Assembly (NCBI RefSeq): GCF_030486405.1
Contig: NZ_CP129613.1
Location: 1,550,001-1,614,000, forward strand
DNA length: 64,000 nucleotides
Reading direction: 5' to 3'
Origin: Mycolicibacterium sp. HK-90
Lineage (GTDB): Bacteria > Actinomycetota > Actinomycetes > Mycobacteriales > Mycobacteriaceae
Part shown: positions 1 to 64,000 of the stretch, piece after piece
How positions within the stretch are numbered: position 1 is the stretch's first letter
Layout: every line of letters begins with the position of its first letter
Notes under the pieces: model-generated
What the model saw: only the letters and a program-made list of their open reading frames with translations
Told to the model about the DNA's origin: nothing
The model's database searches: none
Made by a program: the position numbers and the translations under genes

Positions 1-2
1 TT

Positions 3-320
3 TTCGATGTCGTCCTCGGTGGGCGCAGCGCAGCCGAGTTGCGCCTGATCGCCGATCCCATTGCCCCGCTTGTCGATCAGGACTCGAGCGCCTCCGGCAC
101 CGGCGATGGGCTGCTCGCCACATTGGAAAGCTACTTACGGCACAACGGTCACCTGGAAGGTGCGGCGGCCGAACTGGGGATCCACCGCCACACCATGCGC
201 AACCGCGTCGCGAAGATCGCTCAGCTCACCCGGCGAGACCTGCAAAGCCCCGACGTTCGGGCTCAGCTACTCCTTGCGATCAGGGCCCGTGAGCTTCTGC
301 GGATCAACCGCCCGGACTGA
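3..320 (+). CDS. PucR-family transcriptional regulator, C-terminal part (5' end outside window)
   Basis: The reading frame is open from base 3, so the gene begins upstream of the window; 105 codons and a TGA are visible. The visible part matches the C-terminal helix-turn-helix of PucR/CdaR-type regulators: a YLRHNGHLEGAAAELGIHRH stretch followed by TMRNRVAKI, the usual pattern in which a single HTH is preceded by a long sensor region. The protein probably binds DNA as an activator of a nearby metabolic gene, but the sensor domain and its target lie outside the window. A gene-free stretch follows. The family call is firm; the function is unknown. Confidence 0.8.
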   Translation, partial: FDVVLGGRSAAELRLIADPIAPLVDQDSSASGTGDGLLATLESYLRHNGHLEGAAAELGIHRHTMRNRVAKIAQLTRRDLQSPDVRAQLLLAIRARELLRINRPD

Positions 321-1266
321 TCCGGCCGCGCTCATGATCGCGCCGCGCCGTGCCGCCAACCGGGTGGTTCGGGGCGCCGGCAGTCGGCCAGGACAAGTTA
401 GCCGAATCGGTCTTCGATAACATTTGCTGGCCGGATGGTGAACGACTGTGATACCCGGGCCGCAATGAGGCAACAAAAAATGACACCCACGGTGCGTGCA
501 CGGGCGCCCAACGTCAATAGCAACCTTACCGCGGCCCGGTCTCTTCGGCTATCCCGGGCAAGCGACCCCTCAAGTAATCATTAACGGCTCGGATGCACGG
601 ATAGCGCCCGGCGCAGCTGGTGCAGCGACCATCTGACAGGTGGGCTGAGAACCCATCAGGTATTCGAGGCAACAGGCGAGCCGGTAGGCCACCGAGGCCA
701 TGGTTCACCGCTTCGCAGCGACCATCGATACCGCCCGGCGGGGGCCGAAACTAGTCCGACACGACCGCAACACTCCGGTGTTCTCGCCGTGATACCGGTG
801 TTGCTTCGACCGAATATAGCGTTCCTACCAGCGGGTACAGTTACCCACCCGCGACCGGGCCGGCCGTTGGGGCGCGGATTGCTGAATTGTCGGCCCATCG
901 ACCAGCGTGATGACGGCAACCTTCCAGATGGGCCGGACGCAGGGAGTCCGTGCAAAGCTCCGCCAGCGGCACCCCGGCGCCCATGGCATCGCTCATCCGT
1001 ACTGAGCCGCGAGTTCAGCTATTGCGCCACGCGAAGGAAAAGCCGGCCGCGCGGACTCATCGTCAATACTCGGCAACGTTTCAACAATTGTTTGCCAAAA
1101 CATGTCGGCGCGGAATGATATCGACCTTCCCGCTACAGAATGTGAGCAAACATGCAGCTGAGGCGGCGAAATTTGAAAAATCAACTTAGAAAATTTGGCT
1201 GGTTACTTATCTGGCTCTCAGGTACGGTTTGCTCGTCCAAGATTCACACCTCCCAAAGGGGAAGCC
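321..1266. other. Gene-free stretch of 946 bp
   Basis: No reading frame here has convincing protein character. Open frames of 60-110 codons exist on both strands, but their translations are arginine/proline-rich and lack any recognisable motif or well-placed ribosome binding site. The last 250 bases are less GC-rich (for example around 1140-1200) and presumably hold the promoter of the repeat-protein gene at 1267. No tRNA-like fold or repeat was recognised. Confidence 0.5.
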
Positions 1267-3606
1267 ATGGAAGTTGCTGCACGGTCATATCTCACCGCCG
1301 GAATCGCGGCGGTCGGAGCGACAGCGTTGATCGCTGCGCCGATCGCTCCCGCACCGCCGGACATCACGGTCAGGGCGGACGATCTGTCGGCCGTTTTTTC
1401 CGATTACACGCCGACGGCGCTGAGCTCGGCGCTGCTCGGTCTGCCGAGCACGGCCGCCATCCGTGATGCGCTCGGAAACCTCACCCTCGGTGGGCTCGGG
1501 GCATTCAACATCGGCTTGGCGGGCGCGGCGGATGCCGCCGGCATCGGCGCGACGGCGTTCTCGGACATCGCCGCATCGATGGCGCTGACCGGGCAGACCA
1601 TGAACACCGCTCTGGTGGCGGGATTCCTTGCCGCGATCGGTTTCGAGGTTCCGGCCGGTGACAATGCCTCGGCCGCTGCGGCGACCACACTCGTCAGCAC
1701 GGCCGATATCCGCGACGCCATCGGGAACCTGACCCTCGGCTTCCTGACGGCAGTCAACGCCGGCCTCGGTGGGATGGCCGACGTGGCCGACATCGGCGCG
1801 GTGGCGTTCTCGGACATCGCCGCCTCGCTGGCGTTGACCGGCCAGACCGTAGCGACCGCGCTGACCGCAGGGTTCCTGGCCGCCATCGGCTTCGAGATGC
1901 CGGCCGAGGGCGGCGTGGTGACCGCATCCGCGGCGCGAACGATGGTCAGCACCAACGATCTTCGTGATGCAGTGGGCAACCTGACCTTGGGCTTCCTGAC
2001 GGCGGTGAATGCCACCCTCGGCGGACTGGCCGACGCGGCCGACATCGGGGCCGTGGCGTTCTCCGACATCGTGACGTCTCTGGCCGTCACCGGCCAGACC
2101 GCGGCGACGGCGCTGACGAGTGGGTTCCTGGCCGCCATCGGCTTCCAGGTTCCGGACTCGACGGCCCCGGCGACAGCGGCCGCGGCGATGGTCAGCCCCG
2201 GCGGTATCCGTGATGCCGTCGGCAACCTGACGCTGGGCTTCCTCGGTGCCTTCAACGCGGGTCTGGGTGGGCTGGCCGATGTGGCTGACATTGGTGCGGT
2301 GGCGTTCTCGGACATCGCGGCCTCGCTGGCACTGACCGGACAAACTGCCGCGACCGCGCTCACCGCCGGCTTCCTGGCCGCCATCGGCTTCCAGGTGCCG
2401 ACGGAGGAGCAGACCAGCACGCTGGCGACCGCGGCGATGGTCAGCCCGGGCACCATTCGCGATGCGGTCGGCAATCTGACTCTCGGTGGGCTCGCAGCGT
2501 TCAATGCCAGCCTGGCCGGGCTGGCCGATGTGGCCGACATTGGGGCCGTGGCGTTCTCGGACATCGCGGCTTCCCTGGCGCAGACCGGGCAGACCGCCGC
2601 GACCGCGCTCACCGCCGGCTTCCTGGCCGCGATCGGCTTCCAGCCGCCGGTGGAGCAGGCGACCGCGACCGCTGCGTCCTTGGTCAGCCCGGGCACCGTC
2701 CGCGATGCGGTCGGCAATCTGACTCTCGGTGGGCTCGCGGCGCTGAATGCCAGCCTGGCCGGGCTGGCCGATGTGGCCGACATCGGGGCCGTGGCGTTCT
2801 CGGACATCTCCGCCTCGCTGGCGCAGACCGGGCAGACCGCCGCGACCGCGCTCACTGCCGGCTTCCTGGCCGCCATCGGCTTCCAGGTACCGCAGCCCGA
2901 AGCCCCGGAAACCGTTGGGCCGGCGGTGCTTCCGCAGACCAAGGCGCTGGTGAACGTTTCGCTGCCGAAGGCCGAACTGGCTTCGGGGGCAGTCGATACC
3001 AGCGTCAAGCCGGTCTCCAACGGCACGACGGAAACCGCCGTTGGGGCAGAGAGCGGTTCTGCCACGGGAGCTGAGGGAACCCCGGCCGGTTCTGCACCGG
3101 GCACGGACGCCACTGATGGCACGCCCAGTGCCGGCGGCGACACCACGGGATCGAGTGGATCGGCGTCCGGCACCGGTACCGGCGGTGACGGCGGGTCGAC
3201 CGGCGGAACCGACAGCGGCAACGGCTCGACCGGCACTGGCAGCGAAGGTGACACCGGATCGACCGGCGGCACCGGCGCGGGCAGTGCCACCGACGGCGAC
3301 GACACCGCACCGGCACCCACCAAGCGGGATGAGCGCAAACAACTCCGCGACCAGCAGAGCCAGGACCGCAAGTCGACTCGCGTGGAACAGAAAGCCGACC
3401 GGGCGGACAACCAGGAATCCACCCGGGCTGAGCGCACCGCCGAGCGCAAGGCCCAGGCCGCCGAGCGCAAGACGCAGCGGCAGGCCGACAAGCAGGAAAG
3501 GAAGACGCAGCGCCAGCAGCACAACGGCGGCTCCGACAACGGCGGTTCCGGGGGCGGCTCCAACAACGGCGGGTCCGACAACGGCGGCTCCGGCGGCTCC
3601 GAATAG
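1267..3606 (+). CDS. Secreted/surface six-repeat protein with low-complexity and charged C-terminal tail
   Basis: The predicted protein has 779 residues. I chose ATG 1267 because AAAGGGG lies just upstream; an in-frame upstream start at 1195 would add 24 unlikely residues. Residues 1-30 look like a signal sequence or secretion leader (MEVAARSYLTAGIAAVG then Ala-rich). Residues 61 to about 543 hold six tandem repeats of about 82 residues, each with IRDAVGNLTLG, DIGAVAFSDIAASLA, TGQTAATALTAGFLAAIGF and a short variable Pro/Ala-rich spacer. A Gly/Ser/Thr-rich linker follows, then a very charged Lys/Arg/Glu/Gln stretch (about 685-752) and a Gly-Asn-Ser tail. Similar N-termini occur in mycobacterial exported proteins of unknown function, so I infer an envelope or adhesin-like role. 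Not a PE/PPE protein by sequence. Confidence 0.8.
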   Translation: MEVAARSYLTAGIAAVGATALIAAPIAPAPPDITVRADDLSAVFSDYTPTALSSALLGLPSTAAIRDALGNLTLGGLGAFNIGLAGAADAAGIGATAFSDIAASMALTGQTMNTALVAGFLAAIGFEVPAGDNASAAAATTLVSTADIRDAIGNLTLGFLTAVNAGLGGMADVADIGAVAFSDIAASLALTGQTVATALTAGFLAAIGFEMPAEGGVVTASAARTMVSTNDLRDAVGNLTLGFLTAVNATLGGLADAADIGAVAFSDIVTSLAVTGQTAATALTSGFLAAIGFQVPDSTAPATAAAAMVSPGGIRDAVGNLTLGFLGAFNAGLGGLADVADIGAVAFSDIAASLALTGQTAATALTAGFLAAIGFQVPTEEQTSTLATAAMVSPGTIRDAVGNLTLGGLAAFNASLAGLADVADIGAVAFSDIAASLAQTGQTAATALTAGFLAAIGFQPPVEQATATAASLVSPGTVRDAVGNLTLGGLAALNASLAGLADVADIGAVAFSDISASLAQTGQTAATALTAGFLAAIGFQVPQPEAPETVGPAVLPQTKALVNVSLPKAELASGAVDTSVKPVSNGTTETAVGAESGSATGAEGTPAGSAPGTDATDGTPSAGGDTTGSSGSASGTGTGGDGGSTGGTDSGNGSTGTGSEGDTGSTGGTGAGSATDGDDTAPAPTKRDERKQLRDQQSQDRKSTRVEQKADRADNQESTRAERTAERKAQAAERKTQRQADKQERKTQRQQHNGGSDNGGSGGGSNNGGSDNGGSGGSE
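1447..2895 (+). repeat. Six tandem coding repeats of about 246 bp
   Basis: Repeat units begin near 1447, 1696, 1948, 2194, 2443 and 2686, giving unit lengths of 249, 252, 246, 249, 243 and about 210 bp. Units 5 and 6 are nearly identical over their core, while units 1 and 3 are most diverged, which suggests recent expansion at the 3' end. Spacer segments between cores vary in length and sequence but keep the reading frame. Confidence 0.9.
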
Positions 3607-3646
3607 GTAGACGTACCGGGTAGCTCTCCCAAACCCCACCCGGTAC

Positions 3647-3695
3647 CGGCCCCGTTTCCTACTGCTCCCCGACGCAGTCACAGGAAACGGGGCCG
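3647..3695. terminator. Strong hairpin between convergent genes
   Basis: A perfect 14-bp inverted repeat: CGGCCCCGTTTCCT at 3647-3660 pairs with AGGAAACGGGGCCG at 3682-3695 across a 21-nt loop. It lies 40 bp after the repeat-protein stop and 16 bp before the stop of the opposite-strand gene at 3711, so it may end both transcripts. There is no clear U-tract. Confidence 0.7.
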
Positions 3696-3710
3696 TTCCC
3701 TATTTCCGGC

Positions 3711-4322
3711 TCAATCCCAGTACTGGCCCGCGAGCAGGAACATGCCCCAGCTGAAGCCTGCGCCGTATCGCCTGCCGTTCCACTCGAAGTCGTACACCTC
3801 GTGTGCGGGGAGAACGTCATCGGTGCGGGAAGAACGACGGGCGAGGGTGGCGGGGCCGAAATGCTCGATGAATTCGGCGGTGTCCATGCTCCACGTGGGT
3901 TGTTCGCCGGGCGAATCGGCGGGCAGCGGATGGCCGCCGGCGCGGCGGTACTGCGCTGTCGCCAACAGTCCGTCAGCGCCGACGCCGGCGGTGAACTCGA
4001 AACCCGGCCACAACACGCTGCTGAACGACAGCGACGTCGAGTCCTGTTTCGCCACGCCGACAACCTGTTTCAGGTTCTCGAAGCGGGCGTCTTCGTCTTC
4101 CAGCAGCCCGGCGACCCGCTGATGGATACGTTGCGCGTCCTCGGTGGAGATCCCGTATTCCGTCAGAGTCCAATCGATCATGGCCCGCCTGGGAATCATT
4201 CCCCACTTCATCGTCAGCAATTGGTAGACCTCGAAATCCGGTACCCCAGAGGGCTTCCGGACCAACAATGCCGGGCTTCCGGCGGGCTCCGCGGCAGGAA
4301 CCCGGGTGACGTCGTCGGGCAT
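3711..4322 (-). CDS. Hypothetical protein translationally coupled to a LysR regulator
   Basis: The 203-residue protein starts at ATG 4322, which overlaps the TGA of the upstream LysR gene by one base (TGATG), so the two are almost certainly co-translated. No domain is recognised. The N-terminal half is rich in predicted helix (DFEVYQLLTMKWGMIPRRAM, then a TEDAQRIHQRVAGLLEDED stretch). The C-terminal half is richer in aromatic residues and ends in a WGMFLLAGQYWD motif. There is no signal peptide or membrane segment. A longer in-frame reading upstream to 4817 runs antisense inside the LysR gene and is rejected. Confidence 0.75.
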   Translation of the reverse strand: MPDDVTRVPAAEPAGSPALLVRKPSGVPDFEVYQLLTMKWGMIPRRAMIDWTLTEYGISTEDAQRIHQRVAGLLEDEDARFENLKQVVGVAKQDSTSLSFSSVLWPGFEFTAGVGADGLLATAQYRRAGGHPLPADSPGEQPTWSMDTAEFIEHFGPATLARRSSRTDDVLPAHEVYDFEWNGRRYGAGFSWGMFLLAGQYWD

Positions 4323-5203
4323 CAGATCGTCTCGTCCCGGCACGCCAGCGCAGCTGCCACGAATTCGTCCCGCGCCGGGTTGTCCGTGTCGGCGTTCCAG
4401 ATCAGCGTCACCCGCGAGGGCCCCAGGTCTTCGATCGGCACGGCTTTCACGTCGGGCCGGCGGTAATAGGCGGTGGTGGATCGGGGCAGGATGACGAAAC
4501 CCTCGTGCGCGGCAACGTGTTCGAGTTTGTCCTCCACGCTGCGGAACTCCTCGCGCGGCGGTGCCCACCGCTGATCGGGTGCGGCCGCGCACACCCAGTC
4601 CGGCAACATCGCAGGGTCCGGCAGTAGCAACAGCCTGGATGCGAGATCGGCGAGGCGCACCGAGGCGCGCGTCACCAGGGCGTCGTCTGCCGGCAGCACC
4701 GCGTCCATGGGTTCTTCCAGCAGGGGTGCGCTGCCCAGTCCGCGGTGGTCGACCGGCTCCCGGGCATAGACCACGTCGACCTCGCCCGTCCGGACCAACT
4801 CCGCCTGCTCGTGCCACGGGACCTGACGCACGACTGCCCGACGCCGCGGGCCGCCCGCCTCGAACGCCGCGGCCGCCGCTGTTGCCCGCAACCCGGCGAT
4901 CACTCCGACCGTCACAGTCACCGGGTGTCCGGCGGCGCGGGACAGGCGCTGTCGCAGCGCGTGCGCGTCGTCGAGCAGAACCTTGGCGTCCCGCAGCAGC
5001 TGCGCGCCGGCGGCGGTCAGCCGGGTACCGGTCGAGCCGCGGATGAACAACTGAGCGCCGAGCTCGCTCTCGAACGCCCGAATCTGCCGCGACAGCACGG
5101 GTTGTGCGATGTGGAGACGCTGGGCCGCCCGACCGAAATTCAGCTCCTCGGCGACCGCGACGAAGTACCGCAGCTTGCGCAGGTCGAGGTCCGCCGAGCT
5201 CAT
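4322..5203 (-). CDS. LysR-family transcriptional regulator
   Basis: At 293 residues this is the usual LysR length. The N-terminal winged HTH is clear: LRKLRYFVAVAEELNFGRAA, then RLHIAQPVLSRQIRAFE and LGAQLFIRG. A type-2 periplasmic-binding-like effector domain fills about residues 90-290. The gene is divergent from an SDR gene at 5275, the classical arrangement for a LysR regulator and its target. A 15-bp palindrome overlaps its own start codon, suggesting autoregulation. It is coupled to the unknown protein downstream. The effector is not predictable. Confidence 0.93.
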   Translation of the reverse strand: MSSADLDLRKLRYFVAVAEELNFGRAAQRLHIAQPVLSRQIRAFESELGAQLFIRGSTGTRLTAAGAQLLRDAKVLLDDAHALRQRLSRAAGHPVTVTVGVIAGLRATAAAAAFEAGGPRRRAVVRQVPWHEQAELVRTGEVDVVYAREPVDHRGLGSAPLLEEPMDAVLPADDALVTRASVRLADLASRLLLLPDPAMLPDWVCAAAPDQRWAPPREEFRSVEDKLEHVAAHEGFVILPRSTTAYYRRPDVKAVPIEDLGPSRVTLIWNADTDNPARDEFVAAALACRDETI

Positions 5204-5216
5204 ACCCCGAGGGTAT
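5202..5216. promoter_or_regulatory. Palindrome in LysR/SDR divergent promoter region
   Basis: ATACCC-CGA-GGGTAT is a perfect 6-3-6 inverted repeat lying over the LysR start codon and 59 bp upstream of the SDR start. It has the T-N11-A form expected of a LysR box and could serve autorepression and activation of the SDR gene. This is inference from position and symmetry. Confidence 0.5.
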
Positions 5217-5274
5217 CGCCGAACGACGAAAAGAGTCTTGGACGACGAAGTCGCCGCGATTTCACAGTGGACTC

Positions 5275-5991
5275 ATGAACCTCAAGAACGCACGTGTCCT
5301 GATCATCGGCGGCACCTCCGGCATCGGTCTTGGAGTGGCGGTAGCGGTGGCGGACCGAGGTGGCATCCCGATCGTGGTGTCGCGCAACCAGTCCAATGTC
5401 GATCGAGCCATCGCCGGACTCGGGGAGAACGCCCGCGGGATGACCGTCGACCTCACCGACCCCGCCTCGCTCGGTCGTGTCGCCGATGAGGTCGGGCAGA
5501 TCGAGCACCTGGTGTTCAGTGCGGGGGAGTCGCTCACGATGGTCGGCCTGGCCGATCTGACCGCTGCGACGATCACCGAGTTCATCAGCACCCGACTCAT
5601 CGGCCAGTTGCAGACGGTGCGGGAGTTCGCGCCCCGGATCACGCCGGGCGGGTCGATCACGCTCACTAGCGGCACGGCCGCCGAGAAGCCGGGCCTCGGC
5701 GTGTTGCCCACCGCGGTATGCGGCGCAATCAACGCGATGACCAGGGCGCTGGCCGTCGAACTGGCGCCGTTGCGGGTAAACGCCGTCGCCCCCGGTCCGA
5801 TCCGGACGCCGCTGTGGTCGGCGCTCGGTGAGGAGGATCGGGAGGCAATCTACGAGCAGTTCGCGAGCAATCTCCCCGTCGGCCGGATCGGTGAGCCCCC
5901 CGACACCGCGTTGGCGTACACCTACCTGATGGAACAGGAATTCGGGACCGGCGTGGTCCTGACCGTCGATGGCGGTACCACTCTGGTGTGA
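5275..5991 (+). CDS. Atypical short-chain dehydrogenase/reductase (SDR)
   Basis: The protein has 238 residues and begins at ATG 5275. The Rossmann glycine motif GGTSGIG (residues about 12-18), an NAG-like SAG motif and the C-terminal VAPGPIRTPLW segment place it in the SDR superfamily. The active site is unusual: 13 residues after the expected catalytic Ser, where Tyr is expected, there is Pro, and the Lys position is Cys (local sequence GVLPTAVCGAINAMTRALA). The canonical YxxxK pair is therefore absent. It may use another catalytic arrangement or act as a binding protein. Likely controlled by the divergent LysR gene. Confidence 0.9.
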   Translation: MNLKNARVLIIGGTSGIGLGVAVAVADRGGIPIVVSRNQSNVDRAIAGLGENARGMTVDLTDPASLGRVADEVGQIEHLVFSAGESLTMVGLADLTAATITEFISTRLIGQLQTVREFAPRITPGGSITLTSGTAAEKPGLGVLPTAVCGAINAMTRALAVELAPLRVNAVAPGPIRTPLWSALGEEDREAIYEQFASNLPVGRIGEPPDTALAYTYLMEQEFGTGVVLTVDGGTTLV

Positions 5992-5998
5992 GCCACGG

Positions 5999-6850
5999 TC
6001 ACGGCTTGAGCAGCGCGACCACCTTGTCCTCGAGGGCGACCGGATCGGCGTTCGGGTCGGCGGCTTCGGTGTGGGGCAGCTCGTGCTCGGGGTCGGCAAA
6101 ATCGCGGTAGGTCTTGTCGCCGGCCAGCGTGGCCAGCAGATACCCGGTGAGCAGGGCGCGGACGATCTTCTGGGTCTCCCGGTCGGCGCCGGGAAGGCCG
6201 ACGAATCGGGCCAGCCGTCGCCCCTGGATCAGGCCACCGGCCTTGGCCTTGCTGACCGTGCGCAACGTGGCGCCGTCCCAGGCCCGGGCCAGCTCCACCG
6301 CGTTCGACCGCAGCGTCATCGGATCCCCGGGCGCGGTCAGGACCAGGCCGGGGACCTGCAGCGTCGACGCCGGTTGTTCGGCGGGCGGCTTGGTCACCGT
6401 CGGGAACAGCGAGACCACGGCCTTCGGGCGGTGCGGGTCACCGCCCATGCCTGCGGCAGCGAACACCGCGGCCGACCCGCCGAAGCCGTGGCCCACCACG
6501 CCCCGCTTGCCCGGGTGCACGCTGATCTTGCCGGTGCCCAGCCGAACGCCGGTGATGATTTCCAGGGCCGCGCCCAGGTCAAACGCGAAATTGAGCACCG
6601 ACGGAGCCACGCCGGTCTCGGTATCGGGTGCCGCCGCCACGATGCCCCAGGACGCCAGGTGTTCGAGCGTGCCCGTGTAGTTCTCCGCCCGCGTCATCCA
6701 CTCGTGGCCGAACACCACACCGGGCAGATTCAGGCCGGACTCCGGCGTGTAGACCACTCCCGGCATGCCGGCGAACGCCAGGTCACCGCGCAGGACTCGA
6801 TGCGGTCCGCGGCGGGTCAACCCTGCGAAGAGCTTCTTTGTGCTGGCCAC
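5999..6850 (-). CDS. Dienelactone-hydrolase-like alpha/beta hydrolase (Rv3438-type)
   Basis: The 283-residue protein starts at a GTG (6850). The fold is an alpha/beta hydrolase of the dienelactone hydrolase/chlorophyllase-like kind: VVFGHEWMTR near residue 48 and GVVGHGFGGSAAVFAAAG around residue 118. In the nucleophile elbow GHGFGG the usual central Ser is replaced by Phe or shifted, so activity is uncertain. It is divergent from glmS, where M. tuberculosis (from memory) has the hypothetical Rv3438. Only 7 bp separate its stop from the SDR stop on the other strand. Probably cytosolic; substrate unknown. Confidence 0.8.
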   Translation of the reverse strand: MASTKKLFAGLTRRGPHRVLRGDLAFAGMPGVVYTPESGLNLPGVVFGHEWMTRAENYTGTLEHLASWGIVAAAPDTETGVAPSVLNFAFDLGAALEIITGVRLGTGKISVHPGKRGVVGHGFGGSAAVFAAAGMGGDPHRPKAVVSLFPTVTKPPAEQPASTLQVPGLVLTAPGDPMTLRSNAVELARAWDGATLRTVSKAKAGGLIQGRRLARFVGLPGADRETQKIVRALLTGYLLATLAGDKTYRDFADPEHELPHTEAADPNADPVALEDKVVALLKP

Positions 6851-6992
6851 GCGTTGACCGTAGCGCAGGCTCGCCGGGGCGCGTGAGGGCCAATTGGGCC
6901 TGAAGCATGCCCGGGTGCGAACACGGTGATATGCGTCAAACGCCGCCGCGCAGAATCGGGTCAGGGCGCGGGCTGCACTACCCTGGGACCCT

Positions 6993-8867
6993 ATGTGTGG
7001 AATCGTCGGCTACGTCGGGGCGCGCCCGGCCCGCGGCATCGTGGTCGACGCGCTGCGCCGGATGGAATACCGGGGCTACGACTCCGCCGGAATTGCGCTG
7101 ATCGACGGCGATGGCGGGCTGACCGTACGCCGTCGCGCCGGCCGCCTGGCCAACCTCGAGTCCACCCTCGCCGAGACCGACGATGGCGTGCTGACCGGCA
7201 CCACCGGCCTGGGTCACACCCGCTGGGCCACCCACGGCCGGCCGACCGACCGCAACGCGCACCCGCACCGGGACGCCGCAGGCAAGATCGCCGTCGTCCA
7301 CAACGGCATCATCGAGAACTTCGCCGGCCTGCGTACAGAGCTGGAAGCCGACGGCGTCGAGTTCGCCAGCGACACCGACTCCGAGGTGGCCGTGCACCTG
7401 GTGGCGCGGCAGTACCGCGAGGGGGCGACTGCCGGCGATTTTCCGGCCTCCGTGCTGGCCGTGCTGCAGCGCCTCGAAGGCCACTTCACGCTGGTGTTCG
7501 CCAACGCCGACGATCCCGGCACCATCGTCGCCGCGCGCCGGTCCACCCCGCTGGTGGTCGGCATCGGGGACGGGGAGATGTTCGTCGGCTCCGATGTCGC
7601 GGCATTCATCGAGCACACCCGGCACGCCGTGGAGCTCGGCCAGGACCAGGCCGTGGTGATCACCGCCGACGGCTACCGCATCACCGATTTCTTCGGCCGG
7701 GATTACCTGGAGGCCGGCCGCGACTACCGGGAATTCCACATCGACTGGGATCTCGATGCCGCCGAAAAGGGTGGCTACGACTACTTCATGCTCAAGGAGA
7801 TCGCCGAGCAGCCCGCCGCGGTTGCCGACACGCTCCTTGGTCATTTCGACGGCCACATCGTGCTCGATGAGCAGCGCTTGAGCGATCAGGAACTCCGCGA
7901 GATCGACAAGGTCTTCATCGTCGCCTGCGGCACCGCGTATCACTCCGGGCTGCTGGCCAAGTACGCCATCGAGCACTGGACCCGGCTGCCCGTCGAGGTC
8001 GAGCTGGCCAGCGAGTTCCGGTACCGGGACCCGGTGCTGGACCGCAGCACGCTGGTGATCGCCATCTCGCAGTCCGGCGAGACCGCCGACACGCTGGAGG
8101 CGGTGCGCCACGCCAAGACGCAGAAGGCCAAGGTGCTGGCGATCTGCAACACCAACGGCAGCCAGATCCCCCGCGAGGCCGATGCGGTGCTCTACACCCG
8201 GGCCGGGCCGGAGATCGGCGTCGCCGCCACCAAGACGTTCCTGGCGCAGATCGCGGCGAACTACCTGGTGGGGCTGGCGCTGGCGCAGGCCCGTGGCACC
8301 AAATACCCGGACGAGGTGGAGCGCGAGTACCGCGATCTGGAAGCCATGCCGGACATGATCAGCCGGGTGCTGGCCGGCATCGAGCCGGTGGCGCAGTTGG
8401 CGCAGCGTTTCGCGAAGTCGCCCACGGTGCTGTTCCTGGGCCGCCACGTGGGCTACCCGGTGGCGCTCGAGGGTGCGCTCAAGCTCAAGGAGCTCGCCTA
8501 CATGCACGCCGAGGGCTTCGCCGCCGGCGAGCTCAAGCACGGTCCGATCGCCCTGATCGACGAGGACCTGCCGGTCATCGTGGTGATGCCGTCGCCCAAG
8601 AACGCGCAGATGCTGCACGCCAAGCTGCTCTCGAACATCCGCGAGATCCAGGCCCGCGGTGCGGTGACCATCGTGATCGCGGAGGAGGGCGACGACACAG
8701 TCCGGCCCTACGCCGACCATTTGATCGAGATCCCGGCGGTGTCAACGCTTTTCCAGCCGTTGCTGTCGACGATCCCGCTGCAGGTGTTCGCCGCCGGCGT
8801 GGCCCGGGCCCGCGGGTACGACGTCGACAAGCCGCGCAACCTGGCCAAGTCCGTCACGGTCGAATAG
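6993..8867 (+). CDS. glmS: Glutamine--fructose-6-phosphate aminotransferase (isomerizing)
   Basis: GlmS makes glucosamine 6-phosphate from fructose 6-phosphate and glutamine, the first step to UDP-GlcNAc for peptidoglycan. The protein has 624 residues, the family norm. Cys2 of MCGIVGYVGAR becomes the N-terminal nucleophile of the class II amidotransferase domain (about 1-240). Two SIS sugar-isomerase domains follow, with VACGTAYHSG, ISQSGETADT and the C-terminal tail KPRNLAKSVTVE. A second copy of the coding sequence for this tail is found 3.3 kb downstream on the end of the FNT channel gene. No glmS ribozyme-like structure was seen in the leader. Confidence 0.98.
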   Translation: MCGIVGYVGARPARGIVVDALRRMEYRGYDSAGIALIDGDGGLTVRRRAGRLANLESTLAETDDGVLTGTTGLGHTRWATHGRPTDRNAHPHRDAAGKIAVVHNGIIENFAGLRTELEADGVEFASDTDSEVAVHLVARQYREGATAGDFPASVLAVLQRLEGHFTLVFANADDPGTIVAARRSTPLVVGIGDGEMFVGSDVAAFIEHTRHAVELGQDQAVVITADGYRITDFFGRDYLEAGRDYREFHIDWDLDAAEKGGYDYFMLKEIAEQPAAVADTLLGHFDGHIVLDEQRLSDQELREIDKVFIVACGTAYHSGLLAKYAIEHWTRLPVEVELASEFRYRDPVLDRSTLVIAISQSGETADTLEAVRHAKTQKAKVLAICNTNGSQIPREADAVLYTRAGPEIGVAATKTFLAQIAANYLVGLALAQARGTKYPDEVEREYRDLEAMPDMISRVLAGIEPVAQLAQRFAKSPTVLFLGRHVGYPVALEGALKLKELAYMHAEGFAAGELKHGPIALIDEDLPVIVVMPSPKNAQMLHAKLLSNIREIQARGAVTIVIAEEGDDTVRPYADHLIEIPAVSTLFQPLLSTIPLQVFAAGVARARGYDVDKPRNLAKSVTVE

Positions 8868-8996
8868 CCGCCAGCCTGTCGAACGTGAAGAAGATCGCGA
8901 CGTTTCCCAGAATTCTCGCGATTGTCTTCACGTTCGGCGCGGAGGTCGCCTAGTGGATCTGCGGGTACCCACGGTCAACATCGCCGGACGGTGGGC
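8823..8996 (+). repeat. Direct repeat, copy A (glmS tail, hairpin, hydrolase start)
   Basis: This 174-bp segment covers the last 14 codons of glmS, the intergenic hairpin and the first ~14 codons of the hydrolase gene. It recurs imperfectly at 12166-12337. In the coding part 37 of 45 bases match; from the hairpin to the end the match is higher, with one single-base gap. The two copies flank the hydrolase-araC-cynS-FNT block and point to duplication or recombination-driven insertion at the glmS 3' end. Confidence 0.88.
8880..8936. terminator. 21-bp hairpin after glmS
   Basis: The arm at 8880-8900 (CGAACGTGAAGAAGATCGCGA) pairs with 8916-8936 with 19 of 21 matches around a 15-nt loop. No U-tract follows. 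It is probably a transcript end or mRNA 3' stabiliser for glmS; a perfect version of the same hairpin lies at 12222-12278. Confidence 0.6.
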
Positions 8997-9873
8997 CCGT
9001 GGCGGGCTTGGGGCCTTTGTGTCCGACGCGGCCTTCGCGCATTTCCTACGCACCTATGAGGCCGGGATGGCGGGCCTGCCGGACTTCGACCTGTTCGACG
9101 TGCCAACGTCGTTCGGTGCGGTACGCGCCTACCGGTTCGCCGGGCCGGACAACGGCCCGCCGGCAGTCCTACTTCCCGGCCGCAACGCGTCCACACCGAT
9201 GTATGCCACCAACCTCGGGCCGTTGCTGCGGCGCCGCACCGTGTACGGCATCGATCTGCTCGGCGAGGCCGGCCTGTCGGTGCAGCACACGGTGATTCGT
9301 GGTGGCCCGGATCAGGCTCAGTGGCTTGACGAGGCGCTGGCCGGTCTCGGGCTGGATCGGGCCCATCTGCTCGGGGTGTCGGTGGGCGGCTGGACAGCCA
9401 CCAACTGTGCGGTGCACCGGCCCGCCCGGATCGCGTCGCTGACCCTGCTCGACCCGGTGTTCACCTTCACCGGTATCCCGGTCAAAGCGATACTTGCTTC
9501 GGTGGCCATGCTCGCGCCGGGCGTACCGGAGAGTTGGCGCCTTCGGGTGATGAGCTGGATATCCGGGGGCGCCGACATGGAGGCCGCCGCGGTCGAAGCC
9601 GCGCTGATCGATGCGGGGGCAAAGGATTTCACACTGCGCACGCCTGCCCCGAAACTGTTCACCGATGACCAGCTGCGCGGTCTCGATGTGCCCGTGCTGG
9701 CGCTGATCGCGGGCCGAAGCGTCATGCTCGACCCGGAGCGAGCCGCGACACGGGCACGAGAACTCTTGCCGCGCGGGCAGATCGAACTCTGGTCCGAGGC
9801 GTCTCACGCCATCAACGGCGAATACCCCGATGAGATCGCCGAGCGTGCCGGCCGCTTCTGGGATGAGGCGTGA
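8953..9873 (+). CDS. Alpha/beta hydrolase
   Basis: A 306-residue alpha/beta hydrolase starting at GTG 8953. The nucleophile elbow is GVSVGGW (about residue 142), the acid is probably in the AGRSVMLDPER segment, and the catalytic His is in SEASHAINGEYP near the C-terminus, so the triad looks intact. No signal peptide. It sits 85 bp after glmS behind a hairpin, and its first codons belong to the direct repeat whose second copy (12291 onward) is a decayed remnant of the same 5' end. Substrate unknown; general esterase or lactonase is the safest reading. Confidence 0.9.
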   Translation: MDLRVPTVNIAGRWARGGLGAFVSDAAFAHFLRTYEAGMAGLPDFDLFDVPTSFGAVRAYRFAGPDNGPPAVLLPGRNASTPMYATNLGPLLRRRTVYGIDLLGEAGLSVQHTVIRGGPDQAQWLDEALAGLGLDRAHLLGVSVGGWTATNCAVHRPARIASLTLLDPVFTFTGIPVKAILASVAMLAPGVPESWRLRVMSWISGGADMEAAAVEAALIDAGAKDFTLRTPAPKLFTDDQLRGLDVPVLALIAGRSVMLDPERAATRARELLPRGQIELWSEASHAINGEYPDEIAERAGRFWDEA

Positions 9874-9884
9874 CTGTGCAGTCT

Positions 9885-10670
9885 TCAGTCGAACCGTCGC
9901 GCCCATTCGCTCGGCGATGAACCGAACTGGCGACGGAAGGCACGGTTGAAGGTGCCGGTCTCGGTGAAGCCGCTGACTCGGCAGGCCTGGCTCACCGGAG
10001 ATCCTTGCGAAATCAGGGCACCGGCGAATTCCACGCGCCGGCGCCGGATCTCGGTAGCGGGTGAGCGACCGTCCTCGGCCAGCAACTGCTGCACCGAGCG
10101 CAGCGACAGATGCACTTCGGACGCCAGGGTGGTCGCCGTGAAGTCCGGGTCGCGGAACCGCGCACGAATGTGGGCGAGCAGGTGTGCGCGCAACTGAGCG
10201 CGGGAGGGGACAGCGGTAGCTTCGACCGCGGTCCGGACATCGAGATCTTCTGCGGTGGCATCTTCGGCCGCCACGCGTTCCGTCGCATCGCAGAAGGACA
10301 GCAGCCGTGACCCGTCGGTTCCCAGTGGACGCGCGGACCAGGTGACCGGAATCGGCTGACCGGCACGAGTGATGAACCACTCGGGATCTGATGCGACCGG
10401 TACCCGCTCATGCATGATCGGGCACGACTGCGATGGGTACCGCGACCCGTCGGGTCGCCACTCGTGCAGGGTGTCGTGGCTGGGCGCACCGATCACTTCA
10501 CCAGCAGATCTGTAGCCGAGCATGTCGAGTGCTGCTCGATTGGCCAGGACGACAGTGCCGTCAGCGCCGATCACCCACAACGGGGTTGGCGCGATATCGA
10601 TCACGGCCGACAAGGCGTCCGCACCGAGTGCGTTCATGGTGAGGCTTGTCCGCGTGCCCATTGGTCCCAC
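9885..10670 (-). CDS. PAS-sensor AraC-family transcriptional regulator
   Basis: The 261-residue protein starts at GTG 10670, with AGGAGA 6 bases upstream; ATGs at 10661 and 10637 are alternatives. Residues about 20-130 form a PAS domain (TPLWVIGADGTVVLANRAAL, LGYRSAGEVIG), and residues about 155-255 an AraC-type double HTH (LASEVHLSLRSVQQLLAEDG, then FNRAFRRQFGSSPSEW). A ligand- or redox-sensing PAS in place of the usual AraC cupin is less common. It is divergent from the cyanase gene, with 209 bp between, so cynS-FNT is its most likely target; the inducer could be cyanate. Confidence 0.9.
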   Translation of the reverse strand: MGPMGTRTSLTMNALGADALSAVIDIAPTPLWVIGADGTVVLANRAALDMLGYRSAGEVIGAPSHDTLHEWRPDGSRYPSQSCPIMHERVPVASDPEWFITRAGQPIPVTWSARPLGTDGSRLLSFCDATERVAAEDATAEDLDVRTAVEATAVPSRAQLRAHLLAHIRARFRDPDFTATTLASEVHLSLRSVQQLLAEDGRSPATEIRRRRVEFAGALISQGSPVSQACRVSGFTETGTFNRAFRRQFGSSPSEWARRFD

Positions 10671-10879
10671 CTGACTTCTCCTGAACTTGCACAGACCGTA
10701 GGGGTAAGGCGTTTCGGCGTGTTTCCCCGCCCGTTACACCCCGGTTAACCCGACGGCTATGCGCGAAATGCCGTACCAAGTGCGCCTTTTGCCATTGGCA
10801 GGGCCGTTCTGACGCGGTGACATGAAGGACAGCGGTCGACAGTGATCGCGTGACTTCGGCAACGACAAGGAGACGTCTC

Positions 10880-11317
10880 GTGACGTATACCCCTGGGACC
10901 ACAGAGATCGAAGATCGTCGCATCGAGACCGGCATCGGCTGGCAGGAGATCGCCGATCACATCGACCGGCCACTCGTCTGGACTGTCGCCGCACTCTTGG
11001 GAAGCCACCCCGTACCGCAGCAGGAAGCGGCGGCGGTCGGGGAGTTGCTCGGCCTGAGTGACGAAACCGTTGCCGCGCTGCAGCGTCAGCCATACCGGAC
11101 TGCTGATCCGTCGCTGACCACCGACCCGACGATCTACCGTTTCGTCGAACTCATCAATGTGTACGGCCCGGCGTTCAAGGCGTTGATCCACGAGGAATTC
11201 GGTGACGGGATCATGAGCGCAATCAACTGCAATGTGTCATTCGCGCGACGTCAACATCCGGACGGCGATCGTGTCGTCGTAACCATCGACGGCAAATTCC
11301 TGCCGTACCAGTGGTAG
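10880..11317 (+). CDS. cynS: Cyanate hydratase (cyanase)
   Basis: Cyanase converts cyanate and bicarbonate to ammonia and CO2, detoxifying cyanate and yielding nitrogen. I chose GTG 10880 because AAGGAG lies at 10867-10872; this gives 145 residues (E. coli CynS has 156). GTG 10850 would add ten. The N-terminal helical domain is followed by the diagnostic catalytic region TIYRFVELINVYGPAFKALI and HEEFGDGIMSAINC; the Arg (of YRF), Glu (of VELI) and Ser (of IMSAIN) match the family's catalytic trio. It lies 23 bp before an FNT-family channel gene, and the usual carbonic anhydrase partner (cynT) is absent. Confidence 0.95.
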   Translation: MTYTPGTTEIEDRRIETGIGWQEIADHIDRPLVWTVAALLGSHPVPQQEAAAVGELLGLSDETVAALQRQPYRTADPSLTTDPTIYRFVELINVYGPAFKALIHEEFGDGIMSAINCNVSFARRQHPDGDRVVVTIDGKFLPYQW

Positions 11318-11340
11318 CCGTTCAGGAAGGAAGCGTGCCC

Positions 11341-12210
11341 ATGTCCTACGTCAAGCCCCAGGAGCTCGCCACCCGGATCATCGACGCGGGCGAGTCCAAG
11401 GTCTTCATGTCAACCCGTGACACCCTGATCCGCGCGTATATGGCCGGGGCGATCCTCGCCCTGGCCGCGGCGTTCGCGGTGACGATCTCCGTCCGGACCG
11501 GTGAGCCTCTGCTGGGGGCCGTACTGTTCCCGGTCGGCTTCTGCATCCTGCATCTGCTCGGATTCGACCTGTTGACGGCCGTGTTCACCCTGGTACCGTT
11601 GGCGTGGCTCGACAAGCGTCCCGGCGTGAGTATTGCTGCGCTGCTGCGTAACTGGGGCCTGGTTTTCATCGGTAACTTCGCCGGTGCCCTCACCGTCGCG
11701 GTGTTCATGGCGATCTACTTCACCTACGGTTTCAGCGTCGAGCCAGATGCGGTCGGGCAGGCCATCGGTCAGATCGGCGAGGGCCGCACCGTGGGATACG
11801 CCGACCATGGCGCCGCGGGCATGTTGACGCTGTTCCTGCGCGGGGTGATGTGCAACTGGATGGTCTCCACCGGAGTGGTCGGGGCGATGATGTCCGACAG
11901 TCTGCCCGGCAAGGTGATCGCGATGTGGATGCCGATCACGGTGTTCTTCTATCTCGGTTTCGAGCACTCGATCGTCAACATGTTCCTGTTTCCCTCCGGG
12001 CTGATGCTCGGTGGCGATTTCACGATCGGCGACTACCTGCTGTGGAACGAGATTCCCACGGTGCTGGGCAATCTCGTCGGCGGTCTCGCGTTCGTCGGAC
12101 TGGTGATCTACGCGACCCACGGTAAGACCGCGCCGTCCCGGCCGCGGCCGACGGATCTGGTCTCTGTGGACGAGCCGGGCAACCTGGCGAAGCCGGTCAC
12201 GGTGAAATAG
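11341..12210 (+). CDS. Formate/nitrite transporter (FNT) family channel with glmS-derived C-terminal tail
   Basis: The protein has 289 residues from ATG 11341 (AGGAAGG upstream). Six hydrophobic helices and FNT signatures (GAVLFPVGFCILHLLGFDLL, LRGVMCNWMV, FEHSIVNMFLFPSG) identify a formate/nitrite-type anion channel in the inner membrane. FNT channels pass small monovalent anions such as formate, nitrite and hydrosulfide. Next to cyanase, I infer cyanate, or possibly nitrite, as the cargo. The last 14 codons (DEPGNLAKPVTVK) copy the end of glmS (DKPRNLAKSVTVE), so the stop region was probably captured from a glmS copy during the rearrangement that formed this block. Confidence 0.92.
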   Translation: MSYVKPQELATRIIDAGESKVFMSTRDTLIRAYMAGAILALAAAFAVTISVRTGEPLLGAVLFPVGFCILHLLGFDLLTAVFTLVPLAWLDKRPGVSIAALLRNWGLVFIGNFAGALTVAVFMAIYFTYGFSVEPDAVGQAIGQIGEGRTVGYADHGAAGMLTLFLRGVMCNWMVSTGVVGAMMSDSLPGKVIAMWMPITVFFYLGFEHSIVNMFLFPSGLMLGGDFTIGDYLLWNEIPTVLGNLVGGLAFVGLVIYATHGKTAPSRPRPTDLVSVDEPGNLAKPVTVK

Positions 12211-12337
12211 CGCTGTCCGCCCGAACGTGAAGACGATCGCGAAGTCTCCCGGAAACCTCGCGATCGTCTTCACGTTCGGCGCGGAGGTCGCTTAGCGGAT
12301 CTGCGAGGCCCACCGTCGACATCGCCGGGCGGCGGGC
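12166..12337 (+). repeat. Direct repeat, copy B (glmS-like tail, hairpin, decayed hydrolase start)
   Basis: This is the second copy of the segment at 8823-8996, starting in frame inside the FNT gene and running through the hairpin. It ends in a remnant of the hydrolase 5' end: TAGCGGATCTGCG here against TAGTGGATCTGCG there, so the GTG start has become GCG and a one-base gap breaks the frame. Nothing downstream of about 12340 continues the hydrolase. Confidence 0.88.
12222..12278. terminator. Perfect 21-bp hairpin after the FNT gene
   Basis: Arms at 12222-12242 and 12258-12278 are perfectly complementary (CGAACGTGAAGACGATCGCGA) around a 15-nt loop. It lies between the FNT gene and the opposite-strand PPOX gene and may end both transcripts. 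It has no U-tract, like its near-twin at 8880-8936. Confidence 0.65.
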
Positions 12338-12342
12338 CTCGG

Positions 12343-13011
12343 TCAGTACAGCTCGTTTTCGTAGTGGTCGTCGATCACCGCGTGGAGCGAGCCGGCCAGA
12401 TCACCCAGTTTCTCGGCCATCTTCGCCGCACTCTCGGTGATCGAGAGGGTGTAGAAGTCGCCGCCCAGCGTCACGGCGTCGGCCAGCCCCCGGCTGTCGC
12501 CTTCCCATAGCTTGGCCCGGATCACGGCCTTGCCGCATTGCCCGAAGACTTCGCGGATGCGCACGATGGTGGCCAGCACCGCGGGTTTGCCGTCGGCGCT
12601 GAGCATCTCGAGCAATTCGGGATCATCGGTGACGTACGCGTCCCCGTTGACCCGGATCACCTCGCGCAGGCCGGGTACGAAGAAGACCAACCCGACGGCA
12701 GGGTGTTTGGTGATGTTCTCGTGGGAGTCGGCGAGCTTGTTGCCCGGCCGGTCGGGGATGGCGAGTGTCCACGGATCGAGGATCCGCACCGAACCCGGTG
12801 GGTCTCCCCGCGGGCTCGTGTCCAACTGACCGTCGGCCCCCACCGTGGCCATGCAGAAGAACGGGCTGTGTGCGATGAACCGCGCCGAGAACTCACCGAG
12901 TTTCGGCTCCTTCTTCTCCGCGATGAACCGCTCGGGGTGCCCGACGATCTCCCTGATGCGCTCCATCGAGACGGGGGAGTACGAGTCTGCCGCTGTGCCT
13001 GTCGTTTTCAT
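12343..13011 (-). CDS. FMN-dependent PPOX-type (pyridoxamine-phosphate-oxidase-like) flavoprotein
   Basis: The 222-residue protein starts at ATG 13011. It has the split-barrel PNPOx fold: FFCMATVGADGQLDTSPRGD around residue 50, then WTLAIPDRPGNKLADSHENI and VGLVFFVPGLREVIRVNG. This resembles the mycobacterial and Deinococcus FMN-binding PPOX-type flavoproteins, whose substrates are mostly unknown. Its start is 11 bp after the stop of the ferredoxin reductase gene, so the two form an operon read from the 13979 promoter, and the reductase could supply electrons to it. The divergent TetR gene probably controls both. Confidence 0.88.
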   Translation of the reverse strand: MKTTGTAADSYSPVSMERIREIVGHPERFIAEKKEPKLGEFSARFIAHSPFFCMATVGADGQLDTSPRGDPPGSVRILDPWTLAIPDRPGNKLADSHENITKHPAVGLVFFVPGLREVIRVNGDAYVTDDPELLEMLSADGKPAVLATIVRIREVFGQCGKAVIRAKLWEGDSRGLADAVTLGGDFYTLSITESAAKMAEKLGDLAGSLHAVIDDHYENELY

Positions 13012-13022
13012 CAGCCGATCCC

Positions 13023-13979
13023 TTACACGTCGAGAACGAGCCGAGGAGTCTGCGCTCGGGACACGCAGATGTACATGCGGTCGTTGGCGGACCGCTCGGT
13101 CTCGGAGAGGATGTCGTCGCGATGGTCGGGCACACCGTCGAGGACGGCGGTCTCGCAGGAGCCACAGATACCCGATCGGCACGACGACGGCACCTTGACC
13201 CCGGCACGATCGAGCGCGGTCAGAATGCTTTGGTCCGCTTCGACATCGACGGTCTTACCCGAGGCCGCGCACACCACCTCGACCGGTTTGTCGTCGACCG
13301 GCGCCCGCTTGCGCGGCTTGAAGCGCTCAAGGTGCAGACTGTCCGCCGGCCAGTGCCCGACGGCCTCCTGCAGCGCCGACAGCAGTTCCGCGGGGCCGCA
13401 CGCATAGATCTTCACCCCCGGGCGCACCTGGGCGAAGCGTGCCCCGAGCGGGATGCGACCGCCGGCGTCGGAGGGATAGAAGCGCACCCGCGATCCGTAT
13501 GAGCGGAGTTCGTCGGAGAACGGCATCGAGGCGGCGGTGTGACCGGCGTAGAGCAGTTCCCAATCCAGGCCCCACGTTTCGGCTTGACGGATCATCGGAA
13601 GGATGGGCGTGATCCCGATGCCGCCGGCCACGAAGACATATGAGTCTGCCCGCTGCAGCTGGAAGGTGTTGCGCACTCCGGCGACCCTGAGTCGTTGACC
13701 CGGCCGCAGAAACGCGTGCACATACTCGGAGCCGCCGCGGCTGGTGCGTTCCCGCCGAACCCCGATGCGGTAGTACGACCGCTCACCGACCGGACCGCAC
13801 AACGAGTACTGGCGCTGGATGCCGGTCGGCAGGACCAGATCGATGTGTGCACCGGGCTCCCAGTCCGGCAGCGACTCACCGGAACAGGGCTGCAGGTGCA
13901 CCGACACCACACCATCGGCTTCCCACCGCAGCTGTCGTACGGCGACGCCGATCCCGTCGGCCGTCACTTCGTTTCCCAC
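13023..13979 (-). CDS. Phthalate-dioxygenase-reductase-type oxidoreductase (FMN, NAD, C-terminal [2Fe-2S])
   Basis: The 318-residue single-chain reductase starts at GTG 13979, with GGAGG six bases upstream. The order of domains is flavin (RQYSLCGP about residue 57), NAD(P)-binding (VAGGIGITP, YACGPAELL) and a plant-type ferredoxin at the C-terminus (Cys in SCRSGICGSCETAV plus a later Cys in YICVSR). This class passes electrons from NADH to Rieske oxygenases, but no oxygenase gene is adjacent, so the partner is elsewhere or is the co-transcribed PPOX flavoprotein. Two operator-like inverted repeats lie just upstream. Confidence 0.93.
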   Translation of the reverse strand: MGNEVTADGIGVAVRQLRWEADGVVSVHLQPCSGESLPDWEPGAHIDLVLPTGIQRQYSLCGPVGERSYYRIGVRRERTSRGGSEYVHAFLRPGQRLRVAGVRNTFQLQRADSYVFVAGGIGITPILPMIRQAETWGLDWELLYAGHTAASMPFSDELRSYGSRVRFYPSDAGGRIPLGARFAQVRPGVKIYACGPAELLSALQEAVGHWPADSLHLERFKPRKRAPVDDKPVEVVCAASGKTVDVEADQSILTALDRAGVKVPSSCRSGICGSCETAVLDGVPDHRDDILSETERSANDRMYICVSRAQTPRLVLDV

Positions 13980-13991
13980 GTCACACCTCCA

Positions 13992-14039
13992 ATTAACAAT
14001 GTTAATCGCAGGTCAGAGCGTACTGATAACGTTGTTAAC
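13992..14039. promoter_or_regulatory. Twin TetR-type operator (ATTAAC/GTTAAT)
   Basis: Two inverted repeats, ATTAAC-AAT-GTTAAT at 13992-14006 and GATAAC-GTT-GTTAAC at 14025-14039, are centred 33 bp (three helical turns) apart. They fill the gap between the divergent reductase and TetR genes. The second touches the TetR start, so the TetR protein probably represses both directions. Confidence 0.7.
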
Positions 14040-14690
14040 GTGTCAACCGCCTCGACCGGACGTGACCGTGTGACGTTGGCGAACCTGTCGGTGGACCGGG
14101 TGGTCGGGGAGGCGCTGGCGCTGGTCGGCGAGGGCGGGCTCGAATCGCTGACGATGCGACGACTGGCGGACCGGCTACGTGCCCACCTCCCGACGATCTA
14201 CCGGCTGGTCGACGGCAAGGACGCCCTGATCGACGAGATGGCCGAGACGATTCTGGCGAAGGCGCTCGAGAACTCCCGCACCGATCTCCCGGAGTGGGCC
14301 GATCGCGCCAAAAGCCTTGCCGTGGGCCTGCGTTCGGCCCTACTGGCGCAGCGGGACGGAGCTCGGATCGTCGGTGGCAACTACGCTGCCAAGCGGGCCA
14401 ACCTCACCTTCGTCGACACCCTCGTCGGCTGCATCCAGGCCGGTGGCCTGACTCGTGAACGTGCGTTGTGGGCGGCGAGCTCGTTGTTCTGCTACGTGCT
14501 CGGTGAAGTCCTTGAGCAACAGGGCGCCGGTGGTGGTGAGCTGGAGACCCTCGAAGACGTGCTCGAAGTCGGCGACTATCCCCACCTGGCCTCCAGCCCC
14601 GTCGAGCAACTGCTCGACTTCGACGGGCGATTCGACTTCGGGCTGAACCTGCTGATCTCGGGCATGCGCTCGGGTGAGGGCGGCGCCTGA
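14040..14690 (+). CDS. TetR-family transcriptional repressor
   Basis: The protein has 216 residues if GTG 14040 is used; GTG 14070 would give 206 and is an alternative. The N-terminal HTH is clear: ALALVGEGGLESLTMRRLAD followed by LRAHLPTIYRLVDGKDALID. The C-terminal half resembles the TetR-C ligand-binding domain (class of TetR itself). The first candidate start abuts the operator, so its mRNA may be leaderless. It probably represses the divergent reductase-PPOX operon. Its last 115 bases overlap the end of the convergent EamA gene. Confidence 0.88.
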   Translation: MSTASTGRDRVTLANLSVDRVVGEALALVGEGGLESLTMRRLADRLRAHLPTIYRLVDGKDALIDEMAETILAKALENSRTDLPEWADRAKSLAVGLRSALLAQRDGARIVGGNYAAKRANLTFVDTLVGCIQAGGLTRERALWAASSLFCYVLGEVLEQQGAGGGELETLEDVLEVGDYPHLASSPVEQLLDFDGRFDFGLNLLISGMRSGEGGA

Positions 14691-15559
14691 ACGTTGGCGC
14701 CGGAGTCGCGCAGGCCCAGTGCCAGGCCGCACGCGATCAGGCCGATGCCGGCCCATACCGCAGCCGCGGGCAATGCACCGGTGACCGGTATGCCGATCAG
14801 GGCGGCCGCCACCGGTGCCACGCCTGTCAGCAACCCGGCCGGTCCGGCGCCGAGCCGGCGCACGCACGTGTACCAGAGAATGAACGCCACCGCCGTGACA
14901 CAGACGGCCAGGTAGCCGATCGCCAGGATCTCACCGGCGTCGAAAGCGCTTGCCGCGCGCCATCCTTCGGTGCTGAGCGCGAGTGCGCCGAAGATCACCG
15001 CGGCCAACCAGGTGGTGTGCACCGATACCCCGGCCGGTCCGTGCGAGGCCAACACCGGTACGGCCAGGAGCGTGAAGCCGGCCTCGCAGCCGAACACCAC
15101 CAGCGCCCAGAACAGGCCCACGGCGTCGGCCTGGCCGAGGCCTTCCACCACGACCGCCCCGACGCTCACCATCACGGCCGCGGCCAGAACCCGGGTTCGG
15201 ACCCGGCGCCCTTCCAGTAGCGGTCCGGCCACGGCCAGGGCGACCGGCACGCAGGCCACCGCCACGGCCAGGACCGCCGGCTCGGCGTGCCGCGAACCAC
15301 GCACCAGGGCCACGTTGAACAGCACCAGACCACTCGCGGTCACGCTCAGCAGCCAGAACCACTCGGCGCCACGGGGGCGGCGCAGGGGCCGGCCGGTCAG
15401 CCGGATCCAGGCGAGCAACAGCCCGCAGGCGATCGCGTAGCGCAGGGCCTGCGCCGTGTACAGCGGTGCGTCGGCGAGTGCGCCCGAGACGGCCACGCTG
15501 CCGCCGACGAACACCATGCCGAGGGCGCCGGACAAGCCGGCACGGGTGGGGCTGGACAT
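14576..15559 (-). CDS. EamA/DMT-family transporter
   Basis: The 327-residue protein starts at ATG 15559. Ten hydrophobic helices in two EamA halves are visible (for example LSGALGMVFVGGSVAVSGAL, PVALAVAGPLLEG, VAFILWYTCVRRLGAGPAGL). DMT transporters export amino acids or metabolites; the cargo is unknown. It is divergent from a MocR-type regulator, a common pairing. After the last helix the frame runs on for about 35 polar residues that overlap the TetR gene by 115 bp. This tail probably reflects a lost earlier stop codon. Confidence 0.9.
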   Translation of the reverse strand: MSSPTRAGLSGALGMVFVGGSVAVSGALADAPLYTAQALRYAIACGLLLAWIRLTGRPLRRPRGAEWFWLLSVTASGLVLFNVALVRGSRHAEPAVLAVAVACVPVALAVAGPLLEGRRVRTRVLAAAVMVSVGAVVVEGLGQADAVGLFWALVVFGCEAGFTLLAVPVLASHGPAGVSVHTTWLAAVIFGALALSTEGWRAASAFDAGEILAIGYLAVCVTAVAFILWYTCVRRLGAGPAGLLTGVAPVAAALIGIPVTGALPAAAVWAGIGLIACGLALGLRDSGANVQAPPSPERMPEISRFSPKSNRPSKSSSCSTGLEARWG

Positions 15560-15580
15560 ACTCCCATGCTGGAGCCAACA

Positions 15581-15600
15581 TGGTCCGATAAATAGAACCA
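15581..15600. promoter_or_regulatory. Inverted repeat in EamA/MocR divergent promoter
   Basis: TGGTCC-N8-GAACCA (one mismatch between the arms) lies 21 bp upstream of the EamA start and 8 bp upstream of the MocR start. Its position fits a MocR binding site controlling both genes. Inference only. Confidence 0.45.
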
Positions 15601-15607
15601 AGTCTGG

Positions 15608-17026
15608 ATGCTTGTCATGGGCCAAACAGTGGGCGCGGACTTTCTGCAGCTCGACCCGGCGACCGCCCCGACGCGCGGGCTGACCGACTGGCTCGCCAAT
15701 GCGCTACGCACTGCAATCGCCGACGGCAGGCTCACGCCGGGCACGCGATTCCCGGCCACCCGGGTGCTGGCCGGCGAGCTTGCGGTCTCGCGCGGCGTGG
15801 TGGTCGAGGCGTATCGACGGCTCGTCGACGAAGGACTCGTCAGCGGACGCGCCGGCGGTGGCACCCACGTACTGGCCCAACGGTCGCGGCCCGCGCAGCC
15901 GGAACCGGCGCGCCCGGCGCCGGGGCCGGCGCGGCTGCCGCGGCCACGGTTGCCGGCCGGCGAAGGCATCGATCTCTCGCCGGGAGTGCCCGATCTGTCG
16001 GCCTTCCCGCGCAGCACCTGGTTGCGTGCCGAGCGGGCGGTGCTGGCCGAGACGGCGCCGGAAGACCTCGGGTACGGAGATCCGCGCGGCCATCCCCGGT
16101 TGCGGGCCGCGCTCGCCCCATGGCTGGGCCGGACCCGCGGACTGCGGATCCACCCCGACGACATCCTGGTGGTCGCGGGGGTGGCCCAGGCTGTTGCCCT
16201 GCTCGCCCAGCAATTGCACGGCGAGGGCCTGGACCCGATTGCCGTCGAGGATCCCGGCTCGCGCGGGGCCGTCGACGAACTCGAGTACTGGGGTCTGCGT
16301 CCGGTGCCGGTGCCCGTCGACCGGGATGGCATCAAGGTCGATGCGCTGGCCCGCTGCGGCGCGCCCACCGTGTTCCTCACCCCGGCGCACCAGTTCCCGA
16401 CCGGCGTGGTGCTCGGCCCACAGCGTCGGCGCGAGCTGCTCGAGTGGGACGGGGAGCTGATCATCGAGGACGACTACGACGCCGAGTACCGCTACGACCG
16501 GGCGCCGGTGCCGGCCATGCACCCGTCGGCACCCGATCGGATCGCGTATGCGGGCAGCACCTCGAAAAGCCTGGCTCCCGCGCTGCGGTTGGGCTGGCTG
16601 GTGGCGCCCCGCCGGCGGCAGCCGGATCTGGTGGCGGCCAAGCACGCCACCGATCTCGGCAGCCCGACCGTGCCGCAGCTCGTGCTGGCCCGGCTGCTGG
16701 AATCCGGTGAGTACGACAGGCATGTCCGGCTGGTGCGGGCGCGGCACCGGGCCCGGCGCGATGCCCTGCTGGAGGTGTTGTCGGCCGCCCTGCCCGACGC
16801 GACGGTGACCGGCGTGGCCGCCGGTCTGCACCTGCTCGTCATGTTGCCCGACGGCGTCGACGACGTCGCGCTGGCCGATGACCTGCGAGACGCCGGCGTC
16901 CTGGTGCACCCCGTGTCGTGGCACCGGCGACTACCCGGGCCACCCGGCCTGGTGCTCGGGTACGCGTCGCATCCACCGGACCGGTTACGCGAGGCCGCGG
17001 CGACGATCGCGCGGGTCGCCGGATGA
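15608..17026 (+). CDS. MocR-family (GntR HTH plus aminotransferase) transcriptional regulator
   Basis: The 472-residue protein starts at ATG 15608 (ATG 15617 is possible). Residues about 20-95 form a GntR winged HTH (RTAIADGRLTPGTRFPATRV, LAVSRGVVVEAYRRLVDEGL). After a Pro-rich linker an aspartate-aminotransferase fold I domain fills about 125-470, with a PLP-binding Lys in AGSTSKSLAPALRLGWL and an IIEDDYDAEYRYD motif. MocR/PdxR regulators sense PLP or an amino acid aldimine. It is divergent from an EamA transporter, its likely target, which suggests control of amino acid or vitamin B6-related export. Confidence 0.93.
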   Translation: MLVMGQTVGADFLQLDPATAPTRGLTDWLANALRTAIADGRLTPGTRFPATRVLAGELAVSRGVVVEAYRRLVDEGLVSGRAGGGTHVLAQRSRPAQPEPARPAPGPARLPRPRLPAGEGIDLSPGVPDLSAFPRSTWLRAERAVLAETAPEDLGYGDPRGHPRLRAALAPWLGRTRGLRIHPDDILVVAGVAQAVALLAQQLHGEGLDPIAVEDPGSRGAVDELEYWGLRPVPVPVDRDGIKVDALARCGAPTVFLTPAHQFPTGVVLGPQRRRELLEWDGELIIEDDYDAEYRYDRAPVPAMHPSAPDRIAYAGSTSKSLAPALRLGWLVAPRRRQPDLVAAKHATDLGSPTVPQLVLARLLESGEYDRHVRLVRARHRARRDALLEVLSAALPDATVTGVAAGLHLLVMLPDGVDDVALADDLRDAGVLVHPVSWHRRLPGPPGLVLGYASHPPDRLREAAATIARVAG

Positions 17027-17179
17027 CCGCGAAGGCCAGACCGCGTGAGTGTGACGCCAGGGTTGCTGCGGTGACATTGCGACAACATCTGCGTCACGTT
17101 CGGCGAAACCTGGGAGCAAACACACGTAACCTGTTGGCGCGCGGCAAAGTCGACGACACCTCGAACGGGGCGGGAGCTG

Positions 17180-18592
17180 ATGCGGTACTACTACTCGGCG
17201 GATGCGATCCGTGCCGCCGAGGCCCCGCTGCTGGCATCGCTGCCCGACGGCGTGTTGATGGGCCGTGCCGCTTATGGTTTGGCGACGGCGATTGCCGCCG
17301 AATTGAAGCGGCGGACCGGCGGCGTCGCCGGCCGGCGGATCTGCGCGGTGGTGGGCTCCGGTGACAACGGCGGCGATGCCCTGTGGGCCGCGACGTTCCT
17401 GCGGCGCCGGGGTGCGGCTGCTGACGCCGTCCTGCTGAACCCGGAGAAAACTCACGCCAAGGGCCTGGCCGCGTTCCGGCGTTCCGGCGGCCGGGTGGTG
17501 TCCGGCATCTCCGCCGGAACCGACCTGGTGATCGACGGGGTCGTCGGGATCTCCGGACGCGGGGGATTGCGGCCCGACGCCGCAGCGGTGTTCGAGGCCA
17601 ACACCGCGCCCGTGGTCGCCGTCGACATCCCCAGTGGCCTCGATGTGCAGACCGGTGGAGCCGACGGCCCACACGTCGATGCCGTACTCACCGTCACCTT
17701 CGGCGGACTCAAACCCGTACACGCACTGGGCGAGTGCGGCCGGGTCGACCTCGTCGACATCGGGCTGGACCTGGCGCCCACCGACCTGGCCGGGCTGGGG
17801 GTGGCCGATGTCCGGGCGCGCTGGCCGATCCCGGGCCCGCACGACGACAAGTACACCCAGGGCGTGACGGGCGTGCTGTCCGGTTCGGCGACCTATCCGG
17901 GCGCGGCCGTGTTGAGCACCGGTGCCGCGGTAGCCGCCACGTCGGGCATGGTTCGTTATGCGGGCAGCGCTGCACCGCAGGTACTTTCACACTGGCCCGA
18001 GGTGGTTGCCGCGGCCGGCCCGCAGGACGCCGGCCGGGTGCAGGCCTGGGTGGTGGGCCCGGGGCTGGGCACCGACGAGACGGCCAGGGCTGCACTGCAT
18101 TTCGCGCTCGGATCCGATCTTCCGGTGATCGTGGACGCCGACGGGTTGACGATGCTCGCGGCCGATCCCGGCCCGCTCACCGGCCGTGGTGCGCCGACCG
18201 TGCTGACCCCGCATGCCGGGGAGTACGAACGGCTGGCGGGGAATCCACCGGGCAGTGACCGCGTCGCGGCCGCCCGCGAGCTGGCCGAGCGCCTCGGTGC
18301 CACCGTGCTGCTCAAGGGCAACGTCACCGTCATCGCCGAACCGGGTGCGGCTACCTATCTCAACCCGGCCGGCCAGTCCTGGGCTGCCACAGCCGGATCC
18401 GGCGACGTGCTGTCCGGCATGATCGGCGCCCTGCTGGCCGCCGGACTGCCCGCCGGGGAAGCCGCCGCCGCGGCTGCCTTCGTACATGCCCGCGCCGCCA
18501 ACCTGTCGGCGGCCGATCCCGGTCCCCGCCCGGCGCCGACCTCGGCGTCGCGCATCCTCGCCCACGTCCGCGCCGCCATCGCCTCGCTGTAA
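17180..18592 (+). CDS. nnr: Bifunctional NAD(P)HX epimerase / ADP-dependent dehydratase
   Basis: This enzyme repairs hydrated NADH and NADPH. The 470-residue protein joins an N-terminal YjeF_N epimerase (residues about 1-215; VVGSGDNGGDALWAATFL, DIPSGLDV) to a ribokinase-like dehydratase (about 225-470). The latter has VVGPGLGTDE, VIVDADGLTML, LTPHAGEYERL and the nucleotide-binding ATAGSGDVLSGMIGALLA. Length and fusion are typical; the tuberculosis counterpart is Rv3433c. It starts at ATG 17180 after a GGGAG site and is followed 30 bp later by gadB in the same direction. Confidence 0.95.
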   Translation: MRYYYSADAIRAAEAPLLASLPDGVLMGRAAYGLATAIAAELKRRTGGVAGRRICAVVGSGDNGGDALWAATFLRRRGAAADAVLLNPEKTHAKGLAAFRRSGGRVVSGISAGTDLVIDGVVGISGRGGLRPDAAAVFEANTAPVVAVDIPSGLDVQTGGADGPHVDAVLTVTFGGLKPVHALGECGRVDLVDIGLDLAPTDLAGLGVADVRARWPIPGPHDDKYTQGVTGVLSGSATYPGAAVLSTGAAVAATSGMVRYAGSAAPQVLSHWPEVVAAAGPQDAGRVQAWVVGPGLGTDETARAALHFALGSDLPVIVDADGLTMLAADPGPLTGRGAPTVLTPHAGEYERLAGNPPGSDRVAAARELAERLGATVLLKGNVTVIAEPGAATYLNPAGQSWAATAGSGDVLSGMIGALLAAGLPAGEAAAAAAFVHARAANLSAADPGPRPAPTSASRILAHVRAAIASL

Positions 18593-18621
18593 CCAGTTCG
18601 CTGCAACGAAAAGGATTTGTC

Positions 18622-20013
18622 ATGTCGCACAAGCACCCTCGGACTCCGCACATCTCGCCGGCCTACACCGGCCGGTTGGCGATGGCGCCGGTGCCGTCGC
18701 TGCGCCTACCCGACGAGGCGATGGATCCCGCTGCGGCATACCGGTTCATCCACGACGAGCTGATGCTCGACGGCAGCTCCCGGCTGAACCTCGCGACGTT
18801 CGTCACCACCTGGATGGACCCCGAGGCCGAGAAACTGATGGCCGAGACCTTCGACAAGAACATGATCGACAAGGACGAGTACCCGGCCACCGCCGCGATC
18901 GAAGCGCGATGCGTCAGCATGGTCGCCGACCTGTTCCACGCCGAGGATCTGCGCGACGACGACCCGTCCAGTGCCATCGGGGTGTCGACCATCGGCTCCA
19001 GCGAGGCGGTGATGCTGGGCGGGCTCGCGCTCAAGTGGCGGTGGCGTGAACGGATGGAGAAGGCGGGGAAGGACTGGCGCTCTCGCACCCCCAACCTGGT
19101 GATGGGCGCCAACGTCCAGGTGGTGTGGGAGAAGTTCTGCCGGTACTTCGACGTCGAGCCGCGCTACCTGCCGATGGAAGAGGGGCGCTACGTCATCACC
19201 CCCGAACAGGTGCTCGACGCGGTCGACGAAGACACCATCGGTGTCGTGGCCATCCTGGGCACCACCTACACCGGTGAGCTGGAGCCGATCGCCGAGATCT
19301 GCGCGGCGCTGGACCAGCTGGCTCAGGACAAGGGTCTGGACATACCCGTGCACGTCGACGCCGCCAGCGGCGGATTCGTCGTCCCGTTCCTGCACCCCGA
19401 CCTGGAGTGGGATTTCCGGTTGCCGCGCGTGGTGTCGATCAACGTCAGCGGTCACAAGTACGGGCTGACCTACCCGGGCATCGGCTTCGTGGTCTGGCGC
19501 AGCAAGGAGCACCTGCCCGAGGATCTGGTGTTCCGGGTGAACTACCTGGGCGGGGACATGCCGACGTTCACCCTGAACTTCTCGCGGCCCGGCAATCAGG
19601 TGGTCGGCCAGTACTACAACTTCCTGCGGTTGGGCCGGGCCGGCTACACCCAGGTGATGCAGTGCCTGTCGCAGACCGCCCGCTGGCTGGGCGACGAGCT
19701 GCGGGACAGCGAGCACTTCGAGTTGATCACCGACGGGTCGGCCATCCCCGTGGTCAGCTTCCGGCTCAAGGGCAAACCGGGCTACACCGAGTTCGACGTG
19801 TCCGAGGGGTTGCGGTCCTTCGGCTGGCAGGTGCCGGCGTACACGATGCCCGAGGGCGCCACCGACGTCGTGGTGCTGCGGGTCGTCGTGCGGGAGGGGT
19901 TCTCGGCGGATCTGGCCCGGGCGCTCAAGGAGGACACGATCACGGTGCTCGGGCGGCTCGACGCGCTCAAGCCACGCGGAGCGTTTGACGACCTGCAGCC
20001 GTTCGCGCACTAG
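18622..20013 (+). CDS. gadB: Glutamate decarboxylase
   Basis: The 463-residue group II PLP decarboxylase matches Rv3432c/GadB. The PLP lysine is in NVSGHKYGLTYPGIGFVVW, with the HVDAASGGFVVPF motif before it and GVSTIGSSEAVMLGGLALK in the N-terminal half. It converts glutamate to GABA using a proton, contributing to acid tolerance or the GABA route around 2-oxoglutarate dehydrogenase. It starts at ATG 18622 after AAAAGGA. It follows nnr by 29 bp and precedes the TmrB-like gene by 5 bp, so the three may be one operon. Confidence 0.96.
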   Translation: MSHKHPRTPHISPAYTGRLAMAPVPSLRLPDEAMDPAAAYRFIHDELMLDGSSRLNLATFVTTWMDPEAEKLMAETFDKNMIDKDEYPATAAIEARCVSMVADLFHAEDLRDDDPSSAIGVSTIGSSEAVMLGGLALKWRWRERMEKAGKDWRSRTPNLVMGANVQVVWEKFCRYFDVEPRYLPMEEGRYVITPEQVLDAVDEDTIGVVAILGTTYTGELEPIAEICAALDQLAQDKGLDIPVHVDAASGGFVVPFLHPDLEWDFRLPRVVSINVSGHKYGLTYPGIGFVVWRSKEHLPEDLVFRVNYLGGDMPTFTLNFSRPGNQVVGQYYNFLRLGRAGYTQVMQCLSQTARWLGDELRDSEHFELITDGSAIPVVSFRLKGKPGYTEFDVSEGLRSFGWQVPAYTMPEGATDVVVLRVVVREGFSADLARALKEDTITVLGRLDALKPRGAFDDLQPFAH

Positions 20014-20018
20014 CGGGT

Positions 20019-20660
20019 GTGGGTGTGCTGCTGTGGATCAACGGGCCGTTCGGGGTGGGCAAGACCCAGACCGCCTATGAGTTGAACCGTCGCCTCGCGG
20101 CCAGCGTGGTCTGCGATCCCGAGTTCGTCGGATACGGACTGCACCGCACGATGCCGAGGCAGTTGCGTGGAGATTTCCAGGACCTGCCGGCCTGGCGGCA
20201 GGGGGTATTCGAGGTACTCGACCACACCCTGCGCCACCACGACGGACCGGTTATCGCGCCCATGACGGTGATCGAGCCACAGTATTTCGCCGAGACGGTG
20301 GGGCGGTTGCGGGACTCCGGTCACGAAGTCTTTCATTTCGCTCTGCTGGCGAGTCGCGACACCGTGCTGAACCGGCTGTCCGACCGGGGGTTGGGGTTCG
20401 GCGGACTTTTGCGCCGGGCCGGTCAGCAGGAGCGGATGCTGCGCCGCGAGGAGTTCGCGGTCCAGCGGCTGGACCGTGGTCTGCAAGCCCTGACGGCTCC
20501 CCAGTTCGCCGACCAGGTCTGGACCGACACCCTTTCCATACCGCAGGTGGCCGACCGGATCGCCGCGACCGCCGGACTGGTCCTGGCGCCGAACACCGAC
20601 GGCGACCTGCGGGCCCGGATGCGCAGGCTGGCCGTCACCATCAGCCACATCCGGCCGTGA
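20019..20660 (+). CDS. TmrB-like P-loop ATP-binding protein
   Basis: The 213-residue protein (GTG 20019; GTG 20025 is equally possible) begins LLWINGPFGVGKTQTAYELN, a Walker A close to the start. It then follows the pattern of Bacillus TmrB, the ATP-binding tunicamycin-resistance protein: CDPEFVGYGLHRTMP, APMTVIEPQYFAETVGRLRD, FALLASRDTVLNRLSDRG and WTDTLSIPQVADRIA. Members resemble small nucleotide or antibiotic kinases; most substrates are unknown. It lies between gadB and alr, only 5 bp from gadB, a position that in the tuberculosis order does not carry this gene as far as I recall. Confidence 0.87.
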   Translation: MGVLLWINGPFGVGKTQTAYELNRRLAASVVCDPEFVGYGLHRTMPRQLRGDFQDLPAWRQGVFEVLDHTLRHHDGPVIAPMTVIEPQYFAETVGRLRDSGHEVFHFALLASRDTVLNRLSDRGLGFGGLLRRAGQQERMLRREEFAVQRLDRGLQALTAPQFADQVWTDTLSIPQVADRIAATAGLVLAPNTDGDLRARMRRLAVTISHIRP

Positions 20661-20707
20661 TCTGCCCCGATGCCTGCCTCTGGGACAATGGTCGGCGGTG
20701 ATATGAC

Positions 20708-21877
20708 ATGCAGACGACCGAACTCGAGACCTCGCTGAGCCCACACTCCTCGCCGCAGGCGATGGTGGACCTCGGCGCGATCGACCACAACGTCCGCCTG
20801 CTGCGCGAACACGCGGGCAATGCCCAGGTGATGGCCGTGGTCAAGGCCGACGGCTACGGCCACGGTGCCGTCGAGGTGGGCCGGGCCGCGCTGGCCGCCG
20901 GGGCCGCCGAGCTCGGAGTGGTGACGATCGCCGAGGCGGTGGCATTGCGGGCCGGTGGGATCACCGCTCCGGTGCTGTGCTGGCTGCACCCACCCGGCAC
21001 CGACTTCACGCCGGCGCTGGAAAACGATGTGCAGATCGCGGTGTCCTCGGTGCGTCAGGTCGACGACGTGGTGGCCGCGGTACAGCGCACCGGGCGCACC
21101 GCGACCGTCACGGTGAAGGTCGACACCGGGCTGAGTCGCAACGGGGTCAGCCCGGTCGACTTCCCGGCCGTGATCGCCGGTCTGGGCCGCGCCCAGGCTG
21201 ATGGGGCCATCCGGGTGCGCGCCATCATGAGCCACCTGGTGCACGGCGACGATCCCGACAACCCGTTCAACGATCTGCAGGGCAAGCGGCTCACCGAGAT
21301 GCGGGAGCAGGCGGCCGCCCAGGGCGTCGTGTTCGAAATGGCACACCTGTCCAACTCGCCGGCGGCTCTGACCCGGCCGGACCTGGCTTTCGACATGGTG
21401 CGGCCCGGGATCGCGGTCTACGGCCTCAGCCCGATCCCGGAGCGCGGTGACATGGGACTGATTCCGGCGATGACGCTGAAATGTCCTGTCGCACTGGTTC
21501 GTCCGGTGCATGCCGGGGACGGGGTGTCCTACGGGCACCGCTGGATCGCGGACCGCGACACCACGCTCGCGCTGCTCCCGGTGGGTTACGCCGACGGCAT
21601 CTTCCGTTCGTTGAGCGGGCGGATCGAGGTGCTGATCAACGGCAGGCGCCGTCCGGCCGTCGGACGGATCTGCATGGACCAGTTCGTCGTCGACCTCGGC
21701 CCGGGCGCCACCGACGTCGCCGAAGGTGATGACGCCATCCTGTTCGGCCCGGGCACCCACGGTGAACAGACCGCGCAGGACTGGGCCGAACTGCTCGGCA
21801 CCATCAACTATGAAGTCGTGACCAGCCCGCGCGGCCGGATCGCCCGCACGTATCTGCAGGCAGGTCACGGGCGTTGA
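20708..21877 (+). CDS. alr: Alanine racemase
   Basis: This PLP enzyme makes D-alanine for peptidoglycan and is the target of D-cycloserine. The 389-residue protein has the PLP lysine in [19 protein letters not shown] (about residue 45), the second catalytic base Tyr in [10 protein letters not shown], and the C-terminal [13 protein letters not shown] motif. ATG 20708 gives a short N-terminal extension before the barrel, normal for mycobacteria. It heads a run of eight genes that overlap by their start and stop codons down to 26414. Confidence 0.97.
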
Positions 21878-22962
21878 GTCGCAATGCTCAATGGCTGGCC
21901 GGGGCGGCCGGGCTGACCGCTGTGGGCTCGGTGGCGGGCACGGCGGTGGTGCGGTCCCTGACCCGGCGCAGCACCGGCGAGGATCCCTACCGCGGTGAGG
22001 ATTTCGAGCGGCTCGACGCCGACCGCAGCTCCGTGGTGACGACGGACGACGGCGTGCCGTTGGCGGTGCGCGAAGTCGGGCCCAACGACGCGCCATTGAC
22101 GGTGGTGTTCGCCCACGGTTTCTGTCTGCGCATGGGCGCCTTTCACTTTCAACGCACCCGGCTGGCCGAACAATGGGGTCCCCAGGTGCGGATGGTGTTC
22201 TACGACCAGCGCGGCCACGGCCGGTCCGGATCGGCGTCGCCGGACACCTATTCCGTCGAACAGCTCGGGCGTGACCTGGAAGCGGTTCTGGCGGTGACGG
22301 TCCCGCGTGGACCGGTGGTACTGGTCGGCCATTCGATGGGCGGCATGACGGTGCTGTCGCACGCGCGGCAGTTCCCGCACCGCTACCCGAAACAGATCGT
22401 GGGTGCCGCGGTGATCTCGTCCGCGGTCGAAGGGGTCGCGCGTTCGCCTTTGGGCGAGATCCTGCGCAACCCGGCACTGGAGGCGGTGCGGTTTCTGGCC
22501 CGCTATGCGCCCGGCGCGGTGCACCACACCCGTGGTGCGGCCCGCTCGGTGATCGGGCCGATCCTGCGCGCGGCGTCCTATGGCGACGAGGCGGTGAGCC
22601 CGAGCGTGGTCGAGTTCTCCCAGCGGATGATGCATGGCACGTCGATCACCACGCTGGTCGAATTCCTGCATGCCCTGGAGGTGCACGACGAGGCCGGGGC
22701 CCTGCGCGTGCTCGCGAAAGTGCCGACACTGATCGCCTGCGGTGACCGTGACCTGCTCACTCCAATGGAATACTCAAAGGCCATGGCCGCACAGTTACCC
22801 CGCTCCGAACTGGTGATCGTGGGGGGAGCCGGTCATCTGGTCCAGCTTGAGGAGCCCGTGGTGATCGACGACGCACTGGTCCGCCTGGTGGAGCGGGCCA
22901 CCCCCTCCAAGCTGGTCTCGCTGACCCGCCGGGTGCGTGATCGGGTCCGGTTCCGTGGCTGA
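21874..22962 (+). CDS. Membrane-anchored alpha/beta hydrolase
   Basis: The 362-residue protein probably starts at TTG 21874, overlapping the alr stop by four bases (TTGA). The rare start is supported by the following hydrophobic anchor ([19 protein letters not shown]). The hydrolase fold shows [26 protein letters not shown], the nucleophile elbow [13 protein letters not shown] and a late His in [12 protein letters not shown]. This gene lies between alr and tsaE in rapidly growing mycobacteria. The substrate is unknown; an envelope lipid or ester is a guess from the anchor. Confidence 0.9.
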
Positions 22963-23422
22963 GCGCAGCGCCGGTACTGCCCAACTGGCCACCGCCGAGG
23001 ACACCATCGCCCTCGGCGCCACGCTGGGCGCCGGTCTGAAGGCGGGCGACGTGGTGGTGTTGTCGGGGCCGCTGGGCGCGGGAAAGACGGTGATGGCCAA
23101 GGGCATCGCGGCGGCCATGGATGTGGACGGGCCGGTGGTCTCACCGACTTTCGTGCTGGCCCGGGTGCACCGGGCCCGGCAAGCGGGCCGCCCGTCGATG
23201 GTGCATGTGGACATGTATCGCTTGCTCGACCACCCCGGCGTCGATCTGCTCGGCGAACTCGACGCGCTCGATCTCGACACCGATCTGGACGACGCCGTGG
23301 TGGTGGTCGAGTGGGGTGAGGGTCTGGCCGAACGGCTTTCCGATCATCACCTGGACATCCGGATCGAACGGGACACCGAAACCGAGACGCGCACGGTGAT
23401 CTGGCAGTGGAGCACCCAATGA
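22955..23422 (+). CDS. tsaE: tRNA t6A biosynthesis ATPase TsaE
   Basis: TsaE drives turnover of the TsaB-TsaD complex that makes t6A37 in tRNAs reading ANN codons. The 155-residue protein (GTG 22955, overlapping the previous gene by 8 bp; GTG 22937 is an alternative) has Walker A GPLGAGKTVMAKGIAAAM, the conserved VSPTFVLARVHR, HVDMYRLL and the VVVVEWGEGL segment. It is followed by tsaB with an ATGA overlap, so expression is coupled. Confidence 0.95.
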   Translation: MAERSAGTAQLATAEDTIALGATLGAGLKAGDVVVLSGPLGAGKTVMAKGIAAAMDVDGPVVSPTFVLARVHRARQAGRPSMVHVDMYRLLDHPGVDLLGELDALDLDTDLDDAVVVVEWGEGLAERLSDHHLDIRIERDTETETRTVIWQWSTQ

Positions 23423-24057
23423 ATGTGTTGACCATCGACACCGCAACCCCGGCGGTCAGCGCCGGCGTGGTCCGTCGGGGCGAGGACGGCGTGGTGCACA
23501 CCCTGGCCGAGCGCGTCACCGTCGACGCCCGGGCCCACGCCGAACAGCTCACGCCGAACGTGCTCGGCGCGGTGTCCGATGCGGGGATCACGGTGGGCGG
23601 CGTCGATGCCGTCGTCGTCGGCTGCGGACCCGGCCCCTTCACCGGACTGCGCGTCGGGATGGCCAGTGCCGCGGCGTTCGGCCACGCCCTGGGCGTCCCG
23701 GTGCACGGGGTGTGCAGCCTCGACGGCATCGGGATCCACACCGACGGCGATGTATTGGTGGTCACCGATGCGCGGCGGCGTGAGGTGTACTGGGCGCACT
23801 ACCGCGACGGGATCCGGGTCGACGGGCCCGCGGTCAACGCACCGGCCGACGTCGCGGCGGTATTGCAGACCTCGGTCGCCGCGGTGGCAGGTTCGCCCGA
23901 GCATGCCGCGCTGTTCGCCCTGCCCCGGCTCGAGGTGGTGTACCCGACCCCGGCGGGACTGGTCCGCGCCGTGACCGATTGGGGCGACCCGCAGCCGCTG
24001 GTGCCGCTGTATCTGCGCCGGCCCGACGCCAAACCCTCTGTGGCGGCGCGGAAATGA
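23419..24057 (+). CDS. tsaB: tRNA t6A biosynthesis protein TsaB
   Basis: TsaB is the non-catalytic partner of TsaD in t6A synthesis. The 212-residue ASKHA-fold protein opens with MNVLTIDTATPAVSAGV, has AEQLTPNVLGAVSDAGI and the phosphate-binding GCGPGPFTGLRVGMASA, all standard. ATG 23419 overlaps the tsaE stop (ATGA), and the end overlaps rimI in the same way, so the three are one translational unit. Confidence 0.95.
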   Translation: MNVLTIDTATPAVSAGVVRRGEDGVVHTLAERVTVDARAHAEQLTPNVLGAVSDAGITVGGVDAVVVGCGPGPFTGLRVGMASAAAFGHALGVPVHGVCSLDGIGIHTDGDVLVVTDARRREVYWAHYRDGIRVDGPAVNAPADVAAVLQTSVAAVAGSPEHAALFALPRLEVVYPTPAGLVRAVTDWGDPQPLVPLYLRRPDAKPSVAARK

Positions 24058-24515
24058 CGGTGTTCGACGCGCTGACCCGGGCTGACGCCACTCGCTGTGC
24101 CGAGCTGGAGGCCAAGCTGTTCGTCGGTGACGATCCGTGGCCGGCCCGGGCGTTCCTGGCCGAGCTCGATGCCAAGCACAATCGCTACATCGCGGCACGC
24201 AGCGACGGGGTGCTCATCGGCTATGCCGGCATCTCCCGGCTGGGCCGGATGCGTCCGTACGAGTACGAGATCCACACCATCGGTGTCGATCCGGACTTCC
24301 AGGGGCAGGGCATCGGGCGTCGGCTCCTCGGTGATCTGCTCGACTACGCCTCGGGCGGAACGGTTTTCCTGGAAGTCCGCACCGACAACGAAGCGGCCAT
24401 CGGGCTCTACGAGAGCTTCGGATTCGTCAACATCGGCCTGCGCAAGCGGTACTACCGGGCCAGCGGGGCCGATGCCTACACCATGCAACGCCTTCCCCAA
24501 GGGGGCCCGACGTGA
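24054..24515 (+). CDS. rimI: Ribosomal protein S18 alanine N-acetyltransferase
   Basis: A 153-residue GNAT-fold acetyltransferase. It shows the acetyl-CoA loop [20 protein letters not shown] (about residues 78-97), [19 protein letters not shown] and the terminal RKRYYR motif of RimI. The usual role is acetylation of the N-terminus of S18, although mycobacterial RimI can act on other N-termini. Its place between tsaB and tsaD is conserved. ATG 24054 overlaps the tsaB stop by four bases. Confidence 0.95.
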
Positions 24516-25534
24516 TCATCCTGGCCATCGAAAGTTCTTGTGACGAAACCGGAGTCGGCATCGCCGACCTGGCCGAAGATGGCACCGTGCGGCTCCTTGC
24601 CGACGAGGTCGCCTCGAGTGTCGACGAGCACGCCCGGTTCGGCGGCGTCGTACCCGAGATCGCCTCGCGGGCGCATCTGGAAGCGCTGGGCCCGACCATG
24701 CGCCGAGCTCTGGACGTCGCGGGCATCGAGCGGCCCGATGTCGTCGCCGCGACCATCGGCCCCGGCCTGGCCGGAGCGCTGTTGGTCGGGGTGGCCGCGG
24801 CCAAGGCCTACGCGGCCGGCTGGAACGTCCCGTTCTACGGCGTCAACCACCTCGGTGGGCATCTGGCCGCCGATGTCTACGACCACGGACCGCTGCCCGA
24901 GAGCGTCGGCCTGCTGGTCTCGGGCGGGCACACCCACCTGCTGCATGTCCGGTCGCTGGGGGAGCCGATCATCGAGCTCGGCAGCACCGTCGACGACGCG
25001 GCGGGGGAGGCCTACGACAAGGTGGCCCGGCTGCTCGGGCTCGGCTATCCGGGCGGGAAGGTGCTCGATGATCTGGCGCGCACCGGTGACCGCGACGCGA
25101 TCGTGTTCCCGCGCGGGATGACCGGGCCGCGGGATGACCCGTACGTGTTCAGCTTCTCCGGGCTCAAAACCGCGGTGGCCCGCTATGTGGAGGCCCACCC
25201 GGAGGCGCCGCAGGCCGACGTGGCGGCCGGATTCCAGGAGGCCGTCGCCGATGTGCTGACCGCCAAGGCCGTGCGTGCGGCCACCGATCTCGGGGTGTCC
25301 ACCCTGCTCATCGCCGGTGGGGTCGCGGCCAACTCGCGGCTGCGGGAACTCGCCGAAGAACGCTGCGCGGCAGCGGGTCTGACCCTGCGGGTGCCGCGGC
25401 CGCGGTTGTGCACCGACAACGGCGCGATGATCGCCTCGTTCGCGGCGCACCTGATCGCGGCCGGTGCCGAGCCGACGCCGTTGGACGCGGCGAGCGATCC
25501 CGGGTTACCGGTGGTCAAGGGTCAGGTGGCGTGA
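24512..25534 (+). CDS. tsaD: tRNA N6-adenosine threonylcarbamoyltransferase TsaD
   Basis: TsaD transfers the threonylcarbamoyl group to A37. The 340-residue protein begins at GTG 24512 (GTGA overlap with rimI) with [15 protein letters not shown]. The Kae1/TsaD metal site HLGGHLAA (His-x3-His, about residue 110) and nucleotide motifs SGGHTHLL and [13 protein letters not shown] are present, with a terminal CTDNGAMIA. All parts of the bacterial t6A complex except TsaC are encoded here. Confidence 0.97.
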
Positions 25535-25977
25535 GCCCCGAGGCCCGGCCGCAGTCCGTCCGGTGGTCGGTGTGGTGCTGGCTTCTGGCCGTGGCTTCCG
25601 GTGTGGTCGAGACGGCGATCCACGTGCTGAGTTCCGACCAGTACAACGTCGCGGTGCAGTTGGCGGTCCGGGTGGTGGTCTACCTCGTCGTCACGTTGGT
25701 GATCCTGGAGCTCTACCGCGGCCGCGGCTGGGCCCGGATTCTGCTGACCGTTGTCCTGGGCGGCTTCGGGCTGGTCTCGCTGCTCGTCGAGCCGGCGTCG
25801 TGGTGGGCGGCCGGCGGTTCGCCAGGGGCGTTCCTGGCCGCCGCGGACGGGCCGACGCTCGCGGTGCTCGCCATGCGCGCAGTCCACGTGGTGGCGGTGG
25901 TGGCCGCATTGATACTGATGTACCGGCCGTCGGCGAACCGATATTTCCGGGGCCCAGTGGAGGAGAAGGTGTCATGA
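25531..25977 (+). CDS. Small four-helix membrane protein, unknown function
   Basis: The 148-residue protein starts at GTG 25531 (GTGA overlap with tsaD). Four hydrophobic segments are visible: about 14-32 ([20 protein letters not shown]), 42-60 ([19 protein letters not shown]), 66-85 ([19 protein letters not shown]) and 110-130 ([19 protein letters not shown]). No catalytic motif is seen. Coupled start codons put it in the same operon as the t6A genes and the following SnoaL-like gene; I have no evidence for a shared function. Confidence 0.85.
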
Positions 25978-26414
25978 CGCTCTCGGACAAGCTCGAGATC
26001 ACCGAGCTGCTGTACCGCTACGCCGAACTGATCGACGCCGGTGACTTCGACGGGGTGGGGGAGCTGCTCGGGCGCGGCTCGTTCATGGGGGTGGCGGGTG
26101 CGTCGGCGATCGCCAAGCTGTTCGCCGCCAGCACGCGCCGGTTTCCCGAGCACGGCAACACCCCACGGACCCGGCATCTGGTGCTCAACCCGATTGTCGA
26201 CGTCGATGCAGAGCGCGCCACGGCCCGCTCGACGTTCTGTGTCGTGCAGAGGACCGACACCGTGCCGTTGCAGCCCATCGTGGTCGGCCGCTACGCCGAC
26301 GTGTTCGCCCGCGGGGAACACGGCTGGTACTTCACCGAGCGCAGGGTCGACGTGGAGATGGTCGGGGACGTGTCCGACCACCTGATGATGGATCCGAGCG
26401 CGTTCGGCCGGTAA
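25974..26414 (+). CDS. SnoaL-like (NTF2-fold) protein
   Basis: The 146-residue protein starts at ATG 25974 with GGAGAAGG upstream and an ATGA overlap with the preceding gene. LSDKLEITELLYRYAELIDA at the N-terminus, then DFDGVGELL, RTRHLVLNPIVDVDAERA and GRYADVFARGEHGWYFTERR are typical of the SnoaL_4/ring-hydroxylating-dioxygenase-beta-like NTF2 fold. Members act as isomerases, dehydratases or ligand-binding proteins. It closes the alr operon; its stop directly abuts the stop of the pentapeptide-repeat gene on the other strand. Confidence 0.9.
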   Translation: MTLSDKLEITELLYRYAELIDAGDFDGVGELLGRGSFMGVAGASAIAKLFAASTRRFPEHGNTPRTRHLVLNPIVDVDAERATARSTFCVVQRTDTVPLQPIVVGRYADVFARGEHGWYFTERRVDVEMVGDVSDHLMMDPSAFGR

Positions 26415-27689
26415 TCACGGGAATTCGATTCGCGCATTCGGGTTGTTTTGAGAAGCCGCCCGGAGGTGTCCAGGATCGCCGGATGAATAGTGCCCATCAA
26501 ATATTGCGCCGCCAAATCGTACACCTTGGTCAAAGGTCGCTGTAGAGAAGTCGACAGTGTCCTCAAAATGGGTTCTGTTGAACCAACTGTCCCATCCAAA
26601 CCGTGTCCTCTCAAAAAATGCGGTCTTGAAATTTGTGTCGTCGAACCAACTTGTCCAGCATAGTTCAGTATCCGAAAAATCTGCGTATCCTCTGCATGAA
26701 ACATGTTCAAATTTGAACTCGTGCTCAAACCGTGCAGAAATCATCGACATGTCATTTTCGAAGACGCATCTATAGAATGAGGCATCACACTGGAATGCGG
26801 CCCGATCGAATGAAATGTTTCCGGTGCAATTTAGGTGGGACAGACGGGTTTCTCCGGTGAATATCGCGTCGTTGAAGTTGGCATTGTTGATGCGGCATCC
26901 GGACAGGTCCCATGAATCAAGCATCACCGCTGACAGGTTGATGCTGATATCGCTCCAATAGTCGGTGCCTGCCGTGATAGATGGTCGATCGAAGTGGGAC
27001 ACCGTGTACCAGCGTAGGTGCTTGGTTACCACGTCCCGTATCGCGTTGGTGACTTCGCTTTGCTCGGGCTCTGTGCTCATTCGTGTCTCCGATCCGCCAA
27101 CCTGGGCAGCGGGGTGCCCCGTTTTGGATCTGGTTCGGAGTCGTGGATATCCCGATGGATTGGATGTCTTGTACGTTGCTTTCGCCTTGTTTGTAGCTGA
27201 TGTGCGCAAGTAAGTGCACATCAGGTCTACGACCACTTGTCTCAGTGTTGGATTATCCTGAGCGAGCCGTTCAAACGCGTATACTCCAGCGAGTCGAACT
27301 GCGATTCTGTCCGAACCGAGCTGGTTCGATGCTTGAACATATTGTTCGGTTATTCTGCGTTGCGCTGCGTCGTAATCTGCATTCGCATAGGAAGTTTCTT
27401 TTTGAATGAGATCCAGTTCAGTGGAACGCTGACGTCTGATTGCCAGCCAGAGTGCAACCCCGCCGCCGATTCCTGCGGCCAGTGCAAAAACCGTGCGGAT
27501 GATATCGAGTCGTAGCCGTGCGCCGTCGGCTGGGTTGTTACTGCCGAAACTTGTGATGTCCGTAGTAAGCCACCAGGGCAACACCACTAGGGCGGTTGCG
27601 GTAATCGCGACCGCGCATGACGTGATCAGTACCTCGGCTCGCCGAGTGAGCGTTCTTATAGACCGTTGAGATTCCCCCTGATATGACAT
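26415..27689 (-). CDS. Pentapeptide-repeat protein with two N-terminal membrane segments
   Basis: The 424-residue protein starts at ATG 27689. Hydrophobic segments at about 20-42 and 65-85 anchor it. A charged segment is followed by ITEQYVQASNQLGSDRIAVR and LAGVYAFERLAQDN, the domain often seen N-terminal to pentapeptide repeats in actinobacteria. From about residue 245 to 385 a right-handed helix is predicted from A(D/N)F-type repeats, for example NANFNDAIFTGETRL and FERTRFGWDSWFNRTHFEDT. Base composition is far from the neighbours: 26 of 60 bases are G or C at 26641-26700 against 44 of 60 at 25321-25380. Both points suggest horizontal gain. Function unknown. Confidence 0.88.
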   Translation of the reverse strand: MSYQGESQRSIRTLTRRAEVLITSCAVAITATALVVLPWWLTTDITSFGSNNPADGARLRLDIIRTVFALAAGIGGGVALWLAIRRQRSTELDLIQKETSYANADYDAAQRRITEQYVQASNQLGSDRIAVRLAGVYAFERLAQDNPTLRQVVVDLMCTYLRTSATNKAKATYKTSNPSGYPRLRTRSKTGHPAAQVGGSETRMSTEPEQSEVTNAIRDVVTKHLRWYTVSHFDRPSITAGTDYWSDISINLSAVMLDSWDLSGCRINNANFNDAIFTGETRLSHLNCTGNISFDRAAFQCDASFYRCVFENDMSMISARFEHEFKFEHVSCRGYADFSDTELCWTSWFDDTNFKTAFFERTRFGWDSWFNRTHFEDTVDFSTATFDQGVRFGGAIFDGHYSSGDPGHLRAASQNNPNARIEFP

Positions 27690-27770
27690 GGCGCGATCAT
27701 GGCAGCAGCATCCGACATCTTGCTGCTGTGTCGGTGCTGGGTTTCGCAGGCACAAGCGCACCCTTGAGTG

Positions 27771-27797
27771 CTAGCACTCGCATGTATAGAGTGCTAG
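27771..27797. promoter_or_regulatory. CIRCE element (HrcA operator) upstream of groES
   Basis: CTAGCACTC-N9-GAGTGCTAG is a perfect 9-9-9 inverted repeat matching the CIRCE consensus except for the outermost base pair. HrcA bound here represses groES-groEL1 until heat or unfolded-protein stress. TTGAGT at 27764 and TATAGA at 27785 could be promoter hexamers overlapping the site (15-bp spacer, short). The 139 bp to groES would be leader. Confidence 0.9.
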
Positions 27798-27936
27798 GTG
27801 GCACGCGGCCAACCCCCCAGCGCCGGCACCCGCGACGACGGAGCGAGGGGCACGGGCGCATGCCGAACACCTGGTTAACCCGAGGGCCCCGGAGCACACC
27901 GGGACTCGAAACCCCAACAAGTGGAGGGCTTCCATC

Positions 27937-28236
27937 GTGGCAGTCAACATCAAGCCACTCGAGGACAAGATCCTCGTTCAGGCCAACGAGGCCGAGACCA
28001 CGACCGCTTCTGGTCTGGTCATCCCCGACACCGCCAAGGAAAAGCCGCAGGAAGGCACCGTCGTCGCAGTTGGCCCCGGCCGCTGGGATGAGGATGGCGA
28101 AAAGCGGATCCCCCTGGACGTTGCCGAGGGCGACACCGTCATCTACAGCAAGTACGGCGGCACCGAGATCAAGTACAACGGCGAGGAGTACCTGATCCTC
28201 TCGGCCCGCGACGTGCTGGCTGTCGTTTCGAAGTAG
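27937..28236 (+). CDS. groES: Co-chaperonin GroES (Cpn10)
   Basis: GroES caps the GroEL chamber during folding. The 99-residue protein starts at GTG 27937, after GGAGG, as [20 protein letters not shown]. The mobile loop ([20 protein letters not shown]) and the [19 protein letters not shown] end are fully conserved. It is preceded by a CIRCE element and followed 96 bp later by groEL1. Confidence 0.98.
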
Positions 28237-28323
28237 TTCCGTAAAGGACCTCGTGTAACCGCCCCGGAGATCCCCGTGTTCAGCGCGGGTGATGTCCGGG
28301 GCGGTATGCGTTAGGAGTCATGA

Positions 28324-29952
<1,629 letters not shown>

Positions 29953-29966
29953 GTAGTCACGTAGAG

Positions 29967-29998
29967 CACCCCCGGTCCTGTTGGGCCGGGGGTGTTTT
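29967..29998 (+). terminator. Rho-independent terminator after groEL1
   Basis: CACCCCCGGTCC at 29967-29978 pairs with GGGCCGGGGGTG at 29983-29994 (11 of 12) around a 4-nt loop and is followed by TTTT. It starts 15 bp after the groEL1 stop. Confidence 0.88.
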
Positions 29999-30065
29999 CG
30001 TTCTGCGACCGACGCTCCATGTGTAGCGTCGATGAGTTTCTGCTCCGCGCTGGGTCGGTACGGGT

Positions 30066-30545
30066 ATGACTGAAGAAACCATGAGCACCGCGTGCACCAT
30101 CAACGCGCCGGCCGAGACCGTATTCACGGTGTTGGCCGATCCGACCACTCATCAGGCGATCGACGGCACGGGCTGGGTGCGGGAGTCGATCGACGGCAAG
30201 CAGCTGACCGAAGTCGGCCAGGTCTTCCGAATGGCCATGTACCACGACAACTACGGCGGCATGCACTACGAGATGGCCAACCGGGTCGAGGTTTTCGAGC
30301 CGCCGCGGGCGATTGCCTGGCTGCCGGGCCAGGGCGCCGACGACGCCAACCTCGACTTCGGCGGCTGGATCTGGCGCTACGACCTCAAGCCGCTCGGCGA
30401 GGACCTGACCGAGGTGACGTTGACCTATGACTGGTCGGCGGTGCCGCAGGCCATTCGCGAAAACATCGAGTTTCCGCCCTTCGAGCGGCAGCACCTGGAC
30501 AACTCGCTCAAGCATCTCGCCGGGCTGGCGCAGGGGCGGGTCTAG
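30066..30545 (+). CDS. SRPBCC (polyketide cyclase/START-like) family protein
   Basis: The 159-residue protein begins at ATG 30066 with CTINAPAETVFTVLADPTTH, the first strand and helix of the helix-grip fold. It ends with a long amphipathic helix (FERQHLDNSLKHLAGLAQ). Such proteins bind hydrophobic ligands; no catalytic residues can be assigned. Its stop codon overlaps the stop of the opposite-strand gene in a shared CTAG at 30542-30545. Confidence 0.87.
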   Translation: MTEETMSTACTINAPAETVFTVLADPTTHQAIDGTGWVRESIDGKQLTEVGQVFRMAMYHDNYGGMHYEMANRVEVFEPPRAIAWLPGQGADDANLDFGGWIWRYDLKPLGEDLTEVTLTYDWSAVPQAIRENIEFPPFERQHLDNSLKHLAGLAQGRV

Positions 30546-31054
30546 GCCGTCGGTTGGATCGACACCAGCCGTAACACGTCCGGGCGCGCGTCGTCGGACA
30601 CGAACCGGACGACGAGGCTGCCGGGCGGAAACTTGGTGGCCAGGTCGTTCAGCGTCCTCGGCAGAAAGACGCGGGCCTTGGCGTTGCCGTACCAATTTGG
30701 ATCGGAGGGGGCGGTGCTGAGGTCGCCCACGCGATCGATCGCGGTGTCCCATTCCTGAACCGGTTCCGGCACGGTGTCGCCGAACCCCGCCGATTTCAGG
30801 TACGCATCTGCTTGCCCGGCCAGGGTGACCGCGGCCCCGCCACCGACTGGCGTTCCGGTGATCGTCCCGTCGATGACATCGGCCGTCACCGACGTCAGCC
30901 GCGCTGTGCAGACATCGTCGACGACGTTGGGCGGCACACAAAAGCCGGGCAGCGGCGCCGCGTGAGCCGGTGCGACGTTGCACACGGCGGGTATGGCCAG
31001 AGCAGCCGCGACGGCACCGAAACCGGCCATCGCCCGGCGGCAGTCGTTCGGCAT
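30542..31054 (-). CDS. Secreted protein of unknown function
   Basis: The 170-residue protein starts at ATG 31054 after AGGAGGG. A Sec signal peptide is clear: MPNDCRRAMAGFGAVAAALA with cleavage likely after AHA at about residue 32. The mature part has an early Cys pair (GFCVPPNVVDDVC) that could form a disulfide. Later segments (FLPRTLNDLATKFPPGSLVV, RFVSDDARPDVLRLVSI) are beta-rich. No known domain was recognised. Confidence 0.83.
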   Translation of the reverse strand: MPNDCRRAMAGFGAVAAALAIPAVCNVAPAHAAPLPGFCVPPNVVDDVCTARLTSVTADVIDGTITGTPVGGGAAVTLAGQADAYLKSAGFGDTVPEPVQEWDTAIDRVGDLSTAPSDPNWYGNAKARVFLPRTLNDLATKFPPGSLVVRFVSDDARPDVLRLVSIQPTA

Positions 31055-31217
31055 CGGTGTCCCTCCTTCGGACGTGACGACCCACTGCACTGTATTTCGA
31101 CCCGATCACCACGGGAGTTACACGGCCACGCCCACACATTGGAGTAGTCGATTACGCGCGCGCAACCTCTGGGTGGGCTGTCAGGGTCAGATCGACACAT
31201 CACACAGGAGGGGCGTC

Positions 31218-31736
31218 ATGGCACAGAAGATTTCACTGTTCTCGAACAAGTTTCAGAACCGCTTCATCATCGATCGGCAGGGCTTGGTCGATATCGACGT
31301 CGTCGAAACCCATCAGGACCGCCTGGACGCTACGTGGGAGTGGACCGGTGCGAACCTGGTGGTGGGCCCGGGCGGAGCGCCCGCGCAGGGTTTCGGCCAG
31401 AAGGGTCGACTGCGGAGACCCGGTTTCATTTCGGGCAACTTTTGGCTGACGATCGCGGATTTCGACGGAAACCGCATACACACCAAGTTCATTGACGAGG
31501 CGATCGTCGACCCCGAGGTGGTCGAAGAGGTTCGCCAGAACTCGACGTTCATCCTCGAAAAGGGACTCATAGACCCGAACCATGTCTCGTTCCGGTCCGC
31601 GCGATTCCCAGACCTGTTCATTCAACAAGTCAATTTCCAGCTCTTCGCCAAACCGGCGAGACCCCAGTTCCCGGAGGAATTTCAGGCCGCGACATTCCGA
31701 ATTGTCCAGCCGGCACTGGACGCAAGCAACCAGTAA
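31218..31736 (+). CDS. AbfB-like beta-trefoil domain protein
   Basis: The 172-residue protein starts at ATG 31218 after AGGAGGGG. The C-terminal part contains HVSFRSARFPDLFIQQVNFQ, which resembles the AbfB carbohydrate-binding repeat found in arabinofuranosidases (pattern SxRSxNFPxxYLRHxNF). There is no signal peptide and no catalytic domain. Binding of arabinose-containing glycans is a conjecture; mycobacterial envelopes are arabinan-rich. It is followed by the oxidase gene 92 bp downstream. Confidence 0.7.
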   Translation: MAQKISLFSNKFQNRFIIDRQGLVDIDVVETHQDRLDATWEWTGANLVVGPGGAPAQGFGQKGRLRRPGFISGNFWLTIADFDGNRIHTKFIDEAIVDPEVVEEVRQNSTFILEKGLIDPNHVSFRSARFPDLFIQQVNFQLFAKPARPQFPEEFQAATFRIVQPALDASNQ

Positions 31737-31828
31737 TCGCGTCCACGGAGATTTGTCGCGGGATTTTTGGACCGCGACACGTCATGTGGCAGGGCAATTT
31801 CTGACGCCGCGTGGCCCACAATGCGGAT

Positions 31829-33286
31829 ATGACGGTACCGCGGGATTCACCGCGTGGGTTCTCGCGTCAGGCATTCCTGCGCGGTGCCGCCGGGGCGTTG
31901 GCCGCCGGAGCCGTGCTCGGATCGGCGCGTGCCGGTGCCGATCCGAGAACCTCCGGTTGGGGGGATCTGGCCACCGCCATCAAGGGGCAGGTGATCCTGC
32001 CGGACAGCGGTGGGCAATTCGATTCGGCCAAAGCGGTTTTCAACACCAACTTCAACGGGCTGGCGCCGGCAGCTGTCGTCGCCCCGAGCTCGGCGGCAGA
32101 CGTCCAGAAGGCGATGACCTTCGCCGCCAACCAGAACCTCAAGGTCGCGCCTCGCGGCGGCGGCCACTCCTATGTGGGCGCGTCGACGGCGAACGGCACC
32201 ATGGTGCTGGACCTGCGCCAACTGCCCGGCGACATCGCCTACGACGCGCGCACCGGGTATGTCACGGTGACGCCCGCGACCGGTTTGTATGCGATGCACC
32301 AGGTCTTGGCCGCGGCGGGCCGCGGGATCCCGACCGGAACCTGCCCGACGGTCGGAGCGGCCGGGCACGCCCTGGGTGGAGGGCTGGGAGCCCAATCGCG
32401 ACATGCGGGCCTGATGAGTGATCAGTTGGTGTCGGCGACAGTGGTGCTGCCCGGTGGCACAGCGGTCACGGCCTCGGCGAATGAACACCCGGATCTGTAC
32501 TGGGCGTTGCGCGGCGGAGGCGGCGGGAACTTCGGGGTGACGACCGCGCTGACCTTCGCCACCTTTCCGATCGGTGACGTGGACGCCGTCAGCCTCGACT
32601 TCCCGTTGCAGGCGTTCGCACAGGTACTCGTGGGGTGGCAGAACTGGCTGCGCACCGCCGACCGGAACCACTGGGCACTGGCCGACACCATCACCGACCC
32701 GGGCGGTGCGCACTGCCGCATCCTGGCGACCTCCCCGGCCGGCTCGGGTGACGCCGTCGCGGCCGCCGTCGCCAAAGCGGTGGGGCTGCAACCGACCGGG
32801 GTGGACAAGCGCACCTTCAACTACTTGGACCTGGTGCGGTACCTGGCCGTCAACAATCTCAACCCGTCGCCGCTCGGCTATGTCGGCGGATCCGACGTCT
32901 TTCAGTCGATCACCCCGGCCGTGGCCCAGGGGATTGCCGCGGCGTTCAACGCCTTCCCCTCCGGAGCGGGACGGCCGTTGGTGATCATGCATGCGCTCGA
33001 CGGCGCGCTCGCCACGGTGGGGCCGGGGGACACCGCCTTTCCGTGGCGGCGCCAATCCGCCCTGGTCCAGTGGTATGTCGAAACAGCCGGTTCGCCTGCG
33101 CCGGCGGCCAACTGGCTCAACACCGCACACCAAGCGGTGGCACCGCATTCGGTCGGCGGCTACGTGAACTACCTCGAAGCCAACCAGCCCGCGTCGCGGT
33201 ACTTCGGTGCCAACACCTCCCGGTTGGCCGCCACCCGGCAGAAGTACGACCCGGGCCGGATCATGTTCTCGGGCTTGAATTTCTGA
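31829..33286 (+). CDS. Exported FAD-linked oxidase, probably with bicovalent FAD
   Basis: The protein has 485 residues from ATG 31829 (GTG 31811 would add six). The N-terminus GFSRQAFLRGAAGALAAGAV looks like a Tat signal whose second Arg is Gln. The PP-loop FAD domain carries APRGGGHSYVGA, whose His can bind FAD, and GTCPTVGAAGHALGGGLG, whose Cys is the second attachment point. This is the bicovalent pattern of glucooligosaccharide-oxidase/berberine-bridge enzymes. The C-terminal BBE segment (YLEANQPASRYFGANTSRLA, KYDPGRIMF) is present. It probably oxidises a sugar or alcohol outside the membrane. Confidence 0.9.
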   Translation: MTVPRDSPRGFSRQAFLRGAAGALAAGAVLGSARAGADPRTSGWGDLATAIKGQVILPDSGGQFDSAKAVFNTNFNGLAPAAVVAPSSAADVQKAMTFAANQNLKVAPRGGGHSYVGASTANGTMVLDLRQLPGDIAYDARTGYVTVTPATGLYAMHQVLAAAGRGIPTGTCPTVGAAGHALGGGLGAQSRHAGLMSDQLVSATVVLPGGTAVTASANEHPDLYWALRGGGGGNFGVTTALTFATFPIGDVDAVSLDFPLQAFAQVLVGWQNWLRTADRNHWALADTITDPGGAHCRILATSPAGSGDAVAAAVAKAVGLQPTGVDKRTFNYLDLVRYLAVNNLNPSPLGYVGGSDVFQSITPAVAQGIAAAFNAFPSGAGRPLVIMHALDGALATVGPGDTAFPWRRQSALVQWYVETAGSPAPAANWLNTAHQAVAPHSVGGYVNYLEANQPASRYFGANTSRLAATRQKYDPGRIMFSGLNF

Positions 33287-33297
33287 ACGTCTGCTGG

Positions 33298-34164
33298 CTA
33301 GTCGGCCAGCATCACGTCGAGCGACGCCAGCTCGCGCGGATCGCCGATGATGTCGATGGCCTGGATGCGCCCGTCTCGAATATCGAGGCGGAGCACGGAT
33401 TTCAGCCGGCCCGCGGGTGCGACGACAACACCTGGCATTCCGTCGATGACCGCCACCTCGCCACCACGGGCCACTCCGGCGAACATCTTGGATTCTTCGG
33501 CGAACTCCCGCGCACCGTGCAATTCGGCAGGGACGTGCTCGGGAACCAGCCTGCGGTCAACACGCCGAACCACATCCGGGGCAAGTAATTTCAGCAGTGT
33601 CGTCAGGTCGCCGTGCTGCGAGGCGGCCAGGAAGGCCTGCGCGATCTCGAGATGCTCGGCCGTAGGGCGGCGGGACACCGATGAGTCGCCGTGCAATTGT
33701 GCCCGGGCCCGGCTGGCCAACTTCTTCGCCGTAACCGCTGAGCGGTCCAGCAGCGCACCGATGTCGGCGAACGGCACGGCGAAGGCGTCGTGAAGCACAA
33801 ACGCGACCCGCTGGTCGGGTGAAAGCCGGTCGAGGACCACCAACAGGGCCCGGCCCACCGACTCGGCCATCGTGACCTCCTCGTCGGCGGCGGGGGCGGC
33901 GGCTGCCGGTGTGACCTCGTCGGCGACCAGGACCTCACCACGGCGCTTCCGCTCCCGCAGCCGGTCGAGACATTCGCGTGCGGTCACCGTGGTGAACCAG
34001 CCGGTCGGGTTCTTCACGTCGGCGATGCCGTGCTGGCTGACCTTCAGCCACGAAGCCTGGACCGCGTCGTCGGCGTCGTGGGTGGAACCGAGTAGCCGGT
34101 AGGCCACCGCACGTAGGTGGTCGCGGTCTGCCTCGAATCGGGCGGCCAGGGCTTGCTGATCCAT
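33298..34164 (-). CDS. ECF41/SigJ-like sigma factor with SnoaL-type C-terminal domain
   Basis: The 288-residue protein starts at ATG 34164 with AAAGGTG upstream; an ATG at 34188 lacks one. Sigma region 2 (LRAVAYRLLGSTHDADDAVQ, then SWLKVSQHG) and region 4 (LSPDQRVAFVLHDAFAVPFA, then DIGALLDRSAVTAKKLASRA) occupy the first 170 residues. A fused NTF2/SnoaL domain (TAEHLEIAQAFLAASQHGDL to the end) is the hallmark of ECF41 factors, which control themselves through this domain instead of an anti-sigma. ECF41 targets are often neighbouring oxidoreductase or DoxX-type genes, and both kinds flank it here. Confidence 0.92.
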   Translation of the reverse strand: MDQQALAARFEADRDHLRAVAYRLLGSTHDADDAVQASWLKVSQHGIADVKNPTGWFTTVTARECLDRLRERKRRGEVLVADEVTPAAAAPAADEEVTMAESVGRALLVVLDRLSPDQRVAFVLHDAFAVPFADIGALLDRSAVTAKKLASRARAQLHGDSSVSRRPTAEHLEIAQAFLAASQHGDLTTLLKLLAPDVVRRVDRRLVPEHVPAELHGAREFAEESKMFAGVARGGEVAVIDGMPGVVVAPAGRLKSVLRLDIRDGRIQAIDIIGDPRELASLDVMLAD

Positions 34165-34232
34165 CCGGTCACCTTTCGGGCGCGGCATACGTCATCTATG
34201 TGAACGAACACATCACAGAGGAGATGGCACCG

Positions 34233-34595
34233 ATGACCCTACAACTCGACATGATTGCGGCCCTCGTGGTCATAGTCGCCGCGGTGGCGAATGCGGCGAT
34301 GGCGGTCGCGGACCTGGTAGGCGCCCAACCCGTCCTGGCCAATTCCGCTGAGGTCGGCGTTCCGCGAAGCTGGGTAACGCCGCTCGGACTGCTCAAAGGA
34401 GCAGGGGCGGTGGGGCTGCTGATAGGTGTATTCGCGTTCCCGCCGCTCGGCGTCGCTGCCGCTATCGGCCTGATCGCATTCTTCGTGGGTGCCGTGGTCA
34501 CCCACGTCCGGACTCGGGTGTTCCACAACATCGCCTTTCCCGGCACGTTTCTGGTCCTCGCGGTGTTGTCACTCGGCGCGTTCCTTGCCGGGTGA
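34233..34595 (+). CDS. DoxX-like membrane protein
   Basis: The 120-residue protein uses ATG 34233, about ten bases after GAGGAG; earlier in-frame starts at 34200 and 34224 are less well placed. Four hydrophobic helices and the motif NSAEVGVPRSWVTPLGLLKG fit the DoxX_2 family. It is divergent from the ECF41-type sigma gene with 68 bp between, the usual place of an ECF41 target gene. Function of such DoxX proteins is not established. Confidence 0.86.
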   Translation: MTLQLDMIAALVVIVAAVANAAMAVADLVGAQPVLANSAEVGVPRSWVTPLGLLKGAGAVGLLIGVFAFPPLGVAAAIGLIAFFVGAVVTHVRTRVFHNIAFPGTFLVLAVLSLGAFLAG

Positions 34596-34685
34596 TCCGC
34601 CGGTCCAGCTCCGCATACGCCCGCCTTCGGCCTAGCCTCGAACCCGATGGTTCTCACCTGGCATTGACGAGCGAAGGAACCGAGC

Positions 34686-35720
34686 ATGCGAGCAACCGTG
34701 ATGTATGGGGCCGGCGACGTGCGCGTCGAGGACGTCCCTGACCCGGTTCTGAAGGAGCCGACCGACGCGATCGTGCGAGTCACCCGCGCGTGCATCTGCG
34801 GCAGCGACCTGTGGCCGTACCAGTCCATGCCGCACAAGGACGGCGGCCGGCGTATGGGTCACGAGTTCATCGGCGTGGTCGAGGATGTCGGCGCGGACGT
34901 GTCCGGCCTCGGACGTGGAGATCTCGTCGTGGCCCCGTTCGTCTGGGCGGACAACACCTGTGACTTCTGCCGGGAGGGGCTGCAGACATCGTGCCGCCAC
35001 GGCGGTGGTTGGGGCGCACCCGGTGTGGATGCCGGTCAGGGCGAGGCCGTACGCGTCCCCCAGGCGCAGGGCACCCTGGTGAAGCTTCCCGTCGGGGAGG
35101 ATTCGGCGCTGATGCCCTCCCTGCTGACGCTGTCCGACGTCTTGTGCACCGGCCACCACGGGGTGGTCACCGCCGGGGTGGGGCCGGGAACGTCGGTGAC
35201 CGTCATCGGCGACGGCGCAGTCGGCCTGTGCGCCGTGCTCGCTGCCAAGCGGTTGGGTGCCGAGCAGATCATCCTGAACGGCCGCCACACCGACCGCACC
35301 GATCTGGGCCGCGAGTTCGGCGCCACCGACGTGGTGGCCGAACGCGGCGACGCGGCCGTCGAGCGGATCCGTGAACTCACCGGGGGAGACGGCACGCACG
35401 CGGTGATCGAGTGCGTCGGGACCGAGGCGTCACTCGCCACCGGTCTCGACGCCGTCCGGTCCGGTGGCCGCGTCAGCCGACTTGGAGTGTCTCAATATAC
35501 CGAGGTACCAATGGGTTTCGGCACCTTCTTCCGCAACGTGACGCTCACCGGAGGCGTCGCACCTGCCCGGGCCTACATCGACGAGCTCATGCCCGACGTG
35601 CTCGACGGAACGATCGAGCCCGGCCGGGTCTTCGACCGCACCATCGGTCTCGACGAGACTCCGGATGGCTACCGCGCGATGGCCGACCGCGAGGCTCTCA
35701 AGGTGTTGATCGAGCCATGA
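34686..35720 (+). CDS. Zinc-dependent alcohol dehydrogenase (MDR family)
   Basis: The 344-residue protein starts at ATG 34686. Catalytic zinc ligands are Cys in CICGSDLWPY and His-Glu in RMGHEFIGVVEDVG. The structural zinc lobe NTCDFCREGLQTSC has Asp where the first Cys is expected, so this site may bind zinc through Asp or be weak. The NAD(P) motif is VIGDGAVGLCAVLAAKRLGA. It overlaps the next gene by ATGA, so dehydrogenase and crotonase are co-translated, which suggests a short degradation step. Confidence 0.92.
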   Translation: MRATVMYGAGDVRVEDVPDPVLKEPTDAIVRVTRACICGSDLWPYQSMPHKDGGRRMGHEFIGVVEDVGADVSGLGRGDLVVAPFVWADNTCDFCREGLQTSCRHGGGWGAPGVDAGQGEAVRVPQAQGTLVKLPVGEDSALMPSLLTLSDVLCTGHHGVVTAGVGPGTSVTVIGDGAVGLCAVLAAKRLGAEQIILNGRHTDRTDLGREFGATDVVAERGDAAVERIRELTGGDGTHAVIECVGTEASLATGLDAVRSGGRVSRLGVSQYTEVPMGFGTFFRNVTLTGGVAPARAYIDELMPDVLDGTIEPGRVFDRTIGLDETPDGYRAMADREALKVLIEP

Positions 35721-36499
35721 CCGTTCTGCTGCACGATCGCGACGACCGCGGCGTGGTCACGTTGACGCTGAACCGGCCCCAGGCGTTCAACGCGCTGTCC
35801 GAGGAGATGCTGACCGCGCTCGGTGAGGCGTTGGATCTGCTGGCCCATGATGATTCGGTGCGTGCCGTGGTGCTCGGGGCGTCCGGCAAGGCGTTCTGCG
35901 CGGGGCATGACCTCAAGGAGATGCGGGCCGAACCGTCACTGGAGTACTACCAGCAGCTGTTCGCCCGGTGCACCGCGGTGATGCTGGCGATTCAGCGGCT
36001 TCCGGTGCCGGTGATCGCGCGCGTGCAGGGCCTTGCCACCGCGGCGGGCTGCCAGCTCGTCGCGATGTGCGATCTCGCGGTGTCGAGCGATGACGCCCGC
36101 TTCGCGGTCAGCGGAGTCAACGTCGGGCTGTTCTGCGCGACGCCGGGAGTGGCCTTGTCGCGCAACGTGCCTCGCAAAGCCGCCTTCGAAATGCTGGTGA
36201 CCGGAGAATTCGTCTCCGCTGACGAGGCTTGCGCGCTGGGCCTGGTCAACAAGGTGGTGCCGGCCGACGGCCTCGATGACGCGGTCGACACATTGGTGGC
36301 CAGCATCGTCGCCAAGCCGCGGGTCGCCGTCGCGATGGGAAAGGCGTTGTTCTACCGCCAGGTCGACGTAGACATCGAGTCTGCCTACGCGGATGCCGGT
36401 GCCACGATGGCCTGCAACATGATGGATCCGAGCGCGCTCGAGGGCGTCCAGGCGTTCATCGAGAAGCGCCCGCCCGCCTGGTCCGGCGAGCGCGCATAG
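35717..36499 (+). CDS. Crotonase-fold enoyl-CoA hydratase/isomerase (ECHDC3-type)
   Basis: The 260-residue crotonase begins at ATG 35717, overlapping the dehydrogenase stop. Oxyanion-hole segments FCAGHDLKEM and VQGLATAAGCQLVAMCDLAV are present. The two catalytic Glu residues of classical hydratases are absent: GCQL has Gln for Glu, and VNVGLFCATPGVALSR replaces the second Glu region. The same pattern occurs in the ECHDC3 branch, whose reaction is unclear. It should therefore not be assumed to hydrate enoyl-CoA. Confidence 0.9.
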   Translation: MTVLLHDRDDRGVVTLTLNRPQAFNALSEEMLTALGEALDLLAHDDSVRAVVLGASGKAFCAGHDLKEMRAEPSLEYYQQLFARCTAVMLAIQRLPVPVIARVQGLATAAGCQLVAMCDLAVSSDDARFAVSGVNVGLFCATPGVALSRNVPRKAAFEMLVTGEFVSADEACALGLVNKVVPADGLDDAVDTLVASIVAKPRVAVAMGKALFYRQVDVDIESAYADAGATMACNMMDPSALEGVQAFIEKRPPAWSGERA

Positions 36500-36508
36500 G
36501 GCGCTGCC

Positions 36509-36916
36509 TCAGCGGCGCTGCAACTCGATGACCGGGATGACGCGATCGGTCTTGGTCTGATACTCCCCGAAGCCCGGGGCCCGCTCGACGATGCGCGGAT
36601 AGGCGGCGTCCCGCTCGTCCCGCGGCAATTCCCGCGCGTGCACGTCGTAGGCGTCGGTGCCGATCTCGATGTGCGCATCGGGATGCGCACGCAGGTTGTG
36701 CAACCACGCGGGGTCGACGTCGGCGCCCGCGTAGGAGCCGACGATGGCGAGTTTCCCGTCGAGATCGAACGCCATCACCGGGTTGACGCGTTCCTTTCCG
36801 CTCTTGGCGCCGGTGGTGTGGAGCAGTAGCAGGGTTGCGCCCTCGAACGGGCCGCCGACCTTGCCTCCGTTGGCGCGGAACTCGGCGATGATCTGGTCGT
36901 TCCAGTTGTCGGTCAT
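36509..36916 (-). CDS. Deazaflavin (F420)-dependent nitroreductase family protein
   Basis: The 135-residue protein starts at ATG 36916 after GGAAGGA. It matches the Ddn/FDOR-A family: FRANGGKVGGPFEGATLLLL, HTTGAKSGKERVNPVMAF, GSYAGADVDPAWLHNLRAHP and a Tyr-rich C-terminus. These proteins use reduced F420 to reduce quinones or nitroaromatics; Ddn activates pretomanid in M. tuberculosis. It is convergent with the crotonase gene, 9 bp away. Confidence 0.93.
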   Translation of the reverse strand: MTDNWNDQIIAEFRANGGKVGGPFEGATLLLLHTTGAKSGKERVNPVMAFDLDGKLAIVGSYAGADVDPAWLHNLRAHPDAHIEIGTDAYDVHARELPRDERDAAYPRIVERAPGFGEYQTKTDRVIPVIELQRR

Positions 36917-36994
36917 GACTTCCTTCCTACGCCGCGGCGGCGCGACTGTGCGCTCAGATCGCCAAACGTGCAGATCCACGATCTGAAGGCACCG

Positions 36995-37366
36995 TCAGGC
37001 GGCGCGGCGGTGTTCTCGACGCGCCGAGGGCATTTCGAGGGGCTCGCTGTGGACGTCAGCCTCCCCGCTTTCAGCACGGTAGTTCTGCAGGTACCGGTCC
37101 ACCTCGTCCCGGCGCAGCGGGGTGGAGAAGATGCTCACGTTGTGGGCAGAGGCATCCGGCAGCCTGGCTTCGTCGAGTTGGCGGGCGCTCTTGCGGAACC
37201 CGGCCACCGCGCCGCCGAGGCTCGCGATCAGGACAATGCCTGCGACCAGCGCCAGATCGCTACCGAACGCCATGGCGGTGACGAACAGGCCGAGCGAGAC
37301 GAACCCGACGAGCAGCAGAACGTACGCGATGTGGGAAACCGGCAATCGGCCCCGAACCTTCAGCAT
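36995..37366 (-). CDS. Small two-helix membrane protein, TetR-controlled
   Basis: The 123-residue protein starts at ATG 37366. Two hydrophobic segments (about 12-33 SHIAYVLLLVGFVSLGLFVT and 36-56 LALVAGIVLIASLGGAVAGF) are followed by a charged cytoplasmic tail with several Arg/Glu clusters. No family was recognised. The divergent TetR gene and twin palindromes 36-72 bp upstream make it the likely regulated target. Confidence 0.8.
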   Translation of the reverse strand: MLKVRGRLPVSHIAYVLLLVGFVSLGLFVTAMAFGSDLALVAGIVLIASLGGAVAGFRKSARQLDEARLPDASAHNVSIFSTPLRRDEVDRYLQNYRAESGEADVHSEPLEMPSARREHRRAA

Positions 37367-37401
37367 GTGATCACCTCACGAACTTGAGAACCCAGAAAGC
37401 A

Positions 37402-37438
37402 ACGCTACGCGTAGCGTAGCGAACGCTACGTATAGCGT
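37402..37438. promoter_or_regulatory. Twin operator ACGCTA-N4-TAGCGT
   Basis: ACGCTACGCGTAGCGT (37402-37417) is a perfect 16-bp palindrome and ACGCTACGTATAGCGT (37423-37438) has the same arms with another centre. Their centres are 21 bp apart, two helical turns, so two dimers could bind the same face. They lie between the divergent membrane-protein and TetR genes. Confidence 0.85.
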
Positions 37439-37496
37439 AGCGCAGGGACGGCGGGAGATATTCCCTCGACTTCGAGGGGCGGGTTGGAAGGGACCG

Positions 37497-38057
37497 ATGG
37501 TGCAGCGGCGGGTCGAAGACGGCATCGCTGAGTCGACGCTGCACTTGTTGCGTACCGGAGGGCCTCGGGCGGTGACCGTGGAAGCCGTTGCCGCCCACTC
37601 GGGCATCGCGAAGACGACGATCTACCGTCGGCATCCCAACCGGCGGGACATGTTGGCCGGCGCGTTGTCTCGACTGGTCTCACCGGGACCGTTGGATCCT
37701 GACGCGACCGCGCAGGATCGGCTGCGCTGGGTGATCACCCACGCGATCGCGATGGTCGAGGGCGGCATCGGACTCGGCGGGCTCGCGGCATTGCTCACCG
37801 AGGACGATCCCGAGTTCACCACGCTGTTCCGGCGGATCCTCGTCGACCAGCGCACGGCACTGGCATCGGCGGTCGACGATTCCAAGGCCGATGGCTCGAT
37901 GCGCGCGGATGTCGACACCGCGACCCTGATCGATGGGGTGGTCGGTGCGTACATCGCGGAGTACGCCCGCACCGGTCGCATCGAAGACGGTTGGCAGGAG
38001 CGCTTGTTCGCCCTGTTCTGGCCTACGGTGCGGGCGGTCGAACAGCACCCCGAGTAG
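37497..38057 (+). CDS. TetR-family transcriptional repressor
   Basis: The 186-residue protein starts at ATG 37497 after GGAAGGGA. The HTH is typical: RAVTVEAVAAHSGIAKTTIY then RRHPNRRDMLAGAL. The C-terminal domain (TetR_C_11-like: LGGLAALLTEDDPEFTTLFR, VVGAYIAEYARTGR) is common in actinobacterial regulators of efflux or small membrane proteins. It probably binds the twin palindrome 59-95 bp upstream and controls itself and the divergent membrane protein. Confidence 0.92.
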   Translation: MVQRRVEDGIAESTLHLLRTGGPRAVTVEAVAAHSGIAKTTIYRRHPNRRDMLAGALSRLVSPGPLDPDATAQDRLRWVITHAIAMVEGGIGLGGLAALLTEDDPEFTTLFRRILVDQRTALASAVDDSKADGSMRADVDTATLIDGVVGAYIAEYARTGRIEDGWQERLFALFWPTVRAVEQHPE

Positions 38058-38071
38058 ATGGGAAATCGACG

Positions 38072-38218
38072 GTGCCATTGATCGATGTGACCTGCGGGCC
38101 GCACCTCTCCGATGCGATCCGGTCGCGTTTGGCCGACGTGCTGCCGGGGGCGGTCTCCCGCGCTGTCGAGTGCGAAGCCGGAGGATGGGTGAGCATGGTC
38201 ACCGCTCGGTCGTGGTGA
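38072..38218 (+). CDS. Short tautomerase-like ORF, probably truncated
   Basis: GTG 38072 opens a 48-residue frame beginning M-PLIDVTCGPHLSDAIRSRLA. Pro after the start, then LIDVT, is how 4-oxalocrotonate-tautomerase-like proteins begin (catalytic Pro1). The family has 60 residues or more; this frame stops after GGWVSMVTARSW, and its last 20 bases overlap the OsmC gene on the other strand. It may be a decayed remnant. Existence as a protein is doubtful. Confidence 0.4.
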   Translation: MPLIDVTCGPHLSDAIRSRLADVLPGAVSRAVECEAGGWVSMVTARSW

Positions 38219-38624
38219 TGTGCACCGACGAGGTCAAGGTCTGATGCACGGGGCAGCGCTCGGCGATATCCATCAGCCGCTGCCGTTGGGTGTCGTCCAG
38301 GTTGCCGACCAGCTCGATCTCGCGATCGACATGGTCGATCATGCCCTTGGCGGTCTCGCAATCCTCGCAGTCTTTCGCGTGGATCCGTGAGTGCCGCAAC
38401 GTCACTCGCACGTGCTCGAGGGGCCAGCCCTTGCGGTTCGCGTACATCCGTACCGTCATCGAGGTGCATGCGCCGAGGCCGGCGAGCACCAGGTCGTACG
38501 GATTCGGGCCGGCGTCGTCGCCGATCGGACGTGGCTCGTCGGCGACCAGTTCGTGGCGCCCGACGGTGATCTGCTGGGTGTAGGTGCTGGTGTGCGTCTC
38601 GGCCACGGTCACATCGGTTGCCAT
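38199..38624 (-). CDS. OsmC-family peroxiredoxin-like protein
   Basis: The 141-residue protein starts at ATG 38624 with GAGGAG six bases upstream. The OsmC fold is clear, with both redox cysteines: GLGACTSMTVRMYANRKGWP and ERCPVHQTLTSSV. An extra CEDCE motif (residues about 90-94) is unusual but occurs in some members. OsmC proteins reduce organic hydroperoxides. It is divergent from the BlaI-operator-controlled dsbA-like gene. Confidence 0.93.
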   Translation of the reverse strand: MATDVTVAETHTSTYTQQITVGRHELVADEPRPIGDDAGPNPYDLVLAGLGACTSMTVRMYANRKGWPLEHVRVTLRHSRIHAKDCEDCETAKGMIDHVDREIELVGNLDDTQRQRLMDIAERCPVHQTLTSSVHITTTER

Positions 38625-38754
38625 GCCATCTCCTCTACGAATTGACTGTCGGATCGGATCGTGCCCGAACGACGGCATCCTGCAAGCGGTTTTGCCCACT
38701 ACAACGTCGTGAGAGTCCGCGGCGGGCGGTCAGCCCGCTCGGCTCGCGTACGCT

Positions 38755-38781
38755 CTACGTATCTACACCGTAGGTACGTAG
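38755..38781. promoter_or_regulatory. BlaI-type operator upstream of the dsbA-like gene
   Basis: Arms CTACGTATCTAC and GTAGGTACGTAG flank 3 bp; 11 of 12 positions are complementary. TAC/GTA half-sites are characteristic of BlaI/MecI operators. It lies 23 bp upstream of the dsbA-like start, and a copy with 23 of 27 identical bases precedes the L,D-transpeptidase gene at 41800. Confidence 0.82.
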
Positions 38782-38804
38782 GAAGCGATTCGGACGGAGG
38801 CGCA

Positions 38805-39539
38805 GTGGGAAGTTCTCGACAGGGCAGCATCAGGAGGGACGTCATACTGCTGGGTGGGCTGATCGCGATCGCCGCCGCCCTGATCCTGTATCTGGTGATG
38901 AACGGTCGCGGTGACTCCACGGCCGAGACCGCCTCCGGCGGCGGGCCCGCGGCAGCGGCCGTCCAGTCGGCGCCCACCGCGCCACCCGACGACCCGGTGG
39001 AACGGCATCAGCCCAATGACCCACTGGCCCTGGGAAGTTCGGACGCGCCGGTGACGATGGTGATGTTCTCGGACTACCGATGCCCGTTCTGCGCGAAGTT
39101 CAGCCGCGATACCGAGCCCGAATTGGTTACGCGATACGTCGATCAGGGCACGCTACGGATCGAGTGGCGGGATTTCCCGATCTTCGGTGACCAGTCGATG
39201 CTGGCGGCCCGGGCGGGGCGGGCGGCCGCCGCGCAGGGGCGGTTCTGGGAATTCACCCGTGCCGTGTTCGCCGCCGCGCCGGAGCGCGGGCATGCCGACC
39301 TCGACGAGCAGGCCCTGATCGGTTTCGCGAGGCAGGCCGGAGTCGCCGACATCGAGGGCTTCACCACCGCGATGCGCAGTACCGCCTTCGACGCGGCCAT
39401 CACTGCGGACCTCGCGCAGGGCAACCGCATCGGAGTGCCCAGCACCCCGGCGTTTCTCATCAACGATGTCCCGTTCCTCGGCGCACAGCCGACAGAGGAG
39501 TTCGTGCGCGCCATCGACGCCGCGGTGGGCGCCTTGTGA
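38805..39539 (+). CDS. DsbA-like membrane-anchored thiol-disulfide oxidoreductase
   Basis: The 244-residue protein starts at GTG 38805 after GGAGG. One N-terminal anchor (VILLGGLIAIAAALILYLVM) is followed by a Pro/Ala-rich linker and a DsbA thioredoxin domain with SDYRCPFCAKFSRDTEPEL (active-site CPFC) and the cis-Pro segment GVPSTPAFLIND. It should act outside the membrane on exported proteins. Its GTGA stop overlap with the next gene couples it to a CcdA/DsbD-like electron carrier. Confidence 0.93.
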   Translation: MGSSRQGSIRRDVILLGGLIAIAAALILYLVMNGRGDSTAETASGGGPAAAAVQSAPTAPPDDPVERHQPNDPLALGSSDAPVTMVMFSDYRCPFCAKFSRDTEPELVTRYVDQGTLRIEWRDFPIFGDQSMLAARAGRAAAAQGRFWEFTRAVFAAAPERGHADLDEQALIGFARQAGVADIEGFTTAMRSTAFDAAITADLAQGNRIGVPSTPAFLINDVPFLGAQPTEEFVRAIDAAVGAL

Positions 39540-40420
39540 GCATCGGTCTGCTGGGCGCATTCCTCGGTGGCCTCGCCTCGTTGCTGAGCCCCTGTTCGGC
39601 CCTGTTGTTACCGTCATTCTTCGCCTACGCCTTCGACCGGGTGACCACGCTGCTGCAGCGGACATTCGCCTTCTGGATCGGCCTGTGCCTGGTGCTGGTT
39701 CCGCTCGGTGCGGGGGTGGGCGCGGTGGGGACGGCGCTGACCCGCTACCGCGACGTGGTGGCCGTCGCGGGCGGGATCGTCCTCATCGGCTTCGGCATTG
39801 CATCCGTGCTGGGCAAGGGCTTCGGCGTCGCTGCGGCCGGACGCGCCGCGGCGCGGATCAAGATCTCCACCACGATGTCCGTGGTTGCCCTCGGCGCGGT
39901 CTACGGGCTGGCCGGCTTCTGCGCGGGCCCACTGCTCGGCGGGGTCTTGACCATGTCGGCGATGGGCGCCGACCCGGTTTACGGCGGCCTGTTGCTGGCT
40001 GTCTACGCGCTCGGTATGGCCGGGCCCCTGTTCGTCTTGGCTTGGGCCTGGGACCATTTCGGCCTCGCCGGACGGACGTGGCTACGGGGCCGCCCGCTCG
40101 CGATCGGCCCGCTGCGCACGCACACGACATCGCTGATCTCGGGCCTGGTCTTCATCGCGATCGGGGTGCTGTTCGTGCTCACCGACGGCACGGCCAATGT
40201 CGCGGGCGTGCTGGGCGTCGATGCCCAGTACGACCTGCAGGTGTGGCTGGCCCGGATCTCGTCGGCGGTCGGCGATCCGGCCGTGCTGCTGGCAGTGGTC
40301 CTGTGCGGCATCGGCTGGCTCGGGTACCGGCTGTGGCGTCGCCGCCGACCGGCGCAACCGGCCGCGACGGAGGGGAGCGCCGTGACGGAGGAGCCGCCGG
40401 GCTACTATCGGGCTACGTAG
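39536..40420 (+). CDS. CcdA/DsbD-like transmembrane electron-transfer protein
   Basis: The 294-residue protein starts at GTG 39536, overlapping the dsbA-like stop. Six or more hydrophobic helices and the paired cysteines in LSPCSALLLPSFFAYAF and AGFCAGPLLGGVL match CcdA, which carries reducing equivalents across the membrane. Together with the upstream DsbA-like protein it forms a complete extracytoplasmic thiol relay. A half BlaI-like site (CTACGTAG) falls on its stop codon, 20 bp before blaI. Confidence 0.9.
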   Translation: MSIGLLGAFLGGLASLLSPCSALLLPSFFAYAFDRVTTLLQRTFAFWIGLCLVLVPLGAGVGAVGTALTRYRDVVAVAGGIVLIGFGIASVLGKGFGVAAAGRAAARIKISTTMSVVALGAVYGLAGFCAGPLLGGVLTMSAMGADPVYGGLLLAVYALGMAGPLFVLAWAWDHFGLAGRTWLRGRPLAIGPLRTHTTSLISGLVFIAIGVLFVLTDGTANVAGVLGVDAQYDLQVWLARISSAVGDPAVLLAVVLCGIGWLGYRLWRRRRPAQPAATEGSAVTEEPPGYYRAT

Positions 40421-40440
40421 GTGGCGGAACGGACGGTGTG

Positions 40441-40815
40441 ATGGCGCTACGAGAATTCGGTGAGCTCGAAGCCGTGGTGATGGCGATCCTCTGGGACCGC
40501 GAGACGCCGACGACGGTTCGTAGTGTCTTCGACCAGCTCAAGGATCAGCGTCAGATCGCCTACACGACAGTCATGTCGACGATGGACAACCTGTTCCGCA
40601 AGGGCTGGCTGGACCGCGAGAAAGTCGGGTTGGCCTACCAGTACGTGCCCAAGATGAGCCGCGAGGAGCACACGGCGCGATTGATGCACACCGTGTTCGA
40701 GTCGGGCGGCGACAGCGAGCTCATCTTGAACTTCTTCCTGGACCGCATCGGTGACGACGAGTCCGCCAACCTGCGCCGGGCGCTGCGTCGCCACGCGAAG
40801 GGCGGCTCGCAATGA
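40441..40815 (+). CDS. blaI: BlaI/MecI-family transcriptional repressor
   Basis: The 124-residue protein starts at ATG 40441. The Penicillinase_R winged HTH is evident: LREFGELEAVVMAILWDRET, PTTVRSVFDQLKDQRQIAYT, TVMSTMDNLFRKGWLDREK. Residues 70-124 would form the dimerisation region. BlaI proteins are cleaved or released when a partner M56 protease senses beta-lactams or damage. It is coupled to that protease gene by ATGA and probably binds the two operators at 38755 and 41800. Confidence 0.95.
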   Translation: MALREFGELEAVVMAILWDRETPTTVRSVFDQLKDQRQIAYTTVMSTMDNLFRKGWLDREKVGLAYQYVPKMSREEHTARLMHTVFESGGDSELILNFFLDRIGDDESANLRRALRRHAKGGSQ

Positions 40816-41745
40816 ACGCGGTCACGTTCCTGCTCGTCTACGCGGTGACCCTGAGCTGGCTGGCGCCGGTGGTGCTCCCCGGCCGCAAGACGGGAGGCAT
40901 GCGTCCGGTTCTGGCCGTGGCGGCGTGGATGGGCGCGATCGTCACCTGCCTGGGCGCTTGGCTGGCAGCGCTGATGATCCTGGTCGTGGGACTGGTGCAC
41001 AGTGTGGTGGACCGCACGGCGCTGACGTTCTGCGTCCAGGCGCTGGGGTCTCGCGCCGACCGTGCACCTGCCTGCCCCGCTGGCCGTCACGCTCGTCGTC
41101 GGACTGATCGTCGTCACCGCATCGGTGGCCGCGCACACCGCCCGGCGCGTCATCGTCACGCTGGCGAGCAGTCGGCGCAACAACCGTGACCACGCCGAGG
41201 CGATGAACATCGTCGGCCGGGCAACCGGTCGACGCGGTGTCGTCATGGTCGATGCGCCTGAGCCCGTTGCCTACTGCGTGGCCGGCGGCGGGCGCCGTCT
41301 CATCGTGGTGACATCGGGGGCGCTGCGGCATCTCGATGACGCCGGGCTGCATGCGGTGCTGGCGCACGAGCGGGCTCACCTCCGCGGACGCCACCACCAG
41401 ATTGTCGCCGTGCTGACCGCGCTGGCGGCCGCACTGCCGCGGATGCCGCTCGTCGCCGCGGCGAACCGGACCGTGCCGGCGCTGCTCGAGATGTGTGCCG
41501 ATGACGCGGCCATCCGCTCGAGCAGCCGGCGGCAGGTGCTGCGCAGCCTCGTCCTGCTCAGCACCGGCGGGCGGGTGCCTGAGGGAATGCTCGCCGCAGG
41601 CAGCACCGCCGTACTGGACCGGGTGGAACGCCTGCTCAAGCCGGGTCGCCGGTTATCGTGGCGGGTCGGGGATCTGGGCCTGGCCATGTTGACGCTGGCG
41701 ACCTGCGCGGTTCCGTTCTTCGCCGCCATGCTGTGTGTCCTGTAG
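40812..41745 (+). pseudogene. BlaR1-like M56 metallopeptidase gene with an apparent one-base frameshift
   Basis: ATG 40812 overlaps the blaI stop. The first frame gives membrane helices (TFLLVYAVTLSWLAPVVLPG, LAALMILVVGLVHSVV) up to TFCVQALG and then degenerates. The second frame, open from 41026 to 41745, gives LAVTLVVGLIVVTASVAAHT, the zinc motif VLAHERAHLRGRHH (HExxH) and two more helices. Removing one G from the GGGG at 41045-41048 joins them smoothly (ALG-LAPTVHLPAPLA), giving about 310 residues, the usual mycobacterial M56 size. It could be a sequencing error, a true mutation or recoding. There is no penicillin-binding sensor domain, as in other mycobacterial BlaR homologues. Confidence 0.82.
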
Positions 41746-41799
41746 CCGCACCCGGCTGACCATCACAACCGTGACCCTGTCCGCGATCTTGGCTACCAT

Positions 41800-41826
41800 T
41801 TACGTATCTACTACGTAAGTACGTAG
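41800..41826. promoter_or_regulatory. BlaI-type operator upstream of the L,D-transpeptidase gene
   Basis: Arms TTACGTATCTAC and GTAAGTACGTAG flank 3 bp, in the same 12-3-12 layout as 38755-38781, with 23 of 27 bases identical. It lies 25 bp upstream of the ldt start, in the expected core promoter position. Confidence 0.82.
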
Positions 41827-41851
41827 TCGTCGCGAACAAAAGGGGTGCGCA

Positions 41852-43093
41852 ATGACACCTGGCCGCTGGGCCAGAACGGCTCTCGGGGTGACGATGGCGG
41901 GCCTGGCTGTCGCTGCGGTGCTCACCGTGGTGGACACCCCGGCCGATCGCGCGGACGCGCTGGCCTCACCCGGTGCGGAGGCGTCGGTAGTCGCCCCGGC
42001 CCGCGTCACCTTCAGTCCGGTCACAGACGCGACCGATGTCGCGCCGCTGGACCGGGTTACGGTCAGCGCGGCCGGAGGGACGCTGGCCGACGTCAGGATG
42101 GTCAACGATGCCGGCAAGGCCGTGCCCGGCGTCATGACATCCGACCGGGCGGCCTGGTCGCCCAGCGGGCCGCTCGGATTCGGCCGCACCTACACCCTGA
42201 CGGTCGACAGCCTCGGCGTCGGCGGCACACCGGCACGTCACGCGAGTCGCTTCACCACCCTGACCCCGGACAACCAGACTGCGGTCTCCCTCAGGACCAC
42301 GTCGGGCGCCTCGATCACCGACGGCGGCACCTACGGAGTCGGCACCGTCATCGTGGCCCATTTCGACGAACCCATCACCGATCGGGCTGCGGCACAACGC
42401 CGTCTGGCGGTCACGACGACACCGGCCGTCGAGGGTTCCTGGTACTGGGTCGACAACCAGAACGCGCACTGGCGGCCCGCCGAGTACTACCGACCGGGTA
42501 CCGAGGTCACCGTCGATGCCCAGATCTACGGTGCCGATCTCGGTGGCGGGCTCTACGGTCAGCAGGATGCCGCGGCGAGATTTCGGATCGGCGACTCGCA
42601 CGTGTCGATCGCCGACGATGCGACCAAACAGATCAAGGTGTACGACAACGGCCGGCTGGTCCGGACCATCCCGACCTCCATGGGCATGGGTGGATCGGAA
42701 ACCATTGGTGGAAAAGAAATCTCCTTCTGGACCCAACCGGGGGTCTACACGGTCATGGACAAGGCCAACCCGGTGATCATGGATTCGTCCACCTACGGGC
42801 TGCCGATCAATTCGCGGCTGGGCTACAAGGAGACGATCAATTACGCGGTGCGGCTGTCCAACGACGGCATCTACGTCCATCAACTGGAAAGCACGGTGTG
42901 GGCGCAGGGAAGCACCAACGTCTCGCACGGGTGCCTGAACGTCAACGCGGACAACGCCCGCTGGTTCTACGATTTCGCCCAGCCCGGCGACGTGTTCGAG
43001 GTCCGCAACACCGGCGGACAACCGCTGCAGATCTGGCAGAACGGCGACTGGAGTGTCAGCTGGGATCGGTGGCTCGCGGGCAGTGCGCTGTAG
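41852..43093 (+). CDS. L,D-transpeptidase (YkuD) with N-terminal Ig-like domains
   Basis: The 413-residue protein starts at ATG 41852. A signal anchor (ALGVTMAGLAVAAVLTVV) is followed by two Ig-like domains (about 45-145 and 145-260) and a YkuD catalytic domain with GIYVHQLES and VSHGCLNVN, the nucleophile being about Cys361. It makes 3-3 peptidoglycan cross-links, which resist most penicillins but not carbapenems. No lipobox Cys is seen, unlike Ldt proteins that are lipoproteins. The BlaI-type operator upstream ties it to the dsb-ccdA-blaI-blaR1 genes. Confidence 0.94.
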   Translation: MTPGRWARTALGVTMAGLAVAAVLTVVDTPADRADALASPGAEASVVAPARVTFSPVTDATDVAPLDRVTVSAAGGTLADVRMVNDAGKAVPGVMTSDRAAWSPSGPLGFGRTYTLTVDSLGVGGTPARHASRFTTLTPDNQTAVSLRTTSGASITDGGTYGVGTVIVAHFDEPITDRAAAQRRLAVTTTPAVEGSWYWVDNQNAHWRPAEYYRPGTEVTVDAQIYGADLGGGLYGQQDAAARFRIGDSHVSIADDATKQIKVYDNGRLVRTIPTSMGMGGSETIGGKEISFWTQPGVYTVMDKANPVIMDSSTYGLPINSRLGYKETINYAVRLSNDGIYVHQLESTVWAQGSTNVSHGCLNVNADNARWFYDFAQPGDVFEVRNTGGQPLQIWQNGDWSVSWDRWLAGSAL

Positions 43094-43121
43094 TACGCCG
43101 ATCAGCGGCCGGGTGACCACG

Positions 43122-43158
43122 GCAAAGGCCCCGTCCAGCGTGGGGATGGGGCCTTTGC
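43122..43158. terminator. Bidirectional hairpin between ldt and whiB3
   Basis: GCAAAGGCCCCGTCC at 43122-43136 pairs with 43144-43158 at 14 of 15 positions around a 7-nt loop. Each arm ends in AAA/TTT. It lies 28 bp after each of the two convergent stop codons. Confidence 0.82.
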
Positions 43159-43186
43159 AGTTCGGCGGATGAAGTTTGCTGCGGTG

Positions 43187-43477
43187 CTACGCGCTGCGGC
43201 GGATGCCGCGCTTGAGCAAAAGCTCGCGCTCCGACTCGCTCAGCCCGCCCCAGATGCCGTAGGGCTCGCCGACGGCCAGCGCGTGTGAGCGGCACTGAGT
43301 GATCACCGGGCAGCTGCGGCACATCTCCTTGGCGCGCAACTCACGTTGGGCCCGGGCGCGTCCGCGTTCGCCGTCGGGATGGAAGAACACCGACGAATCG
43401 ACGCCACGGCAAAGTCCCTGCATTTGCCAATCCCAGATATCCGCATTCGGTCCGGGAAGCTGCTGCGGCTGCGGCAT
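43187..43477 (-). CDS. whiB3: Redox-sensing transcriptional regulator WhiB3
   Basis: The 96-residue protein starts at ATG 43477 as MPQPQQLPGPNADIWDW. The four cysteines that hold the [4Fe-4S] cluster are present (GLCRG, then MCRSCPVITQC), as are the WhiB GIWGG turn and a basic C-terminus. WhiB3 binds the principal sigma factor and, in M. tuberculosis, controls lipid and redox metabolism. Compared with the tuberculosis protein as I remember it, about six residues are missing before the terminal GIRR. A 435-bp upstream region suggests complex control. Confidence 0.94.
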   Translation of the reverse strand: MPQPQQLPGPNADIWDWQMQGLCRGVDSSVFFHPDGERGRARAQRELRAKEMCRSCPVITQCRSHALAVGEPYGIWGGLSESERELLLKRGIRRSA

Positions 43478-43912
43478 GTGGAAAACCCCTCTCTGCGCGC
43501 CCATTTCGTCAATGCGGGCGAGTTTGAGTCGGTGGAACCGATGTGAGCTCGTGTCGCCGATGACCGCTCGTGCACACAAACTAGGGGGGCTGAATAAAGC
43601 GCGTCAATAGGCTGCACATGTGCTAAGGGACATAACCGCAGGTCGAGAATTTACATCACGTTCATCGTTGCGATGCTTTGGCTGAGACATGCCTGCTGCG
43701 GATCTGGCGATCTTCGCCGAGTTTTCCCTGTTCGGGCGGATCACGGCGGCAACTGCAATTCCAGGCGGCCGATAGTTAGTTGACATGCCATTAACATTCG
43801 GGCCATCAATTGTTAACTAATGGACTTTGGGCAAAGTTGTTTTTGCGTATCCGCGGGTACCGGGTCGCCCGAGATCCTGCGGTACCCCCGGTATTGATAA
43901 CGTCGCGAACCG
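43478..43912. other. Intergenic region (435 bp) between divergent whiB3 and the Rv3415c-like gene
   Basis: No coding frame is supported. The middle part (about 43600-43850) is AT-richer than its surroundings, with runs such as TTGTTAACTAATGG near 43809, and should contain the two divergent promoters. I could not assign individual boxes. Confidence 0.5.
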
Positions 43913-44710
43913 ATGACTGCAATCGCAGAGGCCGCCGCAGTACTGGCCGACGCCGCCTTCGGGGCTGACCCGGCCCGCTGGCCGCTGCCCAGCGCGACCA
44001 CCCCGCACGAGCATTGGCTGCGAGCGGTGGCCGCCGGCGGGCAAGGTCGGTACGGGTGCGCGCTCGCCGACCTCGCCGAGATCGTGCGGACCCAGGACTC
44101 CGGACCGTTGTTGTCGCTCGCGCACAGCACGCGGGCCTCATTTCTCCGTCAGCTCGGTGGGCACACCCGCGCCCGCGGCGCCGACGGGCTGGCCTGGGCC
44201 CTCCACGGCGGTGACGGGCAGGCCGCGGCCGACGCCCTCGTCGGTCTGGCCGCCGACGCCCTCGGGGTCGGCCGGTTCGGTGTCTCGGCCCGGCTGCTCG
44301 GCCGGGCAGGGGACGTCGGCGTCACGGATCACCCCCGGCAACGGATCCGGCTGGCGTGGGTGAGCGCCGAACTGGCGATGGCGCGGGGCGAAGGGGCCTC
44401 GGCCGTCGAACACGCCCGCCGAGGGGTGGCGGCCTCCGCGGAGTACGACTCGACCCGCCACGCGGTGAAATCCGACGTCGTGCTCGCCGCCGCGCTGTGC
44501 AGCGCCGGAGAACTCGACGCGGCGCGCGAGATCGCCGACGGCGCGCTGCTGGCCGCGCAGAAGTCCGGATTGATCCCGCTGCGCTGGGCGCTGGCGTGTC
44601 TGTTGGCCGGAATCGGCAGCACCGCCCACGATGCGGTGGAAATCGGCCGGATTCGGGACGTCAGTGCCGATACAGTGCGCCGCAGAGGCGGCGTGTGGTC
44701 CGGCGCCTGA
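43913..44710 (+). CDS. TPR-like protein of unknown function (Rv3415c-type)
   Basis: The 265-residue protein starts at ATG 43913. It is almost wholly helical and Ala-rich, with repeated helix pairs that resemble tetratricopeptide repeats (RYGCALADLAEIVRTQDSG, AAADALVGLAADALGVGRFG, LDAAREIADGALLAAQKSGL). Position just upstream of sigD matches tuberculosis Rv3415c. Its function is not established; a scaffold role is likely. The gene has no ribosome binding site I can see and may be leaderless. Confidence 0.85.
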   Translation: MTAIAEAAAVLADAAFGADPARWPLPSATTPHEHWLRAVAAGGQGRYGCALADLAEIVRTQDSGPLLSLAHSTRASFLRQLGGHTRARGADGLAWALHGGDGQAAADALVGLAADALGVGRFGVSARLLGRAGDVGVTDHPRQRIRLAWVSAELAMARGEGASAVEHARRGVAASAEYDSTRHAVKSDVVLAAALCSAGELDAAREIADGALLAAQKSGLIPLRWALACLLAGIGSTAHDAVEIGRIRDVSADTVRRRGGVWSGA

Positions 44711-44810
44711 TCCGGCACCGGCCAGATCACACCCGGCCGATCGTTATTGTTTAGCTCAGCCATGCAACCGAGAGTGTCGGTGCCACGTAACGCTGGAGAG
44801 ATCGCCCACG

Positions 44811-45389
44811 ATGACAAGTTCGGGAGACCGTCTCGACATTGTCGTTGCTGAGGCAGTGGCTGGTGATCGGAACGCGCTCCGGGAAGTGCTGGAGATCATT
44901 CGGCCGATCGTCGTCCGTTATGTGCGGGCGAGGGTCGGGGCAACCGAGCGCAGTGGTCTCTCAGCTGATGACGTTGCGCAGGAGGTTTGCTTGGCCGCCA
45001 TAACGGCGCTGCCGCGCTACAAAGATCAGGGACGCCCGTTCCTGGCCTTTGTCTATGGCATCGCTGCGCACAAGGTTGCTGACGCGCATCGCGCGGCGGC
45101 CAGGAACCGTGCCGAGCCCACCGATGTGGTGCCCGAGCGGTTCTCCCTTGACGCGGGGCCCGAGCAGTCCGCACTCGACGCCGAGTCTTCGGAACGGATG
45201 GCCCGGCTGCTGTCCGTACTGCCCGAGAAGCAACGCGAGATCCTGATCCTGCGCGTCGTCGTTGGAATGAGTGCGGAGGAGACGGCCGAGGCCGTCGGCA
45301 GCACGGCCGGCGCCGTGCGCGTCGCGCAGCACCGCGCACTGGCCCGGCTCAAGAACGAGATCATGGCGACGGGACGTGACCATGCCTGA
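44811..45389 (+). CDS. sigD: ECF RNA polymerase sigma factor SigD
   Basis: The 192-residue factor starts at ATG 44811 with GGAGAG about ten bases upstream. Region 2 (LREVLEIIRPIVVRYVRARV, SADDVAQEVCLAAITALPRY) and region 4 (LSVLPEKQREILILRVVVGM, SAEETAEAVGSTAGAVRVAQ) are intact. In mycobacteria SigD is linked to the stringent response and starvation. It overlaps by 8 bp the gene for its anti-sigma factor RsdA. Confidence 0.96.
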   Translation: MTSSGDRLDIVVAEAVAGDRNALREVLEIIRPIVVRYVRARVGATERSGLSADDVAQEVCLAAITALPRYKDQGRPFLAFVYGIAAHKVADAHRAAARNRAEPTDVVPERFSLDAGPEQSALDAESSERMARLLSVLPEKQREILILRVVVGMSAEETAEAVGSTAGAVRVAQHRALARLKNEIMATGRDHA

Positions 45390-46530
45390 TTTCGGTCGCT
45401 GGACGTCAAACGGTGGTGATCCGTCACTGAACGAGATCAACCGGTCCGAGAAATTCATCGAAGCGCTCTCGCTCGAGCATCAGGTCTACGCGACCGATCG
45501 CGAGGAGGCCGAACTGGCCGTCCTGCTGGCGGCGTGGCGCGACGAGGCCCGCCGGGCACCGATGTCGGGCATTGCGACGCCACGCGAGGCGGTCACCGCG
45601 CTCGACAAGGCCACCGCCAAGGGGCGGGTGCGTTTCCCGATGGCGCTCGTGGGCTCGATGGCCGCTGCCATGTTGTGCCTCGGCGGCTTCGGTGCGGCGG
45701 TCTACGGCGCGGGTCCGGGTGACGCGCTCTACGGCGTGCGCGGCATCGTGTTCGGTACCCAGCCGGTCAAGCGTGACGTCGGGGTGGAGTTGGCATCGAA
45801 TGAGCTGAAGCAGGTTCAGCAGCTGATCGACGACGGGCAGTGGGAACAGGCGCAGCAGAAGCTCCAGACCCTCACCACCACCGTGGCCACCGTCGGTGAC
45901 GAGCAGCGCAAGCAGGAACTCGTCGACCAGTGGCAGCAGCTGTCGGTGAAGGTGGAGAACCGCGACCCGAACGCGACCGTGCCGCCCGACGCGCCGCCCG
46001 TGGTGCTGCCCGAGGTGACCGTGACGACGACGCCGTCGTCACCGTCCGAGGTGCCGCCGGGGACCCTGACGAGCGTCCCGACGACGACACCGTCGGATTC
46101 CACGCCGGGCTCGGAGACGTCGGCCCCGCCGTCCACGACGTCGCCGTCGGACACACCGACGTCAGCTCCCACGACCACGCAGCCGTCCACGACCGTGTCG
46201 CCCTCACCGTCGGACAGCGCCGAGCCGACAACGACGAGTGCGCCCCCGTCGACCTCGGCTGCGCAGACGTCGCCCACGCACACGTCGTCGGCGCCGACCA
46301 CCTCGGCGGCACCTGCCGTCGAGCTGCCGCCGGCCGTCACGACCACGGTCGCGCCGGTGGAGCCCACCTCGGTGCCCTCGGCACCGCCGGCGCGCACCAC
46401 GGTGGCCCCGCCCGCGGATGAGGCCGAGGAAGGGCAGGAGAGCCCGGCGGGCGGGCGTGAAGAGGCACCGGCGCTGCCGGCGATCGAGTTGCCCCTGTTG
46501 CCGGGGCTAGGCGGTTCTGCTCAGCGGTAG
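45382..46530 (+). CDS. rsdA: Anti-sigma-D factor RsdA
   Basis: The 382-residue protein starts at ATG 45382 inside the end of sigD. Its cytoplasmic N-terminus (about 1-85, with FIEALSLEHQVYATDREEAE) should bind SigD. One membrane helix follows (about 86-109, FPMALVGSMAAAMLCLGGFG), then an extracytoplasmic helical segment and a long Thr/Ser/Pro-rich tail (about 200-350). It matches tuberculosis Rv3413c, which is released by proteolysis including ClpX-ClpP1P2 acting on the cytoplasmic part. The low-complexity tail is longer than I recall for the tuberculosis protein. Confidence 0.92.
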   Translation: MPDFGRWTSNGGDPSLNEINRSEKFIEALSLEHQVYATDREEAELAVLLAAWRDEARRAPMSGIATPREAVTALDKATAKGRVRFPMALVGSMAAAMLCLGGFGAAVYGAGPGDALYGVRGIVFGTQPVKRDVGVELASNELKQVQQLIDDGQWEQAQQKLQTLTTTVATVGDEQRKQELVDQWQQLSVKVENRDPNATVPPDAPPVVLPEVTVTTTPSSPSEVPPGTLTSVPTTTPSDSTPGSETSAPPSTTSPSDTPTSAPTTTQPSTTVSPSPSDSAEPTTTSAPPSTSAAQTSPTHTSSAPTTSAAPAVELPPAVTTTVAPVEPTSVPSAPPARTTVAPPADEAEEGQESPAGGREEAPALPAIELPLLPGLGGSAQR

Positions 46531-46925
46531 CCGTCGGTGTCCGAGGTGGCCTCGTTGAGAGATGCGTCGGCGTAGCCGCGGCAGTAGTCCCACGTCACAT
46601 AGGCGTCGGGCTCGGGGTCGTAGGCTGGCTCGTGCGGGCGAACAGTGCCGTCGACGAGAAGTTGCAGCAGGTTGGCGCGCAGCATGTCCCAGTCGTGGTA
46701 GTGATCCTGCTGGCATTCGTCGCAGCACACCACGAGGCCGCGGATTCCCTTGTGCGCCAACAGCGCTTCGTACACCGCGAGATCGGCGAGATCAGCCTCG
46801 ACAGCCGTCCGTTCCTGGGGGTCCAGTGGCTGGCCCGGCTCGATCGCATCCAGCGCAGCCGAAGGATCGCAAGGATCGTCGGCAAACGGATCGGGTGGCA
46901 AACCAGGGGGGAGGTGGTCACGCAC
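46521..46925 (-). CDS. Conserved cysteine-containing protein (DUF5319, Rv3412-type)
   Basis: The 134-residue protein starts at GTG 46925 as MRDHLPPGLPPDPFADDPCD, which is how the tuberculosis Rv3412 protein starts. A CCDECQQDHYHDWDM motif (about residues 72-86) and a later DYCRGYAD could bind a metal. It ends 10 bases inside rsdA on the other strand and is divergent from guaB2. The function is unknown, but strong conservation across mycobacteria suggests a core role. Confidence 0.9.
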   Translation of the reverse strand: MRDHLPPGLPPDPFADDPCDPSAALDAIEPGQPLDPQERTAVEADLADLAVYEALLAHKGIRGLVVCCDECQQDHYHDWDMLRANLLQLLVDGTVRPHEPAYDPEPDAYVTWDYCRGYADASLNEATSDTDGYR

Positions 46926-46996
46926 GTGTCCCACACTACGCAGCCGTGCAGCCATCGCGCCAGCCGTCCCGATGTGCACGGTGATGGGCGCCCTGA

Positions 46997-48625
<1,629 letters not shown>

Positions 48626-48651
48626 CCGGCGGGGCAGGAGACTAAGCAGTC

Positions 48652-49788
48652 ATGCGCGACATGGTTGAAATCGGCATGGGCAGAACCGCCCGGCGCACCT
48701 ATGAACTCGATGACGTCACGATCGTGCCGTCGCGGCGCACCCGCTCGTCCAAGGATGTGTCGACAGCGTGGCAGCTCGATGCCTACCGCTTCGAGGTTCC
48801 GGTCGTGGCGCACCCGACCGACGCCCTGGTGTCAGTGGAGTTCGCCATCGAGATGGGCCGGCTCGGCGGGCTCGGGGTGCTCAACGGCGAGGGGCTGATC
48901 GGTCGGCACGCCGATGTCGAGGAGAAGATCGCCCGAGTCCTCGACGTCGCGGCGACGGCATCGGATGACTCGGCGGCGACCCGAATGCTGCAGCAGTTGC
49001 ATGCCGCGCCGCTGGATCCCGAACTGCTCGGCGCGGCCGTGGCCCGCATCCGCGAGGCCGGGGTGACCACCGCGGTGCGGGTCAGCCCGCAGAATGCCCA
49101 GGCGCTGACCCCGACGCTGGTGGCCGCCGGCATCGACCTGCTGGTCATCCAGGGCACGATCATCTCCGCCGAACGTGTTGCCTCCGACGGAGAGCCACTG
49201 AACCTCAAGACGTTCATCTCCGAGCTCGACGTGCCCGTGGTGGCCGGCGGCGTGCTCGACCACCGCACCGCGCTGCACCTGATGCGCACCGGTGCGGCGG
49301 GCGTGATCGTCGGGTACGGCTCCACGGCCGGGGTGACCACGAGCGACGAGGTGCTCGGCATCAGCGTGCCGATGGCCACCGCGATCGCCGATGCGGCCGC
49401 CGCGCGTCGCGAGTACCTCGACGAGACGGGCGGCCGCTACGTGCACGTGCTGGCCGACGGCGACATCCACACCTCCGGTGACCTGGCCAAGGCGATCGCC
49501 TGCGGCGCCGACGCCGTCGTGCTCGGTACGCCGCTGGCGGTGGCCGATGAAGCCCAGGGCGGTGGCTGGTTCTGGCCGTCGGCGGCCGCGCACCCGTCGC
49601 TGCCGCGTGGTGCCCTGCTGCAGGTGGCGGTCGGCGAGCGGCCCGGCTTGGAGCAGGTGCTCACCGGTCCGTCCGACGATCCGTTCGGATCGCTGAACCT
49701 GGTCGGCGGTCTGCGCCGGTCCATGGCCAAGGCCGGCTACTGCGACCTCAAGGAATTCCAGAAGGTCGGCCTGACCGTCGGGTCCTAG
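48652..49788 (+). CDS. guaB3: GuaB3, IMP dehydrogenase/GMP reductase family protein
   Basis: The 378-residue (beta/alpha)8 barrel starts at ATG 48652 and lacks CBS domains. The catalytic loop, which in IMPDH reads GxGSxCTTR, reads GYGSTAGVTTSDEVLG here, so the active-site Cys is not at its usual place. The C-terminal GGLRRSMAKAGYCDLKEFQK motif is typical of GuaB3. The name follows family and linkage to guaB2 (tuberculosis Rv3410c). The reaction of mycobacterial GuaB3 is unsettled, so IMPDH activity should not be assumed. Confidence 0.94.
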   Translation: MRDMVEIGMGRTARRTYELDDVTIVPSRRTRSSKDVSTAWQLDAYRFEVPVVAHPTDALVSVEFAIEMGRLGGLGVLNGEGLIGRHADVEEKIARVLDVAATASDDSAATRMLQQLHAAPLDPELLGAAVARIREAGVTTAVRVSPQNAQALTPTLVAAGIDLLVIQGTIISAERVASDGEPLNLKTFISELDVPVVAGGVLDHRTALHLMRTGAAGVIVGYGSTAGVTTSDEVLGISVPMATAIADAAAARREYLDETGGRYVHVLADGDIHTSGDLAKAIACGADAVVLGTPLAVADEAQGGGWFWPSAAAHPSLPRGALLQVAVGERPGLEQVLTGPSDDPFGSLNLVGGLRRSMAKAGYCDLKEFQKVGLTVGS

Positions 49789-49796
49789 TTCCTCGC

Positions 49797-49854
49797 CGAG
49801 CAGACAGAGAATCGCATTACCGAGGCCCGTTTAGCGTGAGTCTGTGTCTGCTCG
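49797..49854. terminator. Hairpin between guaB3 and choD
   Basis: CGAGCAGACAGAG at 49797-49809 pairs with CTGTGTCTGCTCG at 49842-49854 (12 of 13) across a 32-nt loop. It lies 9 bp after the guaB3 stop. Palindromes with a GAGCAGAC core are common after mycobacterial genes; the loop is long and there is no U-tract, so termination is inferred. Confidence 0.5.
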
Positions 49855-49925
49855 CGGGAAACTCTTCTTTACAAGTTAGGGCCTCCTGTCTAGAAGTTAC
49901 CTGTCGGTAGCGTCATACTGATCAC

Positions 49926-51662
49926 ATGCAGCCTGACTACGACGTCTTGGTGATCGGTTCCGGATTCGGCGGCAGCGTGAGTGCGCTGCGGCTCACCGAG
50001 AAGGGCTACCGGGTCGGTGTACTCGAAGCCGGCCAGCGCTTCGCCGATGCCGACTTCGCGAAGACCTCCTGGGATCTGCGCAAGTTCCTGTGGGCGCCGA
50101 AGTTCGGCATGTACGGCATCCAGCGCATCCACCTGCTGCGCAACTGCATGATCCTGGCAGGTGCGGGGGTGGGCGGCGGCTCGTTGAACTACGCCAACAC
50201 GCTCTACGTGCCGCCGGCGCCGTTCTTCAACGATCCGCAGTGGAAGGACATCACCGACTGGCACGCGGAGTTGATGCCGCACTACGACCAGGCCCAGCGG
50301 ATGCTCGGCGTGGTCACCAACCCGACGTTCACCGACGCCGACCGGGTGATGAAAGAGGTCGCCGACGAGATGGGCTGCGGCGACACGTTCGTGCCGACGC
50401 CGGTCGGCGTGTTCTTCGGGCCGGACGGGCAGAAGACGCCCGGCAAGACGGTGCCCGATCCGTTCTTCGGCGGGGCCGGGCCGGCGCGCACCGGTTGTCT
50501 GGAGTGCGGCGAGTGCATGACCGGATGTCGCCACGGCGCCAAGAACACGCTCGTGAAGAACTACCTCGGGCTGGCGGAATCGGCAGGCGCGCGAGTGCAT
50601 CCGATGACCACCGTGACGAGCTTCGAGCAGCGCGCGGACGGCCTCTGGGAGGTCAGCACGGTCCGCACCGGCAGCAAACTGCGTCGTAAGCGCAAGACCT
50701 ACACCGCGACGCATCTGGTCCTGGCCGCGGGCACCTACAACACACAGAAGCTGCTGTTCAAGATGCGCGATACCGGGAAGCTGAACCGGCTGTCGGCGCG
50801 GCTGGGCGTGCTGACCCGGACCAATTCCGAGTCCATCGTCGGCGCCGGGCGGCTGTCGGTCGCACCGGACCTGGACCTGACCCACGGCGTCGCGATCACC
50901 TCGTCGATCCACCCGACCGCCGACACCCACGTCGAGCCGGTGCGGTACGGCAAGGGCTCCAATGCCATGGGCCTGTTGCAGACCCTGATGACCGACGGCG
51001 CCGGGCCGCAGGGCACCGATGTGCCGCGCTGGCGGCAGTTCTTCGACCAGGCCGGCGGGAACCCTCGCGAACTCGTGCGGCTGCTCAACCCCAAGCAGTG
51101 GAGCGAGCGCACCGTCATCGCCCTGGTGATGCAACACCTGGACAACTCGATCACCACGTTCACCAAACGCGGCCCGCTCGGCGCCAGGATCATGTCCTCC
51201 AAACAGGGCCACGGCGAACCCAATCCGACGTGGATCCCGGTCGGCAACGAGGTGACCCGGCGGATCGCCAAGAAGATCGACGGCGTGGCCGGCGGCACCT
51301 GGGGCGAGCTGTTCAACATCCCGCTCACCGCGCACTTCCTCGGCGGGGCGGCCATCGGTGACAGTGTCGAGCGTGGCGTCATCGATCCGTATCAGCGGGT
51401 GTACAACTATCCGACGCTCTACGTCATGGACGGCGCCGCGATCTCGGCGAACCTCGGCGTGAACCCGTCGCTCTCGATCACCGCGCAGGCCGAGCGCGCG
51501 GCGTCGTTGTGGCCGAACAAAGGACAGGACGATCAACGTCCGGCGCAGAATGAGCCGTATCGAAAGTTGGCACCGATCGCCCCCGAACATCCGGTCGTGC
51601 CGGTGGAGGCGCCTGCCGGGCTGCGTCGACTCCCCATCGAACCGGTGAACTCGGGCAGTTAG
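49926..51662 (+). CDS. choD: GMC-family oxidoreductase annotated as cholesterol oxidase ChoD
   Basis: The 578-residue protein begins [20 protein letters not shown], an N-terminal FAD Rossmann motif, with the GMC C-terminal [20 protein letters not shown] segment. A ferredoxin-like cluster [16 protein letters not shown] (four Cys) sits at about residues 198-213. That cluster is not part of classical cholesterol oxidases and suggests an iron-sulfur site or a different substrate. Tuberculosis Rv3409c carries the choD name, although its role in cholesterol breakdown has been questioned. No Tat or Sec signal is seen. Confidence 0.93.
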
Positions 51663-51730
51663 TTCCTGCCGGATTCCGGGTACGTAACCGTCGTCGGGGC
51701 GTCGAGGCCCGGACGGGAGGGGTGTGCCTG

Positions 51731-52390
51731 ATGCGGGAAGCGTTCCACGACGAGTTGGCGGCACTGAGCAACCAGCTTGCCGAGATGTGCGGGCTGGCGG
51801 TCAGTGCGATGCAGCGGGCCAACGAGGCGCTGCTCGACTCAGATCTGTCGCTGGCCGAGCAGGTGATCGCCGACCACGAGCACATCGCTGCCTACAACAG
51901 CCGCATCGAGGAATCGGCGTTTCGGCTGCTGGCATTGCAGCAGCCCGTCGCCGGTGAGCTCCGCATGGTGGTCGGGTCGATGCACATCGCGGCCGATCTC
52001 GACCGGATGGGCGCGCTCGCGGTGCATGTCGCCGACATCTCACGGTTGCGTCATCCCGATTGCGCCCTGCCGAACGACGTGCGCGCCAGCTTCACCGACA
52101 TGGGTGCCCAAGCGGTGCGGCTCGCGCTCACCGCGCAAGAGGTGCTGGTCTCGCGCGATACCGACGCCGCCGCCCGCCTGCGCGACGAGGACGACGCCGT
52201 CGACGCCGAACACCGTCACCTCTTCACGCTGCTGCTGGACCGCCAATGGGACGACGGGGTGTGTTCGGCTGTCGACGTGGCGCTGTTGGGCCGCTATTAC
52301 GAGCGGTACGCCGATCACGCCGTGGAGATCGGCAAGAGGGTGATCTTCGAGGCGACTGGCGGCCGGCCGCTGCACAAGAAGTTGGCCTGA
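51731..52390 (+). CDS. PhoU-family phosphate-signalling protein
   Basis: The 219-residue protein starts at ATG 51731 (GGGAGGGG upstream; GTG 51722 is possible). Two PhoU three-helix bundles are visible, each with its metal-binding E/DxxxD-type motif: [17 protein letters not shown] and [15 protein letters not shown]. PhoU/PhoY proteins restrain the PhoR-PhoB (SenX3-RegX3) response and Pst uptake and influence persistence. No pst or pho genes are adjacent. It is convergent with a TetR gene 2 bp away. Confidence 0.94.
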
Positions 52391-52392
52391 CC

Positions 52393-53007
52393 CTACTTCC
52401 CCTGGGCGGGAGTGGATTCTAGTAGCGCTGTGAACAGCCGGGTGAGCGTCGCGACGTCAATGGTCCCGGGCTGGAGCACCTCCTCGGTGGCGATGCCGGA
52501 GATGATCGTCACCACCAGTTGGGCGAGTGCGGGCAGCTGCTGGGCGGGCAGCGTCGTACCGGCCTGCTCGACGATGTGCAGCGCCTGATCGGCGGCGGCG
52601 CGACGGCGGGCCACCAAACGCTCGCGGAGCTGGGGATCGCGGATCGCGCGTAGCCAGTACTCCATCAGCACGATCTGGTACTCGTTCTGCTCGTGTATCG
52701 AATCCAGCGTTGATCGGCTCAGCTCGGAGGCGATCGCGGCGGTGTCGCCGTGCCCGCTGTCGAGCGCGGTGGCGATGAGCGCGCCACGACTCTCGAACTG
52801 CCGGTCGAGCAGGGCCAGGAACAGCTCGTCCTTGGACTCGAAGTTGGAGTACACCGCGCCCTTGGTGAATCCGGCCGCGTGACCGATTGCGTCGATCGTG
52901 GCGCCGGCGAACCCTTCAGCCGCGAACACCTTCAGTGCTGCATCCAGGATCCGGTCGCGCACCTCGTCGCGGGTGGGGCGGGTGCGGGCGGGTTTGACAG
53001 CCGTCAT
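52393..53007 (-). CDS. TetR-family transcriptional repressor
   Basis: The 204-residue protein starts at ATG 53007. The HTH is RDRILDAALKVFAAEGFAGA then TIDAIGHAAGFTKGAVYSNF. The C-terminal domain resembles that of drug-responsive TetR proteins. It is divergent from the ABC-like/YhgE pair, and two matching inverted repeats (53018-53052) fill the gap, so it should repress that pair and itself. Confidence 0.93.
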   Translation of the reverse strand: MTAVKPARTRPTRDEVRDRILDAALKVFAAEGFAGATIDAIGHAAGFTKGAVYSNFESKDELFLALLDRQFESRGALIATALDSGHGDTAAIASELSRSTLDSIHEQNEYQIVLMEYWLRAIRDPQLRERLVARRRAAADQALHIVEQAGTTLPAQQLPALAQLVVTIISGIATEEVLQPGTIDVATLTRLFTALLESTPAQGK

Positions 53008-53017
53008 GACCAACACA

Positions 53018-53052
53018 ATACTCGCTAGTATCGTTTGGATACCAGTGAGTAT
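53018..53052. promoter_or_regulatory. Twin TetR-type operator ATACT-N4-AGTAT
   Basis: ATACTCGCTAGTAT (53018-53031) and ATACCAGTGAGTAT (53039-53052) are inverted repeats with centres 21 bp apart. They lie 11 bp from the TetR start and 14 bp before ATG 53066 of the ABC-like gene. The layout is that of a cooperative two-dimer operator. Confidence 0.8.
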
Positions 53053-53065
53053 CGAAAGGTTGGAC

Positions 53066-53785
53066 ATGGAAGACAGGGACGACGCCGGGGAACCCCAGGC
53101 GTTGGAGGGGGACGACGCGCACGACGCGCAGGTCGCCCCGCAGATCACCGCGGTCGGGCTGGGCGTCGACGGCGAGCACGGCCCGCTGTTCACCGGCGTC
53201 GACCTCGAGCTCACGCCGGGCTTTCATGCCATCCAGATGCCTGGGGGCTGGGGCCAGACCGCGCTGCTGCTCACTTTGGCCGGGCGCCTGGCGCCCACCC
53301 ACGGCACCGTGACCGTGTGCGGTGAGACACGTCCCCGCGAGATCCGCAGGCATTGTGCGATCGCGGCATTCGACGACATCGATGAGTTGGAGGATTCGGT
53401 CACCGTGCAGACGGTGCTCGCCGAGCAGCGTCGTTGGCTGGCTCCGTGGTACCGGAGGGTGTCGCCGGACGCCGGTGATTCCGCCCTGCGGGAGGTGTTC
53501 GGTGAGCTGCCACCGCCGGCGCCGGTTACCTACATCAGCGAGCTGTCCGACCTCGACCTGTTCCTGCTGAAGGTCACGTTGGCGCTGTTCTCGAACCGCC
53601 CGATCCTGGTCGTCGGCGATCTCGAGCAGGTCCGCGACAACTGCCGGCGAGCCATCGCCGTCGAGCGGCTCGGCGCGCTTGCCACCCAACGCAGTGTCGT
53701 TGTCGGAGTGACCAATCCGCTCGGCATCGAAGCCCCCGATCACGATCTCCACGACCACCGCATCCTGACCGGAAAGGACTCCTGA
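53066..53785 (+). CDS. Degenerate ABC-type ATPase domain protein
   Basis: The 239-residue protein starts at ATG 53066 after AAAGG; GTG 53045 is an alternative. An acidic N-terminal stretch precedes a fold that follows ABC ATPases: PGFHAIQMPGGWGQTALLLT in place of Walker A, VTYISELSDLDLFLLKVTLA in place of the signature, and NRPILVVGDLEQ as Walker B. The Walker A Lys is Gln (GGWGQT) and the LSGGQ signature is lost, so ATP hydrolysis is doubtful. It is coupled (TGATG) to the YhgE/Pip protein and may regulate or assemble with it. Confidence 0.85.
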   Translation: MEDRDDAGEPQALEGDDAHDAQVAPQITAVGLGVDGEHGPLFTGVDLELTPGFHAIQMPGGWGQTALLLTLAGRLAPTHGTVTVCGETRPREIRRHCAIAAFDDIDELEDSVTVQTVLAEQRRWLAPWYRRVSPDAGDSALREVFGELPPPAPVTYISELSDLDLFLLKVTLALFSNRPILVVGDLEQVRDNCRRAIAVERLGALATQRSVVVGVTNPLGIEAPDHDLHDHRILTGKDS

Positions 53786-55809
53786 TGCTGAAAGGTCTTC
53801 GCGCGAGCGGCCGCTCCCGGCTGAAGAGTCTTCGCGCAAGCGGCTCATCCCCAGCCGCTGGTCTGGCCTTCGGCTCGGAAATCAAACGCTTCGGCCGCAG
53901 CCGGATGACCCGGGCCGCGATCGTGGTGCTGATGCTGCTTCCGCTCGTATACGGCGCGCTCTATCTGTGGGCGTACTGGGATCCGTTCGGCCAGGTTGAC
54001 AAGATGCCGGTGGCGTTGGTGAATTCCGATAGGGGAGTGGAGGTTTCGGGTCAGCACATCAATGCTGGTGCCGAAATCGCCAAGAGCCTGACGGACGACG
54101 CGAGCCTGAACTGGCATGTCGTAGACGAGGACGAGGCCCGCCGAGGCGTCGACCACGGCACGTACTACTTCATGCTCGAGCTCCCCGCCGATTTCAGTGA
54201 GGCGATTGCGTCACCGCTGACCGGGCAGCCCAAGCAGGCGAACCTGAATGCGGTCTACAACGACGCCAACAACTACATCTCGTCGAACATCGGCCGCACC
54301 GCGATCGACCAGGTGCTCAATGCGGTCTCGACGCGGATCTCGGGCCAGGCGGTCAATCAGGTGCTCTCGGTCGTGGTCAGCTCCGGTAGCGGAATCAAGC
54401 AGGCGGCCGACGGTGCGGCCCAACTGGCAGACGGGGCAGTCAAAGTCGACGACGGCGCCGGGCAGTTGGCGGCTGGGCTGCACACAGCACGGTCCGGTTC
54501 GGCCCAGCTGGCCACCGGCGCCAAGCAGCTCTCCGACGGAATCACCAAGGCCACCGATCCCCTGGTCTCGGTGACTTCGGCGCTGTCGAAGATCGGCGGC
54601 GACACTCGCCGGCTCGAAGAAGGCACTGTGGCACTGCGCCAGGCCAACGACCAGATCGGTGCGATCGCCGGGGCTCAGGACTCCGCGGCGACGGCGTTGT
54701 CCGCGGTGATCGACCAGCTGTCGTCCAGTCCGGATCCGATCGCGAACAATGCCGCCGGAACACTGCGCGGAGTGGCGGATGACCTTCGGGCACACCAGTT
54801 CACCCCGCAGATCCGCCAGGAACTCACCGACGCCGAGAACGCGGCGATCTCGATGACATCGTCGTTGCGAGACCCCGGCAGCCCGCTGAACTCCGCGCTG
54901 GATCGGGTGGGCGGCAAGAACCAGGAGCTCACCGCCAAACTGAACCAATTGCGTAGCGGAGCCCAGCAGCTCGCTTCCGGCAACGCCGAACTGGCCAGCG
55001 GTATCGCCAAACTCGATACTGGCGCCGGCCAGCTGAAATCCGGCACCGCGCAGTTGCGCTCCGGTTCGGCCGAGCTGGCCACCAAGCTCGCCGACGGCGC
55101 CGGCCAGGTGCCCGACTGGACTCCGGCGCAGAAGGATGCGATCGCGGACACCATCGGTGGGCCGGTGCACCTGCAGAGCTCGTCCGAGAACGCCGCACCG
55201 AACTTCGGTACCGGTATGGCGCCGTTCTTCATCACGCTCGCATTGTTCTTCGGCGCACTCGTGCTATGGATGGTGTTGCGGCCCCTACAGAATCGCCCGA
55301 TCGCCGCGGAGGTGCAGGCGTTCCGGGTGGTACTGGCCAGCTATCTGCCCGCCGCGGTGATCGGCGTCTTCCAGGCCGTGATCCTGTATTGCGTGGTGCG
55401 TTTCGCGCTCGGCATGCAGGTGGAACACCCGGCCGCGATGCTGGGCTTCATGATTCTGGTGTCGTGCACCTTCGTCGCGGCCACACAGGCGGTCAATGCG
55501 CTCGTCGGCCCCGCGGTGGGCCGCGTGCTGTTGATGGCCCTGCTGATGCTCCAGTTGGTCAGCGCCGGTGGCATGTACCCGGTGGAGACCACATCGCGAC
55601 CGTTCCAGGTGTTCCATCGCTACGATCCGATGACCTACGGCGTCAACGGTTTACGCCAGCTCATCCTGGGCGGAATCGATCACCGGCTCTGGCAGGCCAT
55701 CGTCACGCTGGTGCTGATCTGGGTGGGGGCCCTGACCATCTCGGCGCTGTCGGCCAGACGCAACCGCCTGTGGAACATGACCAGGCTGATGCCGGCGATC
55801 AAGATGTGA
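53785..55809 (+). CDS. YhgE/Pip-family membrane protein
   Basis: The 674-residue protein starts at ATG 53785. A first membrane helix (about 44-66, AAIVVLMLLPLVYGALYLWA) is followed by a large extracytoplasmic region. This contains coiled-coil or heptad-like repeats (QLADGAVKVDDGAGQLAAGL, SGNAELASGIAKLDTGAGQL), and five C-terminal helices form an ABC-2-type permease core (about 475-660). Relatives include phage infection protein Pip and EsaA of type VII secretion. With its ABC-like neighbour it looks like an exporter or envelope-spanning complex of unknown cargo, under TetR control. Confidence 0.93.
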   Translation: MLKGLRASGRSRLKSLRASGSSPAAGLAFGSEIKRFGRSRMTRAAIVVLMLLPLVYGALYLWAYWDPFGQVDKMPVALVNSDRGVEVSGQHINAGAEIAKSLTDDASLNWHVVDEDEARRGVDHGTYYFMLELPADFSEAIASPLTGQPKQANLNAVYNDANNYISSNIGRTAIDQVLNAVSTRISGQAVNQVLSVVVSSGSGIKQAADGAAQLADGAVKVDDGAGQLAAGLHTARSGSAQLATGAKQLSDGITKATDPLVSVTSALSKIGGDTRRLEEGTVALRQANDQIGAIAGAQDSAATALSAVIDQLSSSPDPIANNAAGTLRGVADDLRAHQFTPQIRQELTDAENAAISMTSSLRDPGSPLNSALDRVGGKNQELTAKLNQLRSGAQQLASGNAELASGIAKLDTGAGQLKSGTAQLRSGSAELATKLADGAGQVPDWTPAQKDAIADTIGGPVHLQSSSENAAPNFGTGMAPFFITLALFFGALVLWMVLRPLQNRPIAAEVQAFRVVLASYLPAAVIGVFQAVILYCVVRFALGMQVEHPAAMLGFMILVSCTFVAATQAVNALVGPAVGRVLLMALLMLQLVSAGGMYPVETTSRPFQVFHRYDPMTYGVNGLRQLILGGIDHRLWQAIVTLVLIWVGALTISALSARRNRLWNMTRLMPAIKM

Positions 55810-55810
55810 G

Positions 55811-56710
55811 TCAGACCGCCTGCAGAAGAGCGGCATCCGCCAGTGGGCGGCTGCGCCGGCCGTGGATGTCGACGGGCACATCGCCGGCCAGTGTCACGCG
55901 GTGCATGATCCGGCGCTGGTCGTCGTAGTCGTCGACGGCGCGGTGCTGCGTGGCGCGGTTGTCCCACATCGCCACGTCGCCGGGCGCCCAATCCCACCGG
56001 ATGCTGTTCTCCGGAACGGTGATTCGACGCTGCAGCAACGCCAGCAGCATGGCGGACTCATGGCTGTCCAGGCCGAGGAAGCCGCGGGTGAAATCGCCGG
56101 CCAGCAGAGTGCGTTCCCCGGTCTCGGGATGTACCCGCACCACCGGGTGCTCGGTGCGGAAGTCGGGCTTCTCGAACGCTTCCCGCATCCGCTGCTGTTC
56201 TTCGTTCAGCGCCGCGACCGGCGCCGCCGCGTAGTCGTAGCGGTTGCTGTGCACAGCCCAGAGGTTCTCGGTCAGGTGCTTGAGCGGATCGGGGAGTGCG
56301 TCGTAGGCCGCCGCAGTCGACGCCCACAGGGTGGAACCGCCGTATTCGGGGAGGGTGACCGCACGCAGGATCGAGATGGCGGGGTAGTCCGGCACGAACG
56401 TCACGTCCGTGTGCCATCGGGTGGCCTTGGCGTACTCCGAGTCCAGCGGCGTGATGAGCGGGGCATCGTCGGTCTTGAGTGCGTGGTGGCCGACGGGCTT
56501 GCCCATCAGCCGTGCGAATGCGTGGTGGCCTTCGTCGGTGAGGTGGTGCTGGTCGCGGAAGAAGACCACCTTGTGCTCCAGCAGTGCCCGCCGGATCTCG
56601 GCGACCGTGTCCTGATCGAGATCGCCGCCGAGCTTCACGCCGTCGAGGCGGGCGCCGATGCGGCTTCCGAGCTTCTTGACCGTGAGAGCGGGGGTGGTGG
56701 GAGCAGTCAT
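55811..56710 (-). CDS. TauD-type Fe(II)/2-oxoglutarate dioxygenase, alkylsulfatase (Rv3406-type)
   Basis: The 299-residue enzyme starts at ATG 56710. Iron ligands are His and Asp in [12 protein letters not shown] and the distal His in [12 protein letters not shown]; the 2-oxoglutarate Arg is in [11 protein letters not shown]. This family cleaves alkyl sulfates to aldehyde and sulfate, supplying sulfur. Tuberculosis Rv3406 is such an enzyme and also inactivates some DprE1-type inhibitors. It is divergent from a TetR gene (Rv3405c-type), with operator palindromes in between. Confidence 0.94.
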
Positions 56711-56738
56711 CGGCGTGTCCTTTTCGCTGGTAGGAACA

Positions 56739-56794
56739 GGTGTAGTCAGGTGACTACACCTGCATGTGAGCTAGTGTAACCACATGACTACACC
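56739..56794. promoter_or_regulatory. Two TetR operators between the dioxygenase and TetR genes
   Basis: GGTGTAGTCA-GG-TGACTACACC at 56739-56760 is a perfect 10-2-10 inverted repeat. A second site at 56773-56794 keeps the right arm TGACTACACC and 7 of 10 positions of the left arm, and covers the TetR start codon at 56784. Binding would block both divergent genes. Confidence 0.87.
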
Positions 56795-57356
56795 GACGCC
56801 ACCGGGCAAGGCCGCGGCCGGTCCGGTCGGCAAGGACGAGGTGGTGGCGGCTGCGCTGTCGGCTGCGGGGGAGCTGTTCGCCGAACGCGGTCCGGCCGCC
56901 ACGTCGATCCGCGACATCGCCGCTCGATCCAAGGTCAACCACGGGCTGATCTATCGGCACTTCGGCACCAAGGAGCAGTTGGTCGGCGCGGTGCTCGAGC
57001 ATCTGGGCGGCCGGCTCACCGCGCTGCTGGATGCCGACGTATCCGATGCCGAGATCGAGCAGAACATGGACCAGCACATGCGCGTGATGGCCCGGGCACT
57101 GCTCGACGGCTATCCGATCGGCCAACTGCAGACGCGGTTCCCCGGGGTGACGAGGCTGCTCGACGAGGTGCTTCCGCGTTTCGACGACGAACGGGACGGC
57201 CGGCTGGCCGTTGCCAATGCCGTTGCGCTGAAACTGGGTTGGCGCTTCTTCGAGCCGTTCCTGCGATCGGCGGCCGGCCTGGATCCGATCACCGACGACG
57301 AGGTTCGGGACGCGACCGGCGCCGAGGTGGCACGGATACTCGACCCCGGCAACTAG
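56784..57356 (+). CDS. TetR-family repressor (Rv3405c-type)
   Basis: The 190-residue protein starts at ATG 56784, inside an operator half-site, so the mRNA leader is very short or absent. The HTH is AAGELFAERGPAATSIRDIA then ARSKVNHGLIYRHFGTKEQL. In M. tuberculosis (from memory), Rv3405c represses the divergent alkylsulfatase gene Rv3406, and the same layout and clear operators are seen here. Its TAG shares a CTAG with the stop codon of the convergent acyltransferase gene. Confidence 0.93.
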   Translation: MTTPTPPGKAAAGPVGKDEVVAAALSAAGELFAERGPAATSIRDIAARSKVNHGLIYRHFGTKEQLVGAVLEHLGGRLTALLDADVSDAEIEQNMDQHMRVMARALLDGYPIGQLQTRFPGVTRLLDEVLPRFDDERDGRLAVANAVALKLGWRFFEPFLRSAAGLDPITDDEVRDATGAEVARILDPGN

Positions 57357-58681
57357 CTCATCTGGTCAGCCGGCACACCGGTTCCCACCCGGGTGGCGGC
57401 GACGTTCTGCAAGACGTGAACCAGAGCCGTCCGCAGCCGATTCTGCCGAGCCCGGCTGTAGAGCGCGTTGTCGAACTCGACCTGGATGGTCATTCGATCC
57501 CCGACGGTGAAGACCGTCAGTTTCGGTGCCATGCCCGGCGCGATCGCAAAGATGTCGTCGCGCACGAAGGTCAGCCCGGCGGGCAGCGAATGTGCGGGCA
57601 GTCGACCGATATTGGACAGGGCGAGCGTCGGCGGTGTGGACAGGACGGCGGCCATCAACGGGTCGTCGCCGATCATCTGCTGGGCCAGCAGCACCATGGC
57701 GTGTTCGCGGCGATCGAGGCCCGCCTGCACTGCGGTGTCCACCGATCGCCCCAGCTCGAACGGGTCCGCGCCCACGTCCACCGCCATCGCTGTCCCGACG
57801 CCGGAAGCCCAGTTGGCCACCGTGGCTGCCGGCAGTGGCGGAACCATCTGCGCCCGCACATCGGCGGCGTGGCCGATGTTCAACAGCAGCGGGCCCTGGG
57901 TGTCGAACGCCGAACGCAGCGCGACCATCGCGGCACCGCTGAACAGACTGTTGACGGAGATACCTTGGGCGCGGGCCGATTCGACGAGGGCTCCCGTTTC
58001 GATCGGATCGAGTTCGATGCGCATCATCGTGAAGCGCCCGAGCGGACCGGCCGCCCCGTCCTGCGGCAGCGCGGCGGGAACGGCATCCGGTCCGGCGGTC
58101 GTCACCTGCTCGGAAACCGTCGCCAGCCAGTCCGCAACAGCGTCACTGCCGACCACCTCGGCCAGCTGCACGTCGGCCGCCGGGGGCAGGGCGTGTTCGG
58201 TCGCGGGCCGGGGCGATGGCGAACCGGTCAGGTGCTCGGAGTACCGCCGCCACAGTTGGCCGAGTAGCGCGAACGCCGACCGGCCGTCGGCGATGCCGTG
58301 ATGGATGACGAGCACGATCTGCTCGCGGTCGTTCTCGCGCAGCAATCGCGCCGAGAACAGCCCGTCCGACCAGTTCCGTTCCTCATTGACCAGGCGAAGG
58401 TACTCGCTCTCACCGCCACCGCGTACCTCCAGGCGGGGGTGGAAATCGTTGTCGACGACGAACTTTCTGGCCCCCGCCGCATCGAGCTCGACGCGGCTGC
58501 GCAGCAGCGGGTGTGCGCCCGCGAGCTCGTCGAGTACGAGCCGGAGTGTCGCTTCATCCACCTGCCCGGTGACGGTGGTTCCGATGTAGAGCGGCATGCC
58601 GCCGGTGACGATGCTGCCCACTTTGGCGCCGGGGCTGAAGTAGGCGGTTTCGAAGGGGGACAGCGGACGTTGAGCGGTCAT
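57353..58681 (-). CDS. PapA-like condensation-fold acyltransferase
   Basis: The 442-residue protein starts at ATG 58681. LSPFETAYFSPGAKVGSIVT at the start and the catalytic HHGIADGRSAFALLGQLWRR (HHxxxDG, about residue 121) match the PapA/condensation superfamily that esterifies or transfers acyl groups to lipids. The C-terminal half keeps the NSLFSGAAMVALR and LALSNIGRLPA segments. PapA proteins act in assembly of acylated trehalose or dimycocerosate lipids, but no polyketide synthase gene is near. It is divergent from a TetR gene with tandem repeats in between. Confidence 0.9.
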   Translation of the reverse strand: MTAQRPLSPFETAYFSPGAKVGSIVTGGMPLYIGTTVTGQVDEATLRLVLDELAGAHPLLRSRVELDAAGARKFVVDNDFHPRLEVRGGGESEYLRLVNEERNWSDGLFSARLLRENDREQIVLVIHHGIADGRSAFALLGQLWRRYSEHLTGSPSPRPATEHALPPAADVQLAEVVGSDAVADWLATVSEQVTTAGPDAVPAALPQDGAAGPLGRFTMMRIELDPIETGALVESARAQGISVNSLFSGAAMVALRSAFDTQGPLLLNIGHAADVRAQMVPPLPAATVANWASGVGTAMAVDVGADPFELGRSVDTAVQAGLDRREHAMVLLAQQMIGDDPLMAAVLSTPPTLALSNIGRLPAHSLPAGLTFVRDDIFAIAPGMAPKLTVFTVGDRMTIQVEFDNALYSRARQNRLRTALVHVLQNVAATRVGTGVPADQMS

Positions 58682-58749
58682 CGTCGGTCTCGTTTCGGTG
58701 GGTCGGCAGCGGGCTCGGCTCAGCATACAAACGTTTCAAACAACTGTAC

Positions 58750-58775
58750 TAAACAGATGTATTAAACAGTTGTAT
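58750..58775. promoter_or_regulatory. Tandem TAAACAG(A/T)TGTAT repeats, probable TetR operator
   Basis: TAAACAGATGTAT (58750-58762) and TAAACAGTTGTAT (58763-58775) are adjacent direct repeats. A related motif lies in the opposite orientation just upstream (AACGTTT to AACTGTAC at 58732-58749). They occupy the divergent promoter between the acyltransferase and TetR genes, in an AT-rich pocket. Confidence 0.65.
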
Positions 58776-58798
58776 GCAGCCCTTGCTAGGGTGCGGAC

Positions 58799-59353
58799 GT
58801 GGGAACACGCGAGGATCTACTCGATGCGGCCAAGAAGTGCCTGGCCGAGCGCGGCTATGCGCGGACAACGGTGCGCGATATCGCCGCGGCCTCCGGCGCC
58901 AATCTGGCCGCCATCAACTACCACTTCGGCACCCGTGACGCGCTGCTGCACCAGGCGATGCTGGAGGCCAGTGGTGAGGCGGTGCAGCAGATCTTCGAGT
59001 CATTGCCCGCAGACGATCCGGCCGACCCGGCGGCACGGCTGGACGCGTTCCTGTCCGCGTTGATCGGTTCGTTTCGCGCCAAACCGGGCGTGTGGTCGGC
59101 CAACATGGAAAGCCTTGCCCAAGCACTGCATTCGGCTGAGCTGCGCGCCGAGATCGCCACGGCACAGGACAGGGCTCGCCGCGAGCTGGCCCAGTTCGGC
59201 AGCCCGGACGGCGCGGCCGGAATCGGGGCCGTGCTGGAGACCTTGATCTGTGGCCTGCTGGTGCAGTGGGTGATAGACCCCGACGGGCTTCCCGCTCCCG
59301 ATGAACTCACCACGGGCCTGCGGGCCCTCACCGACCGGCTACCACCGGCCTGA
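58799..59353 (+). CDS. TetR-family transcriptional repressor
   Basis: The 184-residue protein starts at GTG 58799. HTH: REDLLDAAKKCLAERGYART then TVRDIAAASGANLAAINYHF. The Asn-Tyr-His-Phe recognition helix end is standard. The C-terminal domain is of the TetR_C kind seen in efflux and lipid regulators. It is divergent from the PapA-like gene and probably represses it through the tandem repeats upstream. Its stop is 15 bp from the GH65 gene stop on the other strand. Confidence 0.93.
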   Translation: MGTREDLLDAAKKCLAERGYARTTVRDIAAASGANLAAINYHFGTRDALLHQAMLEASGEAVQQIFESLPADDPADPAARLDAFLSALIGSFRAKPGVWSANMESLAQALHSAELRAEIATAQDRARRELAQFGSPDGAAGIGAVLETLICGLLVQWVIDPDGLPAPDELTTGLRALTDRLPPA

Positions 59354-59368
59354 CCGCGGCGCAGATCC

Positions 59369-61738
59369 TCAGTGTTCGGGATGGCCTGTGCGGCGGCGCA
59401 CCGGTTCCCGTCCGTGCGGCTGCGGCGGGGGCGGCAGCAGCGGATGTCGGGGCTCGACTTTGACGGTCGTCGTCGCGCGGGTGCTCAGTACCACGTCGTC
59501 GCCGGCATGGCGGATGGTCAGCGACCCGTCCGGCCCGTCCCGCAAGGTGTACGTGACGTCGCGGTGGTTCGCCTCGACCGTCACCCGGAATCCCTTCCAC
59601 CGCAACCGGAAACGCAGACAGGAGATGCCGTCGGGCAGGTGCGGGTCCAGCGCCATGATGCCCTCGTCGTCGCGCAGTCCGCCAAACCCGGCCACCAGCG
59701 CGGTCCAGGCTCCGGCCAGTGAGGCCATGTGCAGGCCGTCGCGGGTGTTCTGGTGGAGGTCGCGCAGATCGATCAGCGCGGCCTCGTACGCATAGTCGTG
59801 CGCCAGTTCCAGGTGTCCCACCTCCGCGCACATCACCGCCTGGGTGCATGCCGACAGCGATGAGTCCCGGGTGGTGCGCCGCTCGTAGTAGTCGACGTTG
59901 CGGGCCTTCTGCTCCGGGGTGAACGCGTGGCTCTGCCACTGCATCGCCAGCACCAGGTCGGCCTGCTTGAGTACCTGGGCCGGGTAGAGCCGCACATACG
60001 GTTCGTGGAGCAGCAGCGGATAGGAGGTGTTGTCGGTGAAGTTCCACTCGGCCAGCGTGGTGAACCCGGTGCACTGGGGATGGACGCCCAGCTCTTCGTC
60101 GTAGGGAATGTGGGCGGCGTCGGCGGCGTCGCGCCACGACGCGGTCTCCTCGGTGGTCACGCCCATCGCGTACGAGGCATCAGGGTGCCGGAGGCAGGCG
60201 TCGGCTGCAACCCGGAGGTTGTGGGACGCCATCAGGTTGGTGAAGACATTGTCGCGTACCACCGCGGTGTATTCGTCGGGCCCGGTCACCCCGTCCAGAT
60301 GCCAGATCCCGTGGCGGTCATGATGTCCGAGCGACATCCACAACCGGGCGGTGTCCACGAGAACAGCCAGACCGCATTCCAGCTCCAGCGAATCATCGCC
60401 GGTGACAACGCGATAGCGTTCGAACGCGGCCGCGATGTCGGCGTTGATGTGCCATGCGGCCGTACCCGCGGGCCAGTAGGCCGAGCACTCCTCACCTCGG
60501 ATGGTGCGCCACGGGAAACTGGCGCCCTTCAGGTCGAGCAGGCCGGCGCGCTCGCGGGCCAGACCGAGCGTGGACGCCCGCCAGCGCAGCGCGTCCGCGG
60601 CCGCCTGCGGCTTGGTGTACGTGAGCACCGGCAGCACGAAACCCTCGGTGTCCCAGAAGGCGTGACCGTCGTAGCCGGTGCCGGTCAGCCCCTTGCCCGC
60701 GATGGCGCGCCGCTCGGCGCGGGCGCTGGCCTGCAGCACGTGGAACAGCCCGAATCGTACGGCCTGCTGGCAGTCCGGGTCGCCCTCGACCTCGACGTCG
60801 GCGCAATCCCAGAACTCGTCGAGGTAGGCGCGTTGGGAGTCCAGCAAGCCTTGCCACCCGCTGTATCGCGCGCCGGTGATCGCGCCGGCGGCCTGATCAC
60901 GCAGTGCCGGCCGCGACCGCAGACTCGACCAGCCGTAGGCGAGATACTTCACGATGCGCAGCTTCTGTCCGGCGCGCAGTCCGCAGATCACCGTGGTCCG
61001 GGCCAGATCCTCCTTCGAGTCGGTGCTGACCTCCACCCGCCCCGGCACCTCGACGTCGTGGTCCATCGCGGCCGCCATCATCAGCCCACTGCCGAGGGTG
61101 CGGTGTACCAAAAGTGCTCCACGATCGGTGTTCTCGTGATGCACGGAGTGCAACGGGTGCTTCAGCACCGCCGAAACCCGCGGGTCGCCGGACGTCTCGG
61201 GTTGGTCCTCGTTGGTGACGAGTTCGGATTGCACTGTCACCCGGACGAATTCATCGATGGCCTCGACGGTGTACTCGATGGCGGCGACGCCGCGATGGGC
61301 GAACGACACCAGGCGGGTGGAGACGACCCTGACCTGCTTTCCCGCCGGTGAGCACCAGTGCGCCAGCCGGGTCAGCGTTCCGGCGCGTAGGTCGAGGGTG
61401 CGCTCGTGCTCGATCAGCTCGCCGTAGCGGACGTCGAAGGGCTCGTCGTCGACCAACAGCCGCAACAGCTTTCCGTTGGTGACGTCGACGACGGTCTGCC
61501 CGGCCTCGGGGTAACCGAACCCGGCTTCGGCATAAGGCAATGGGCGTACTTCGAAGAAGCCGGCCAGGTAAGTCCCGGGCAGTCCGTACGGCTCACCCTC
61601 GTCGAGGTTGCCGCGCAGGCCGATGTGACCGTTGGACAGCGCGAACAGAGATTCGGACTGCGCCAGCAGGTTGAGATCCAGTCGGGTCTCGCGCACCTGC
61701 CATGGTTCCACCGGATACGCGTCGTGGGTGATCATCAT
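59369..61738 (-). CDS. Glycoside hydrolase family 65 phosphorylase-type protein (Rv3401-type)
   Basis: The 789-residue protein starts at ATG 61738 (ATG 61735 is possible). The GH65 layout is complete: N-terminal beta-sandwich (about 1-270), helical linker and (alpha/alpha)6 barrel with HAFWDTEGFVLPVLTYTKPQ and WHLDGVTGPDEYTAVVRDN, whose Glu in GPDEY is the catalytic acid. GH65 enzymes split alpha-linked disaccharides such as maltose, trehalose or kojibiose, usually with phosphate to give beta-glucose 1-phosphate. A beta-phosphoglucomutase gene 4 bp upstream fits that product. Substrate not predictable. Confidence 0.95.
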   Translation of the reverse strand: MMITHDAYPVEPWQVRETRLDLNLLAQSESLFALSNGHIGLRGNLDEGEPYGLPGTYLAGFFEVRPLPYAEAGFGYPEAGQTVVDVTNGKLLRLLVDDEPFDVRYGELIEHERTLDLRAGTLTRLAHWCSPAGKQVRVVSTRLVSFAHRGVAAIEYTVEAIDEFVRVTVQSELVTNEDQPETSGDPRVSAVLKHPLHSVHHENTDRGALLVHRTLGSGLMMAAAMDHDVEVPGRVEVSTDSKEDLARTTVICGLRAGQKLRIVKYLAYGWSSLRSRPALRDQAAGAITGARYSGWQGLLDSQRAYLDEFWDCADVEVEGDPDCQQAVRFGLFHVLQASARAERRAIAGKGLTGTGYDGHAFWDTEGFVLPVLTYTKPQAAADALRWRASTLGLARERAGLLDLKGASFPWRTIRGEECSAYWPAGTAAWHINADIAAAFERYRVVTGDDSLELECGLAVLVDTARLWMSLGHHDRHGIWHLDGVTGPDEYTAVVRDNVFTNLMASHNLRVAADACLRHPDASYAMGVTTEETASWRDAADAAHIPYDEELGVHPQCTGFTTLAEWNFTDNTSYPLLLHEPYVRLYPAQVLKQADLVLAMQWQSHAFTPEQKARNVDYYERRTTRDSSLSACTQAVMCAEVGHLELAHDYAYEAALIDLRDLHQNTRDGLHMASLAGAWTALVAGFGGLRDDEGIMALDPHLPDGISCLRFRLRWKGFRVTVEANHRDVTYTLRDGPDGSLTIRHAGDDVVLSTRATTTVKVEPRHPLLPPPPQPHGREPVRRRTGHPEH

Positions 61739-61742
61739 GGCG

Positions 61743-62477
61743 CTACCCCAGCTCGGCCAGGTCGGTGACCACGATGTCAGCGCCTTCGCGGCGCAGCTGC
61801 TCGGCGTGCCCCACGCGGTCCACACCGACGACGTAACCGAACTTCCCCGCCCGGCCCGCCGCGACCCCGGCCAGCGCGTCCTCGAAAACCGCGGCCTGTG
61901 CGGGCGAGACTGCCAGTAGTTCGGCCGCCCGCAGGAAGCTGTCGGGAGCCGGCTTGCCCGGCAGGTTCTCGTCGCGCATCGTCACCCCGTCCACGCGCTG
62001 CTCGATGAATGCGTCCAATCCGGTGATCCGGAGCACCTCCTCGGTGTTGGCGCTGGAGGACACCACCGCCCGGCGTAGGCCTGCCCGGGTCGCGTCCTGC
62101 AGATAGCGTCGCGAACCCTCGAACACCTCGACTCCGTCCTTCCGCAAGGTCTGGTGGAACGCCGCGTTCTTGCGGTTGCCGAGACCATGCACGGTCTCGG
62201 CGCCTGCCGGATCGTCCGCGGTTCCCTCGGGCAGCTCGATACCGCGGCTGCCGAGGAACGACCGGACCCCGTCCTCCCGTTTCTTGCCGTCGACGTAGTT
62301 CAGGTAGTCGGCGTCGATGTCGAACGCGGTGAACGGTTCGCCGGTCCGGTCGGAGCGGTCCCGCAGGTATCCGTCGAACATGGCCTTCCAGGCCTTCTTG
62401 TGCACACTCGCGGTGTCGGTGAGGACGCCGTCGAGGTCGAACAGGCAGGCGGTGATCTGCTCGGGTAGGCCCAGCAC
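61743..62477 (-). CDS. Beta-phosphoglucomutase (HAD family, Rv3400-type)
   Basis: The 244-residue HAD protein starts at GTG 62477. The nucleophile motif is [20 protein letters not shown], with [12 protein letters not shown] (motif II), [15 protein letters not shown] (motif III) and [20 protein letters not shown] (motif IV). Beta-PGM converts beta-glucose 1-phosphate to glucose 6-phosphate, the natural next step after a GH65 phosphorylase. It lacks the ~15-residue N-terminal extension I recall in tuberculosis Rv3400, because an in-frame stop lies just upstream. Translation is followed 4 bp later by the GH65 gene. Confidence 0.93.
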
Positions 62478-62711
62478 AGCGTCCTCGCTTTCGCCGACGT
62501 CTCTTCATCATGCGTAATCACCCCGCGGGCCGTGGTCTCAAACACGCCATGAGATGTGTTTTGCGTCTCGGTGGATTTCGATGACGCCGCGTAGTCGATG
62601 AATGCGATGAGGTAGCGCAGTACGCTGGCCGACTCTTCTGCCGGACGGTGACGATGCTTTTGAGCTTGGTGGAGATGAGTATTGCCAAGCGTCCAAGAAG
62701 GGAGAGGTCCA

Positions 62712-63020
62712 ATGCCAACATTCTGGTGGATGACCAGCCTGGGTAATGACGGCGTCACGTACGGCGACTTCAACCGGCTGCAGCAGCAGAAACAACTGAT
62801 CGGGCAGGAATTGACCCGGTGGGGTTTCTCCGATGTGCGCGTCAATGAAGCCGAAATATCGGCATCAAAGAATGGCGCACGAGTGTCTGTTGCGCATTTG
62901 ACGCATCCGAGTCCCGACCGATGGTGGGAGGTCATCATGTGCTGCTGCGACGGCAGTGATGTGGACCTCGCCAGAACCACGGTGACGCAGGCCTCAAACG
63001 CGATCAAGCGCACCTGGTGA
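62712..63020 (+). CDS. Small hypothetical protein
   Basis: The 102-residue protein starts at ATG 62712 after GGGAGAGG. No domain is recognised. An N-terminal MPTFWWMTSLGNDGVTYGDF segment, a predicted central helix (RLQQQKQLIGQELTRWGF) and a CCC cluster in VIMCCCDGSDVDLA are notable. It has no signal peptide or membrane helix. It lies between the divergent beta-PGM gene and guaA, with 77 bp before guaA, and is lower in GC than the core genes, so it may be a recent arrival. Confidence 0.7.
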   Translation: MPTFWWMTSLGNDGVTYGDFNRLQQQKQLIGQELTRWGFSDVRVNEAEISASKNGARVSVAHLTHPSPDRWWEVIMCCCDGSDVDLARTTVTQASNAIKRTW

Positions 63021-63097
63021 CGAGCCGTCCGATGGGGCAGGCTGGGTCCCGGCTGCTTGAGTCTGGTGGTCATAATCGCCACCACTAGACTGTTGCG

Positions 63098-64000
63098 GTG
63101 ACGTCCGCATCTCCCCGTCCTGTTCTCGTCGTCGACTTCGGCGCTCAGTACGCACAGCTGATCGCTCGCCGGGTCCGTGAGGCGCGGGTGTACTCCGAGG
63201 TCATCCCGCATACCGCCACGGTCGAGGAGATCAAGGCCAAGGATCCGCAGGCCGTTGTGTTGTCGGGTGGTCCGGCCAGTGTCTACGCCGACGGCGCCCC
63301 GTCGCTGGACCCCGCGCTGTTCGATCTCGACGTGCCCGTGTTCGGCATCTGCTACGGCTTCCAGGCCATGGCCCAGGCCCTCGGTGGCACCGTCGAGCAC
63401 ACCGGGACCAGCGAATACGGGCGCACCGAGCTGCACGTCGCCGGCGGTGACCTGCATGCCGAACTGCCGGAGACCCAGCCGGTGTGGATGAGCCACGGCG
63501 ATGCCGTCACCGCCGCACCCGATGGGTTCAACGTGATCGCCTCCAGCGCCGGAGCCCCCGTCGCCGGTTTCGAGAACCGGGCGCGCCGGCTGGCCGGGGT
63601 GCAATACCACCCCGAGGTGCTGCATTCCCCGCACGGCCAGCAGGTGCTGAGCCGGTTCCTGCACGAGTTCGCGGGCATCGGCGCGACGTGGACCGCCGCC
63701 AATATCGCCGAGCAGCTGATCGAGGCGGTCCGGGCTCAGATCGGCGATGGCCGGGCCATCTGCGCACTGTCCGGCGGCGTCGACTCCGCGGTCGCGGCCG
63801 CGCTGGTGCAGCGCGCCATCGGCGATCGGCTGACCTGCGTGTTCGTCGACCACGGCCTGCTGCGGGCTGGGGAGCGGGCGCAGGTCGAGCGTGACTTCGT
63901 CGCCGCGACCGGTGCCAAGCTGGTGACCCTCGACGTCGCCGACCGTTTCCTCGAGGCGCTGACCGGGGTGACCAATCCCGAGGGCAAGCGCAAGATCATC
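63098..64000 (+). CDS. guaA: GMP synthase (glutamine-hydrolysing), 3' end outside window
   Basis: GuaA aminates XMP to GMP, following the step made by guaB2. GTG 63098 opens 301 codons without a stop to the window edge. The class I amidotransferase domain has nucleophile Cys in [17 protein letters not shown] and His-Glu in [13 protein letters not shown]. The ATP pyrophosphatase P-loop is [16 protein letters not shown] at about residue 223. The dimerisation domain lies beyond the window. The family total is about 520 residues. Confidence 0.97.

What the first reader, a model, noticed from the sequence alone, without database searches (positions are those of the whole stretch)
38755..43093. BlaI-controlled thiol-redox and 3-3 cross-linking system without a beta-lactamase
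Two 27-bp operators (38755-38781 and 41800-41826) share 23 of 27 bases and have TAC/GTA half-sites of the BlaI kind. One precedes dsbA-like-ccdA-like-blaI-blaR1, whose starts overlap or nearly overlap; the other precedes an L,D-transpeptidase gene. A beta-lactam or wall-damage signal could thus induce a penicillin-insensitive cross-linking enzyme together with an extracytoplasmic thiol relay. A link between Dsb/Ccd genes and BlaI is unexpected and may protect the Cys nucleophile of Ldt.
Basis: partly seen in the sequence, partly recalled or inferred. Interest (0 to 1): 0.8.

Follow-up and report, generated by a model that had tools for sequence, protein, structure and literature searches.

The report
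BlaI-controlled thiol and cell-wall operon
A mycobacterium appears to keep a thiol-redox operon and a cell-wall cross-linking enzyme under one repressor, and the membrane protease that should work this switch lacks a penicillin sensor but, in its relatives, carries a conserved pair of cysteines.

Summary
The two operators are real (23 of 27 bases shared) and are the only such sites in the 64-kb window; the genome has one more place, near a second BlaI-M56 pair. The cluster is conserved: of 23 named mycobacterial loci with a close BlaI homologue, 21 have LDT, operator and dsbA-ccdA-blaI-M56, with the LDT gene in different positions. Co-regulation is therefore well supported. The beta-lactam reading is not: relatives' M56 proteins are about 310 aa without a penicillin-binding domain, and in the window itself the M56 frame is broken. 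Around other accessory BlaI-M56 pairs the same operator precedes genes for extracytoplasmic cysteine enzymes (NlpC/P60, DsbA/TlpA, LDT), often near copper or oxidase genes. Accessory M56 proteins keep Cys74 in the signalling loop (120 of 121) and Cys308 at the end of the last helix (118 of 121); canonical M56 has neither (0 of 5). I propose an envelope thiol/copper-stress switch of BlaR1 type in which a cysteine pair replaces the penicillin sensor. Inducer and switch chemistry are inferred; copper genes are not near the window's own clade, and some related loci carry a beta-lactamase-like gene.

The parts
38755..38781 (.). Operator 1: CTACGTATCTAC-ACC-GTAGGTACGTAG inverted repeat, 23 bp before the dsbA-like start codon
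   Evidence: in 21 named relatives the best site lies 17-59 bp before dsbA
38805..39539 (+). DsbA-like extracytoplasmic thioredoxin-fold protein, CPFC active site, STP cis-proline, N-terminal membrane anchor (anchor read from the sequence)
   Evidence: PF13462 E 6.7e-32; best PDB relatives 7unn (E 1.5e-46) and 4pwp 'DsbA' (E 2.2e-46); both Cys in 22 of 22 rows
39536..40420 (+). CcdA/DsbD_TM-like membrane thiol transporter
   Evidence: PF02683 E 1.9e-15; Cys20 and Cys129 in 22 of 22 rows, Cys51 in 21
40441..40815 (+). BlaI-type repressor without any cysteine; Asn97-Phe98 aligns with the MecI cleavage site
   Evidence: PF03965 E 1.9e-24; alignment to MecI; N97, F98 invariant in 10 of 10 rows
40812..41050 (+). 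M56 membrane protease, N-terminal part (holds the EL1 cysteine); the open frame is left near here
   Evidence: ORF 40812-41189; no Pfam match alone; relatives intact at 307-313 aa
41062..41745 (+). M56 protease, zinc-site and C-terminal part (HERAH, last helix, C-terminal Cys) in another frame
   Evidence: PF05569 E 5.4e-9, PF01435 E 1.3e-9; HERAH
41800..41826 (.). Operator 2: TTACGTATCTAC-TAC-GTAAGTACGTAG, 25 bp before the LDT start codon (ATG 41852)
41852..43093 (+). L,D-transpeptidase of LdtMt2 type, catalytic SHGCLN
   Evidence: PF17964 + PF03734; best PDB match 'L,D-transpeptidase 2' (5du7) E 9.1e-84; catalytic Cys361 in 22 of 22 rows

Best explanation
An accessory BlaI-M56 regulatory unit. 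A BlaI dimer sits on the TACGTAnCTACnnnGTAGnTACGTA operators and represses (i) its own dsbA-ccdA-blaI-M56 operon and (ii) an LdtMt2-type transpeptidase. The cognate M56 protein is built like the membrane and protease part of BlaR1 but lacks the penicillin-binding sensor. In its place, Cys74 in the extracellular loop EL1 and Cys308 at the outer end of the last transmembrane helix form a thiol (or copper-binding) switch. Envelope thiol or copper stress changes this pair, the protease cleaves BlaI at Asn97-Phe98, and the cell makes fresh extracytoplasmic cysteine enzymes: an LDT that cross-links 3-3, a DsbA-like protein and its CcdA electron feed. Shown by sequence: operators, gene order and conservation, the cysteines, the missing sensor. 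Inferred: repression, cleavage, sidedness of the cysteines and the nature of the signal. In the window's own genome the local M56 frame is broken, so either the assembly has an error there or induction runs through the second, intact BlaI-M56 pair (C1:3271897-3273215), whose BlaI has the same recognition-helix letters.
Confidence: 0.6

Rival explanations
1. One reading: a BlaR1-type beta-lactam or wall-damage response. BlaI is released when beta-lactams or uncross-linked wall are sensed, and LDT takes over cross-linking.
For: LDT of LdtMt2 type; 11 of 57 more distant named loci carry a PF13354-like gene, several as operator-dsbA-bla-like clusters; NlpC/P60 hydrolases and, in a few loci, Ag85-like esterases also bear the operator.
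Against: No penicillin-binding domain in any of 26 M56 proteins scanned; the PF13354-like proteins that I read have SxxK and SDN but KNG instead of KTG, and the one tested has no PDB relative at E 0.001, so they are not shown to be beta-lactamases; thiol, wall-hydrolase and metal genes are commoner neighbours.
Confidence: 0.2
2. Copper-only regulon: the switch is a copper sensor and the LDT is one item of a copper-resistance set, with DsbA/CcdA handling copper damage much as the Scs proteins do (the Scs comparison is recalled, not tested).
For: MCO, DUF305, CopC or CopD/CtaG-like genes near 24 of 56 accessory loci fetched for BlaI, 32 with metal ATPases and cytochrome oxidase genes counted; annotated plasmid loci of M. 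gallinarum, M. lentiflavum and Rhodococcus; own BlaI2 lies beside a multicopper oxidase. Peters et al. 2018 report that copper inhibits LDTs (title seen in a reference list only).
Against: Such genes are absent beside the window's own clade (0 of 23 named, 1 of 9 in the genus sample); BlaI has no Cys at all, so no CopY-type CxC site.
Confidence: 0.15
3. In this genome the unit is decaying: M56 is dead, BlaI represses for good, and the operon and ldt are silent.
For: Frame break in M56; intact in the 9 genus-sample and 22 named relatives of the clade, and open in M. houstonense, about 91% identical in DNA over blaI-M56, as far as its contig runs.
Against: The other parts are intact with conserved active sites; the BlaI protein is 100% identical to that of M. 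houstonense; a single frame change may be an assembly error; a second intact M56 exists.
Confidence: 0.2

Closest known systems
Staphylococcus BlaI/BlaR1 and MecI/MecR1
   Same: BlaI-family repressor with the Asn-Phe cleavage position; adjacent M56 membrane protease with HExxH and a BlaR1-like fold in relatives; TAC/GTA palindromic operators.
   Different: No penicillin-binding sensor domain; a conserved cysteine pair instead; targets are dsbA-ccdA and an LDT, not a beta-lactamase or PBP2a.
Mycobacterium tuberculosis BlaI (Rv1846c) / BlaR (Rv1845c)
   Same: Same two gene families; sensor-less M56 (PMC5473688 passages say mycobacterial BlaR orthologues lack the sensor domain).
   Different: The window genome has its own separate canonical pair (C1:3520195, beside 6PGD-IMPDH-urease). 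Recognition-helix letters and context differ; the upstream sequence of canonical blaI has no matrix site; canonical M56 lacks both cysteines (0 of 5).
CopY copper repressors
   Same: Same repressor superfamily (TIGR02698 at 34 bits, far below its cut-off of 122).
   Different: No C-terminal CxC (the CopY feature, PMC5772342 passages); the window BlaI has no Cys.
E. coli Cpx envelope stress regulon
   Same: Joins dsbA and an L,D-transpeptidase (LdtD), responds to copper among other cues (PMC6737893 passages).
   Different: Cpx is a histidine kinase/response regulator system; unrelated regulator proteins.

Membership tests
BlaI/MecI repressor family | Penicillinase_R winged-helix domain over the whole protein | tested here: met
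   PF03965 86.6 bits against cut-off 22.6, residues 7-116
BlaI/MecI repressor family | Asn-Phe cleavage position | tested here: met
   MecI N101-F102 aligns with N97-F98; invariant in 10 of 10; cleavage itself not tested
BlaI/MecI repressor family | Palindromic TAC/GTA operator ahead of its own operon and target | tested here: met
   binding itself not tested
BlaR1/MecR1 sensors | M56 zinc site HExxH | tested here: met
   HERAH in the window's C-terminal part; HExxH in 121 of 121 accessory M56 proteins of relatives
BlaR1/MecR1 sensors | M56 protease encoded in one open frame | tested here: not met
   Two frames in the window; met in the close relatives examined
BlaR1/MecR1 sensors | C-terminal extracellular penicillin-binding domain | tested here: not met
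   26 of 26 M56 proteins (304-328 aa) match only M48 (26), M56 (8) and one weak Urb2 in Pfam at E 0.001; the window's C-terminal part ends at the same place as theirs
CopY/TcrY copper repressors | C-terminal CxC metal site | tested here: not met
   No Cys in the window BlaI and no Cys column in 23 rows; TIGR02698 below cut-off
Canonical mycobacterial BlaI/BlaR (Rv1846c/Rv1845c) | Orthology and 6PGD-IMPDH-urease context | tested here: not met
   35% identical to the genome's own canonical BlaI, different context, canonical rows a separate clade with support 100
LdtMt2-type L,D-transpeptidases | Ig-like Big_10 domain plus YkuD with SHGC-N motif | tested here: met
LdtMt2-type L,D-transpeptidases | 3-3 cross-linking activity | not testable with these tools
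   needs enzymology
DsbA-type oxidoreductases | Thioredoxin fold with CxxC and cis-Pro, exported | tested here: met
   fold and motifs; export only read from the N-terminal hydrophobic stretch
DsbA-type oxidoreductases | Acts as oxidase rather than reductase | not testable with these tools
   The CcdA partner suggests a reducing relay; inference only

The most novel reading that the evidence does not exclude
Accessory actinobacterial M56 proteins are a new kind of BlaR1: a cysteine pair (EL1 Cys74 and outer-end Cys308), not a penicillin-binding domain, senses extracytoplasmic thiol or copper state, and BlaI cleavage then switches on a spare set of cysteine-dependent wall and redox enzymes (LDT, NlpC/P60, DsbA/TlpA, CcdA). 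It would be a Cpx-like envelope stress regulon run by a BlaI-M56 pair.
Probability: 0.4. Interest if true: 0.82.

Novelty: new variant of a known kind. Interest (0 to 1): 0.68.

Why it matters
Mycobacterial BlaR proteins lack the beta-lactam sensor, and how M. tuberculosis responds to beta-lactams is stated to be unknown (PMC5473688 passages). A cysteine pair placed where BlaR1's signalling loop and sensor attachment lie makes the sensing question testable for the accessory pairs. If right, penicillin-insensitive 3-3 cross-linking in these mycobacteria is coupled to envelope redox or copper stress, so metal or thiol stress could change cell-wall cross-linking without any antibiotic.

Tried and rejected
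Rejected: a CopY-type direct copper repressor (no Cys in BlaI). Rejected: membership of the canonical Rv1846c regulon (different clade and context, no matrix site there). Rejected as a general rule: a TANNNT -10 just before the operator; it is seen at both window sites but in only 1 of 21 named relatives. Paired-trait test on the BlaI tree (wall genes against thiol genes) gave no result, only 5 usable pairs; parsimony counts 11 changes of LDT adjacency on a poorly resolved tree. A Foldseek search of the M56 model had no match under E 0.001; BlaR1 came to the top only in the second look. A profile of 26 M56 proteins matched no PDB sequence at E 0.001. The small 'CPVCNK' membrane protein was not found in the window's genome and was left. 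M. houstonense locus L148 shows a different order, but the record has single-N joins at 5906, 7135, 8137 and 9967, so its order was not used. Literature: searches listed no title or abstract start that describes this gene cluster, its operator or the M56 cysteines; most subscription papers are not held, and I read passages of six of the listed papers only plus one reference-list entry.

Dropped rows and limits: the genus sample holds 9 close-clade loci and 63 other loci; of the 63, seven (L074-L080) were fetched for an operator hit and not for BlaI, and BlaI was called in 60 of 63 (54 of the 56 fetched for BlaI), so I quote the 56 where it matters. A few listed BlaI hits were not fetched (for example G013:C24:9427-9789, G096:C1:2060370-2060729), and the hit list was itself cut. 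Operator-only loci L072, L073 and L081 were not in the counts; L072 and L073 were among the training loci; L081, the own BlaI2 locus and the five plasmid loci were. The pooled comparison set is unlabelled genes plus M56, MFS, CysSyn, P-ATPase, M23, ArsR, CopD/CtaG and F510 genes. The 121 M56 proteins come from both samples with identical sequences removed, so near-identical ones remain. Genes were called by my own codon-usage script and labelled by BLAST against a small reference set; eight of its seed genes, including the 'Ig-like' LDT genes, were checked in Pfam. Some DsbA-like genes were missed.
Full report
WHAT IS THERE. The window is C1:1550001-1614000 of a 6.49-Mb single-contig genome. 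By BlaI identity the nearest named genome is Mycolicibacterium houstonense (100% over 124 aa). Reading the DNA confirms operator 1 (38755-38781) and operator 2 (41800-41826), 23 of 27 bases in common, each an inverted repeat around a 3-base centre. Between and behind them lie a DsbA-like gene, a CcdA-like gene, blaI, an M56 protease gene and an L,D-transpeptidase gene. The M56 gene is not one open frame: an N-terminal part in the frame of 40812 gives way, around 41,050, to a part in another frame (41062-41745) that carries HERAH. Intact copies of 307-313 aa exist in 9 of 9 genus-sample loci of this clade and in 22 of 23 named ones. In the remaining one, M. houstonense (about 91% identical DNA), the M56 frame is open as far as its contig runs. 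The break is thus private to this genome among those examined, or an assembly error.

MORE THAN CHANCE. The 25-bp core with up to 3 mismatches occurs at three places in the genome, against none for the reversed pattern: the two in the window, and two overlapping registers at C1:3274518-3274550 before an NlpC/P60 gene that neighbours a second BlaI-M56 pair with a multicopper oxidase and another LDT. In 118 genomes of the genus, 19 have a hit. All 10 genomes with a close BlaI (70% or more, own genome included) are among them, and 9 of the other 108 (p 9e-10); in one of the ten, G101, the hit is on another contig, before a DsrE-like gene. A matrix built from 16 sites, the window's two included, finds 2 sites in the 64-kb window, none in five canonical BlaI loci (76.6 kb), and 200 raw hits in all 86 loci against 2 in the same loci reversed.

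CONSERVED CLUSTER, MOVING PARTS. In the genus sample, dsbA-ccdA-blaI-M56 is present in 8 of 9 other close-clade genomes and an adjacent LDT in 7 of 9. The exceptions are G101 (blaI-M56 alone) and G002 (an Ag85-like gene where LDT would be). Among 23 named close loci (67% or more), 21 have LDT, operator and the four-gene operon. The LDT is divergent from dsbA with the operator between them in 18, and upstream in tandem in 3; in the window it is downstream with its own operator. The exceptions are M. algericus and the N-joined M. houstonense record. A DsbA homologue of 69% or more is found in 9 of 116 genomes, all close-BlaI genomes. Changing positions with constant partners argue for function rather than mere linkage. 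A more distant version with the same order (DsbA 56%, BlaI 45% identical) and a weaker operator lies in G050.

A WIDER REGULON. Accessory BlaI genes, mostly with an M56 neighbour, are common in mycobacteria and actinobacterial plasmids. In the 56 further genus-sample loci fetched for an accessory BlaI, 26 have an LDT (29 genes, 25 with SHGC, where 1.16 are expected from 1.43 LDT genes per Mb), 28 an NlpC/P60 gene, 21 a DsbA/TlpA or CcdA gene and 51 an operator-like site. Excluding the loci used to build the matrix, an operator lies within 300 bp before 29 of 47 NlpC/P60, 12 of 24 DsbA/TlpA, 14 of 37 LDT and 7 of 8 ctaD genes, against 52 of 723 genes of a pooled comparison set and 0 of 59 M56 genes; the 56-locus subset gives 22 of 38, 12 of 23, 12 of 29 and 6 of 7. 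Named plasmid loci show the same company (labels checked). Canonical BlaI loci show none of it (0 of 5). LDT, NlpC/P60 and DsbA/TlpA share one property: an essential cysteine outside the cytoplasm (established family knowledge; LDT and DsbA cysteines checked). Results that cut the other way: operators stand before blaI itself in only 12 of 71 and before multicopper oxidase in 4 of 10. Copper, metal-ATPase or oxidase genes are near 32 of the 56 loci, but multicopper oxidase or CopC near only 10, and any of these near only 1 of 9 (genus sample) and 0 of 23 (named) loci of the window's own clade. And 11 of 57 more distant named loci carry a PF13354-like gene, several directly behind a DsbA gene and an operator, as in M. 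aurum and M. neoaurum.

THE OWN GENOME. The genome holds three BlaI genes: this one; BlaI2 (C1:3271897-3272259), with an intact M56 and the same helix letters TTVMSTMDNL; and the canonical one with TTIMTVLQRL. The shared helix and shared operator type suggest that BlaI and BlaI2 read each other's sites, and that M56-2 might serve both if the local M56 is truly broken. This is inference.

COMPARISON WITH THE KNOWN. It works like BlaI/BlaR1 but fails the sensor-domain feature, so it is not a BlaR1 system in the strict sense. As a regulon it resembles Cpx of E. coli, which joins dsbA and ldtD and responds to copper (passages of PMC6737893), with unrelated regulators. PMC5473688 (passages) states that mycobacterial BlaR orthologues lack the sensor domain and that sensing in M. 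tuberculosis is unexplained.

VERDICT. Observation confirmed; co-regulation strongly supported by comparison; beta-lactam sensing by a BlaR1 not supported; thiol or copper sensing by an M56 cysteine pair is the best testable proposal.

Noticed in passing
L063:6318-6710, L069:11055-11489, L070:10529-10933, L073:201-542: Small membrane protein with a GCPVCNK motif (seen in the L063, L069 and L169 copies; GCPLCNK in L070) and a second C-terminal Cys pair; no Pfam match for the L063 copy; 156 relatives, of which the 120 listed bear only 'hypothetical', 'uncharacterized' or 'integral membrane' names where named; operator upstream in these four loci. Might be a DsbB/VKOR-like partner (inference); not found in the window's genome.
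   Followed up: partly
L198, L199, L204, L207, L208, L215, L226, L227: DsbA-like gene followed by a PF13354 beta-lactamase-like gene beside BlaI genes, with an operator site in each of these eight loci; the five sequences read have SxxK and SDN, KNG instead of KTG, and paired N-terminal cysteines.
   Followed up: partly
L063:11160-12146, L070:6225-7091, L169:1887-2744: Ag85-like esterase gene (PF00756 for the L063 copy; the Ag85 label is recalled) reading away from a BlaI operator, so mycolate or wall lipid enzymes may belong to the regulon in some species.
   Followed up: no
G096 (genome search handle): One mycobacterial genome with 13 BlaI matches, the most of the 118.
   Followed up: no
window 38199-38624 (-): OsmC-like gene (PF02566) starts about 130 bp from operator 1 on the other strand and could also be touched by it.
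   Followed up: no
L083, L109, L119, L123, L124, L126, L137, L140: Extra cytochrome c oxidase subunit I genes (ctaD), 7 of 8 with an operator upstream: spare respiratory oxidase in BlaI-linked islands.
   Followed up: partly
window 43190-45389: The module sits beside a WhiB-like gene (label recalled; no NCBIfam match) and an ECF sigma factor matching NCBIfam ShbA.
   Followed up: no
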